37,732 bases of DNA from Oscillospiraceae bacterium (lineage in GTDB: Bacteria > Bacillota > Clostridia > Oscillospirales > Ruminococcaceae), in assembly GCA_017427265.1 (NCBI GenBank), contig JAFRTG010000016.1, positions 1 to 37,732 on the forward strand, in the 5' to 3' direction. Shown one piece after another: positions 1 to 37,732 of the stretch. Numbering within the stretch: position 1 is the stretch's first letter; every line of letters begins with the position of its first letter. Under the pieces are notes generated by a model. That model was given only the letters and a program-made list of their open reading frames with translations, was not told the DNA's origin and made no database searches. The position numbers were made by a program, and so were the translations under genes.

Positions 1-987
1 GACCCGAAGCTGACAGGTCTGATTGCGATTGCGGAGCTGCGCGGTCTGCACAGCGTCGGTGTCGAGGGTACGGTCAAGCACTGCTGCGGCAACAATCAGG
101 AGACAAACCGTCATTTCCTGAATGCGACAGTCTCTGAGCGCGCGCTGCGTGAAATCTATCTGAAAGGCTTTGAGCTTGCGGTCAAGGAGGGCGGCGCAAA
201 GTCGATCATGACAACATACGGCTGCGTCAACGGGCTCTGGACTGCCGGAAACTATGACCTCTGTACGGAGATTATCCGCGGCGAGTGGGGCTATACCGGC
301 TTCCTCATGACGGACTGGTGGGCGAATATCAACGAGCGCGGTCAGGCGCCGGATAAGACTGATTTTGCTGCAATGGTGCGTGCGCAGAATGATGTCTATA
401 TGGTCTGCGCGGACTGCGTGCAGCATGAGGATAATCTTGCGGAGGCATTTGCGGCAGGTGAAGTAACGCGCGGTGAATTGCAGCGCTGTGCGGCGAATGT
501 CTGCCGGTTTGCGATGCATACGCATGCTATGGAGCGGCTGCTCGGCGATGCGCCGGAGATCACGGTCGAGAACCGTCCGGCGGATGCTGCTGAGCAGGAG
601 GGCGATGTGATTTTCTATGATCTCGGCAATGATCTGACGATTCCGCTGGAGGGCATCTGCACGGACAAGGGTACCAATTATGCCTTTGCGCTGACAGTCA
701 ATACGCCGGGCTGGTACCGCGTGACGCTGACGGCATCCTCGGAGCAGAGCGAGCTTGCACAGATTCCGGTGACACTGTTCAGCATGGGTACGGCGAGCGG
801 TACGTTTACATGGAACGGCACGGGCGGCAAGCCGGTTTCGTTCTCGGCAAGTGTGCCGATGTTCTCGCGGTTTACGGCAAACCGTCTGTATTTTGCACAG
901 AGCGGACTGCGGATGCATGAAATCCGGATCGAGCTGGTGAGCGATCAGTTTGATGTTTCGCATATGAACGATAAACCCGAAGAATAA
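1..987 (+). CDS. Glycoside hydrolase family 3 (beta-glucosidase type), C-terminal part; 5' end outside window
   Basis: Frame 1 is open from base 1 to a TAA at 985-987 (328 codons). It would hydrolyse terminal beta-linked sugars. The visible part holds the second half of the GH3 barrel: KHCCGNNQETNR, SERALREIYLKGFE, and MTDWW, whose Asp (codon 313-315) is the expected catalytic nucleophile. After the barrel comes a beta-rich domain of about 140 residues (LTVNTPGWYRVTLTAS...), not the usual alpha/beta GH3_C domain. Ruminococcus and Butyrivibrio beta-glucosidases are known to place the GH3_C domain before the barrel, so a barrel near the C-terminus fits that permuted type. It is a host chromosomal gene, unrelated to the prophage. 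Confidence 0.85.
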   Translation, partial: DPKLTGLIAIAELRGLHSVGVEGTVKHCCGNNQETNRHFLNATVSERALREIYLKGFELAVKEGGAKSIMTTYGCVNGLWTAGNYDLCTEIIRGEWGYTGFLMTDWWANINERGQAPDKTDFAAMVRAQNDVYMVCADCVQHEDNLAEAFAAGEVTRGELQRCAANVCRFAMHTHAMERLLGDAPEITVENRPADAAEQEGDVIFYDLGNDLTIPLEGICTDKGTNYAFALTVNTPGWYRVTLTASSEQSELAQIPVTLFSMGTASGTFTWNGTGGKPVSFSASVPMFSRFTANRLYFAQSGLRMHEIRIELVSDQFDVSHMNDKPEE

Positions 988-1002
988 TTGCATATCAGCT
1001 GA

Positions 1003-1061
1003 CCGGATATACGGTAAGGAAAGCGGTTCGCTTTTCTGCTGTATATCCGGCTGCTGTTTTT
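1003..1061 (+). terminator. Intrinsic terminator of the GH3 gene
   Basis: CCGGATATAC (1003-1012) pairs with GTATATCCGG (1041-1050). An inner stem GGAAAGCG/CGCTTTTC lies between them, and a T run (1057-1061) follows. It starts 16 bases after the GH3 stop codon. Confidence 0.8.
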
Positions 1062-1066
1062 GGCGC

Positions 1067-1095
1067 TTGACAAAAGGGACGATAACTGTTATAAT
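1067..1095 (+). promoter_or_regulatory. Promoter of the tRNA-Leu gene
   Basis: Perfect consensus sigma-A promoter: TTGACA (1067-1072), 17-bp spacer, TATAAT (1090-1095). Transcription should start near 1102, about 43 bases before the mature tRNA. Confidence 0.88.
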
Positions 1096-1144
1096 AGTAC
1101 AGTCAGATCAAAAGGGGTTGTTTTGCTCAATTCATAAACCATTT

Positions 1145-1226
1145 GCACCTGTGGTGAAACTGGCAGACACGTTGGATTTAGGTTCCAATGCCGCAAGGCG
1201 TGCAGGTTCAAGTCCTGTCAGGTGCA
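1145..1226 (+). tRNA. tRNA-Leu, anticodon UAG
   Basis: A class II tRNA with a long variable arm. The acceptor stem GCACCTG (1145-1151) pairs with CAGGTGC (1219-1225), with discriminator A at 1226. The anticodon stem TTGGA/TCCAA encloses the loop TTTAGGT, so the anticodon is TAG (codons CUN, mainly CUA). The variable-arm stem is near CCGCAAGG and the T arm is GCAGG-TTCAAGT-CCTGT. CCA is not encoded. The gene is whole: its 3' end is supplied by the prophage attL core, so integration leaves the tRNA functional. Confidence 0.95.
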
Positions 1227-1228
1227 TA
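1204..1228. repeat. attL core (25-bp direct repeat, copy 1)
   Basis: Identical to 37362-37386. It covers the T arm and acceptor 3' strand of the tRNA-Leu gene plus two bases beyond it. Flanking bases differ at both ends (C versus T before, A versus C after), so the identity is exactly 25 bp. Confidence 0.93.
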
Positions 1229-1231
1229 ATC

Positions 1232-1278
1232 GAAGAATCTGCGGAAATACGTTGTTTCGCAGATTCTTCTTCACTTTT
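1232..1278 (+). terminator. Phage-supplied terminator for the tRNA gene
   Basis: GAAGAATCTGCG (1232-1243) pairs perfectly with CGCAGATTCTTC (1258-1269), followed by TTCACTTTT. It begins six bases after the tRNA, on the phage side of attL. It replaces the host terminator displaced to 37396-37437 by the insertion. Confidence 0.78.
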
Positions 1279-1279
1279 A

Positions 1280-1362
1280 TGTCATACTGGATGTCATGCG
1301 CTTATAGTAAAATATAGCCGCTTGATACCATTTTATGACGAAACATGACACAAAATATGACA
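1280..1362. promoter_or_regulatory. Candidate integrase arm-type sites, left end
   Basis: The hexamer ATGACA or its complement TGTCAT occurs at 1280-1285 and 1292-1297 (inverted) and at 1345-1350 and 1357-1362 (direct), with a near copy ATGACG at 1335-1340. The direct pair has a 12-bp period, the same as a pair at 37305-37322 near attR. Short repeats flanking a core are the usual layout of lambda-type integrase arm sites. Assignment is by pattern only. Confidence 0.45.
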
Positions 1363-1366
1363 CGAA

Positions 1367-1405
1367 AAGAGACCGAAGGAGTCAGTCCTTCCGGTCTCTT
1401 TTTTT
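1367..1405. terminator. Bidirectional terminator at the integrase 3' end
   Basis: AAGAGACCGAAGGA (1367-1380) pairs with TCCTTCCGGTCTCTT (1386-1400) with one bulged C, and T7 follows on the plus strand (1399-1405). On the minus strand the stem is made of the last integrase codons, the TGA stop sits in the loop, and TTTT follows. It would stop integrase transcripts and also shield integrase from antisense transcription arriving from the tRNA side. Confidence 0.75.
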
Positions 1406-2437
1406 GTCCTCATATTTACTGTGAGCTGCCTCAAAACGGGCAACGATGTCATTCTCAACCTGACGTCGTTTATCGCTCATTGTGTGCTGATAAATGTTTT
1501 TGAGTGTGCTGTCTGTTTTCCAGCCGCCGCGCTCCATGATATATTTGTCCGGCACACCCATTGCATGAAGAATTGACGCCTGGTAATGGCGCAAATCATG
1601 GAAACGAAAATGCGGAAGATTGAATTTTGTCCGAACATCTATAAAGTAGTCTGTAATTGTCACCGGCGCAAGCTCGACGATCCTGCCGGATGCTGATCGA
1701 GGAACGAGCCGCTCGATCACGAAAGCCGGCATCTTGATATCGCGGTAACCTGCCTTGCTTTTCGGCTGCTTGATTACCCATTGCTTTGCGTCATCCAGCA
1801 CCATCGCCTTGCGGACATGGATAACATTACCTTCGATATCATCCAGCGTCAGCGCCGCACATTCGGAACGGCGAAGTGAACCGAATGCAGCAAGCAGTAC
1901 TGCTTTTTCAAGCTCTGTGCCGCGGATGCTACTGACAAGGTTCTCGACCTCTGCCTCAGTCGGGACATAGATTTCCGCTTTTTTCGGCTGCGGCAGCCGC
2001 GTGTTCAGTACGATCTCCGGCGCGAACATGCGCAGAACAGCACTCAGTAAGCCGTGAGCGTTTCGTACAGACTTCGGACTGTGGTCTGCTGCCATGATGT
2101 TGACGGCGCTCTGGACAGCTTCCTGCGTGATCTTCGACAGCTTGAGCGGCATCAGCTCCGGAAAGTCATGCGCTGCCGCCCGTGTATATTCTCTGACTGT
2201 AGAAGGGGAGAGCGTATTCCGCTTGATTTCGATGTAACGCACATATGCCTTGGCAAGTGTGCGGTCATCAGACCGGGCTGCTGTCTTTTTCTTCGCGGCG
2301 TATTCCGCAGCCAGATACTCGGCGTCTTTCTTCGCTGGTGCCGTGAAGCTCTTGTATATATTTTTCCCTTCGGCGGTCTTGCCGTCATACACACGGACAC
2401 GCCAGCTCCCTGACGGCAGCTTCTTCGCTTTTGCCAT
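1382..2437 (-). CDS. int: Phage integrase, tyrosine recombinase
   Basis: 351 aa. Catalyses integration and excision at the tRNA-Leu att site. The N-terminal region (residues 1-50, GSWRVRVYDGK..GK..YKSF) looks like an arm-site-binding domain, followed by a SAM-like core-binding domain (about 57-140) and the catalytic domain. Catalytic residues seen: R189 (GSLRRSE), H280 and R283 (FHDLRH), W306 in the second His/Trp position (RGGW) and nucleophile Y316. The start has a good site (GGAGT, 6 nt before ATG). It begins 12 nt after the HicB-like gene on the same strand, so it is probably transcribed with the GNAT set. It lies next to attL, as usual. Confidence 0.95.
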   Translation of the reverse strand: MAKAKKLPSGSWRVRVYDGKTAEGKNIYKSFTAPAKKDAEYLAAEYAAKKKTAARSDDRTLAKAYVRYIEIKRNTLSPSTVREYTRAAAHDFPELMPLKLSKITQEAVQSAVNIMAADHSPKSVRNAHGLLSAVLRMFAPEIVLNTRLPQPKKAEIYVPTEAEVENLVSSIRGTELEKAVLLAAFGSLRRSECAALTLDDIEGNVIHVRKAMVLDDAKQWVIKQPKSKAGYRDIKMPAFVIERLVPRSASGRIVELAPVTITDYFIDVRTKFNLPHFRFHDLRHYQASILHAMGVPDKYIMERGGWKTDSTLKNIYQHTMSDKRRQVENDIVARFEAAHSKYEDKKRDRKD

Positions 2438-2449
2438 GTGATCACTCCT

Positions 2450-2671
2450 TTATGCGTATGCCAGTTTACCTTTCGGGGAAGGAATATCTCTGCCGAGCAT
2501 GTCGGCGGTCTCGATCCACTCATCAACGATCACCGCGACATTGCGGAGTGCTTCTTCCATTGTTTCGCCGTCAGCCATGCAGCCTGCGAGCTCCGGCACC
2601 TCTGCAACGTAGTGGTTATCTTTATCGTTCCAATAGATAATTGTTTCGTACTTATGCATGATCTTACTCAT
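2450..2671 (-). CDS. HicB-like antitoxin-fold protein without a HicA partner
   Basis: 73 aa from the ATG that overlaps the GNAT stop in the 8-base string ATGAGTAA (2671-2664). The sequence YETIIYWNDKDNHYVAEVPE, LAGCMADGETMEEALRN and DEWIETA..LGRDIPSP is typical of the partial RNase H fold of HicB antitoxins. There is no HicA gene beside it, and it is short: no C-terminal DNA-binding segment is visible. No clear ribosome site precedes this ATG, so translation is probably coupled to the upstream gene. A later ATG (five codons in) is possible. It may act as antitoxin to the upstream GNAT protein or be an orphan; this is inference. Confidence 0.72.
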   Translation of the reverse strand: MSKIMHKYETIIYWNDKDNHYVAEVPELAGCMADGETMEEALRNVAVIVDEWIETADMLGRDIPSPKGKLAYA

Positions 2672-3182
2672 AATCAATCGGGAAATACATAGGTGCACAA
2701 GTCTTTTCGCCTTGATTCTTGGCGATTTTCATATCATCCTCTAATGGGAAGAAGCCGTTTCGCTCATATAGATGATAGCCTTCCTGCGTTGATGACAGCG
2801 TAATAAAGGCAAATCCAATATGAGAAGAGCGAAGATCACATATTCTGTTCAGGCAATCGGAAAGAAGCAGATCAGAGATATTCTGTGTATCTGCATCTGC
2901 ATTCGAGACTTTATGCTTCTGGACGGACTGATCAACCGCAAAGAAATTGATATAGACAGAGCCGCCGACGCGATATTCGTTTCCGTCTTCGATGTGTCCG
3001 GTGCTGATATTATAGTAACCGATGACCTTTTTGTCTAACAGCATCACGAAGGTTTTGCCGACCATTTCCAGAAATGCGTCATCGCTTCGCAGAAAACTCG
3101 AAATCGCAAGATTGCCGCAGTCAAAGTCTCTTGCTGCTGACAGCAACTCCCGAGTGTACGGCACGGTCAAATATTTACTCAT
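2664..3182 (-). CDS. GNAT-family acetyltransferase, toxin-like
   Basis: 172 aa. The layout matches GNAT toxins of the TacT/AtaT type that acetylate aminoacyl-tRNA: FDCGNLAISSFLR near residues 20-31, the central strand VIGYYNIS (53-60), INFFAVDQ (78-85), and the C-terminal GYHLYERNGF (135-144) with a candidate catalytic tyrosine Y139. The usual acetyl-CoA loop (Q/R-x-x-G-x-G) is replaced by a longer polar loop, QSVQKHKVSNADADTQN (85-101), so cofactor binding is uncertain. The start is chosen by GAGAGG 7 nt upstream and by the ATGAGTAA overlap with the 61-aa gene. It is sandwiched in an operon between that gene and a HicB-like gene. Target and activity are unknown. Confidence 0.75.
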   Translation of the reverse strand: MSKYLTVPYTRELLSAARDFDCGNLAISSFLRSDDAFLEMVGKTFVMLLDKKVIGYYNISTGHIEDGNEYRVGGSVYINFFAVDQSVQKHKVSNADADTQNISDLLLSDCLNRICDLRSSHIGFAFITLSSTQEGYHLYERNGFFPLEDDMKIAKNQGEKTCAPMYFPIDYE

Positions 3183-3360
3183 GCTTCTGCCTCTCATCAT
3201 CTTTGACAAGGATAAATGTCGCTGTTTCCTCATCATATTCCAAATGCGCGTTCCGGATGAGTTCTCTGTTACGGTCAATCATTCCGCGCTTGCGACGCAG
3301 CTTGATTGTCTCTCTGTTTGCACGGAACGGCTTTCCGTCATACATTGCATATGCTCCCAT
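3175..3360 (-). CDS. Small charged protein, first gene of GNAT/HicB-like/integrase operon
   Basis: 61 aa, starting MGAYAMYDGKPF. This ATG has an excellent site (GAAGGAGGTG), whereas longer starts upstream have none and would run through the operator. The middle is strongly basic (RANRETIKLRRKRGMIDRNRELIRN) and the end acidic (LEYDEETATFILVKDDERQ). I do not recognise the family. Its position as a short leader gene directly before a toxin-like GNAT, overlapping it by 8 bases, and with a palindromic operator upstream, fits a DNA-binding antitoxin. That role is inference from context. Confidence 0.6.
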   Translation of the reverse strand: MGAYAMYDGKPFRANRETIKLRRKRGMIDRNRELIRNAHLEYDEETATFILVKDDERQKHE

Positions 3361-3375
3361 ATGAGCACCTCCTTC

Positions 3376-3417
3376 ATTATAGTATGCGCTGCGAAATGTA
3401 TTGAAATCAATACATTT
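3376..3417 (-). promoter_or_regulatory. Operator-promoter of the GNAT-integrase operon
   Basis: On the minus strand a perfect TATAAT (plus coordinates 3376-3381) sits 15 bases before the ATG of the 61-aa gene. At the -35 position (17-bp spacer, TCAATA, weak) lies a perfect inverted repeat, AAATGTATTGA (3394-3404), two bases, TCAATACATTT (3407-3417). A strong -10, poor -35 and a 24-bp palindrome over the -35 suggest tight repression, as in self-regulated toxin-antitoxin operons. Confidence 0.7.
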
Positions 3418-3439
3418 TGACTTAGCGCTTAAATGCATT

Positions 3440-3535
3440 TTACTTTCGATAATATGCAGTATCCATAAATAACAATTTATTACGCGAATCAATTTCCCGC
3501 AGTACGGCAATCAGTAGTTTTTCATATTGGCTCAT
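3440..3535 (-). CDS. Possible 31-aa small protein
   Basis: The frame MSQYEKLLIAVLREIDSRNK...YYRK ends with TAA at 3440-3442. AAGGAGC lies about 12 nt upstream of the ATG, slightly far. It sits 17 nt downstream of the DUF4041 gene on the same strand. No family recognised; may be non-coding. Confidence 0.3.
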   Translation of the reverse strand: MSQYEKLLIAVLREIDSRNKLLFMDTAYYRK

Positions 3536-3552
3536 GGGTTATGCATCGCTCC

Positions 3553-5034
3553 TTATTCATCTTCATTTTCTTCTGATATATCATCAAACTCTGGAACAAC
3601 CTCATCACGATTGATACTTTGATAATACTGTTCAGCAATCATTGTGCGTCGGAATTCAGCAGTCGGGTCAAATTCCAAAACAGCTTGCTCCAGTTCATCA
3701 ATCGGTACACGGAAGAATTCTTTACGTAGATTAACCTTATTCACACGCTGCTGATTGAAACGCTTATGTAGTGCTGTTTCAAGACTCGGCGCATCTTGTG
3801 AGAAGATCAGACTATGCACATCAAATTCAAACGGTACACTTGCATTGCCGAGTTCATGAATACGATCCATAGGCTCAAAGCGCCGCGTCATGCCGATTTT
3901 GAACACATCATCGCCAAATGAACCGAGATTACTGATTATATAGACATGTCCGGCTTTTCCATTCTGAAGATTGACGATTTGCGCTTTCTTTTCCTGAACC
4001 TGCTGTCGCTGTCCTTCCAGTTCTGCAATTCGAGCACGAAGCTGTGCAAGTACTGTTTCATCAGAGGCAGCCTCAACCTTTTCAATTAGCTGTTCGATCT
4101 CCGTATTGAATTTGGATTCCTCGTGTTCTATCTTCCTGCGTTCTATTTCAAGAGCTTTTCGTTCTTCTGCTTCCTGCTTCATCTGCTCGCGCAAAGCCCG
4201 CTGCTCCTCGCGTGCCTGTTCTTTCTTGACATAGTATTCATATTCGATTTTGACGGTTCCAATAAAAAGAAATTCGATCTCTGCAATAAAACTTTTCATT
4301 GTCGGCGCAATACTCTGATTTCCTTCTACTGCAACTTCGTAATAGCGTTGCGTAACGGATTTGACATTTCCGACAGCATCTTCTATCTTGCCAAATGAGA
4401 GCGTTGACAGGATGTTTTGCAGTTCCGCTTCCATTGCAATGACCATAAGCTGATAGATCGCAATATTGGATTTGGTAGTGTATCTGCCTTCATACCGCTT
4501 AAACACTTTTTGGATTTCTCGCTGATTCTGATTGTATCGTTTCCGCAGATCGCGCATATTCATACAGTTCAGATCAACATGGACAATCGGCATCAGGTAA
4601 TCATCCGGCAGAATATCTGAAAGGATAGCATCCGGATTCTTCTCGTATCCTTTTACAGCGGCTTTGTATTGCTCATAAAGCTGCTTGACTTTCTGTGTAT
4701 CCGAAACTGTTTTATCATATGCTGCTTTTTTCTGCTGGGTATCTGCCATTGTCAGCGCAAGTAATTCCTGATCCGCTTTCAACTGCGTGTATTCAGTGTG
4801 TTTGGCTTCGAGCTGCTGAGTGATTGCATCGAGGTCTTTCTGCTCCTGTGGCATACTTGCTTTGAGTTCACCGAGTTGCTTAACGGAATCTTGATATTGC
4901 TGTTTAATAGTCTCAATTTGCTGTTGCATCCGATTGACTTGCTGGATGAGTTCATTGTTTTGACTCTGAGCTTGTTGAAGCTGCTCTTTTAACTGTTGAT
5001 TTTCGGTTGCTTTGAACAAATCCAGAAATCCCAT
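3553..5034 (-). CDS. DUF4041 coiled-coil protein with C-terminal GIY-YIG (T5orf172) nuclease domain
   Basis: 493 aa. A long Gln-rich coiled coil (about 10-120) precedes a DUF4041-like region (about 140-265, ILPDDYLMPIVHVDLN, LRKRYNQNQREIQKVFKRYEGRY), a second charged coiled coil (265-350), and a GIY-YIG-type domain (361-445). In the last, VYII (364-367) and FKIGMT (378-383) are the two signature strands, followed by R384/R385, an H423 helix and the putative metal ligand E439 (RKEFF). The site AGGAGG lies 10 nt before the ATG. It follows the repressor by 20 nt and is expressed in lysogens, a position often used for genes that affect other phages or superinfection. Substrate unknown. Confidence 0.82.
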   Translation of the reverse strand: MGFLDLFKATENQQLKEQLQQAQSQNNELIQQVNRMQQQIETIKQQYQDSVKQLGELKASMPQEQKDLDAITQQLEAKHTEYTQLKADQELLALTMADTQQKKAAYDKTVSDTQKVKQLYEQYKAAVKGYEKNPDAILSDILPDDYLMPIVHVDLNCMNMRDLRKRYNQNQREIQKVFKRYEGRYTTKSNIAIYQLMVIAMEAELQNILSTLSFGKIEDAVGNVKSVTQRYYEVAVEGNQSIAPTMKSFIAEIEFLFIGTVKIEYEYYVKKEQAREEQRALREQMKQEAEERKALEIERRKIEHEESKFNTEIEQLIEKVEAASDETVLAQLRARIAELEGQRQQVQEKKAQIVNLQNGKAGHVYIISNLGSFGDDVFKIGMTRRFEPMDRIHELGNASVPFEFDVHSLIFSQDAPSLETALHKRFNQQRVNKVNLRKEFFRVPIDELEQAVLEFDPTAEFRRTMIAEQYYQSINRDEVVPEFDDISEENEDE

Positions 5035-5054
5035 AGTCTAATTCCCTCCTCTTC

Positions 5055-5417
5055 TCACAATGCATCTTCTTTTGCTGTTGCTGCTATTTCTTGATAACGA
5101 GCAATGTCAGCAAGGGATGCGACATAGTCGCAGACAGTTCTTTGTTGGCTGCTGTCCAGCTGATCAAAATTGTTTAGAAGTTGCAGCTTATCATCTGATA
5201 AGTCTTCTATCTGTTTACGTCCGAGTAGAAAGTCAATAGATACAGAAAGATAATCGGCAATTCTTGCAAAATCAAAATAAGCAAGACCTTTTCCGGATGC
5301 AAGCTGTGAGATCGTATTGATCCCCATATCTAAGTCTGCCAACATTGTCCCGATTTTTATTTCTTTCTTTTTTGCGCATTCTCGGATCAGATTGGCAACC
5401 GTGTTTGCATCATTCAC
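5055..5417 (-). CDS. HTH_XRE transcriptional repressor (CI-like)
   Basis: 120 aa from a GTG with AAGGAGGT 8 nt upstream; a further in-frame GTG three codons earlier lies inside the ribosome site and is less likely. Residues 7-68 form an XRE helix-turn-helix (IGTMLADLDMGINTISQLASGKG). The tail (about 78-110, LLNNFDQLDSSQQRTVCDYV) is helical, as in short Firmicutes phage repressors. There is no LexA-type peptidase domain, so induction cannot depend on RecA-assisted self-cleavage of this protein. It is divergent from the lytic operon and likely binds the TATCGCGTGAA half-sites at 5461-5495. Confidence 0.85.
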   Translation of the reverse strand: MNDANTVANLIRECAKKKEIKIGTMLADLDMGINTISQLASGKGLAYFDFARIADYLSVSIDFLLGRKQIEDLSDDKLQLLNNFDQLDSSQQRTVCDYVASLADIARYQEIAATAKEDAL

Positions 5418-5460
5418 AAAAAGCACCTCCTTAAATTAGCTAATATCACGAAATTCAGCT

Positions 5461-5507
5461 TATCGCGTGAAACTAGTATTGACATTCACGCGATAGAGTG
5501 ATATAAT
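5461..5507 (+). promoter_or_regulatory. Rightward early promoter with repressor operators
   Basis: Perfect TTGACA (5479-5484), 17-bp spacer, perfect TATAAT (5502-5507). An inverted repeat of 11-bp half-sites, TATCGCGTGAA (5461-5471) and TTCACGCGATA (5485-5495), brackets the -35 box, with centres 24 bp apart. Related half-sites TATCAC (5444-5449) and GTGATA (5499-5504) suggest a second operator that could also cover the leftward promoter. This is the lysis-lysogeny switch region. Confidence 0.85.
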
Positions 5508-5562
5508 AAACCCATACCAAGAGTATACGAACAGACGAAACGGCAGACCTCCGTTTACAGAT

Positions 5563-5618
5563 GCGCAAAGTGGTGTATAGCGATAATTACTCAGTATCAG
5601 TATACACCATTTTTGCGC
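5563..5618 (+). promoter_or_regulatory. Leader hairpin ahead of the cro-like gene
   Basis: TGGTGTATA (5571-5579) pairs with TATACACCA (5601-5609), and the flanking GCGCAAA (5563-5569) pairs with TTTGCGC (5612-5618). This gives about 16 bp with a small internal loop. T5 follows the inner stem, so it could be an attenuator. Alternatively the GGTGTATA inverted repeat is a DNA operator for one of the two downstream HTH proteins. Confidence 0.5.
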
Positions 5619-5660
5619 CGGTGTCAATACCGAAGGTATAACAGAAAGGAGCGTGAAAGC

Positions 5661-5858
5661 ATGGCATTTGGCGACAATCTGAAGAAGCTGCGTGAGATGC
5701 GCGGCATCAGCACATCGGAGCTTGCGGAGAGTGCAGGCGTTGCACAGCCGCAGATTTCTAAGTATGAGGCGGGGCAGTCTCTGCCGAATGTGGTAACTGC
5801 GGTCAGAATCGCGGTTCGCCTCGGCACAACTGTCGAGCGCCTTGTCGGAGAGGAGTGA
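5661..5858 (+). CDS. HTH_XRE regulator, Cro-like
   Basis: 65 aa, a single XRE helix-turn-helix: FGDNLKKLREMRGISTSELAE, AGVAQPQISKYEAGQ, SLPNVVTAVRIAVRLGTTVERLVG. The site AAAGGAG precedes the ATG; longer starts upstream lack one. As the first gene after the rightward promoter it is the expected Cro-type antirepressor that turns off the lysogeny operon. Its base composition is as high in GC as the rest of the lytic arm. Confidence 0.85.
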   Translation: MAFGDNLKKLREMRGISTSELAESAGVAQPQISKYEAGQSLPNVVTAVRIAVRLGTTVERLVGEE

Positions 5859-5860
5859 GA

Positions 5861-6118
5861 ATGATGCCAAGAACCAGACCGCCGGAATTTCCGGAACTGG
5901 AAAAACAAATCCTAACTCGCGGCATAACCAAGAAGCAAATAGCGGCGCTTTTGGAAATCAATGTCCATACGCTCAGCAACAAACTGACAGGACAGGTGGA
6001 GTTTACATTGAGCGAAGTCGAAAAGATTGCTTCGCTATTTCCGGATATGCAATGGGAAGTCCTGTTTGAGCGATCAAAAAAAGAGCAGGGTGCTGAGAAC
6101 GCCCTACTCAAGTGCTGA
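5861..6118 (+). CDS. Small HTH protein, second early regulator
   Basis: 85 aa. GGAGAGGAG overlapping the end of the previous gene serves the tandem ATG ATG at 5861. The pattern ILTRGITKKQIAALLEINVHTLSNKLTGQVEFTLSEVEKIASLF is a lambda-repressor-like helix-turn-helix of the kind found in small Firmicutes phage regulators just after cro. It ends in Cys six bases before the convergent small gene. It may be a second regulator or an activator; not resolved. Confidence 0.75.
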   Translation: MMPRTRPPEFPELEKQILTRGITKKQIAALLEINVHTLSNKLTGQVEFTLSEVEKIASLFPDMQWEVLFERSKKEQGAENALLKC

Positions 6119-6124
6119 CTTGAT

Positions 6125-6262
6125 TTACTTCTTTTTGCCGGTCTTTGTCTGAGATAATGCACTACCGGCTACGGACTTTACAGATTTACTCGTACCGGAG
6201 CTTTTCAGCAGCTTGGAGGCTTTGCTTGCTACGGACTTGCTTGTCTGTTTTGTATTCGCCAT
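6125..6262 (-). CDS. 45-aa Ser/Lys-rich conserved small protein
   Basis: Encodes MANTKQTSKSVASKASKLL, then KSSGTSKSVKSVAGSALSQTK and a basic tail GKKK. The combination of S-K-x-V-A-x-x-A-S-K and A-G-S-A-L-S-Q-T resembles a family of tiny, very basic proteins of unknown function that I know from many bacteria and prophages. AGGTGA lies 6 nt before the ATG, and a TTGACT-17-TAAAAT promoter lies upstream, so it is a separate unit. It is the only minus-strand gene inside the early lytic arm and converges on 5861-6118, so its transcript is antisense to early read-through. Confidence 0.72.
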   Translation of the reverse strand: MANTKQTSKSVASKASKLLKSSGTSKSVKSVAGSALSQTKTGKKK

Positions 6263-6295
6263 ACTATCACCTGCCTTTCATTGTATTATGCAGTT

Positions 6296-6324
6296 ATTTT
6301 AGCATGAATGCAATGTAAAGTCAA
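6296..6324 (-). promoter_or_regulatory. Promoter of the 45-aa gene
   Basis: On the minus strand TTGACT (plus 6319-6324), a 17-bp spacer and TAAAAT (6296-6301). The predicted start is near 6289, giving a leader of about 27 bases containing the ribosome site. Confidence 0.7.
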
Positions 6325-6352
6325 TATGTAGTAGTGTGCTGTAATTAAAAAC

Positions 6353-6364
6353 ACAATATATTGT
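6353..6364. promoter_or_regulatory. 12-bp perfect palindrome in the 6263-6393 intergenic region
   Basis: ACAATATATTGT, located 29 bases before the 6394 gene and between divergent transcription units. Possible operator; short and AT-rich, so chance is not excluded. No clear plus-strand promoter was found in this region. Confidence 0.3.
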
Positions 6365-6393
6365 AATCTCAATGTAATGAAAGGAGTAAGAAC

Positions 6394-6654
6394 ATGGCAG
6401 CCAAACGGAAAAAGACGCCTGCTGAGTGCGTGGCAGCGATTGTGACGGCGTCAATGGCGGTTCGCAGCATGACTGCGCGCCAGCTCGCTGATCTGGTCGG
6501 CGTACACTATCAGACCGTGTACAACGACCTCAAGGACCCGAACAAAATGACGATGTACCGTATGTGGTTGTATTTCACGGCGCTTGATGTCCCGATTGAC
6601 AAGGGGCTTGAAGCGTTTGCGGACAGCTTCGCACGGTCTCTCGTTGTGCAATGA
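6394..6654 (+). CDS. Small HTH protein (early regulator)
   Basis: 86 aa. After a basic start (MAAKRKKTPAECV) the segment SMTARQLADLVGVHYQTVYNDLKDPNKM (about 25-52) is a helix-turn-helix with the -QTVYNDL- recognition helix pattern. The C-terminal part is helical. GAAAGGAG lies 8 nt before the ATG. First plus-strand gene after the antisense small gene, so it may head its own transcript. A role as excisionase or as early regulator is possible; no specific family recognised. Confidence 0.65.
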   Translation: MAAKRKKTPAECVAAIVTASMAVRSMTARQLADLVGVHYQTVYNDLKDPNKMTMYRMWLYFTALDVPIDKGLEAFADSFARSLVVQ

Positions 6655-6667
6655 AAGGAGTAATACG

Positions 6668-6922
6668 ATGATCAAAGCGGAAACAATAAAATCACCGGAC
6701 GAAAACCATATTTCCTGCGTATTGTGCATGGAAGGCACACCGGCTGAAACAGGGATGGATATGCACGCGATTATCAAGGGCTTCACGCTCAATTTGCTGC
6801 AAAATTGTGTTCCCGGCAAAGAGCTGTCAATGACTATGTTTCTTGCAACGCGCTTTGCAGAAGCGGTACATGAAGCCTATCAGGAATACTTGCAGGTGAA
6901 GCAGCATGAAGCTACTGACTGA
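6668..6922 (+). CDS. Conserved phage protein, function unknown
   Basis: 84 aa from the ATG after GAAAGGAG (7 nt). Starts MIKAETIKSPDENHISCVLCMEG; the middle (MDMHAIIKGFTLNLLQNCVPG) and end (FLATRFAEAVHEAYQEYL) are amphipathic helices. No motif or signal recognised. It overlaps the next gene by 17 bases, which ties it to the early operon. Confidence 0.65.
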   Translation: MIKAETIKSPDENHISCVLCMEGTPAETGMDMHAIIKGFTLNLLQNCVPGKELSMTMFLATRFAEAVHEAYQEYLQVKQHEATD

Positions 6923-7139
6923 TATGCCGGAATGGGTGGGCTTCTCGATCCTGCTGCTCATTGACGCGCTGGTGCTGTCACTGGCGCGGGCGCACGATCA
7001 GCGAGAGATGCAGAAGCTCATGCACAGCGAACGGCAGCGGATGTCTGTATGGGCAGAGGAACGTGCGGATCAGCTCGCCGAGGCAAAGGTGCGGGAGCAG
7101 CTGATCGAAGAGCGCATGAAGAGAGCGAACAGGATGTGA
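6906..7139 (+). CDS. Small single-pass membrane protein with cytoplasmic coiled coil
   Basis: 77 aa. One hydrophobic segment (about 9-27, WVGFSILLLIDALVLSLA) is followed by a highly charged helix (HDQREMQKLMHSERQRMSVWAEERADQLAEAKVREQ). GGTGAA precedes the ATG at about 6 nt. This one-helix plus coiled-coil type is common in early regions of Firmicutes phages; function unknown. Confidence 0.65.
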   Translation: MKLLTDMPEWVGFSILLLIDALVLSLARAHDQREMQKLMHSERQRMSVWAEERADQLAEAKVREQLIEERMKRANRM

Positions 7140-7144
7140 TATCT

Positions 7145-7843
7145 ATGGATTGGATTCCCATTGGTGAACCGAATGTTCCGGAGCTGTCGCCGGACGCGAA
7201 GGCTGTGCGCGATTACATTACCGAGAACTGCATCGCTCAAATCACAGGCAAGACCGCAGCCGCGATGTGCAGAGCTCTGCACATGGGCATTGACCGCTTT
7301 CAGGATGCGGTCTATGAATATCGAAAGTGGGAGGCTATCATGTCAAGAAGACCGAAAATCAATAAGGAGCAGCGTACAGAAATGCTGCGGCTCCACAATG
7401 AGGAGCGCTATTCTGTCGGAAAGCTCGCAAGCAAATACGGCTGTTCGCAGACTGCCGTGAAAACAGCTCTGCAAGCGGCAAAGATCGAAGCAGAGGATGC
7501 GATGCTCGATAAACATACTCTGCATATCTGCATTGCAAGCTCATGTGCGGTTGACGAGGCACAGATCAAGGATATTGCAGCAGAAGGCGCCGAGCTGGAA
7601 GACTGTGAAAACGGCATCCCGAATACGCCGCTTGTGCCGGCTGAGATCGAAAAGGAAATCTCCGCGAACGCAGAATCGGAGGCGCTTCCGTTCTACATCA
7701 CAGATGCGCTTGCGGAGCATATCAGATCTCTCAGTTTGGAAATTGAGGAGCGTGAGCAGCGAGTCGCGGAGCTGCAAGCTGAGATTGAGGATTATCAGTT
7801 TGAGCGTGAGAAGATTGCCGCGTGGCTGGAGGAGCACACATGA
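7145..7843 (+). CDS. HTH and coiled-coil phage protein, possible internal start
   Basis: 232 aa from ATG 7145 (AGGATG upstream, MDWIPIGEPN). Residues 100-125 (YSVGKLASKYGCSQTAVKTALQAAK) form a helix-turn-helix like those of transposase or resolvase type, and the end (about 190-230) is a coiled coil (LSLEIEEREQRVAELQAEIEDYQ). An in-frame ATG at 7340 (MSRRPKINKEQRTEM) has a stronger site, GGGAGG with 5-nt spacing, so a 167-aa product with the HTH at its N-terminus could be made as well or instead. A DNA-binding role in early control is likely; family not recognised. Confidence 0.68.
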   Translation: MDWIPIGEPNVPELSPDAKAVRDYITENCIAQITGKTAAAMCRALHMGIDRFQDAVYEYRKWEAIMSRRPKINKEQRTEMLRLHNEERYSVGKLASKYGCSQTAVKTALQAAKIEAEDAMLDKHTLHICIASSCAVDEAQIKDIAAEGAELEDCENGIPNTPLVPAEIEKEISANAESEALPFYITDALAEHIRSLSLEIEEREQRVAELQAEIEDYQFEREKIAAWLEEHT

Positions 7844-8028
7844 TTACGGTTCCAAACCAACGCACGGTCACGCTGAAGCTGACACGAGGCGAGGTGTGCA
7901 AGCTGCTGATTTCGATGACTGCGCAGTATGAGGCAGCGCCGGAGAACCGACAGCAACTCTATGCGCTGCATAAGAAGATCGCGGAGCAGCTGGAAGTGCA
8001 CGATAAGAAGTGGGAGGACAAGGAATGA
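7840..8028 (+). CDS. Small hypothetical phage protein
   Basis: 62 aa. The ATG overlaps the previous stop (ATGA) and has GGAGGA 7 nt upstream. MITVPNQRTVTLKLTRGEVCKLLISMTAQYE and a helical tail (QQLYALHKKIAEQLEVHDKKWE). Repeatedly seen type of short early phage protein; no function known to me. Confidence 0.65.
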   Translation: MITVPNQRTVTLKLTRGEVCKLLISMTAQYEAAPENRQQLYALHKKIAEQLEVHDKKWEDKE

Positions 8029-8336
8029 TTGCAGTCAAGATCGAACCAAACAGAAAGCCGCATCTTGTCGGAATCGAGGGCAGCAGCATTGTCGAAGAAC
8101 TGCACCTGTTGCAGCAACATGTCGGCGGGTACATCGAGACTATTCTGCTGCGTGACGGCGGCGTCATGCTTGTGGATGAGGACGGCCGCATGAAGCACAG
8201 TGAGGAAAACCTGATTGCAACTGTACTTTGTGGGAAACAGATTCTCGGTACTGTGCTGATTGTCGGGCAGAATGAAGAGATGCTCACAGATGTGCCGTCA
8301 AAGTATTACGCGCTGCTTGCGATTGATATGGTATAA
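8025..8336 (+). CDS. DUF3846-like phage protein
   Basis: 103 aa. Overlaps the previous gene (GGAATGA) with GGAGGACAAGGA upstream. The pattern EELHLLQQHVGGYIETILL, VMLVDEDGRMKHSEENLIATVL and ILGTVLIVGQNEEML matches DUF3846, a family of small phage proteins with a conserved VGG-I-E and a D-E-G. Molecular role unknown. Confidence 0.65.
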   Translation: MIAVKIEPNRKPHLVGIEGSSIVEELHLLQQHVGGYIETILLRDGGVMLVDEDGRMKHSEENLIATVLCGKQILGTVLIVGQNEEMLTDVPSKYYALLAIDMV

Positions 8337-8391
8337 GAAAAGCCGCATCCGATATGGAGAATCGGACACGGCGCAAAGGAAAATGTTTATG

Positions 8392-8406
8392 GTGCTATTA
8401 TAGCAC
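8392..8406. promoter_or_regulatory. 15-bp palindrome ahead of 8425
   Basis: GTGCTAT, T, ATAGCAC: perfect 7-bp arms in the 88-base gap between 8336 and 8425. It contains TATTAT, which could be part of a promoter -10, but no -35 is clear. As RNA it would be a hairpin 18 bases before the start codon. Operator or RNA element not distinguished. Confidence 0.35.
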
Positions 8407-8424
8407 AGAAATGGAGAAAAGTCA

Positions 8425-8658
8425 ATGGATATGAATAAAGATTTGCTTGTCAAGAGCGAAACCGTCAGGAGACTTCCTGATTTGGAGCAGCTTGCGCTCG
8501 GTTCGGCTCTTTATAAGAAATGCAGAGACAACTTCATCGACAGCACCGAGGAACTGATTGCGGCAGTCAAAGACGGGAGTATTAAGCTGATGATTGGAAG
8601 CAGCGCCGCCAGGAAAGTGAAGACTGTGCTGATGAATGCACATCTTGTGGAGGGATAA
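8425..8658 (+). CDS. Small hypothetical protein before ssb
   Basis: 77 aa. TGGAG lies about 8 nt before the first ATG; a second ATG two codons later is also possible. MDMNKDLLVKSETVRRLPDLEQLALG then helical segments (NFIDSTEELIAAVKDGSIKLMIG). Ends two bases before ssb, so the two are translated together. No family recognised. Confidence 0.6.
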   Translation: MDMNKDLLVKSETVRRLPDLEQLALGSALYKKCRDNFIDSTEELIAAVKDGSIKLMIGSSAARKVKTVLMNAHLVEG

Positions 8659-8660
8659 GA

Positions 8661-9167
8661 ATGAACAAGGTCATTTTAATGGGACGGCTCACAGCCGATC
8701 CGGAATTCAGGCAGACGCAAAGCGGCACACCTTGCTGCCGCATCCGGATCGCAATCGACCGTCCGAAGTCAAAGGACGCGCAGCAGGCTGAGACGGATTT
8801 TATTAACGTAGTCGCATGGAGAGCGCGTGCTGAATTCGTGAGCCGGTATTTCAACAAGGGAAGCAGAATCCTTGTGGAAGGAGCTATGCGGAATAATGAT
8901 TATACTGACAACAACGGCACCAAGCACTACAGTATTGAGGTTCTTGCCGAAAACGTCGAATTCTGCGAATCGAAGCAGGACAACGGTGCACAAGCTGCTC
9001 CGGCTGAGCAGTATGGACAGACGTCGGTATACAATCCGGGATATCCGCCGCCGCCGGCTCAGCAGCAGTATCAGCAGCCGTATGCGCCGCAGGGATACCA
9101 GCCGGCACCGCCGCCGCAGTACGGAGCTGTGCCGGCACCGAACGGCAATCCGTATCATCCGAATTAA
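8661..9167 (+). CDS. ssb: Single-stranded DNA-binding protein
   Basis: 168 aa. Coats single-stranded DNA during phage replication and recombination. The OB fold spans about 1-106: MNKVILMGRLTADPEFR, FINVVAWRARAEFVSRYFNKGSRILVEGAM, YSIEVLAENVEFCESK. The tail is a Pro/Gln/Tyr-rich linker (PPPPAQQQYQQPYAPQGYQ). It ends NPYHPN and lacks the acidic DDDIPF-like tip by which bacterial SSB recruits partner proteins. The site is the AGGGATAAG just before the ATG. It sits directly before the replisome organizer gene. Confidence 0.95.
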   Translation: MNKVILMGRLTADPEFRQTQSGTPCCRIRIAIDRPKSKDAQQAETDFINVVAWRARAEFVSRYFNKGSRILVEGAMRNNDYTDNNGTKHYSIEVLAENVEFCESKQDNGAQAAPAEQYGQTSVYNPGYPPPPAQQQYQQPYAPQGYQPAPPPQYGAVPAPNGNPYHPN

Positions 9168-9186
9168 GATCAGGGAGGCGTGACAC

Positions 9187-10047
9187 ATGAAATACAGCAA
9201 TCTTTCGATGTCGTTCTGGACGGATTCAAAGATCGACGATGATTTCACTCCGGAGGACAAGTATTTCTTTTTGTATCTGCTGAGCAATCCTCACACAAGT
9301 GTCACAGGCTGCTATGAGATCAGCATGAAGCAGATGGAGCGGGAAACCGGATACAATACTGACACGATCACACGTCTGATCCAGCGGATGCAGGACGTGC
9401 ACAAGGTCATCAAGTACGATCAGGAGACGAAAGAGGTACTGATTGTCAACTGGTACAAATATAACTGGACGAAATCTGAAAACCTGATCAAGTCTGTCAT
9501 TCGTGTGGCGCAATTTATCAAAAGTTCTGATTTCAAAAAATACGTATTGGATATGGTATTCATACGGTATGGATACCGTATGGAAACATCAGACTCAGAA
9601 TCAGACTCAGAGTCTGACTCAGACACAGACTCAGACACAGATACTGACACAGACACAGATAGTGAGTGTATGGCAGCGGCAGAGCCGCGCCGCCCGCGCT
9701 CACAATTCAAACCGCCGTCTGTTGACGAGGTGCGTGCGTACTGTCAGGAGCGTAAGAACAGCATTGATCCGCAGCGCTTCGTGGATTTCTACACAGCAAA
9801 CGGCTGGGTGCAAGGGAAAGGCAAGCCAATCCAGGACTGGCGAGCTGTTGTCCGGCTCTGGGAATCGAAAGAGGCGGAGTTCAAAAGCAGAGCTGCTCCG
9901 GCGAATAAAGGCTGTTACAGCAGCATTGACGATGCTGTTTTCGAGAAGATCATGAATCCTTACGGGGTGAGCAGCATTGACGAATCTGATGTCGAGAAAA
10001 TCATGAACCCTTACGGTGCCGGCGTAAAAACTGGAGGCGCTTCATGA
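9187..10047 (+). CDS. Phage replisome organizer / replication initiator
   Basis: 286 aa. Residues 1-100 (MSFWTDSKIDDDFTPEDKYFFLYLLSNP, TGCYEISMKQMERETGY, DTITRLIQRM) are a winged-helix initiator domain typical of Firmicutes phage replication proteins. Residues 133-160 are an uninterrupted Asp/Ser/Thr/Glu linker coded by a simple repeat. Residues 175-225 (PSVDEVRAYCQER, FVDFYTANGWVQGKGKPIQDWRAVVR) are the C-terminal domain found in DnaD-type organizers that load the host helicase. Near the end a 17-residue unit is duplicated (SSIDDAVFEKIMNPYG, SSIDESDVEKIMNPYG). No phage helicase follows, so it must use the host one. GGGAGG precedes the ATG. Confidence 0.85.
   Translation: MKYSNLSMSFWTDSKIDDDFTPEDKYFFLYLLSNPHTSVTGCYEISMKQMERETGYNTDTITRLIQRMQDVHKVIKYDQETKEVLIVNWYKYNWTKSENLIKSVIRVAQFIKSSDFKKYVLDMVFIRYGYRMETSDSESDSESDSDTDSDTDTDTDTDSECMAAAEPRRPRSQFKPPSVDEVRAYCQERKNSIDPQRFVDFYTANGWVQGKGKPIQDWRAVVRLWESKEAEFKSRAAPANKGCYSSIDDAVFEKIMNPYGVSSIDESDVEKIMNPYGAGVKTGGAS
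9561..9662. other. Candidate replication origin inside the initiator gene
   Basis: A perfect inverted repeat CATACGGTAT-GG-ATACCGTATG (9561-9582) is followed by about 73 bases (9590-9662) of tandem 6-bp units (GACTCA, GACACA, GATACT variants). Initiator genes of Firmicutes phages often contain their own origin as iterons in the linker-coding region. The repeats also explain the acidic Ser/Asp linker. No direct evidence of replication start. Confidence 0.5.
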
Positions 10048-10424
10048 GTTTGCACAAGTACAGAAACAGGAAAGTCAGCGTTGATGGCATCGACTTTGAC
10101 AGCATCCGTGAAGCGCGACGGTATAAGGAACTGAAGCTGCTCCTGCTTGCAGGAGATATCACCTGTCTGCGGATGCAGGTGCCTTTCGAGCTGGTGCCGG
10201 CGCAGTACGAAGAGACAGGCGAAGTGTATACACGCGGACCGCGAAAAGGGCAGCAGAAGCAGGGAAGGTGTATCGAGAAATCCGTTGTCTATATCGCGGA
10301 TTTTGTGTACTGGCAGGACGGAAAGCGTATTGTCGAGGATACAAAGGGCATGAAGACAAAGGATTATATCATCAAGCGGAAGCTGATGCTGCATGTTCAC
10401 GGCATCCGGATCAGGGAGGTTTGA
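10044..10424 (+). CDS. DUF1064 family protein (endonuclease-fold, junction-resolvase-like)
   Basis: 126 aa. The ATG overlaps the previous stop by four bases; GGAGG upstream. Conserved DUF1064 features: FDSIREARRYKELKLLLLAGDI, QVPFEL, KSVVYIADFVYW and RIVEDTKGMKTKDYIIKRKLM. The D (YIADF), E-D (IVEDTKG) and K residues form a PD-(D/E)xK-like pattern, so a role as structure-specific nuclease in recombination or replication is likely. Located after the replication initiator, where phages often keep such enzymes. Confidence 0.82.
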   Translation: MSLHKYRNRKVSVDGIDFDSIREARRYKELKLLLLAGDITCLRMQVPFELVPAQYEETGEVYTRGPRKGQQKQGRCIEKSVVYIADFVYWQDGKRIVEDTKGMKTKDYIIKRKLMLHVHGIRIREV

Positions 10425-10427
10425 ACA

Positions 10428-10679
10428 ATGCCGGCTGCAAAATGCAGAAGCTGCTCCAGGTGGAGCTTTGAGAGAGGCTGTACGCTGCACAGCTATTCAC
10501 TGATGCGAGATTGCATGATGGACAAAAAAGATTTTCGGAAAGATAAAAAAGCGGAGGAAAATGTTTATGACTTACAACGAAGCGCTGGGGATTCTGTATC
10601 TCTTCCTGTTGATCGCGCTGATCGTGTATCTGGCAATGCACAGATACCAGAAGGATCAGAGCGGGAAACAGGACAATGA
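10428..10679 (+). CDS. Possible small Cys-rich protein
   Basis: 83 aa. A good site GGGAGG precedes the ATG by 8 nt. The N-terminus has CRSCSRWSFERGCTLH and LMRDC, four cysteines in a zinc-binding-like pattern; the second half is polar and low in complexity. It overlaps the next gene by 119 bases in another frame, so its 3' half may be shaped by that gene. An alternative is that only the N-terminal part is functional or that it is not a gene. Confidence 0.45.
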   Translation: MPAAKCRSCSRWSFERGCTLHSYSLMRDCMMDKKDFRKDKKAEENVYDLQRSAGDSVSLPVDRADRVSGNAQIPEGSERETGQ

Positions 10680-11070
10680 CTTTGCCTGCTTCACGGTGAG
10701 GGAGCAGCTCGCGCTTGCAAACCGGACCGCGGAGAAGATTGCCGAAGCGGAGCAGCTCATCACTGACATGCAGGAGAGCCGTATCGAGGATATCATTATG
10801 CTGCATATCGAGTGGATCGGAAGAGATGATCGACAGCATGAGATATCTCTCGGATGCGACGGATACAACATGGCCACTGCATGCATGATCGAAATCGGGG
10901 AACGTGAAGTCAATGACCTCAAAAACGAACTTGCGTATCAATGCGCAGTTCTGTCAGATCGGGGACGGGATAGACAAAAGCGTAGTCAGATCGACGCCAT
11001 CCGAAGAGGGGAGGCAATCGAGCATGACGAAGCAATGCACACGCTGCGGAGTGTCTATTACGACGGATGA
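10561..11070 (+). CDS. Membrane-anchored hypothetical protein
   Basis: 169 aa. GGAGG lies 4-5 nt before the ATG. One transmembrane helix near the N-terminus (about 8-27, LGILYLFLLIALIVYLAMH) is followed by a soluble helical domain (FTVREQLALANRTAEKIAEAEQLITDMQ, IEDIIMLHIEWIG, CDGYNMATACMIEIGEREV). No signal peptidase site is evident. Family not recognised. Overlaps the next gene by 47 bases. Confidence 0.6.
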   Translation: MFMTYNEALGILYLFLLIALIVYLAMHRYQKDQSGKQDNDFACFTVREQLALANRTAEKIAEAEQLITDMQESRIEDIIMLHIEWIGRDDRQHEISLGCDGYNMATACMIEIGEREVNDLKNELAYQCAVLSDRGRDRQKRSQIDAIRRGEAIEHDEAMHTLRSVYYDG

Positions 11071-11308
11071 CTGGTACAGCTTCATCCGCACAAAATACTG
11101 CCGGCGCTGTGCAGCGGACGTCCGGCGTGAGCAGAAGGCAGCCTGGATGAGAGAATTCCGGAGAAAGAATCGGGAGCAAAACGCCCTTGCCCGGCAGCTC
11201 TGCACTGCACAGCAGGAGGAGATCGTGCGGCTGCGCGAGCTTGTTGCGGTCCAGCGTGATCGTGTCCGTGTGCTGGAACAGGAGCTCAGGGAGGCGAGCA
11301 GCGAATGA
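11024..11308 (+). CDS. Zinc-finger plus coiled-coil small protein
   Basis: 94 aa from the ATG with GGGGAGG about 9 nt upstream. C5-x2-C8 and C26-x2-C29 (CTRC, CRRC) form a treble-clef-like zinc site, followed by a basic helix (RREQKAAWMREFRRKNREQN) and a coiled coil (EEIVRLRELVAVQRDRVRVLEQELRE). Probably DNA- or RNA-binding. It overlaps the following gene by the ATGA-type junction. Confidence 0.65.
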   Translation: MTKQCTRCGVSITTDDWYSFIRTKYCRRCAADVRREQKAAWMREFRRKNREQNALARQLCTAQQEEIVRLRELVAVQRDRVRVLEQELREASSE

Positions 11309-11586
11309 ATCAGTATTGCAGATATTGCTGGAATGCATTTGATTACAACGGCGAGGGTACGGATTTTATCTGCGAGGCAAATGCTGCCTGCGGCGGTAAC
11401 GGCAGCGGCAGATTCTACAAAGCCGCAAAAGCCAAACGCCTGAACCGTTGTCCCCATTACGATCACCGCGGAATAGATATCTTCCGTGTGGATGCTGACG
11501 GAGAGCCGGTCCCGTATCGTCCGCGCGAACCGGCGGAGCCTGCTGAGTGTGACTATGATCTGATTCTCGCGGATTGGGCAAAGTGA
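11305..11586 (+). CDS. Cys-rich hypothetical protein
   Basis: 93 aa. ATG overlaps the previous stop (AATGAATC); GGGAGG upstream. CRYCWNAFDY, FICEANAACGG and LNRCPHYD give five cysteines and one histidine compatible with metal binding. The acidic C-terminus reads CDYDLILADWAK. Similar small Cys proteins occur in early regions of related phages; function unknown. Confidence 0.6.
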   Translation: MNQYCRYCWNAFDYNGEGTDFICEANAACGGNGSGRFYKAAKAKRLNRCPHYDHRGIDIFRVDADGEPVPYRPREPAEPAECDYDLILADWAK

Positions 11587-11608
11587 AGACCAAAGAAAGG
11601 AGCAAGCA

Positions 11609-12427
11609 ATGATCGACATTGACGGTTTTCGGCAGTATTTGTACGAAGAAGAAATGGCACGGAACACAGTAATAAGCTATCTCCAGGCTGTGGAGCAGTA
11701 TGCGCGGAGATTCGATGAGATCAGCAAGGGCAATCTGATCGAATGGAAACAGGAGCAACTTGCAAGGTACAAGCCGACGACCGTTAATCTCAGAATCGCC
11801 GGTCTGATGTGCTATTGCAGATATGCCAGGATACCGGTGCGGCTCAAAACAGTCAAGATGCCGACAAAGACATGCGTTGAGAATGTCATAACGCAGGAGC
11901 AGCTTGATCAGCTCCTGCGCGGTCTGGATCAGGACGGCCGCCGCTGTTGGATTGTCAATATTTTGCTGCTCGCAAAGACCGGTATGCGGATCTCTGAGGC
12001 GCTGCGAGTTAAGAAAAGCGACATCGAGCACGGTCAGATCACGATGCACACCAAGGACCACATGCGGACGATCTACTTTCCGGCATCTCTGGTCACGGAT
12101 ATCTGGGCTGACCTTGCCGATCTGTCGCTTTCTGATCAGGTGATCCGCGGGAACCGGTATCAGTATAAGCAACCGGTGCCGATCAGCAGCTCTGCCGGCT
12201 TCCGAAACAGCCTGAACCGCATCGGCGTCCGATATGGCATTCCGAAAGAGGTCCTGCATCCGCACAGCTTCCGGCACTACTTCGCACTGGAATTCCTCAA
12301 GGAGAATCCGGACATTGCATTGCTTGCAGATATCCTCGGGCACCGGTCAATCGACATGACCAGGATATATCTGAAACGATCTCAGGAGCAGCTGAAAGAC
12401 GCGGTTGACAAGGCGGTAAAATGGTGA
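11609..12427 (+). CDS. Second tyrosine recombinase (XerC/D-like)
   Basis: 272 aa. N-terminal SAM-like core-binding domain (about 1-85, MARNTVISYLQAVEQYARRF) and catalytic domain (95-272). All expected catalytic residues are present: R127 (TGMRISEAL), K149 (HTKD), H219 and R222 (HPHSFRHYF), H245 (ILGHRSIDM) and Y254 (TRIYLKR). It lacks the arm-binding domain of the true integrase and resembles XerD in size. AAAGGAGC precedes the ATG. It sits in the early operon, far from att, so it is not the integrase; genome dimer or concatemer resolution, or inversion control, are candidate roles. Confidence 0.88.
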   Translation: MIDIDGFRQYLYEEEMARNTVISYLQAVEQYARRFDEISKGNLIEWKQEQLARYKPTTVNLRIAGLMCYCRYARIPVRLKTVKMPTKTCVENVITQEQLDQLLRGLDQDGRRCWIVNILLLAKTGMRISEALRVKKSDIEHGQITMHTKDHMRTIYFPASLVTDIWADLADLSLSDQVIRGNRYQYKQPVPISSSAGFRNSLNRIGVRYGIPKEVLHPHSFRHYFALEFLKENPDIALLADILGHRSIDMTRIYLKRSQEQLKDAVDKAVKW

Positions 12428-12568
12428 AAAAGAAAATGGTGCTATAATATCTATTATATTATCAATTTTCAGAATTTGATCTTCGTTTTTCGCCTGACTG
12501 CTGTATTTTTAGCAGATCGCAGTGAAAATGCTGCTTTTTGCGTTTTGTTGCTAAAAAGGGGATAAAAA
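12428..12568. other. AT-rich intergenic region without a clear gene
   Basis: 141 bases. Contains a TATAAT at 12443-12448 without a good -35, and short complementary segments (AGCAG, CTGCTTTTT near 12500-12538) that could form a weak terminator. It breaks the otherwise tight early operon and may hold a second early promoter. Confidence 0.35.
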
Positions 12569-12697
12569 ATGAAAACAATTCCTGATTATTATGAAATCAT
12601 TTTCGCTGCATTCCTGAAAGCGCTGCGCCGTGAAACCTATACCGGAACAGATATGACAATACTGTCCGGGATGATGCTTTATGAGGGAGGATACTGA
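12569..12697 (+). CDS. 42-aa small protein
   Basis: Encodes MKTIPDYYEIIFAAFLKALR then RETYTGTDMTILSGMMLYEGGY. AAAAGGGG lies 6 nt before the ATG. The stop TGA is two bases before the start of the DUF551 gene, and its last codons (GAGGGAGGATAC) carry that gene's ribosome site. First gene after the intergenic region. Family unknown. Confidence 0.55.
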   Translation: MKTIPDYYEIIFAAFLKALRRETYTGTDMTILSGMMLYEGGY

Positions 12698-12699
12698 CA

Positions 12700-13218
12700 A
12701 TGCCTAATATCGAAGAATCCGGTTGCCACGGCTGCCGGTATGGTGACTGGGATGCCGACGGCTGCACTTGCAAGCTGGACGGGCTGCTTGTTGGGAATTC
12801 GTCAAAAGGTTGTGCATATCGCATCGGCGAGGAAGAACCGGAAACGGTATTAGAAGATTATGAGCGCGGTTTCAAAGATGGGCTGAAATCGGAGTGCTTG
12901 GAAGAACTGAAAACGTTTATGACTGAGCTGATTAAGGGATACACCGAAGCTATCAACGGCATTACGCCGATGCTGATTGACAATGCACGGCTTACGATTA
13001 AGAGCAACAAAGAACATTGGATTCCGGTATCGGAGCGGTTACCGAAGAAAGGTGTTGCTGTACTGTGTGCTTGCCGTGCGAATATCCAGTGTGTCATGAA
13101 GTGGGACGGCATAGACTGGTATGAGAATCCGACACGTTGCTATATGTCGGGATTCGTGACACATTGGATGCCTTTGCCTGAACCGCCAAAGGAGGATGAA
13201 GAAGATGCCGATAACTGA
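12700..13218 (+). CDS. DUF551 domain protein with N-terminal Cys cluster
   Basis: 172 aa. The start has C-H-G-C-R-Y and C-T-C (C9, C12, C22, C24, possible zinc site). The C-terminal DUF551 domain runs from W107 (WIPVSERLP, VAVLCACRA, WDGIDWYEN) to THWMPLPEPPKE. DUF551 proteins are common in phages of Gram-negative and Gram-positive bacteria; role unknown. The last codons, coding PPKEDE, contain AAAGGAGG and serve as ribosome site for the next, paralogous gene. Confidence 0.72.
   Translation: MPNIEESGCHGCRYGDWDADGCTCKLDGLLVGNSSKGCAYRIGEEEPETVLEDYERGFKDGLKSECLEELKTFMTELIKGYTEAINGITPMLIDNARLTIKSNKEHWIPVSERLPKKGVAVLCACRANIQCVMKWDGIDWYENPTRCYMSGFVTHWMPLPEPPKEDEEDADN
13162..13199 (+). repeat. 38-bp exact direct repeat, copy 1 (DUF551 3' end)
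   Basis: Identical to 13619-13656. Codes the terminal HWMPLPEPPKED of DUF551 and contains AAAGGAGG, the ribosome site of the following gene. Confidence 0.85.
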
Positions 13219-13666
13219 CAGATACGGAACCGCATTGAAGCAGCCGGAACAGAAGCCGTCAGTACAGCAGAGCTTGGATTCGTGGGCATTGCTGAATGAG
13301 TTGCTTGGACTTGGCTATCCGCATAACTTCCAGCATGAAGCAGCGCATATCAGCGGCTATCTCTACGATATATCCGCTCTGATTGATAAGGCATACAAGA
13401 TTAAGAGAGAGGTGAGCGATGATTGGGATGCTCCCACCGTCAACCGCTGGATTCCGTGCAGCGAGAGAATGCCGACGATGAATGAAATGCGCCAAAGTGA
13501 CTGCGTACTTGTTTTCGCATTAGACGAGAATTGGATTGGCATGGCATACTACATCGGGGACGGATGGGCTTTTGCAGATGCGCAAACCAAGCCAAGACTT
13601 GAAACTGTTGAAATCACGCATTGGATGCCTTTGCCTGAACCGCCAAAGGAGGATGAGAAAAGATGA
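13205..13666 (+). CDS. Second DUF551 domain protein
   Basis: 153 aa from the ATG 9 nt after AGGAGG (an ATG at 13196 touches that site and is less likely). The N-terminal half (LDSWALLNELLGLGYPHN, HISGYLYDISALIDKAYKI) is helical and unrelated to that of its neighbour. The DUF551 domain starts at W82 (WIPCSERMP) and ends with the same HWMPLPEPPKEDE. The paralogy and the shared 38-bp end suggest domain duplication by recombination. Confidence 0.72.
   Translation: MPITDRYGTALKQPEQKPSVQQSLDSWALLNELLGLGYPHNFQHEAAHISGYLYDISALIDKAYKIKREVSDDWDAPTVNRWIPCSERMPTMNEMRQSDCVLVFALDENWIGMAYYIGDGWAFADAQTKPRLETVEITHWMPLPEPPKEDEKR
13619..13656 (+). repeat. 38-bp exact direct repeat, copy 2 (DUF551 3' end)
   Basis: Second copy of 13162-13199, again placing AAAGGAGG just before the next start codon (13663). 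Confidence 0.85.
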
Positions 13667-13995
13667 AAGGGATAAAATGCTGCGTGGAATGCGCAGGCTA
13701 CAGCCTGAAGAAGCACAAATGCACTTATGGGGCGAAAGATCCCGGAAAAGCAACAGATAGTTTTTATGCGGACTGCCCGCTTGATGATGCTGAACCATTG
13801 CGGCACGGGCGGTGGATTCCGACAGAGTATGACAGCTATGCGGACGGAAATCCCGTGTATGATAAGTTTGAGTGCAGCGAGTGCGGATACGAGCACAACG
13901 GCGAAGGAGATACTCTGACAGCGTTCTGTCCGGACTGCGGCGCAAAAATGGATGCGACCGACACGAATGTCGGCGGCAAAGGAGGTGCTGGCTGA
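13663..13995 (+). CDS. Zinc-ribbon phage protein
   Basis: 110 aa. ATGA overlap with the DUF551 gene. The N-terminus has CCVECAGYSLKKHKC and DCPLDDAE; the C-terminus is a classic zinc ribbon (FECSECGYE, FCPDCGAKM). This two-part build is typical of small accessory proteins in Firmicutes phages whose role is unknown. Ends one base before the next start. Confidence 0.7.
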   Translation: MKGIKCCVECAGYSLKKHKCTYGAKDPGKATDSFYADCPLDDAEPLRHGRWIPTEYDSYADGNPVYDKFECSECGYEHNGEGDTLTAFCPDCGAKMDATDTNVGGKGGAG

Positions 13996-13996
13996 A

Positions 13997-14410
13997 ATGA
14001 TTGTTCAGGTGATGCAGCGGCGCTCCGGTAAAACAACGGAGCTCATACACTTCTCATACCAAACAGGTATTCCGATTGTTACAAGCACTCATGCAAGAAC
14101 GCGCATAATTGAATACATGGCGAAAAGAATGAAGCTGGATATTCCGAAGCCGATTACTGCGAACAGTGTATTCTTTCGGCACGAAATGGCAGCTGCTAAG
14201 GATAGACATATCTTGATTGATGATCTTGATGCTGTTATTTCGGAGTTGTTCCGAAATGCAGGTGTATCTCCTGTATTGGCGACGATGGGAATTGATAATA
14301 CAGATGTTTTGATTCAGCGAGAATTGTATGATCAATTTAAGCAATCTGGTCAATGGTTTGAGCGGAACGGATTAAACCGACAAGCATTCGGAGGTGCTGA
14401 CAATGGCTGA
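13997..14410 (+). CDS. P-loop NTPase-like phage protein
   Basis: 137 aa; AAAGGAGGTG upstream of the ATG. QRRSGKTTELI (7-17) resembles a Walker A motif but lacks its first glycine (M at that place), and HILIDDLDAV is a good Walker B. IVTSTHARTRIIEYMA between them resembles the region following P-loops in small phage NTPases. It may bind nucleotide without being a standard ATPase. Nothing in its neighbours gives a role. Confidence 0.6.
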   Translation: MIVQVMQRRSGKTTELIHFSYQTGIPIVTSTHARTRIIEYMAKRMKLDIPKPITANSVFFRHEMAAAKDRHILIDDLDAVISELFRNAGVSPVLATMGIDNTDVLIQRELYDQFKQSGQWFERNGLNRQAFGGADNG

Positions 14411-14684
14411 ACTGAAACCGTGTCCTTTTTGTGGCGGCACGAATATAACAATCCTTAGTAAAAAGACGAATATATGGCGAAATGGCTTAGGGGATTTCGT
14501 GGTGTACAGAGTTTATTCCGCTCGGTGCAATCGTTGCAATGCAAGAGGTGCGACAGCCGGAGGTCAGTGCGCTCCGGCTGAAAAAACAGTCAAAATATAC
14601 GGAACAGAAACGCTTGTACATAGCTACAAGTACTATCACGATAAAGCCGCCGAAGCATGGAACAGGAGGGCTGAGAATGACTGA
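14403..14684 (+). CDS. Lar-like restriction alleviation protein
   Basis: 93 aa; GGAGG 9 nt before the ATG. MAELKPCPFCGG at the start, CNRCNARG in the middle and KAAEAWNRRAEND at the end are the conserved parts of the Lar family (zinc-binding, named for relief of type I restriction in Rac prophage). Whether members from Firmicutes phages have that activity is not known to me. Overlaps the next gene by 8 bases. Confidence 0.75.
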   Translation: MAELKPCPFCGGTNITILSKKTNIWRNGLGDFVVYRVYSARCNRCNARGATAGGQCAPAEKTVKIYGTETLVHSYKYYHDKAAEAWNRRAEND

Positions 14685-14868
14685 AATGATCACGATCCAG
14701 CCGGATTTCAATGCGCCGATGCGTGACGACACAATCGAGCGTGCACGAAAGTGGCAGGCACAAAACAACAAGAAGCAGGACGGCAGGCGAAAGGTTCCGT
14801 TTGAACAGCCTCGATCATGCGGCAAGGTGTTCACGGGCAGAGAGGAAATCGGATATGAAAATATATAA
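14677..14868 (+). CDS. Small hypothetical protein
   Basis: 63 aa, MTEMITIQPDFNAPMRDD. AGGAGGG 7 nt before the ATG, and the start overlaps the Lar-like gene. The rest is basic and polar (RARKWQAQNNKKQDGRRK). No family recognised. Ends 11 bases into the next gene. Confidence 0.55.
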   Translation: MTEMITIQPDFNAPMRDDTIERARKWQAQNNKKQDGRRKVPFEQPRSCGKVFTGREEIGYENI

Positions 14869-15067
14869 GATCGCTTCGATCATTTCAACACAATTCCTTT
14901 TTGTAATTATCACAATCTTCCTTGTTTATGGCATTTTCGAGCGCGATTGGATCATCACACTGCTGAGCTTCGCAGCCCGCAGCTGCCTCCATTGGATGAG
15001 TATTGAAAATCATGTGCTATTCAACATAAAGGAAGTACGGCGAAGCTCTCACAGATTTTTCAAATAA
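14855..15067 (+). CDS. Small membrane protein
   Basis: 70 aa. AGAGGAA lies about 8 nt before the ATG. One strong transmembrane helix (about 6-26, IASIISTQFLFVIITIFLVYGIF) and a second moderate one (WIITLLSFAARSCLHWM), then a basic tail. Function unknown. Located just before the late regulator. Confidence 0.55.
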   Translation: MKIYKIASIISTQFLFVIITIFLVYGIFERDWIITLLSFAARSCLHWMSIENHVLFNIKEVRRSSHRFFK

Positions 15068-15080
15068 AGGAGTCTGAGAC

Positions 15081-15467
15081 ATGACACCAAAGGAATACTT
15101 ACAGCAGTACGGACATGCAATCCGGCGGACGCACGCGATCAGCGATCACCTGGCAGAGCTGCGCGCGGTTTGTGAACAGCTCCGGACAGAAGACGGAAAG
15201 CGGATCGCGCTTGACGCTGCCGTCGCGCAGCTTGTGGATGCCGAGCAGAAGGTATCTGCCGAGGTCGCACAGCTTTGCAGGCTGGAAACAGAAATCGCCT
15301 GCACCATTGACCGGATGCAGGAGCCGTACCGCACGCTGCTCTATGAACGGTACATCAACGGCAAGACTTGGGAACAGATTGCCGTACACATGAATTATTC
15401 ATACCGGCGCGTGACGCAGTTACATGGTGTTGCTCTTCGGAAGATAAATGATCTGCTTGCAGAGTAA
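15081..15467 (+). CDS. DUF1492 / sigma-70 region 4-like late transcription regulator
   Basis: 128 aa. The N-terminal half is helical (LAELRAVCEQL, VAQLVDAEQKVSAEVAQL). The C-terminal part (about 84-125: YRTLLYERYINGKTWEQIAVHMNYSYRRVTQLHGVALRKINDL) is a sigma-region-4-like helix-turn-helix as in DUF1492 and ArpU/RinA-type proteins. In Firmicutes phages such proteins close the early region and activate the late (packaging) operon; the late promoter here begins about 800 bases downstream. AAAGGAGT precedes the ATG. Confidence 0.82.
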   Translation: MTPKEYLQQYGHAIRRTHAISDHLAELRAVCEQLRTEDGKRIALDAAVAQLVDAEQKVSAEVAQLCRLETEIACTIDRMQEPYRTLLYERYINGKTWEQIAVHMNYSYRRVTQLHGVALRKINDLLAE

Positions 15468-15475
15468 AAGAAACG

Positions 15476-15510
15476 CCCTCTCAAATCGCAGGTTGTGCGG
15501 TTTGAGAGGG
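15476..15510. terminator. Terminator between early operon and hicAB
   Basis: CCCTCTCAAATCGCA (15476-15490) pairs with TGCGGTTTGAGAGGG (15496-15510), 15 bp with one T-G pair. On the minus strand it is followed by CGTTTCTTTT, so it mainly ends hicB transcription; the plus side lacks a T run, though the strong stem may still slow early transcripts. Confidence 0.78.
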
Positions 15511-15516
15511 TATCGG

Positions 15517-15918
15517 TTAACTTAGATTAAGACGCTCCTGCAATGCATTTTGCAGAATTTGTGAAAAATTCAGATGTGCCTTTTCGGCTGCTGTATTCAG
15601 CCAAGCAGGGATTGTGCAGTTTTTGCGGACTGCTTTGCTGCCGTATTTTTCAGCATAAGCATCAATGTCGAGCATAATCACGCTGACCATTCCGTTTTCA
15701 TATTCATCCGCCTTGATGCTTTCAGCTGCCGATGCATTCGGTGCTTTTCTGCCTTCTTCGAGTTCATCAAGCACCCAGCCTGATGCTGCATCAACAGCCT
15801 GCTCTAACGCATCGGCAATGGTTTCGCCTTCAGTTATGCAGCCGGGCAGATCGGGAACAATTACAGTATAACCGCTGACATCGCCAGGGTAAATGCAAAC
15901 TGGATAAATATATTTCAT
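15517..15918 (-). CDS. hicB: HicB antitoxin
   Basis: 133 aa from MKYIYP with GGAGTG 7 nt upstream. Neutralises HicA and represses the operon. Residues 1-75 form the HicB partial RNase H fold (YTVIVPDLPGCITEGETIADALEQAVDAASGWV). The C-terminal part (CTIPAWLNTAAEKAHLNFSQILQNALQERL) is a ribbon-helix-helix-type DNA-binding domain. Downstream of hicA with a 23-nt gap; hicA first is the usual order. Confidence 0.93.
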   Translation of the reverse strand: MKYIYPVCIYPGDVSGYTVIVPDLPGCITEGETIADALEQAVDAASGWVLDELEEGRKAPNASAAESIKADEYENGMVSVIMLDIDAYAEKYGSKAVRKNCTIPAWLNTAAEKAHLNFSQILQNALQERLNLS

Positions 15919-15941
15919 ATATGACACTCCTTTCGCGGGGC

Positions 15942-16127
15942 TTATTTCAGCCCCGCTTGTTTGAGAATTGAATTTGCTGTTTTCGGATCAAGGTCTTTTC
16001 CGGCATGCATTGGAATTGTGACCTTACCGGGTTTGTGAGGATGTATCAGTTGAAGATGTGATCCTCGCTGTGCTTTTTCTGTCCAGCCGTCAGCTTTTAA
16101 TATTTTGAGTATTTCCTTGGCTGTCAT
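15942..16127 (-). CDS. hicA: HicA toxin, mRNA interferase
   Basis: 61 aa from the ATG after GGAGGTGAG; longer starts have no site. Double-stranded-RNA-binding-like fold: MTAKEILKILKADGWTEKAQ, RGSHLQLIHPHK, GKVTIPMHAGKDLDPKTANS, ILKQAG. H24 (RGSH) is the catalytic histidine. It cleaves mRNA and stabilises the prophage through addiction. The cassette is opposite to the flanking early and late genes, so it can be expressed in lysogens. Confidence 0.93.
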   Translation of the reverse strand: MTAKEILKILKADGWTEKAQRGSHLQLIHPHKPGKVTIPMHAGKDLDPKTANSILKQAGLK

Positions 16128-16146
16128 CTCCTCACCTCCTGTGTAT

Positions 16147-16175
16147 ATTATAACACGCATTATGCGTATTGTCAA
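16147..16175 (-). promoter_or_regulatory. hicAB promoter with operator in the spacer
   Basis: On the minus strand TTGACA (plus 16170-16175), a 17-bp spacer and TATAAT (16147-16152), both perfect. The spacer contains a palindrome ACGCAT-T-ATGCGT (16155-16167), placed to block RNA polymerase when bound, presumably by HicB. Confidence 0.85.
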
Positions 16176-16254
16176 GTCCTTTCGCAATAAAAGATGCACA
16201 ATAATAGCAGTACGATGTTGTGCATGTTGACGGTCTGAAGAGAAAAAGATTTCC

Positions 16255-16284
16255 TTGTATTTCCTATTCGATTTATGATATGAT
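16255..16284 (+). promoter_or_regulatory. Candidate late promoter
   Basis: TTGTAT (16255-16260), 18-bp spacer, TATGAT (16279-16284). The weak -35 is consistent with dependence on an activator such as the DUF1492 protein. Upstream, TGCACAA (16195-16201) and TTGTGCA (16218-16224) make an inverted repeat that could be the activator site; a third copy (16313-16319) lies in the leader. Confidence 0.5.
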
Positions 16285-16298
16285 TAAGCTGAGAAAAG

Positions 16299-16380
16299 CG
16301 ACGGAGTGAAGCTGCACAACATGCGGCGAGTGCTTTTCCGGCGGCGTGCCCTAACATGCCGCCCTTTTTCTCCTCCGTCG
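16299..16380 (+). terminator. Structured late leader with internal intrinsic terminator
   Basis: GGCGGCGTG (16340-16348) pairs with CATGCCGCC (16355-16363) and is followed by CTTTTT: a textbook terminator about 50 bases after the late start site. An outer stem CGACGGAG (16299-16306) with CTCCGTCG (16373-16380) encloses it, while AAAAGC (16295-16300) with GCTTTT (16332-16337) would exclude that outer stem. The late operon must be read through it, which suggests control by antitermination or attenuation. The whole non-coding gap 16128-16461 otherwise holds only the promoters listed. Confidence 0.6.
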
Positions 16381-16461
16381 ATGGGGGGAGGGACCCCTTA
16401 AAGAGCAAGGCTGCACTACCGCAAACGTCACTGCTCATTTTCTCTCTCGGAGGTTGATACT

Positions 16462-17700
16462 GTGGCTGAAAAAGGCATTGAATACTTGAAGCGAAAGCTC
16501 ACAATGAAGCAAAGCAGAGTCCGGCTGCGGTATGGCTTCTACGACATGAAAAACCATGTCGATGATATCAAAGGCATTATCCCGGACAGACTGAAATGGA
16601 TTTCCGCCTCGCTCGGATGGTGTGCGAAGGGCGTTGATACGCTTGCAAACCGCATCGTCTTCGACGGCTTTGATCATGATGACTTCCTTCTTGGTGATAT
16701 CTACAGCAATAACAACCCGGATATTCTCTGCGATGATGCCGTGCTGTCCTCGCTGATCGGCTCGTGCAGCTTCATCTACATCGGCAGGGATGCGTCCGGT
16801 TATCCGACCATGCAGGTGATCGACGGCAGCCATGCGACCGGCGAGATCGACCGTGTGACCAATCTGCTGACAGAGGGATATGCCGTTCTGGAGCATGATG
16901 AATACGACAAGCCGGTGCTTGAGGCGTACTTCCGCCCGTATCGCACCGACTATTACCGCAACGGCAGGCTCGCGCCTGAAATGACGATGGAGCACACTGC
17001 GCCGTATGCGCTTCTTGTGCCGATGATCTACCGGCCCGATGCAATGCGGCCGTTCGGTCATTCCCGTATCTCCCGCTGCTGCATGGACACTGTCAAGGCG
17101 GCGATCCGCACGATGCGTCGCTCTGAGGTCAGCTCGGAGTTCTACAGCTTCCCGCAGCGTTATGTGCTCGGTCTGGAGGATGATGCCGCCAGAATCGAAG
17201 GCGATGACAAGGTCCAAGCGGTGATGTCTGCATTCTTGGACTTCAGGAAGGACAGCAACGGCGGTCATCCGACCGTCGGGCAGTTCGATCAGCAGAGCAT
17301 GGCACCGTTCACGGAGCAGCTCCGGACGCTTGCAGCAGTCTTCGCCGGCGAAACCGATCTGACGCTGGAAGACCTCGGATTCTCGACCGGCAACCCGCCG
17401 AGCTATGATGCAATCAGAGCGTCGCATGAGAATCTGCGGCTGACCGCTCGCAAGGCGCAGCGCACGTTTGGCACCGGCTTCCTGAATGCAGGCTATCTCG
17501 CCGCGTGCGTCCGCGACCGGCAGACCTATAACCGCGACACCTTCCGGGATATCAAGCCGGTGTGGATGCCGATTTTTGAGCCGGATGCTGCGACGCTCGG
17601 AGTGATCGGCGACGCGATCCTGAAAATCAACCAGGCGTCTGAGGGCTTCCTCGGCAGCCGTAACATTAAGTCTCTCACCGGTTTGGAGAGTGATGCATAA
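16462..17700 (+). CDS. Phage portal protein
   Basis: 412 aa, starting at GTG with GGAGG 9 nt upstream. Forms the dodecameric portal ring at one capsid vertex. SPP1 gp6-like features: RLRYGFYDMKNHVDDIKGI, GWCAKGVDTLANRIVFDGF, LIGSCSFIYIG, and the C-terminal region NPPSYDAIRASHENLRLTARKAQR. It is the first gene of the late operon, ahead of MuF, with the large terminase four genes later, the reverse of the usual terminase-portal order. Confidence 0.88.
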   Translation: MAEKGIEYLKRKLTMKQSRVRLRYGFYDMKNHVDDIKGIIPDRLKWISASLGWCAKGVDTLANRIVFDGFDHDDFLLGDIYSNNNPDILCDDAVLSSLIGSCSFIYIGRDASGYPTMQVIDGSHATGEIDRVTNLLTEGYAVLEHDEYDKPVLEAYFRPYRTDYYRNGRLAPEMTMEHTAPYALLVPMIYRPDAMRPFGHSRISRCCMDTVKAAIRTMRRSEVSSEFYSFPQRYVLGLEDDAARIEGDDKVQAVMSAFLDFRKDSNGGHPTVGQFDQQSMAPFTEQLRTLAAVFAGETDLTLEDLGFSTGNPPSYDAIRASHENLRLTARKAQRTFGTGFLNAGYLAACVRDRQTYNRDTFRDIKPVWMPIFEPDAATLGVIGDAILKINQASEGFLGSRNIKSLTGLESDA

Positions 17701-19019
17701 TGGCAATGACACCGCTGCAATCCGTGCTGTGGGATGTCAAGCAGCGGATTGAGAATGACAAGAAGCTCTCAAAGCTCCGGCAGAAGGTCAACAGCGGCAA
17801 GGCTACATACGCAGACACTGCTGCATACAGCACACACGTCGGCAATCTGCTCGGCGATACCTTTGCCCAGCATATTCTCTCGGTTTCGCCGGAATTGCGT
17901 GAAGCGCTGACAGTCGAATTGCTGCATGACCGCTATATGGACATCAATGCGATCATTGACAGGGTGCAGAAGTCTATAGACGAAGCGCAGGGGCTTCATC
18001 TTGCGCCGCAGCACTCTCCGTTTTATGATGATCGCGCCCATCAGATCGGCAGCGCGCTCGCTGATCCGACTGTGCCGGATGAAACGATCAAACGCCGTGC
18101 GAGAGCGGCAACGGCAACCGCAACAAAGGCGATGCACGATGACCGCATGAAGTCAGAGGCGAAGTTCCGCAGCCGTGCAGGACTGAAATGCTTTATCACG
18201 CGCAAGGCGGTTTCCGGCTGCTGCGCATGGTGTACTGCTATGGCTGGACGATTCGAGTACGGCGAAGAGCCTGACGACATTTACCGCCGGCACGACAACT
18301 GCGACTGCACCGTGACATTTGAGAACGGTCGCAAGCGGCAGGATGTGTGGAGCAAGCGTGAATGGGAAACGCCTGAACCGGGCGCGGGTGCCGGCGAGCG
18401 GGTTGTGCTGACTGAGGAGCAGGCAAGCGAACTGGAAGCAAAACATTTGCCGGAAGTATTGACAAACGGCGAAAAACGTGATATCATGAACATAAGGCTG
18501 GATGATATTAAAACGGCAGTAACTGGTTCGCCAATATCCGAAGAAGTCGCAGAATATATTTTCAGTGTTTTGGCTGAGCATAGAGATCAGTTCAAATTTG
18601 ACGGTGTCAAGGTTTTGGCTCTTGATCCTAAAATCGTGATGCAGACTGATCCCGTTCAAAACGGTACATTTTATGACATTGTACTTAATTTGAATTCTGC
18701 TTTTCTTGGCGGAAAGACCGTTCAGCAACTTGATGCAGAAATCGAAGCATCAAATGTCACAAGAGCGAATTCTCTTCGTGAAGCCGTCATTCATGAGATT
18801 TATCATGGAAAAATGTATTATCAAAAGAATAAGGGCGAGATTGATGCCCTTTATGAAGTTCTTGAAGGCATTAAGATTGATGGAATCAGTCGGACGGCAT
18901 ATAAGGATGGCTTTGAATGTATCGCAGAAGTCGGCGTGCTGTATGAGCGTGGGGAAACATCTGATATTCCTAAAGATGCAAAGGATTTGTTCTTCAAATA
19001 TTTGGGGGTGAAGATATGA
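17700..19019 (+). CDS. MuF-type head protein fused to C-terminal zinc metallopeptidase-like domain
   Basis: 439 aa; ATG overlaps the portal stop. Residues 1-220 are a MuF head-morphogenesis domain, with a Cys-rich end (GCCAWCTAMAGRFEYG, YRRHDNCDC) at 173-203. Residues about 240-439 are an added domain with HEIYH (365-369), an HExxH zinc-protease signature, and later glutamates (GFECIAE, E406/E410) as possible third ligand. From about 18420 on, base composition becomes clearly AT-richer than the MuF part, suggesting separate origin of the domain. MuF proteins with exchangeable C-terminal toxin domains are known; this one is probably carried in the virion and could be injected. Target unknown. 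Confidence 0.8.
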   Translation: MAMTPLQSVLWDVKQRIENDKKLSKLRQKVNSGKATYADTAAYSTHVGNLLGDTFAQHILSVSPELREALTVELLHDRYMDINAIIDRVQKSIDEAQGLHLAPQHSPFYDDRAHQIGSALADPTVPDETIKRRARAATATATKAMHDDRMKSEAKFRSRAGLKCFITRKAVSGCCAWCTAMAGRFEYGEEPDDIYRRHDNCDCTVTFENGRKRQDVWSKREWETPEPGAGAGERVVLTEEQASELEAKHLPEVLTNGEKRDIMNIRLDDIKTAVTGSPISEEVAEYIFSVLAEHRDQFKFDGVKVLALDPKIVMQTDPVQNGTFYDIVLNLNSAFLGGKTVQQLDAEIEASNVTRANSLREAVIHEIYHGKMYYQKNKGEIDALYEVLEGIKIDGISRTAYKDGFECIAEVGVLYERGETSDIPKDAKDLFFKYLGVKI

Positions 19020-19198
19020 TTCAGTTAAGTGATTGCGATAACTGCAAGCATTGCTTTGGATTTGAACATGGTCATGCATTATGCGATGCATTTCCGGATG
19101 GCATTCCGTATGATCATATGGATAAAGATTTGGTAGGATGTAAAAACTGCAACAACGGCATTGGATTTGAACCGAAAGAAGAACCCGCCCAGCAATGA
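19016..19198 (+). CDS. Small Cys-rich protein following MuF
   Basis: 60 aa; ATGA overlap with the MuF fusion. CDNCKHCFGFEHGHALCDAF followed by PDGIPYD, CKNCNN and IGFEPK. The C-x2-C...C-x-A-F-P-x-G-I-P pattern with a G-x-x-F-E-P end is shared by small proteins found right behind MuF or ADP-ribosyltransferase genes in many Firmicutes phages. Role unknown; the tight coupling to a toxin-like domain makes an immunity or chaperone role thinkable. AT-rich like that domain. Confidence 0.65.
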   Translation: MIQLSDCDNCKHCFGFEHGHALCDAFPDGIPYDHMDKDLVGCKNCNNGIGFEPKEEPAQQ

Positions 19199-19207
19199 GC
19201 GGGTTTT
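19182..19207 (+). terminator. Terminator-like hairpin inside the late operon, copy 1
   Basis: AACCCGC (19182-19188) pairs with GCGGGTT (19199-19205) and TTTTC follows. The stem overlaps the last codons of the Cys-rich gene. It is followed by CATGCCCGAAAAGAGG, nearly the same string that follows the hairpin at 19803-19830. Confidence 0.5.
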
Positions 19208-19233
19208 CTCATGCCCGAAAAGAGGTGAAACGA

Positions 19234-19704
19234 ATGGATGAAGGCTATGACGGATACCGCATGATGCTGCGTGATTTGTTTCCGGAGCATGACACAAAGC
19301 GTGTTTTCGTGGTGAACGGCTCGCCGGGCAGCGGAAAAACGACCTTCGTCAAATCGAAAATCAAGCAGGGAGATATCGCACTTGACTTTGACAAGCTGAC
19401 CGCCGCCCTTGCGCTGGATGATGCACTTTACGGCGACCGCAAGCCGCAGCTCGATGTTGCACTTGCCGCACGCGAAGCGATCTTTGAGCAAATCCAATAC
19501 CGGCGCGGCGATTGGCAGAACGCTTATGTTATCACAGCATCAAACGATCCGAAAAAGGTTGAGCGGCTGTGCAGCCGGCTCGATGCCGAGCTGATTACCA
19601 TGAATGCGACTGCCGAGGAATGCAAGGAGCGCATCCGGAATGATTCCCGCCGCGACGGCTTCACAGACAAGTATCTCGCGCTTGTCGATGAATGGTACAA
19701 ATGA
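19234..19704 (+). CDS. P-loop kinase-like ATPase
   Basis: 156 aa from the ATG after AGAGGTGA. Walker A NGSPGSGKTT (28-37), then the IALDFDKL strand, YVITASNDPKK (a Walker B-like strand) and the lid region ATAEECKERIRNDSR. This resembles small phage AAA/zeta-like kinases found between head genes and HNH genes. The substrate is not known. Kinase fold is clear, the role in packaging or host takeover is not. Confidence 0.75.
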   Translation: MDEGYDGYRMMLRDLFPEHDTKRVFVVNGSPGSGKTTFVKSKIKQGDIALDFDKLTAALALDDALYGDRKPQLDVALAAREAIFEQIQYRRGDWQNAYVITASNDPKKVERLCSRLDAELITMNATAEECKERIRNDSRRDGFTDKYLALVDEWYK

Positions 19705-19802
19705 ACGAGGTGATCACCATGACCGTGAGAGGCAACTGAACGGACAGAGCGCGGCACGCCTCTGCTGCAAGCGTACCAAGCCGCGCCATTTAATAATATC
19801 CA

Positions 19803-19830
19803 AGCACTGAGGAATCCTCGGTGCTTTTTT
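19803..19830 (+). terminator. Intrinsic terminator inside the late operon, copy 2
   Basis: AGCACTGAGG (19803-19812) pairs with CCTCGGTGCT (19816-19825, one T-G pair); loop AAT; T6 follows. It lies in the 148-base gap between kinase and HNH genes and would stop transcription before terminase unless overridden. Followed by CATGCCCGAAAGGAGG. Confidence 0.72.
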
Positions 19831-19852
19831 CATGCCCGAAAGGAGGCACACC

Positions 19853-20212
19853 ATGCCGAACGCGCCGAGAGCCAAGCCGAACCTGCGCCCCGATCACAAC
19901 GGCCCGCAGCGTGCGCAGTTTGAATCGAACAAGAAGAAAATCTACATGACGCAGAAGGTCTGCGGCATTTGCGGCAAGCCGGTTGACTTCCGGCTGAAAT
20001 TCCCGCATCCGCTCTCTCCCTGCATCGACCATATCATTCCGGTTGCCAAAGGCGGGCACCCTTCCGACCTGAACAACTTGCAGCTCGCACACATGACCTG
20101 CAACCGGGACAAATCCGACAAGCTCGTTGCGCAGAAGGTGGAATTTTCCGGCGGCATCGAGCTCGTATCGAACAGACTGCTGCCGCTGACATTCGACTGG
20201 AAGACCATCTGA
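19853..20212 (+). CDS. HNH endonuclease
   Basis: 119 aa from the ATG 7 nt after AAAGGAGG. C37-x2-C40 (CGIC), D59-H60 (CIDHIIPVAKGG), N74/N75 (LNNLQLAH), H80 and C83-N84 (HMTCNRDKSDK) form the HNH beta-beta-alpha-metal site with structural zinc. HNH proteins encoded beside the large terminase stimulate cos cleavage in HK97 and other phages, so cos packaging is likely. Directly followed by terL with 13 nt between. Confidence 0.9.
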   Translation: MPNAPRAKPNLRPDHNGPQRAQFESNKKKIYMTQKVCGICGKPVDFRLKFPHPLSPCIDHIIPVAKGGHPSDLNNLQLAHMTCNRDKSDKLVAQKVEFSGGIELVSNRLLPLTFDWKTI

Positions 20213-20225
20213 AAGGAGTTTGTGC

Positions 20226-21647
20226 ATGAGCGAAGAAATTCGCAAGGGCAAACAAACTCCTACAATCTGCATACGGCTGCCGTATACCGAATCGCTCGGC
20301 ACGGAAGCCGTTGACCTCTATAACCAATCCAACCGCACTGCGCAGGACTGGCAGGCGATCATGCTGGAAGATATCATGGCCGTGAATGATGACGGTCTGT
20401 GGATCCACATGAAAGCCGGCTGGTCGATCCCGCGCCGAAACGGAAAGTCTGAAATTCTGATCATGCGCGTGATCTGGGATCTGACTCATGAGCGGCGCGC
20501 ACTGTATACCGCACACCGCGAATCCACCGCTGCTGCTTCGTGGGAAAAGGTCGTCCGGATTCTTGCGAAGATCGGATACCGCGAGGATGTAGATTTCAAA
20601 TCATACAAATCCGCGGGCAGACGAAGCATCGAATGGTTGAAGGACGGCTCTGAGGCTGTGGCAAACTTCCGCACGCGCAGCGGCACAGGCGGTCTCGGCG
20701 AAGGTTACGACACGCTGATCATTGACGAAGCGCAGGAATACACCGGAGATCAGGAATCCGCACTGAAATATGTTGTCACCGACTCCAAGAACCCGCAGAC
20801 GCTGATGTGCGGCACACCGCCGACGGCAGTCAGCTCCGGTGATGTGTTTCTCAAATACCGCAAAACCACACTCGCCGGAAAAAATGATGATTCGTTCTGG
20901 GCAGAGTGGTCTGTGCCGAACCTGACTGACGCACACGATCCTGAGCTGTGGTATCTGACGAACCCTTCTCTCGGAACAATCCTCAGCGAAAGAACGATCC
21001 GAAACGAGCTCGGCGATGACCAGGTTGATGACAATATTCAGCGCCTCGGTCTGTGGCTGCGGTATTCACAGCAATCCGCGATCAGTAAGCAGGACTGGAA
21101 CGATTCCGCTCTGAGCGATAAGCCGAAGCTGCCTGCAAAGCCGCGTGTTTTCTTCGCGGTGAAGTATGGCAAAACCGGCAATGTCTCGCTTGCAGCAGCC
21201 GTGAAGCTAGATGATGACAAGGTCTTTATTGAGGCGATTGACTGCCGCCCGATTCGTGACGGCAATGCCTGGCTGATGCCGTTTCTCAAGAATCCTCACG
21301 CTGATGCGGTCGTAATCGACGGCGCCGGCAATCAGACCGTGCTTGCATCCGAAATGAAGGATGCCGGTGTGAAGTGTAAAGCGGTTTTGCCGAAGGTCGC
21401 GGATGTCGCAGCAGCACATGCGCTGTTTGAGCAGCAGCTGTTCGGCGGCGGTATCCGTCACATGAATCAGCCGGCACTCGCACAGGCTGCGACGAACTGC
21501 GAACACCGTGCAATCGGCAGCGGCGGCGGATTTGGTTATGCTTCTGTGCTGGAAGGCGCAGATATATCACTGCTGGAATCGGTCTCTTTTGCGCACTGGC
21601 TCTGCTCTACCGCAAAGCCGCGCAAACAGCAGATCGTATCATTTTAA
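20226..21647 (+). CDS. terL: Terminase large subunit
   Basis: 473 aa from ATG with AAAGGAG 7-8 nt upstream. Motor of DNA packaging. Walker A PRRNGKSE (69-76); Walker B TLIIDEAQ (163-170); coupling motif region CGTPPT (195-200). The C-terminal RNase H-type nuclease has VVIDGAG (362-368) and the late SLLESVSFAHWL helix, but where the first catalytic Asp is expected (phage FxVD...) it reads FFAVKYGKTG (309-318), with Lys 313. So one metal ligand may be missing or displaced. No small terminase gene is recognisable beside it; the HNH gene takes the usual place. Confidence 0.92.
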   Translation: MSEEIRKGKQTPTICIRLPYTESLGTEAVDLYNQSNRTAQDWQAIMLEDIMAVNDDGLWIHMKAGWSIPRRNGKSEILIMRVIWDLTHERRALYTAHRESTAAASWEKVVRILAKIGYREDVDFKSYKSAGRRSIEWLKDGSEAVANFRTRSGTGGLGEGYDTLIIDEAQEYTGDQESALKYVVTDSKNPQTLMCGTPPTAVSSGDVFLKYRKTTLAGKNDDSFWAEWSVPNLTDAHDPELWYLTNPSLGTILSERTIRNELGDDQVDDNIQRLGLWLRYSQQSAISKQDWNDSALSDKPKLPAKPRVFFAVKYGKTGNVSLAAAVKLDDDKVFIEAIDCRPIRDGNAWLMPFLKNPHADAVVIDGAGNQTVLASEMKDAGVKCKAVLPKVADVAAAHALFEQQLFGGGIRHMNQPALAQAATNCEHRAIGSGGGFGYASVLEGADISLLESVSFAHWLCSTAKPRKQQIVSF

Positions 21648-21680
21648 CGCAACTACGCGGAATAAGATAGGAGTTTTATT

Positions 21681-22133
21681 ATGCCTGAATTCAAACCAAT
21701 CGAAACACAGGAAGCGCTCGACGCGATCATCAAGGACCGCATCGAACGCGCCAAGAAATCTGCTGCCGATGAAGCAGCAAAGAAATATGAGGGTTACCTT
21801 TCGCCGGATGATGTGAAAAAGCACACCGACCAGATCACTGCCCTCACCGATAAGCTCAAGGAAAGCGAGACGAAGATCGCTGACCTGACCGCTAAGAACA
21901 GCGCATACGAGATCGCCTCGGTAAAAACGAAAATCGCGCATGAAGTCGGTCTTCCCTATGAGCTTGCAGACCGCCTCTCCGGTACAACCGAGGAGGAAAT
22001 CCGAAAAGATGCAGACGCACTCTCCAAATTTGCCATGCACCCGCAGGCGACACCGAGCTTTTCGCCGGAAACGCCGCCCGCTGCATCCGCAGATGCGGCA
22101 TACCGTGCGCTTGCACATGATCTCAACGCATAA
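21681..22133 (+). CDS. Capsid scaffolding protein (DUF4355-like)
   Basis: 150 aa. Mostly coiled coil (ALDAIIKDRIERAKKSAADEAAKKYEGYLSPDD, LTDKLKESETKIADLTAKN) with a flexible Pro/Ala-rich end (PSFSPETPPAASADA). Size, composition and position directly before the capsid gene fit a DUF4355 scaffold. No protease motif is present, and no separate prohead protease gene is seen. GATAGGAG precedes the ATG. Confidence 0.85.
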   Translation: MPEFKPIETQEALDAIIKDRIERAKKSAADEAAKKYEGYLSPDDVKKHTDQITALTDKLKESETKIADLTAKNSAYEIASVKTKIAHEVGLPYELADRLSGTTEEEIRKDADALSKFAMHPQATPSFSPETPPAASADAAYRALAHDLNA

Positions 22134-22144
22134 GGAGGTATATT

Positions 22145-23050
22145 ATGCCTAATACCAAGACTACTTCCGGCACTCTGTTTAAGCCGGAACTCGTAACCGA
22201 AATGTTCAGTAAGGTTAAGGGTCATTCTTCCCTTGCAAAGCTGAGCGGCGCTTCTCCGATGCCGTTTGCAGGCACTGACACCTTTGTCTTCACAATGGAC
22301 GGTGAGGCTGCAATCGTCGGTGAGGGCGCGCAGAAGCCGGCTGGTGATGCTGCAATTACGTCCGTCACGATCAAGCCGATCAAGTTCATCTATCAGCATC
22401 GTGTCTCGGATGAGTTTGTGCATCTTTCCGAGGAAAAGCAGGTCCCTTATCTTCGCGCCTTCGCAGACGGCTTCTCCAAGAAGATTGCCCGCGCGCTGGA
22501 CATCGCCGGTATTCACGGCGTGAACCCTGCGACCGGCGAAGCGTCTGCAATCGTTGGTACAAACAGCTTTTCCGGACAGGTCACCGATGCCGGTCATATC
22601 ATCACCTATAACAGCAGCACGCCGGATGATAATATCGACGCGGCTGTCGCTGCTGTTCAGACCAGTGACGGCATCGTGACCGGCATCGCAATGGCTCCTG
22701 CAATGGGTGCAGCAATCGGCGCGATGAAGATGAATGATTCCCATGCTGCAATGTATCCGGAATTCCGTTTCGGCGGCAACCCGGCAACATTCGGCGCACT
22801 GGCATCCGACATCAACAACACTGTTTCGTTCGGTGCAAATCAGAAGTTCCGTGCAATCGTCGGTGACTTCGCAAACTGCTTCAAGTGGGGCTATGCGGAG
22901 AACATCCCGCTTGAAATCATCGAGTACGGCGATCCGGACGGCCAGGGCGACCTGAAGCGCACGAATGAGATCGTTCTGCGTTCTGAGGCATACATCGGCT
23001 GGGGCATCCTCGATGCAAGCAGCTTTGCACTCATCAAGGTAAACCCTTGA
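22145..23050 (+). CDS. Major capsid protein, HK97 fold
   Basis: 301 aa; AAGGAGG 7 nt before ATG. HK97-type features: SSLAKLSGASPMPFAGTDTFVF, EAAIVGEGAQKPAG, IYQHRVSDEF, the E-loop and P-domain order, and the C-terminal NEIVLRSEAYIGWGILDASSFALIKV. There is no N-terminal delta domain, consistent with a separate scaffold. The gene ends in A-AAC-CCT-TGA with a GC-rich hairpin 5 nt on, allowing a -1 frameshift into 23047-23439. Confidence 0.93.
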   Translation: MPNTKTTSGTLFKPELVTEMFSKVKGHSSLAKLSGASPMPFAGTDTFVFTMDGEAAIVGEGAQKPAGDAAITSVTIKPIKFIYQHRVSDEFVHLSEEKQVPYLRAFADGFSKKIARALDIAGIHGVNPATGEASAIVGTNSFSGQVTDAGHIITYNSSTPDDNIDAAVAAVQTSDGIVTGIAMAPAMGAAIGAMKMNDSHAAMYPEFRFGGNPATFGALASDINNTVSFGANQKFRAIVGDFANCFKWGYAENIPLEIIEYGDPDGQGDLKRTNEIVLRSEAYIGWGILDASSFALIKVNP

Positions 23051-23085
23051 CGGCTCCCGCCGCCCAGGCCGAAGCGGGCGGGAGC
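23041..23085 (+). promoter_or_regulatory. Candidate -1 ribosomal frameshift signal at the end of the capsid gene
   Basis: Slippery heptamer A-AAC-CCT (23041-23047) in the capsid frame fits X-XXY-YYZ. The stop TGA follows immediately. After 5 spacer bases a hairpin begins: GCTCCCGCC (23053-23061) with GGCGGGAGC (23077-23085), a perfect 9-bp, GC-rich stem. Slipping back one base makes the next codon 23047-23049, the first codon of the downstream open frame. Confidence 0.6.
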
Positions 23086-23439
23086 AATAAGCTCTTCAAT
23101 GTGAAGGTAAGTGATATGCAGTCGGATATTACCATCTCCGGCAGTACCATTACCGGCACGCTGAAGTATCTCGACGGCGACAACGCGATCACTCAGGTCT
23201 GGGGCGCAGGAAATTTCCTCTGCCTCAAGTTCCCGGATGCTGACATTGAAACCAGCACCGTCAAAGTCGGTCTTGAGCCTTCTGCCGGAAGCGGGCTTGT
23301 TGAGCTCGATCCTGACAAGAACGGCGTCTTCAAGATCACCGATAAGCTCAGTCAGAAGTTTGTCGTTCAGATCACGAAGGACGGCGAGACCGTTGTCCAG
23401 CGCTATGATCTGTCCGGCCTGACCTGCGAAACGGAGTGA
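23047..23439 (+). CDS. Capsid decoration-like domain, probably a -1 frameshift extension of the capsid protein
   Basis: 130 codons open from 23047. The only codon at the 5' end usable as a start is TTG with a weak site; the first ATG is 23 codons in (MQSDITISG). The first residues (TAPAAQAEAGGSNK) look like a flexible linker. The rest is an all-beta, Ig-like domain (ITISGSTITGTLKYLDGDNAITQVWGAGNFLCLKF, TVKVGLEPSAGSGLVELDPDKNGVFKITD) like those fused to, or decorating, phage capsid proteins. A shifted product would be about 431 aa. Independent translation from 23047 or 23116 is the alternative. Confidence 0.75.
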   Translation: MTAPAAQAEAGGSNKLFNVKVSDMQSDITISGSTITGTLKYLDGDNAITQVWGAGNFLCLKFPDADIETSTVKVGLEPSAGSGLVELDPDKNGVFKITDKLSQKFVVQITKDGETVVQRYDLSGLTCETE

Positions 23440-23444
23440 TCTGA

Positions 23445-23855
23445 ATGGGTGCTGTGTATGCATCTGTCGAGGATATCACAGCACTCGGCAGATCGCTGAC
23501 AAACCAACAGTCTGAAGCTGCGGATGTCCTGCTTGAGCAGGCGTCCGCAAAGCTCCGGCTGTTTGCACAGAAATACCGGAAAGACATTGATGAAATGATC
23601 GCTGATCCGGTTGCCGGTGAAGATTTCGCGCTTGCAGTCAAATCTGTGGTTGTGCAGGCTGTATGCCGTGCGCTTGACAGCGTTGACAGCAATACCGTTG
23701 CTTCACAAGGAACTGAGAGCATCGGCGCATACAGCCTGACAATGAGCTATCTCAATGCCGGGCAGTCGTTGTATTTCCTGCGTAACGAGCTGAAAGACCT
23801 CGGTCTGATGCAGCAGCGTTACGGTCTTCTGGATATGTACGGCGGAGAGGAGTAA
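23445..23855 (+). CDS. Head-tail connector (Gp19/Gp15/Gp42-like adaptor)
   Basis: 136 aa. MGAVYASVEDITALGRSLTNQQSEAADVLLEQASAKLRLFAQ followed by helices and SIGAYSLTMSYLNAGQSLYFLRNELKDLGL: an all-helical connector adaptor that extends the portal. The pattern of a helical bundle with a G-x-Y-S segment near the C-terminus matches phage Gp19/Gp15/Gp42 proteins. First of four small joining proteins in the usual order after capsid. Confidence 0.78.
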   Translation: MGAVYASVEDITALGRSLTNQQSEAADVLLEQASAKLRLFAQKYRKDIDEMIADPVAGEDFALAVKSVVVQAVCRALDSVDSNTVASQGTESIGAYSLTMSYLNAGQSLYFLRNELKDLGLMQQRYGLLDMYGGEE

Positions 23856-23859
23856 CGCC

Positions 23860-24189
23860 ATGTTCACTAACACACCCGCGGTCACAATCTGGGAAAAAGC
23901 CGTTGTCAACCACACGCCGACATATATCCGCCACCAGACAGGCGCAGCCTACTGGGAGGACACGAACGGCGAAACCATAAACGGCATCACACGCAACCCG
24001 GATGACAAGATCCTGATGATCGTATCCGCTGCAAACCTCGGCGATTATATGCCGAAAGCCGATGACCGCATCATGCGCGGCGCGATTGAAGACGCACAGC
24101 CGCCGAAAACCGCGATGACGGTCACAGCCGTCAAAGATTTCCGATATGGCTCTGATCGCGTACAGCATATTGAGGTGACGGCAAAATGA
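23860..24189 (+). CDS. Head closure (stopper)-like protein
   Basis: 109 aa. GGAGAGGAG upstream. Beta-rich: AVTIWEKAVVNHTPTYIRHQTGAAYWEDTNGETING, KILMIVSAANLGDYMPKADDRIMRG, MTVTAVKDFRYGS. Second in the connector set, where the head stopper is normally found. Function by position and fold type. Overlaps the next gene by four bases. Confidence 0.65.
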   Translation: MFTNTPAVTIWEKAVVNHTPTYIRHQTGAAYWEDTNGETINGITRNPDDKILMIVSAANLGDYMPKADDRIMRGAIEDAQPPKTAMTVTAVKDFRYGSDRVQHIEVTAK

Positions 24190-24521
24190 TCGGGTTCAAG
24201 GGCATTGAGTTTCCGCCGGATTTTGAGGGCAATGTGCAGAAAGCATTTGCAACCCGTCAGAACGCTTTGGATGCAAAATGCATTGCGCTGATGGAAGACT
24301 ATGTGCCGATTGCACAGCCACGCTTTCGGAATCGCGGCAAGATGAGCAAATCCCACAAGCAGGAAAAGCCCGGTGTCATCATCAACACAGAGCCGAGAGC
24401 AAGGCGGGAATATTACATCAACAAAGGGCATTCCGGTCCGATGCGCGGCAAGCGATGGCTTGACCGCATGAAAGCTGATCACTTGGAAGAGCTCATGAAA
24501 ACAGCAAAGGAAGGAAAGTAA
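24186..24521 (+). CDS. HK97 gp10-like minor capsid / tail completion protein
   Basis: 111 aa. IEFPPDFEGNVQKAFATRQNALDAKCIALMEDYVPIAQP followed by a basic segment (RFRNRGKMSKSHKQEK) and YYINKGHSGPMRGKRWLDRMKADH. This layout, with a helical start, YYINKGHSGPMRGKRWLDRM and a terminal helix, is that of the minor capsid protein in the third connector position. ATGA overlap with its neighbour. Confidence 0.7.
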   Translation: MIGFKGIEFPPDFEGNVQKAFATRQNALDAKCIALMEDYVPIAQPRFRNRGKMSKSHKQEKPGVIINTEPRARREYYINKGHSGPMRGKRWLDRMKADHLEELMKTAKEGK

Positions 24522-24941
24522 ATGAAATCACTGATCGAATGCGTCCGCGACTTCGTGCTGACCTTTCCGGAGCTCGATGAAGAAGGCTGTCTGTATGTCG
24601 ATTATCTCGGCGATCAGGCAATCGAGTATTCTGTGGAGGCAGTGCCGTGCGATCCTGTTTTCAGGCGCTATACGGACGGCGGCTGCATGAAGCAGTTTTT
24701 GTTCGCGTTTGCATCCCGCGAGTTCTACAGCGCGGATGTCAACCAGTGTATTGAGAATCTTGCATTTTACGAGCATTTCGAGCACTGGATCACGGACAAC
24801 AACCTGAACGGCAATCTGCCTGATCTCGACGGCAGATCACCGGTATCCATCGAAGTGCTGACGGGCGGTTACGCCTTCGATGCAGACAGCAATACCGCCC
24901 GATATCAGATGCAGCTTCGGCTGCTTTACGAGGAGGAATAA
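24522..24941 (+). CDS. Tail terminator-like minor capsid protein
   Basis: 139 aa, starting directly after the previous stop with AAAGGAA upstream. IECVRDFVLTFPELDEEGCLYVDYLG, KQFLFAFASREFYSADVNQCIENLAFYEHFEHWI and the final beta strand YQMQLRLLYEEE resemble the minor capsid protein family placed just before the tail tube gene, which caps the tail tube at the head side. Confidence 0.72.
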   Translation: MKSLIECVRDFVLTFPELDEEGCLYVDYLGDQAIEYSVEAVPCDPVFRRYTDGGCMKQFLFAFASREFYSADVNQCIENLAFYEHFEHWITDNNLNGNLPDLDGRSPVSIEVLTGGYAFDADSNTARYQMQLRLLYEEE

Positions 24942-24943
24942 TC

Positions 24944-25441
24944 ATGGGAGAAATCGTACAGCGTCATAAGATTCTGAGCTTTTACGGTGTAACCACCACA
25001 ACGACTTCCGGCGGCACGACGACCACAACGACCACGTTCCACCGCATGAAGTATTTTACCGGTTTGTCTCAGGCGAAGAACCCGCAGGAGTACAGCCGCA
25101 AGTATGTCGATGAGGCAACCCAGCGCACCGATGTGACCGGCTTTGCCCCGGAGATCAGCTACGGCTTCGACAAGCACCGCGACGATCCGGTTCTGACCGA
25201 CATCGTGAAGATCACCAATGAGGAGATTTACGGCGCGGATGCCGTGCGTGATATCATCATTGTGGATACCGCGACCGGCGAAGCATACAAGCGTCCGTAC
25301 ACTGTTTCTCCGGGTACTGAGGGCGATGACGCCAATATCTACAAGTATTCCGGCAGCTTCAAGGCAAACGGTGAGCAGGTCAAGGGTACAGCTACGACAT
25401 CCGATGACTGGGCAACTGTGAGCTTCACCGAAACCACCTGA
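24944..25441 (+). CDS. Major tail tube protein with threonine-rich segment
   Basis: 165 aa; GAGGAGG 7 nt before the ATG. Central tube fold: YFTGLSQAKNPQEYSRKYVDEATQRTDVTGFAPEISYGFDKHRDDPV, IVKITNEEIYGADAVRDIIIVDT, GSFKANGEQVKGTATTSDDWATVSFT. Near the N-terminus (residues 17-31) are twelve threonines in two runs, VTTTTTSGG and TTTTTTTF, as if a loop had been filled with low-complexity sequence. Position before the chaperone pair and tape measure confirms the role. Confidence 0.85.
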   Translation: MGEIVQRHKILSFYGVTTTTTSGGTTTTTTTFHRMKYFTGLSQAKNPQEYSRKYVDEATQRTDVTGFAPEISYGFDKHRDDPVLTDIVKITNEEIYGADAVRDIIIVDTATGEAYKRPYTVSPGTEGDDANIYKYSGSFKANGEQVKGTATTSDDWATVSFTETT

Positions 25442-25459
25442 TAAAAGGAGAATGCGCCA

Positions 25460-25861
25460 ATGAGCCAGAATGATTTGAAGGTGTGGGAGATCAACGGGAT
25501 CTCCCTGCCGCTTGATCTCGAAGATGCAGATGTCATGGAACGCTATGAGAATGCGTTTGAGCAGATGTCGTCCGCAGAAAAGACGATCCGGTTAGACGGA
25601 AGAGCTTCTGGGCGAATCCGTGCATACTGTATGATGTACCGAAATCTGTTTGATCATCTTTTCGGAGACGGTACATCGGACAAAATCTTTGCTGGTCAGC
25701 CGATGAGTGCGGCTGTTTATGAAGCGGCCTATGCATCACTGCTGGATTTTGTTCGCGGACAAACTGCTGCGGCAACGGAACGACGGAACGCACTGCTTGA
25801 AAAATACCGTCCGAACCGTGCGCAGAAACGCGCTGCAATCAAACAGGCAAAGAAAAAATGA
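25460..25861 (+). CDS. Tail assembly chaperone, first
   Basis: 133 aa. AAAGGAG upstream. KVWEINGISLPLDLEDADVMERYENAFEQM, then a helical middle and a very basic end (RPNRAQKRAAIKQAKKK). Resembles the short proteins (DUF6673-like) that precede Gp15 and coat the tape measure during tail assembly. Stops within the ATGA that begins the next gene. Confidence 0.72.
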   Translation: MSQNDLKVWEINGISLPLDLEDADVMERYENAFEQMSSAEKTIRLDGRASGRIRAYCMMYRNLFDHLFGDGTSDKIFAGQPMSAAVYEAAYASLLDFVRGQTAAATERRNALLEKYRPNRAQKRAAIKQAKKK

Positions 25862-26445
25862 TCAATATTCTGTACGAGCCATTCCCGGACAGCATCACAG
25901 CTGATGGAAAAGAATACCGAATCCAGACGGATTTCCGGGAATGGCTGGGGTTTGCGGATATGCTTGGGGACAAAACCATATCCGAGGAGGAGCGTGCAGC
26001 TCTCTGTGGAATGTGGTTTGAGCCGGAAGAAGAGCATATCACAGCCGGTATGATTGCCGGTTTGATCGGCTTCCTGCGCGGTGTCGGTCTGGAACCCAAT
26101 CCGCCGGAGCCGGATGAAGATGAAGAAACTGACGAGCCAGAGTTACCGAAGCCGCCCGTGCTGGATTTCAGCATTGATGCAAAATTTATCCTCGGAGATT
26201 TCCGGCGCTTTTATGATATTGACCTGCTAACTGTAAAGTATTTGCATTGGTACGAATTTTTGTCTCTGTTGCGGGCGCTGCCAGATGAAAGCATGACCAT
26301 GCGCAGAGTCGGATACCGCAGCACAGACCTGAACGATATCCCGGACAAGCGTCAGCGTGCGCGGATTGCGAAAATTCAGCGTCAGATCGCGCTGCCGTTT
26401 GAGCTGGATGATGAAATGATCGGAGCGATGATGTGGAATACATAA
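25858..26445 (+). CDS. Gp15-like tail assembly chaperone
   Basis: 195 aa. MINILYEPFPDSITADGKEYRIQTDFREWLGFADML, the acidic middle (PEPDEDEETDEPELPKPP), and LDFSIDAKFILGDFRRFYDIDLLTVKYLHWYEFLSLLRALPDES, RVGYRSTDLNDIPDK are the hallmarks of the bacteriophage Gp15 family. Equivalent to the second chaperone of lambdoid G/GT pairs. Overlaps the first by four bases in the -1 frame. Confidence 0.85.
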   Translation: MINILYEPFPDSITADGKEYRIQTDFREWLGFADMLGDKTISEEERAALCGMWFEPEEEHITAGMIAGLIGFLRGVGLEPNPPEPDEDEETDEPELPKPPVLDFSIDAKFILGDFRRFYDIDLLTVKYLHWYEFLSLLRALPDESMTMRRVGYRSTDLNDIPDKRQRARIAKIQRQIALPFELDDEMIGAMMWNT

Positions 26446-26609
26446 AAAAGCCGCCGATTGAGCGAAAATGGCTGCGCTGCCCCTACTGCGGCGCGAAAAC
26501 CGTACTTTTTGACAATACCGCGCAGTGCAGCGGCGTGTTTGTGAAATGCACACGCGGCTGCAAGCGTGAATTTGAAGTGAAGATTATCGAAGGTAAGCAA
26601 GTACAATGA
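26433..26609 (+). CDS. 58-aa zinc-finger protein (Cys-rich KTR/Com-like)
   Basis: Begins at GTG with GGAG 7 nt upstream, overlapping the end of the Gp15 gene. Reads VEYIKKPPIERKWLRCPYCG, then AKTVLFDNTAQCSG and VKCTRGCKREFEVKIIEG. The C-P-Y-C-G-A-K-T start and C-x3-C end match the Cys-rich KTR family, with a likeness to Com proteins of Mu-like phages. These are found just before tape measure genes. Role unknown, possibly translational control. Confidence 0.72.
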   Translation: MEYIKKPPIERKWLRCPYCGAKTVLFDNTAQCSGVFVKCTRGCKREFEVKIIEGKQVQ

Positions 26610-26649
26610 GCCTATGCGCCGTACTGCCACATGAAAAGGAGTGGTATGT

Positions 26650-29600
26650 ATGGCATTTGATGGCACACTGAAATTTGATACCAGTATTGATAAATCAGGC
26701 TTTGAGTCCGGTCTTGCAAAGCTCGGCAGTATCGCAAAATCCGGCATGACAGCGGTTGAAGGATATGCTTCTGTTGCTGCGGATGCAGTGTCATTTATAG
26801 GCGAGAAAGCGTCTGATATAGATTCCATAGCTGATGCGGCAATTGAAGCATCAAGTGCCATTGCAGCACTTGGGAAGAACGCAATTTTCGTTGATATAGT
26901 TGCAGATTCAGCTGAAGAAGCTGCGTTAACTATTTCGGAAATCGGTAAGAATGCTATTTCCGTTGATGCAGTAACGGATTCAGCTGAGGAAGCTGCCTTA
27001 ACGATTTCAGAAATCGGAAAGAATGCTGCGGCAATAGATGATGTTTCTGCTGCGGCAGAAGGTGCTTCTGAATCAGTAACAGAGTTGGGTGATAAATCTG
27101 CCGATGTTGATGAAGTAACCGGTGCTGCTACAGATGCATCAGATGCTATGGCTGAGCTGGAAGGCAAGTCACGCAGCGCAGGGGTAAGTATATCATCAGC
27201 GTTTGAGAAGATCGGCGGTATTGCCAAAACGGGAATGAAAGCAATCGCCGGCGCGATCACTGCCGCAACCGGCGCAATGGCAGCGCTCGGCGCAAAGGCG
27301 CTTGAGGCCTACGCGGACTACGAGCAGCTGACCGGCGGCGTTGCGACGCTGTTCGGAGCTCAAGACATGAGTCTTGAAGAATATGCGCAGAGCGTCGGCA
27401 AGACGGTTGATGCGGTCAAGGGCGAGTATGACAATCTGATTGCCGCGCAGGATGCTGTGATGCAAAATGCAGCAGAAGCATACCGAACAGCTGGTATGTC
27501 TGCAAATAAGTACATGGATACGGTCACGAGTTTTTCTGCGGCTCTGATCGCATCTCTGGACGGCGATACCGCTAAGGCTGCACAGGTGGCTGACCGCGCC
27601 ATCGTGGATATGTCTGACAATGCGAACAAGATGGGCAGCAGCATGGAGAGCATCCAGACTGCCTATCAGGGATTCGCAAAGCAGAATTACACGATGCTCG
27701 ACAACCTGAAACTCGGCTATGGCGGTACGAAATCCGAGATGGAACGTCTGCTTGCTGATGCAGAAAAGCTGTCAGGAATCCACTATAATCTTGACAGCTA
27801 TGCTGACATTGTCGAGGCAATCCATGTCATCCAGACACAAATGGGCATCACAGGCACGACCGCCAAGGAAGCAGCCGAGACAATCAGCGGCTCGGTTGCA
27901 ATGACGAAAGCTGCCTTCAGCAATCTGCTTGTCGGCATTGCTGATGATGAGCAGGACTTTGAAAAGCTCGTTGACGATCTGGTGAACAGTGCAACGACCG
28001 CAGCCGGCAACATCCTGCCGCGTGTGGAAACGATCATCGGCGGCCTTGGCAAAATGATCTCATCGCTGAGCGGTATTGCTGCGAATATGCTTGTTGACCT
28101 AACAGCATATGTTCCTGATCTGGTCGAGGCGGGCGTGTCGCTGATCGGGGCTGTTGCAGATGGCTTGACCGCCAATGCGCCTGCTGTTTCGCAGGCTGCG
28201 CTGGATGCAGGTCTGCTGCTGGTTGACGGTATTATGTCTGTTACGCCTGATCTGCTTGCCTTGAACGGTGAGCTGATCTCTACGCTGATCGACGGTCTGA
28301 CCGAGCATCTTCCTGTGCTTGTAGATGCGGCAATGGAGACCGGACTCTCTATTCTGTCCGGCATCACTGCACATCTTCCGGATATCATCGAAGCGGCAAA
28401 GAATATCATCACAAAAATCACTGATGTTCTGGTGACCAATATCCCGCTTGTGGCGAATGCTGTTGTGCAGATCGTCGGTTCTCTGCTGGAAACGCTGACT
28501 GACCCTAGCCTGCTGACCTCTCTGCTCGATGCCGCTTTGCAGATTATTCTGACGCTTGCGCAGGCACTTCTTGACAATATCCCGCAGATCATTGAGATCA
28601 TTTCCACGCTGATCACAAATGTGATTGACTTCATTATCGAGGCTGTGCCGATGCTGCTGGACGCGGCGATACAGCTGTTTATGGCAATCGTCGATGCACT
28701 GCCGCAGATCATTGACGCGCTGACTAAGGAGCTTCCGCGCATCCTTGATGCGGTCGTGAGCGTGATTCCTCAGCTTGTGCAGGCGCTCGCAAAAGCACTG
28801 CCGCAGATCATTCAGGCAATTACGCAGGCAATTCCGATCATCATTCAGGCTATCACACAGAATCTGCCGCAGATTATCAATGCGCTGATTTTATCGCTTC
28901 TTTCAATGAACACGCAGCTGCTTGATGCAGCGATTCAGTTGCTGTATGCAATTCTGGACGCATTGCCGATTATCAACGAAGCATTGCTTGAAGCACTGCC
29001 TGAGATCATCGACGCAATCGTCACAGTGCTTATAGAAGCGGTGCCGCAGATGTATGAGGCAGCATTCACGCTGTTCATGGCACTCGTCGAGGCGCTGCCG
29101 GAGGTTCTTGAAAAGCTGGTCGAGTATTTCGGCGAGATGTTCACCATTGTTGATGAATGGATTGACGAGATCTTCACAAATGCTGTGGATGCGGTTGCTT
29201 CGTGGTTCAGTCAGATGATCGGGGATGCTAAGAAGGCTGCATCCGACCTGGTTACCGGCGCCATGCAGTTCCTGGACGAGCTACCTGGCAAGATCGGCGA
29301 GATGCTCGGCTATGCGGTCGGAAGTATCGTACAGTTCGCGCAGGACGCACCGGCGAAGGCAAAAGAAGCCGCAGAGCAGTTCCTTGCGAACGTCGTTGAG
29401 TTCTTCACGCAGCTGCCAGATAAGGCAAAGGAGTTCCTCGATAGCACAATCGAAAAAGTGCAGACATGGGCTGCTGACCTTGCGAAGAAGGGCAAGGAAG
29501 GGGCTGCCGATCTTGTTAAGAAGATCGAAACGGAAATTTCCACATTGCCGCAAAAGATGTTCGACGCCGGCAGAAATCTGGTTGAAGGACTATGGAACGG

Positions 29601-30141
29601 CATTTCCAACATGGGCAACTGGCTGAAAGAAAAAATCAGCAGCTTTGCAGGCGGAATCATCAGTGGCTTCAAGGATGCATTCGGCATTGAATCTCCGTCG
29701 AAGGTTATGCGGGACAGCGTCGGCAAGTATCTCGCACAGGGCATCGGCGTCGGCTTTACGGAAGAGATTCCGGAGATCGGAAAGGCTGCACTTGATGCGT
29801 TCAGTGATCTGAAACTGCCGGATATTGATATGAACGTCAGATCAGATATTCCGAAACCGAAGCTGCCTCACATCGACGGTGATGCTGTGAACATGATCCG
29901 GACATTCAATGATCGACCTGATTCCGGTCTTATTCAGCCGAGTCCGACATCAGAGATCACGAACAACTATTACAGCAGTTCGACAAGCAACCGAACAGTA
30001 AGCGAAAAGCCTGTTGTCAATGTCTATAACAATATGAATGTCGAAATGGACGGCGAAAAGGTCGCGGAACTGGTTGCCGAAAAGGTTGATATCCTGCAAG
30101 GTGAGACCGTTGAAATGGACGAAAGGGGGACGGCACATTGA
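26650..30141 (+). CDS. Tail tape measure protein
   Basis: 1163 aa; ATG 8 nt after AAAAGGAG (an earlier GTG lies within the site). Sets tail length and is ejected with DNA. Residues 1-38 and 183-210 are similar to each other (LAKLGSIAKSGMTAVEG, FEKIGGIAKTGMKAIAG) and flank six 24-aa repeats. Residues 215-450 form the coiled-coil core. From about 460 to 840 a long series of hydrophobic helices with P-Q-I-I/D-A-L steps could span the membrane. After charged helices, FKDAFGIESPSKVMRDSVGKYLAQGIGVGF (about 1015-1045) is the conserved tape-measure motif. Overlaps the Dit start by three bases. Confidence 0.93.
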   Translation: MAFDGTLKFDTSIDKSGFESGLAKLGSIAKSGMTAVEGYASVAADAVSFIGEKASDIDSIADAAIEASSAIAALGKNAIFVDIVADSAEEAALTISEIGKNAISVDAVTDSAEEAALTISEIGKNAAAIDDVSAAAEGASESVTELGDKSADVDEVTGAATDASDAMAELEGKSRSAGVSISSAFEKIGGIAKTGMKAIAGAITAATGAMAALGAKALEAYADYEQLTGGVATLFGAQDMSLEEYAQSVGKTVDAVKGEYDNLIAAQDAVMQNAAEAYRTAGMSANKYMDTVTSFSAALIASLDGDTAKAAQVADRAIVDMSDNANKMGSSMESIQTAYQGFAKQNYTMLDNLKLGYGGTKSEMERLLADAEKLSGIHYNLDSYADIVEAIHVIQTQMGITGTTAKEAAETISGSVAMTKAAFSNLLVGIADDEQDFEKLVDDLVNSATTAAGNILPRVETIIGGLGKMISSLSGIAANMLVDLTAYVPDLVEAGVSLIGAVADGLTANAPAVSQAALDAGLLLVDGIMSVTPDLLALNGELISTLIDGLTEHLPVLVDAAMETGLSILSGITAHLPDIIEAAKNIITKITDVLVTNIPLVANAVVQIVGSLLETLTDPSLLTSLLDAALQIILTLAQALLDNIPQIIEIISTLITNVIDFIIEAVPMLLDAAIQLFMAIVDALPQIIDALTKELPRILDAVVSVIPQLVQALAKALPQIIQAITQAIPIIIQAITQNLPQIINALILSLLSMNTQLLDAAIQLLYAILDALPIINEALLEALPEIIDAIVTVLIEAVPQMYEAAFTLFMALVEALPEVLEKLVEYFGEMFTIVDEWIDEIFTNAVDAVASWFSQMIGDAKKAASDLVTGAMQFLDELPGKIGEMLGYAVGSIVQFAQDAPAKAKEAAEQFLANVVEFFTQLPDKAKEFLDSTIEKVQTWAADLAKKGKEGAADLVKKIETEISTLPQKMFDAGRNLVEGLWNGISNMGNWLKEKISSFAGGIISGFKDAFGIESPSKVMRDSVGKYLAQGIGVGFTEEIPEIGKAALDAFSDLKLPDIDMNVRSDIPKPKLPHIDGDAVNMIRTFNDRPDSGLIQPSPTSEITNNYYSSSTSNRTVSEKPVVNVYNNMNVEMDGEKVAELVAEKVDILQGETVEMDERGTAH
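26764..27195 (+). repeat. Six tandem 72-bp (24-aa) repeats in the tape measure gene
   Basis: Units code residues 39-62, 63-86, 87-110, 111-134, 135-158 and 159-182. Units 3 and 4 are nearly identical (both start SAEEAALTISEIGKNA); the others share G-K at 13-15 and D-x-V at 19-21. The stretch is AT-richer than the rest of the gene and lies between two similar flanking segments. Confidence 0.8.
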
Positions 30142-30860
30142 ACGCCGGATTTGCAATAGATCACGGAGAGACACAAGGATTCTGGTCTCCGTCACTCCTC
30201 GGTTTCCGGCTGCTTTCGCGGCAGATCGGAGAACCGCCGAAGGATGATCGTTCTGAACGTGTACCATACAGCAGTGTGACGCACTATTTCGAGGAATCCT
30301 CGCCGAGCTACGGCGAGCGGACGCTTTCCTACAAGTTCGATCTGGTAAACCGCGATCATCGGAATGTGCAGTTTCTGCTGTCTCAGCTGAGGAACCGTCT
30401 CAGCTGGACCGGCGTCCGTGATCTGCATGACAGTTCATATCCGGATTATCATTTTGAGGTCCGTGCGCCGGATATTAAGCCAGAAGACGGTCAGCACACT
30501 GTTCTGGTTGTGACGATCACATTCAAGGCAAATCCGGCAATGCTTCCAAATTATGTTCCGGCTCTGACGGAATCAGAGAAGCGATATCCGGATATCAACG
30601 GTGACGGTAAAATCACAGCCGGGGATGCCGGTCTGATCCTTACCGCAGCGGAGAGCATTGCCGCGGGACATTCCAGCGGTCTGACACCGGCGCAGGAACT
30701 GCTTGCCGATGCTGATCTGGACGGAGTAATCACTGAAAAGGATTCGCTGCTCGTCCTGCAATATGCATCGGCAGTTTTCGCCGGACAGTTTGAGGATACT
30801 GCCGAAAACTGGCAGAAGTACCTGCGGCGGTATCTTGCAATGAAAGGAGCACTGTACTGA
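30138..30860 (+). CDS. Distal tail protein (Dit) with C-terminal dockerin type I domain
   Basis: 240 aa, starting at TTG with GGGGG 7-8 nt upstream. Residues 1-140 are a Dit/Siphovirus tail component (NAGFAIDHGETQGFWSPSLLGFRLLSR, TLSYKFDLVNRDHRNVQFLLSQLRNRLSW, YPDYHFEVRAPDIKPEDGQHTVLVVTITFKANP). Residues 150-216 are a dockerin: first loop D152-x-N154-x-D156-G-K-I-x-x-x-D163, second loop D191-x-D193-x-D195-G-V-I-x-x-x-D202, each followed by a helix (AGLILTAAESIA, SLLVLQYASAVF). All calcium ligands are present in both loops. Dockerins bind cohesins on cellulosome scaffoldins. Set on the tail tip hub, it may recognise a cohesin on the host surface; this is inference. Confidence 0.88.
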   Translation: MNAGFAIDHGETQGFWSPSLLGFRLLSRQIGEPPKDDRSERVPYSSVTHYFEESSPSYGERTLSYKFDLVNRDHRNVQFLLSQLRNRLSWTGVRDLHDSSYPDYHFEVRAPDIKPEDGQHTVLVVTITFKANPAMLPNYVPALTESEKRYPDINGDGKITAGDAGLILTAAESIAAGHSSGLTPAQELLADADLDGVITEKDSLLVLQYASAVFAGQFEDTAENWQKYLRRYLAMKGALY

Positions 30861-32767
30861 TGTATCAGATCACGATTGACAACGGCGGCGAGCGCCAGAT
30901 TCTGCATGCAGATGATCCGAACAGTACGCAGCGCATCGCAGCAGGAAAATTCAAGGAGTATGTCGGATTGATTCCGTCAGTTGCAATCACAGTCACGCCG
31001 CAGAACGCTTGCTATAACATGCTGCATGATCGCAATACACTGACTGAGTTGAAGAACACAGAGACCGGTGAAATTGAGTTTGAGGGATATCTGCTCAAGT
31101 CTCCGGAGAGCATGACCAGCAAAGGAACACTGCAAAAGAAACTGACATTCGAGGGATTTCTCGGTTATCTTAATGACAGCGTGCAGATGTACCGGCACTT
31201 TGAGAACGCATCGCCGACTGAATTCATTACCGCTGTCCTGGACTACCATAACGCAACGACCGAGGAGAGCAAACATATCTATGTTGGAATGATCAACGCC
31301 GGACAGGGTGGAAGTAAAACAACAGCATACCGCAGTACGCTTGGAGAACTGAAAGAAAATCTTGTCAGCCGGTTCGGCGGTGAGCTTCGTGTCCGGCGCG
31401 GTCCGGACGGCAGGCTGTACCTCGATTACCTGACTGCTGCGAATAACGGCGGCACATCGGACGTCATCGTCAATCTCGGTCACAATCTTCGGTCACTGAG
31501 CATCGAGAGCGACACGGCAAACATCATCACGCGGCTGATTCCGCTCGGCGCGCAGCTTGATGATATTACTCCGGCGAAGAATAAGGAGCAATCTGCTGAG
31601 CGTCTGACGATTATCGGCGCGGTTGACCCGGACGACGGTCACACCTACGCGGTACCTTACATCGACGATCCGGCAGCAATCGCACGGTATGGCGTGATTG
31701 TCGGTACGGTTGAGTTTGATGATATCACAGTCAAGGAGAACCTTGTCGCACGCGGCAAGTCGTACCTCACAGAAAACAATCGCGTGAAGAAGCACTATGC
31801 TGCATCCGTTCTGGATATATCCGGCAAGGGCGTGATCCGCTGCGGTGATACATACCGCTTCCGGAATCCGCTCATGGGGATTGATGAGAATCTCCGGCTG
31901 CTCGGGCGCACGGTCGATATCCTGAAACCGTACACGCCGGACGTCGAGATCGGTGACAAGACCGCGAAGATCACCAGCATGACGGCAAAGACGCAGCACA
32001 TGATTGACTATGAGCTGCCGAATCAGCTGTCACAGACTGTCCAGACTGCGCAGCGCATTGCAACTCAGATGATCGAAGCTGCCACAACCGGCTATGTGGT
32101 GATCCGCTCGAACGAAATCCTGATTATGGATACGGACGATATTGAGACGGCGACAAGCGTCTGGCGGATGAACAGCGGAGGCATCGGATACAGCAGCACG
32201 GGATATCATGGGTCATTCGGCACAGCAATCACGATGGACGGTCACATCATCGGAAGCTTTATTGCTGCTGGCTCCATATACGCTGACCGAATTCGCGGCG
32301 GTACTCTGCTGATGGGCGGCACGGACAATGTCAATGGCGTGATTGAGGTTGCGGACGCTTCCGGGAACATCGTCTGCCGGCTTGACCAGAACGGTGCGGA
32401 TATATTCGGCCAGGTTCTGACAAGAGATGCAGCGGGATACTGGGTGCAGCTGATCGGTGGTCAGCTCATTGGCGGATTTGGAAATGATAAGTATGTGACT
32501 ATCGACGCATCAGCAGATATTTATTCACCTGATATCGGTCGTCATGACAAGGGCCTGAATGTTGAGGCGGACGGAATCAATTTCACATGCAATACATTCG
32601 GTATCAACGGCGGACGCGGAACGGGCGGAACGCTATATTGCATAGGCGGTTCACCGGCGCATGTCGTGACAGATGTATCGCTGGATGCAGACGGTCAGCT
32701 TGATGTGCAGTATGCGAACATCGCAGAGGCGTATTTCTCGAACGGTATTCTTGTCGGAGGTGGATGA
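30860..32767 (+). CDS. Tail-associated lysin/baseplate hub (Tal, prophage endopeptidase tail family)
   Basis: 635 aa; ATG shares a base with the Dit stop, AAAGGAG upstream. The N-terminal hub (1-330: IPSVAITVTPQNACYNMLHDRNTLTELKNTETGEIEFEGYLLKS, LNDSVQMYRHFENASPTEFI, GELRVRRGPDGRLYLDYL, IITRLIPLGA) is the gp27-like fold common to Tal proteins. The rest (VWRMNSGGIGYSSTGYHGSFGTAITMDGHI, IGSFIAAGSIYADRIRGG) is the beta-helical shaft seen in phage minor structural proteins. No catalytic lysin domain is recognisable at the end, so a fibre or adaptor role is as likely. Confidence 0.88.
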   Translation: MYQITIDNGGERQILHADDPNSTQRIAAGKFKEYVGLIPSVAITVTPQNACYNMLHDRNTLTELKNTETGEIEFEGYLLKSPESMTSKGTLQKKLTFEGFLGYLNDSVQMYRHFENASPTEFITAVLDYHNATTEESKHIYVGMINAGQGGSKTTAYRSTLGELKENLVSRFGGELRVRRGPDGRLYLDYLTAANNGGTSDVIVNLGHNLRSLSIESDTANIITRLIPLGAQLDDITPAKNKEQSAERLTIIGAVDPDDGHTYAVPYIDDPAAIARYGVIVGTVEFDDITVKENLVARGKSYLTENNRVKKHYAASVLDISGKGVIRCGDTYRFRNPLMGIDENLRLLGRTVDILKPYTPDVEIGDKTAKITSMTAKTQHMIDYELPNQLSQTVQTAQRIATQMIEAATTGYVVIRSNEILIMDTDDIETATSVWRMNSGGIGYSSTGYHGSFGTAITMDGHIIGSFIAAGSIYADRIRGGTLLMGGTDNVNGVIEVADASGNIVCRLDQNGADIFGQVLTRDAAGYWVQLIGGQLIGGFGNDKYVTIDASADIYSPDIGRHDKGLNVEADGINFTCNTFGINGGRGTGGTLYCIGGSPAHVVTDVSLDADGQLDVQYANIAEAYFSNGILVGGG

Positions 32768-32768
32768 T

Positions 32769-33251
32769 ATGCAGATAAATATTTCCGTTGTGAACCGCAT
32801 TGCGCGTGTGATCGGTACATCGCAGATCGTCTGCGGCAACAGCGACTATGTTGCTGTCTTCACGTTTGACGCCGAATGGAATGACTACGCCGACAAGACA
32901 GCACGGTTTCAGTATTTCAAAGACGGGAAGTTTGAGCATGTCGATGTGACGTTTACCGGCAGCTCGTGCGCGATGCCGGTGCTGACGGATATCGACCGCG
33001 TTGAGATCGGAGTCTTCGCCGGAGAGATCAGGACGACAACGCCGGCGGTTGTACCATGCTGCCGTTGCATCTCGGACATTCCGGCAGAAGAATATGCAGC
33101 GCCGGCAGATATGTATGATCAGATCATGGACATGGTGCAGGAAGCGATGAATCCGCCGCCGGAGTCTGGGGATGACGAATACTTCATCGTTACAGCCGAA
33201 GGCGATTATGTGACGACGTCAGAAGGCGACTATATCATAGCAAAGGAGTGA
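32769..33251 (+). CDS. Baseplate/fibre connector protein, paralogue A
   Basis: 160 aa from ATG after GGAGGTGG. The conserved block VCGNSDYVAVFTFDAEWNDYADKTARF, AMPVLTDIDRVEIGVFAGE, IRTTTPAVVPCCRCISD is shared with the gene at 34524. The end has two tandem YFIVTAEGDYVTT/SEGDYIIAKE strands. Probably part of the baseplate, by position between Tal and fibre. Confidence 0.68.
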   Translation: MQINISVVNRIARVIGTSQIVCGNSDYVAVFTFDAEWNDYADKTARFQYFKDGKFEHVDVTFTGSSCAMPVLTDIDRVEIGVFAGEIRTTTPAVVPCCRCISDIPAEEYAAPADMYDQIMDMVQEAMNPPPESGDDEYFIVTAEGDYVTTSEGDYIIAKE

Positions 33252-33252
33252 G

Positions 33253-34524
33253 ATGATGGCAAACACGAAGTACAATCCTGCGAACGCAGGAAGATCGGAC
33301 TTTGACAGACTGTTTTCGGCAGCTAATGAAGTTCAAACAGCACGAGGAGCACACAGTAGCCTCGATGATCGTCTTGATGCAGCTGACTCGAATGTTGCGG
33401 AGATACAGTCAGACATCACAACAAACGTCAAGCCTGATATCGAAGTGTTGAAAGACGATGCTGAAACAGCAGAAAAAGGAATCGCAAGACTGACAGACAA
33501 GACAGCAAAGAATAAGCTGAACACGGTGTATCTTGCAGCATTGAAGACTTACAACACAGAAGGATCGTGGAGCGGAAACACGTACATGATCGACGGTCTT
33601 GAATTCGAGGTGGAACAGGACGGAATGATCGAAGTGACCGGAACGCATGACACGATAGTCACGCGGTTCTATCTGCCTGTTCCGACGCTCGCAGCAGGAA
33701 CGTATGCGATCAGCGGCTGTCCTGCATCCGGATCTGCAACGAAATACTGCCTGAGACTGAAGGACGGCATCACAGAGCAGTACGTCAACGATTACGGCGA
33801 AGGTGAGGTATTCCCTATAGCCACGGTGCAGCCGCTGAGCGTCGAGATTAAGATTGCGCTGGAGTACAATAGCACAGTCGAGCTGACGTTCAAGCCTATG
33901 ATCTGTCTGAGAGATGAATTTCAGCAGTCAGACAAGTATGTTCCATATTGTCCGACGCAGCAGGAGGCATATTTGGAGTCTCTTGCACTGGAAGGAGATC
34001 TGAATGATGAGGAGTCGGCTCGGTCTGCTGCTGACACGAAGCAGACGTCAGCACTGACTGGAATTATCAACGGAGGATCAAAAAACAGAGTAACAGTAAG
34101 CGATACAAGCGGTACGCGCAATGTTGTCATTCCGGTCAATCTTCCGGCTGGAAAGTATATTATCTCGTTTGGAGAGATTGCGTCTACAGACACCGACGCT
34201 TCGGTATGTCGTTTGGCTTTTGCAGACGCGACGGACACCGCTGTCTGGACAGGCGGTACAACGAGAGGTGAGGGCAAGTCAATCAGCGTAACGCTTGAAG
34301 CTGCTGCTGCAAGACTTTACGTTTACGCATCCGACAATTACAGTCACAGCGGAGGCGATACCGTCACGGTCACAAATTTGATGATCTGCACGAAGGCGGA
34401 ATGGGACATCTCACAGGAGTTTGTGCCGTACTGTCCGACCATGCCGGAGCTGTATGCAATGATTCAGGCGCTGGGAGGCGGTAATCGGAGCATTTCGGAA
34501 TCCGATGGAGAGGAGGAGCGCTGA
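33253..34524 (+). CDS. Putative tail fibre / receptor-binding protein
   Basis: 423 aa. A coiled-coil start (DSNVAEIQSDITTNVKPDIEVLKDDAETAEKGIARL) for trimer formation is followed by two jelly-roll-like modules (about 105-245 and 275-410). Each ends with a similar block: TFKPMICLRDEFQQSDKYVPYCPT and VTNLMICTKAEWDISQEFVPYCPT. Such PMI...VPY ends are frequent in phage carbohydrate-binding fibre modules. Likely binds cell-wall sugars. AAAGGAG upstream; a second ATG follows the first. Confidence 0.72.
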   Translation: MMANTKYNPANAGRSDFDRLFSAANEVQTARGAHSSLDDRLDAADSNVAEIQSDITTNVKPDIEVLKDDAETAEKGIARLTDKTAKNKLNTVYLAALKTYNTEGSWSGNTYMIDGLEFEVEQDGMIEVTGTHDTIVTRFYLPVPTLAAGTYAISGCPASGSATKYCLRLKDGITEQYVNDYGEGEVFPIATVQPLSVEIKIALEYNSTVELTFKPMICLRDEFQQSDKYVPYCPTQQEAYLESLALEGDLNDEESARSAADTKQTSALTGIINGGSKNRVTVSDTSGTRNVVIPVNLPAGKYIISFGEIASTDTDASVCRLAFADATDTAVWTGGTTRGEGKSISVTLEAAAARLYVYASDNYSHSGGDTVTVTNLMICTKAEWDISQEFVPYCPTMPELYAMIQALGGGNRSISESDGEEER

Positions 34525-35015
34525 TGCCGGTGCTGAACATCAAGGTTCGTGAGAAGATCGCACAGACATCCGGATCACCGGAAGTTGTATGCGGTAACAG
34601 CGATTATGTGGCGGTGTTCGATCTTGACGAGGAATGGGAGAGCTATTACGCGAAGACCATGCGCGTCGCATGGCTTGACATTCCGACCGGAAAGCCGAGA
34701 TACACGGATGTCGCATTTTCCGGATTGTCTGCGACGCTGCCTGTGATCGCAGATGCTTACGAGATCGCAGTCGGTATCTATGCCGGCGATATCCGGACGA
34801 CGACGCCTGCGCGGATTCCGTGTGCGAGAAGCATTACTGACGGCAGCGCAGTACATCCTGCACCGACGCCGGACGTATACGAGCAGATTATTGAATTGCT
34901 TGAAGCAATCGCCCATCCGCTCGGATTCGGCGTGACGGGAGATGCAACAATGCTGATTGACGGCTACAACTTGTCGCTTGTCGGTCGGGCAACAGTTATT
35001 CAGGAGGTGGAGTAA
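34524..35015 (+). CDS. Baseplate/fibre connector protein, paralogue B
   Basis: 163 aa; ATG shares a base with the fibre stop, GGAGGAG upstream. EVVCGNSDYVAVFDLDEEWESYYAKTMRV, LPVIADAYEIAVGIYAGD, IRTTTPARIPCARSITDG, VYEQIIELLEAI mirror paralogue A. The end differs (GFGVTGDATMLIDGYNLSLVGRATVIQEVE). The pair flanks the fibre gene, so each may anchor one fibre type. Confidence 0.68.
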   Translation: MPVLNIKVREKIAQTSGSPEVVCGNSDYVAVFDLDEEWESYYAKTMRVAWLDIPTGKPRYTDVAFSGLSATLPVIADAYEIAVGIYAGDIRTTTPARIPCARSITDGSAVHPAPTPDVYEQIIELLEAIAHPLGFGVTGDATMLIDGYNLSLVGRATVIQEVE

Positions 35016-35693
35016 ATGGCGATCATAAGAGACACATTAGCAAACCTTGCAGCGCTGGCGACGTGGATGCAGCAGAATTACGTTCCTTCGCTTTTCAAAT
35101 CGGTGACGTATTCAAGCGGCGTTATGACCGCGACGGACGCAGACGACAACACAGTGCTTGAAATACATCAGGGGACGGGCAGTGTGAATCAAGGATATTT
35201 CAGAGCATACCGAGCAGAAAGCAACTACCTCGGCTTTACGCTTAGCAGTTTTCCGTCATCGACAGGCGGAGGGTCAACAATCCAGATCATCGGATGCGAC
35301 AATGGTTTTATCATCGGATGCCCGATAAGGATTGGCTACGGTGACGCCAACTTCGCGGCGGTGTTCACGAAAACGAACAACGACAAACCTGCTATCATAT
35401 TCCCGTCAAGTCCGAACGCTACCTTGCCGCAGCAGTACACAACCGCGCTGAATCACGTAGCATTTGGCGACAGCGCAACGATCGCGACCACAACCACTTT
35501 CACGCCGGAAGCGGGACAGCAGAACTGCCTCGTCCCGTTTGCGACGAACGCAAACATCGGGGATACAAGCTATACGCCGTATGCCTATTACATTGCGATG
35601 GGTACGAACTACGCAATGGGATTAGGCAAGTTTGAGATGGGAGATTCTGTTTACATCAGCAACGGCTATTGGGCGATAAGGGAGGGCAGCTGA
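35016..35693 (+). CDS. Structural protein of the tail tip, possible second fibre
   Basis: 225 aa, starting immediately after paralogue B with AGGAGG upstream. The start is helical (DTLANLAALATWMQQNYVPSLF), then beta-rich (VTYSSGVMTATDADDNTVLEIHQG, GYFRAYRAESNYLGFTLSSF, IQIIGCDNGFIIGCPIRIGYG). No known family recognised. Placement before the holin fits a host-range protein. Confidence 0.6.
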   Translation: MAIIRDTLANLAALATWMQQNYVPSLFKSVTYSSGVMTATDADDNTVLEIHQGTGSVNQGYFRAYRAESNYLGFTLSSFPSSTGGGSTIQIIGCDNGFIIGCPIRIGYGDANFAAVFTKTNNDKPAIIFPSSPNATLPQQYTTALNHVAFGDSATIATTTTFTPEAGQQNCLVPFATNANIGDTSYTPYAYYIAMGTNYAMGLGKFEMGDSVYISNGYWAIREGS

Positions 35694-35695
35694 CG

Positions 35696-36142
35696 ATGAA
35701 ATACATCATTATGCTCTCGATTGTCGTCGGCTTGGCAGCTGCTGACTTTATCACCGGATTCTTAAAGGCGCTTGTGAAGAATGATGTCAGTTCAAAGACC
35801 ATGCGGATCGGCGGCATCCATAAGATCGCAGAGATTCTGATAATGGCTGTTGCCTGCGGACTGGAAATCGGGCTTGAGCTGCTCGGTCAGTTCTACGCCG
35901 TCGGAGAAGGCGGAGCTGAAATAGCACAGAAGCTCGCAACCGTCTCCGGTCTTGTGACGTCGCTGCTTGTATTTGTTTATATTCTGGCGATGGAGCTGGC
36001 GTCAATACTGGAGAACTATGTCGAGATCAATCCGCAGGCAAAATGGGCACTGTGGATTGTAAAGAAACTGAGGGTATTCCAACAGAAGGAGTTTGAGAAG
36101 GAGGAAAAGAGCGATGTTCAAACCGAGAATGACAAAACCTGA
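35696..36142 (+). CDS. Phage holin
   Basis: 148 aa from the ATG 7-8 nt after GGGAGGG. Three hydrophobic segments (IIMLSIVVGLAAADFITGFLKAL; IAEILIMAVACGLEIGLELLG; LATVSGLVTSLLVFVYILAMELASIL) and a charged C-terminus (KKLRVFQQKEFEKEEKSD) fit the phage holin 4 / toxin-secretion holin family. Makes the membrane lesion for lysin release. Overlaps the endolysin gene by 29 bases. Confidence 0.88.
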   Translation: MKYIIMLSIVVGLAAADFITGFLKALVKNDVSSKTMRIGGIHKIAEILIMAVACGLEIGLELLGQFYAVGEGGAEIAQKLATVSGLVTSLLVFVYILAMELASILENYVEINPQAKWALWIVKKLRVFQQKEFEKEEKSDVQTENDKT

Positions 36143-36821
36143 GAGCGGCAACCCCTATTACAACAAAATCGAAAACGGCGGTTATAGCGGTGCAATCCTC
36201 GGCAGCCCGACAGACAAGGGCTGCAACGTCCTTGCAAACTGCGTCGGCTATGCGGCAGGACGGTTCAATGAGATTATCGGACAGCCGAAGTTCGTGTACT
36301 TCCAGTACCCGCCGAACGCCGAGGATTTCTATGATACGGCTGTCGCTGCGGGATTGAAGGTCGGCAGTACGCCGCAGCTCGGCGCGATTATCGTCTGGGC
36401 AAAGGGTAAGACATGGACATCCGCGGACGGCGCAGGGCATGTCGCGGTGGTCGAGGAGATCAAGAGCGACGGCAGCATCATCACGTCGGAGAGCGGCTAC
36501 GGCTGCGCTTCGCCGTTCTGGACGAGCCACCGCTACAAGGAATCTGGAAACTGGGGACAGAGCACGGCATACAGATTTCTTGGATTCATCTACCAGCCGG
36601 AGGATCAGACACAGCAGCGCTGCATCAAGAAAGGTGACAAGGGAGCCGATGTCGAGCTGATGCAGGCACGACTGCACGCGCTTGGATATCTCAGAAAGTC
36701 CGAGATCGACGGAGATTTCGGCAAAATCACTCTGGGTGCGGTCTGTGCGTTCCAGCTCGAAAGCGGACTGGATGTGGACGGCATCTGCGGACCGGCAACA
36801 AAGGCAGCGCTGACAGCATAA
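36114..36821 (+). CDS. Endolysin: CHAP amidase/peptidase with peptidoglycan-binding domain
   Basis: 235 aa from the ATG after GGAGGAAAAG. The N-terminal CHAP domain (about 10-160) has the catalytic Cys C43 (NVLANCVGYAAGRF) and His H109 (DGAGHVAVVEEI). The C-terminal PG_binding_1 domain (about 172-235: IKKGDKGADVELMQARLHALGYL, EIDGDFGKITLGAVCAFQLESGLDVDGICGPAT) binds the cell wall. No signal peptide, so it depends on the holin. Confidence 0.92.
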   Translation: MFKPRMTKPESGNPYYNKIENGGYSGAILGSPTDKGCNVLANCVGYAAGRFNEIIGQPKFVYFQYPPNAEDFYDTAVAAGLKVGSTPQLGAIIVWAKGKTWTSADGAGHVAVVEEIKSDGSIITSESGYGCASPFWTSHRYKESGNWGQSTAYRFLGFIYQPEDQTQQRCIKKGDKGADVELMQARLHALGYLRKSEIDGDFGKITLGAVCAFQLESGLDVDGICGPATKAALTA

Positions 36822-36826
36822 AAATG

Positions 36827-36860
36827 ACCGGCAGGGGAGCGATCCTCTGCCGGTTCGTTT
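36827..36860. terminator. Bidirectional terminator of late operon and Spo0A-like gene
   Basis: ACCGGCAGGGG (36827-36837) pairs with CCTCTGCCGGT (36844-36854), one G-T pair. T-rich tracts follow on both strands (TTCGTTTG on plus, CATTTTTATG on minus). Serves the convergent endolysin and Spo0A-like genes. Confidence 0.82.
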
Positions 36861-36861
36861 G

Positions 36862-37173
36862 TTATTCAGCTTCGTGCAGCAGGTCAACCGCAAACTGCAC
36901 AAATTCCTCGGGCGACATTCGGCGCGTGTACAGAGGCGATGCAGGTTGCGAGGATTCTTCCCAGCTACGATTGACTGCGCGTCTGATCGTCTGGTATACG
37001 ATTTTCCCTGACGTCCCATTCTGTTCTGCATACATGCGGCAGGCGCCTTTGAGAGAATCATCCGGATGTTCAGCCAGTATGAGGATGATCGCCTGTATCA
37101 GTGCATGGTATTGTTCAGGGATATCATTATCAGCCAGAAGCTGACGGATTCTCTCTTCGAGGTTATTCGGCAT
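36862..37173 (-). CDS. Stand-alone Spo0A C-terminal-type DNA-binding protein
   Basis: 103 aa; AAGGGAG 9 nt before ATG. The order of elements matches the effector domain of Spo0A: a first helix LEERIRQLLADNDIPEQYHALIQAIILILAEHPD, the segment LKGACRMYAEQNGTSGKIVYQTIRRAVNRSWEES (41-74), like Spo0A's Y-P-x-I-A-x-x-F-N-T-T-x-S-x-V-E-R-A-I-R-H-A-I-E-V-A-W, and the last helix MSPEEFVQFAVDLLHEAE, like Spo0A's FIAMVADKLRLEH. There is no receiver domain, so it cannot be controlled by phosphorylation. Sits alone on the minus strand beside attR, with its own promoter and Spo0A-box-like sites. Could regulate itself, excision, or interfere with host Spo0A targets. Confidence 0.78.
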   Translation of the reverse strand: MPNNLEERIRQLLADNDIPEQYHALIQAIILILAEHPDDSLKGACRMYAEQNGTSGKIVYQTIRRAVNRSWEESSQPASPLYTRRMSPEEFVQFAVDLLHEAE

Positions 37174-37205
37174 GGGAATTCGCTCCCTTCATATGATATA
37201 TGTAA

Positions 37206-37234
37206 ATCATATCGCACTGAAAAGCATTTGCCAA
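37206..37234 (-). promoter_or_regulatory. Promoter of the Spo0A-like gene
   Basis: On the minus strand TTGGCA (plus 37229-37234), 17-bp spacer, TATGAT (37206-37211); five of six matches in each box. Predicted start near 37199, about 26 bases before the ATG. Confidence 0.75.
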
Positions 37235-37239
37235 GTCAA

Positions 37240-37278
37240 TTCGACACGAATCGACAAAATTTGCGGCAGAATTCGACA
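37240..37278 (-). promoter_or_regulatory. Three Spo0A-box-like sites
   Basis: On the minus strand TGTCGAA occurs exactly at 37240-37246 and 37272-37278, and with one mismatch (TGTCGAT) at 37250-37256. All are in the same orientation. The first lies 5 bp upstream of the -35 box (centre near -44); the first two are 10 bp apart, the spacing known for tandem Spo0A dimer binding. Consensus TGTCGAA is the known 0A box. Confidence 0.68.
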
Positions 37279-37304
37279 GAATAAAAGCGATTAAAAATCG
37301 AAAT

Positions 37305-37322
37305 ATGACATGAAATATGACA
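37305..37322. promoter_or_regulatory. Candidate integrase arm-type sites, right end
   Basis: ATGACA at 37305-37310 and 37317-37322 (12-bp period), the same pair and spacing as 1345-1362 near attL. Lies between the Spo0A boxes and the attR core. Confidence 0.45.
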
Positions 37323-37361
37323 TGAACATTAAGATATATCGTATATACGTTATATACATAT

Positions 37362-37386
37362 AGGTTCAAGTCCTGTCAGGTGCATA
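37362..37386. repeat. attR core (25-bp direct repeat, copy 2)
   Basis: Exact copy of 1204-1228, here cut off from the 5' part of a tRNA. The region just before it (37330-37361) is very AT-rich with TATATA steps, as is common next to recombination cores. Confidence 0.93.
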
Positions 37387-37395
37387 CTATAACAC

Positions 37396-37437
37396 AACGA
37401 ACCTGATTCTCAGACGGGAATCAGGTTCGTTTCTTTT
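37396..37437 (+). terminator. Original host terminator of tRNA-Leu, displaced by insertion
   Basis: AACGAACCTGATTC (37396-37409) pairs perfectly with GAATCAGGTTCGTT (37418-37431); TTTCTTTT follows. It begins ten bases after attR, so before integration it ended the tRNA transcript. Confidence 0.82.
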
Positions 37438-37447
37438 ATTCCGATGC

Positions 37448-37483
37448 AAAAAAAAACACCCGACTGCATCCAAATCAGTCGGG
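37448..37483 (-). terminator. Terminator of a minus-strand host unit
   Basis: CAGTCGGG (37476-37483) and CCCGACTG (37459-37466) form an 8-bp stem; on the minus strand it is followed by GTG and T9 (plus-strand A run 37448-37456). It ends transcription coming from the right. Confidence 0.75.
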
Positions 37484-37732
37484 CTTGGGTGAAAGAGAAT
37501 GGAACGAGAAAATTATAATAACAGACCTTCCAGCCGGAAATCCGTCCTTCCGGTCTGATATCACCAATATTTTTTTGAAAACCGAATCCTGCTTCGCATC
37601 GGCATACGCCGAATCCCGCGCATATCACGTTGTGTGCTGCGTTAACGGGGATCCGCCGTGATTGCCGGATGCACAATACCTTTGTCTCATCCCTTTGATC
37701 AGATTACATCAACGGTAAGAACCAGAGAATCC
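37484..37732. other. Host flank, mostly non-coding; possible last codons of a minus-strand gene
   Basis: I see no supported complete gene here. On the minus strand 37732-37699 could be the end of a coding frame (DSLVLTVDVI, then TGA at 37699-37701), which would use the terminator at 37448-37483, but two other frames also stop nearby. A hairpin-forming stretch CAGACC...GGTCTG lies around 37522-37558. Confidence 0.3.

Follow-up and report, generated by a model that had tools for sequence, protein, structure and literature searches.

What does a type I dockerin do on the tail tip of a phage? The question is raised by one gene in a 37,732-nucleotide contig of an Oscillospiraceae bacterium (the window, by which we mean the whole stretch of DNA analysed), where an initial annotation had placed a dockerin on the distal tail protein Dit and proposed that the virion adsorbs through the cellulosome of its host.

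A Dit protein with a C-terminal dockerin

The window is a tailed prophage, since genes for an integrase near a tRNA-Leu, a portal, terminase, capsid and connector proteins, a holin and an endolysin surround the dit gene. The dit gene, the parts of its protein and the neighbouring genes lie as follows.

26641..30141, + strand: tail tape-measure gene (phrog_58, E=1.3e-94)
30122..30129, + strand: ribosome-binding-type stretch AAAGGGGG, 5' of the dit TTG start, read by eye
30138..30860, + strand, stop codon included: dit gene, 240 aa, Dit ring domain plus dockerin (PHROG Dit, E=2.4e-5; Dockerin_1, E=1.3e-10)
30138..30545, + strand: N-terminal (ring) domain of Dit, residues 1-136
30582..30782, + strand: dockerin type I module, residues 149-215
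30591..30626, + strand: dockerin calcium loop 1, residues 152-163, DINGDGKITAGD (from the sequence; its calcium and Gly positions belong to the slowest class of sites)
30618..30662, + strand: dockerin helix 1, residues 161-175 (secondary structure of the AlphaFold model)
30708..30743, + strand: dockerin calcium loop 2, residues 191-202, DADLDGVITEKD (from the sequence; calcium and Gly positions likewise in the slowest class)
30735..30779, + strand: helix after loop 2, residues 200-214 (AlphaFold model)
30801..30845, + strand: C-terminal helix, residues 222-236, with the conserved Trp225 (model; W in at least 90% of the 20 rows of alignment A3)
30846..30857, + strand: last residues GALY (237-240), which would return to the ring
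30860..32767, + strand: Tal / Prophage_tail endopeptidase gene (PF06605, E=9.7e-20; phrog_3558, E=5.1e-92)
32769..33251, + strand: baseplate accessory gene, a paralogue of that at 34524-35015
33253..34524, + strand: putative tail-fibre-like gene
34524..35015, + strand: second copy of the baseplate accessory gene
35016..35693, + strand: candidate receptor-binding protein gene, whose homologue is a variable region in L090/L092

The Pfam profile Dockerin_1 (PF00404) matches residues 151-209 with 41.8 bits against a cut-off of 22.9 and outscores the EF-hand profiles (EF-hand_1, E=0.15 only), which rules out an unrelated EF-hand and settles the profile comparison suggested with the annotation. The PHROG profile of the distal tail protein covers residues 20-131. 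In the AlphaFold model (mean pLDDT 83.3; blocks of 90-94 across residues 151-210, below 50 at residues 39-55), Foldseek and VIA-align assign the N-terminal domain to Dit folds and the C-terminal domain to dockerin folds. Both calcium loops are complete, with the residues D152/N154/D156/D163 and D191/D193/D195/D202 exactly as first annotated, and sequence and model together place a helix after each. Given also the ring-domain fold and a gene position between the tape measure and Tal, we conclude that the window protein is a Dit with a complete C-terminal type I dockerin and that the fusion is real. The early description of a Dit that ends in a dockerin was right about the C-terminal placement but not about the very end, as the helix 222-236 and the short stretch 237-240 come after the module; in dockerin-less relatives the C-terminal end reads KELI or EEVF instead of GALY.

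How does this architecture relate to known tail tips? The ring domain matches SPP1-type Dits; according to the accessible text of PMC7291167, SPP1 Dit (gp19.1) has a galectin-fold C-domain, in whose place the window Dit carries the dockerin. The same text reports that evolved Dits bearing carbohydrate-binding modules (CBMs) bind the host, and that of PMC10688798 that a skunavirus evolved Dit promotes adsorption. Like these evolved Dits of lactic-acid-bacteria siphophages, the window Dit carries an additional binding module at the periphery of its ring; but whereas their carbohydrate-binding modules are inserted in the galectin domain, here a protein-binding dockerin replaces that domain. A CBM-type evolved Dit was rejected as an assignment: Dockerin_1 alone passes the Pfam cut-off, and in the model the ring (1-136) and the dockerin with its helix (149-236) leave no space for a CBM. 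The evolved Dit is the nearest published idea, with a host protein-protein code presumably taking the place of carbohydrate binding. In the accessible parts of the literature surveyed, most of it outside subscription journals, we found neither a dockerin on a Dit nor the cellulosome as a phage receptor. The term dockerin is applied there to Gp02 of the E. coli phage HSE2 (PMC5967307), whose modelled likeness is to a carbohydrate-binding module, and, in a BLAST remark, to gene 40 of the vibriophage VvAW1 (PMC3558961), which holds a putative attachment-site sequence; in the text available, neither is a Dit or tied to cohesins.

Conservation, exchange and selection of the phage dockerins

Is the fusion a peculiarity of one prophage? 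An initial scan of viral contigs found 8 loci and an alignment-based scan 28, to which genome contigs added at least 6, so that 34 related loci were compared. The fusion of Dit and dockerin, for which the annotation had advised a survey of related prophages, is carried by 30 of the 34 loci listed (21 distinct proteins, 3 of them partial at a contig edge), which rules out chance or a single-genome oddity; together with the window, L184 and L185, the distinct fusion proteins number 24. Two of the other loci (L100 and L101, identical) encode a ring without dockerin, one (L102) is broken off by the contig end, and one (L108) is a secreted dockerin protein and not a Dit. Dockerin_1 was matched in all 20 rows of alignment A3 at E<=0.001, and the five genome-contig carriers are titled Ruminococcus MAGs. 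Searched against 396 family genomes, the ring-domain profile gave 5 matches, with a dockerin in three (G000, the window's genome; G053; G291) and none in two (G050 and G105), while full-length matches among 30 genomes of the genus were confined to G000 and G025; these two are also matched by the DNA of L096 (an IMG record), as is, weakly, G029. In INPHARED, the window Dit matched 9 records through its ring domain only, and the dockerin segment of the relative L091 had no match in 50,697 records at E<=0.01. In the phage dockerin at L099:6001-6864, the stretch that separates the two calcium loops is longer by about 50 residues.

Purifying selection acts on the dockerin, with pN/pS of 0.08-0.32 in 10 of 11 pairs (uncorrected counts from non-independent pairs, with high pS in distant ones), the remaining pair having no dockerin change. 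Positive selection across the whole dockerin was considered and not seen, pN/pS lying well below 1 in the same uncorrected, non-independent counts.

The module also changes independently of the ring. Between L090 and L091, the ring has zero synonymous change, yet the dockerin has a pS of 0.157, and along the locus identity drops to 90-91% over this module, between flanks at about 100%. Identity dips again within a portion of the tape measure and 5' of it (94-97%), further downstream, and at the candidate receptor-binding protein gene, down to 74% against L092 and 88% against L091. The pair of the window and L103 shows the reverse, with a pS of 0.27 in the ring and 0.057 in the dockerin. L106 (677-1390) has a dockerin 77% identical to that of L085 on a ring only 29% identical, and its ring is 24-38% identical to the other A3 rows; by sequence, L106 is a chimeric Dit and the dockerin module has been exchanged between Dit backbones. 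A recent capture from the present host was ruled out, since the closest own-host dockerin is just 40% identical.

Within the dockerin, we take position 22 of each repeat to be a recognition position. To it the recognition class adds positions 10, 11, 17 and 18 of each repeat, as in the accessible text of PMC4081043. With position classes that are partly our own choice, IQ-TREE site rates were 1.52 for recognition positions, 0.99 for other exposed positions, 0.56 for the core and 0.36 for the calcium and Gly positions, and the recognition class was the fastest within the dockerin repeats (p=0.011 by permutation among 26 positions). Two rates count against a special role of these positions in host recognition: the linker that precedes the dockerin evolves at the same pace (1.54), and position 7 of each repeat is likewise fast (2.2 and 1.96).

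Host cohesins and the specificity of the phage dockerins

Does the host offer cohesins to bind? Cohesin matches number 22 in the window's genome and dockerin matches 129, that of the window itself among them, and the genome sequence identifies the host as a cellulosome maker with a ScaE-like anchored cohesin. On contig C42, two frames of 1990 and 1419 aa encode polycohesins, and a 328-aa protein with a single cohesin terminates in QTGD followed by a hydrophobic stretch and RKKH, an arrangement that we read as a sortase-type anchor. In a PDB comparison that covered this ScaE-like protein alone among the host cohesins, the best matches, practically level, were 8ajy_A (also 9gvb; E=5.1e-4) and 4iu2_A (E=5.5e-4), each named 'Cell-wall anchoring protein'; we take both 8ajy_A and 4iu2_A as ScaE. 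The match is weak, and this counts against ScaE as the partner. Many host cohesins sit on secreted scaffoldins. Two single-cohesin proteins (G000:C31:30164-31096 and G000:C3:67953-68813) start with lipoprotein-type signals, as judged by eye, and the host may therefore display cohesins at the membrane too.

Cohesins are likewise present in the genomes that bear relatives, although one of these stays below the cut-off; the complete absence of cohesins that the annotation had named as refuting is thus contradicted, in favour of its proposal. Among eight carrier genomes (G000; G025, equal to G030 and sharing its contig with L103; G031; G032; G033; G034; G053; G291), seven have a cohesin match at E<=1e-7 and G032 reaches 1.6e-4 only, which counts against the association; in the family background, 106 of 396 genomes pass. 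The binomial probability of 6e-4 ignores ancestry and includes carriers partly from another collection, and the association is confounded by ancestry, as all seven listed genus members have cohesins. Against cohesin binding also stands Ruminococcus albus, for which the accessible text of PMC4081043 gives numerous dockerins but at most one cohesin.

Which cohesin would the phage dockerins prefer? A profile of 15 phage dockerins found its best PDB match in 8ajy_B, the R. flavefaciens ScaH dockerin (E=6.2e-13), with the C. thermocellum double dockerin 8x3a_A close behind (E=1.7e-12 over two stretches); the window protein searched alone gave weak matches, 2y3n_B (E=0.052) before 8ajy_B (E=0.23). 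Since the phage profile matches 8ajy_B and the host anchor, weakly, 8ajy_A, each matches one chain of one complex. In R. flavefaciens FD-1, the accessible text of PMC5301203 states that group-4 dockerins including ScaH-Doc bind ScaE and that Gly-Arg dyads are involved. The ScaH dockerin is the closest solved match of both the phage profile and the model, and the alignment spans the full 84 residues of 8ajy_B; unlike the group-4 dockerins, the window dockerin sits on a phage tail protein and lacks the Gly-Arg dyad, with AG at positions 10-11 of loop 1 and EK in loop 2, neither Gly-Arg nor Leu-Arg. Membership of group 4 was thus rejected: the closest solved dockerin fits, but the repeated Gly-Arg dyad with its internal symmetry is absent. 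Most phage dockerins lack the dyad; at positions 10-11, the relatives L095 and L097 have NR/GR and NR/AR, respectively.

We also ranked the host's own dockerins against the phage profile, from which L099 was left out; this covered 117 of 128 listed places (the window's own excluded, 11 unmapped). The top hit was a secreted protein on C45 with 70.7 bits. Eleven of the best 13 host dockerins fell in a group-4-like set of 14, drawn by eye from the very sequences ranked, so that the ranking alone was used, and 4 lay on frames with a cohesin match. Seven of these 14 host dockerins have Leu-Arg in one or both loops (counted by eye), and the window's recognition residues AG and EK differ from the set. 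In two genomes of another genus, the phage-dockerin profile finds 22 and 25 dockerins (their own prophage's included), mostly with small residues at positions 10-11. This is no more than a hint that recognition residues track the host, and the window's residues differ from those of its host. Among L216 (G053) and other such loci, one other-genus dockerin shares AN/AS at positions 10-11 with the phage dockerin of L079.

A probable tether to the cellulosome and its alternatives

We consider it probable that the Dit dockerins tether the virion to cohesins on the host surface and thereby serve adsorption, a reading consistent with the purifying selection on the module, its exchange as a cassette and its fast recognition positions. 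In a temperate siphophage of a cellulosome-building Ruminococcus, each subunit of the Dit hexamer would bear a dockerin at the edge of the ring, where SPP1-type Dits have their galectin domain; analogy with solved Dits suggests that the module would be peripheral and exposed on the hexamer. Such a ring could offer up to six calcium-stabilised dockerins to plug into host-displayed cohesins, the partner most likely being a cell-wall-anchored cohesin of the ScaE type and possibly cohesins borne on scaffoldins. The virion would be held on cellulosome-bearing cells first, and the separate candidate receptor-binding protein and Tal would act later.

The proposal of adsorption through the cellulosome is thus supported in part, with a putative cohesin partner, but not as a universal requirement, because phages with dockerin-less Dits reside in cohesin-positive genomes. 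Both dockerin-less ring-domain members, G050 and G105, are cohesin-positive, and the host itself harbours a second prophage (L203, G000:C17:12000-28000) whose Dit (L203:10251-10913, - strand; phrog_33, E=2.7e-16) has no dockerin; both observations count against the tether. L203 shares accessory baseplate genes with the window, encoding homologues of both accessory proteins (50-54% identical), and L204 has a homologue of one, with a gene in the Dit position that matches no family.

Could the dockerin serve the virion itself, as a calcium-stabilised arm that makes no contact with host cohesins but holds another baseplate protein (an accessory protein, a fibre or the receptor-binding protein), much as the C-domain of the p2 Dit holds its receptor-binding protein? 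The peripheral domain of Dit contacts the receptor-binding protein in both p2 and 80alpha (accessible text of PMC7291167), and many relatives encode a small beta-sandwich protein after Tal. We nevertheless give such a structural role a small chance. The beta-sandwich family accompanies a Dit that lacks the dockerin in G050, where it forms the N-terminal portion of a 527-aa protein, and occurs in G338, whose Dit-position gene matches no Dit profile and has no dockerin, while the accessory homologues in L203 and L204 lie beside dockerin-less Dit-position genes. Because both families occur without a dockerin-bearing Dit, neither provides an obligate dockerin partner, although a beta-sandwich or accessory protein may be a facultative one. 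Moreover, Pfam finds no cohesin in the tail proteins scanned, and the recognition positions evolve fast, not slowly. A phage-encoded cohesin was rejected as the partner on the Pfam result and the occurrence of the sandwich family apart from dockerin-bearing Dits; for the post-Tal sandwich protein (AlphaFold pLDDT 88.9), the matches listed are generic Ig-like sandwiches, with no cohesin among them.

Cohesin binding might also be put to uses other than adsorption: virions or tail parts might attach to scaffoldins released at lysis, travel with the cellulosome to plant fibre, or block cohesins. These uses share all sequence evidence for cohesin binding and would profit from cohesins that are plentiful and often secreted, but they appear improbable for a module on the tail-tip ring, where the decorations of other phages aid adsorption, and one that varies between L090 and L092 as the candidate receptor-binding protein gene does. 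That the fold has been repurposed for a non-cohesin ligand, such as a host surface glycan or another protein, would agree with the scarcity of the Gly-Arg dyad among phage dockerins and with the many bacteria that, in the accessible text of PMC4081043, have dockerins but few or no cohesins; we regard it as very improbable, since the nearest relatives by sequence profile and structure are cohesin-binding dockerins and the carrier genomes have cohesins. An accidental, functionless capture would be easy in a genome so rich in dockerins, yet it is scarcely credible for 24 distinct proteins in diverged lineages, and is contradicted by purifying selection and by calcium and Gly positions that are the slowest class.

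Returning to the tether, we speculate, with some hesitation, that a widespread group of Ruminococcus siphophages reads the cohesin-dockerin code of its hosts, with surface-anchored cohesins as the receptor of the Dit dockerins, and that its lineages could follow strain-specific cohesins through cassette exchange and changes of recognition residues. If so, the cellulosome of key gut and rumen bacteria would double as a phage receptor, receptor choice would be predictable from dockerin and cohesin sequences, and host range would follow cellulosome type. Phage pressure would become a testable selective force behind cohesin-dockerin divergence between ruminococcal strains, phage predation would be linked to plant-fibre digestion, and the range of evolved Dits would grow beyond sugar binding to include a protein-protein code of the host.

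The window also contains two tyrosine-recombinase (Phage_integrase) genes, at 1382-2437 (- strand), near the tRNA-Leu at 1144-1227, and at 11609-12427 (+ strand). An early-region protein at 3553-5034 (- strand) has a T5orf172/MUG113 domain, which we take to be of the GIY-YIG type.
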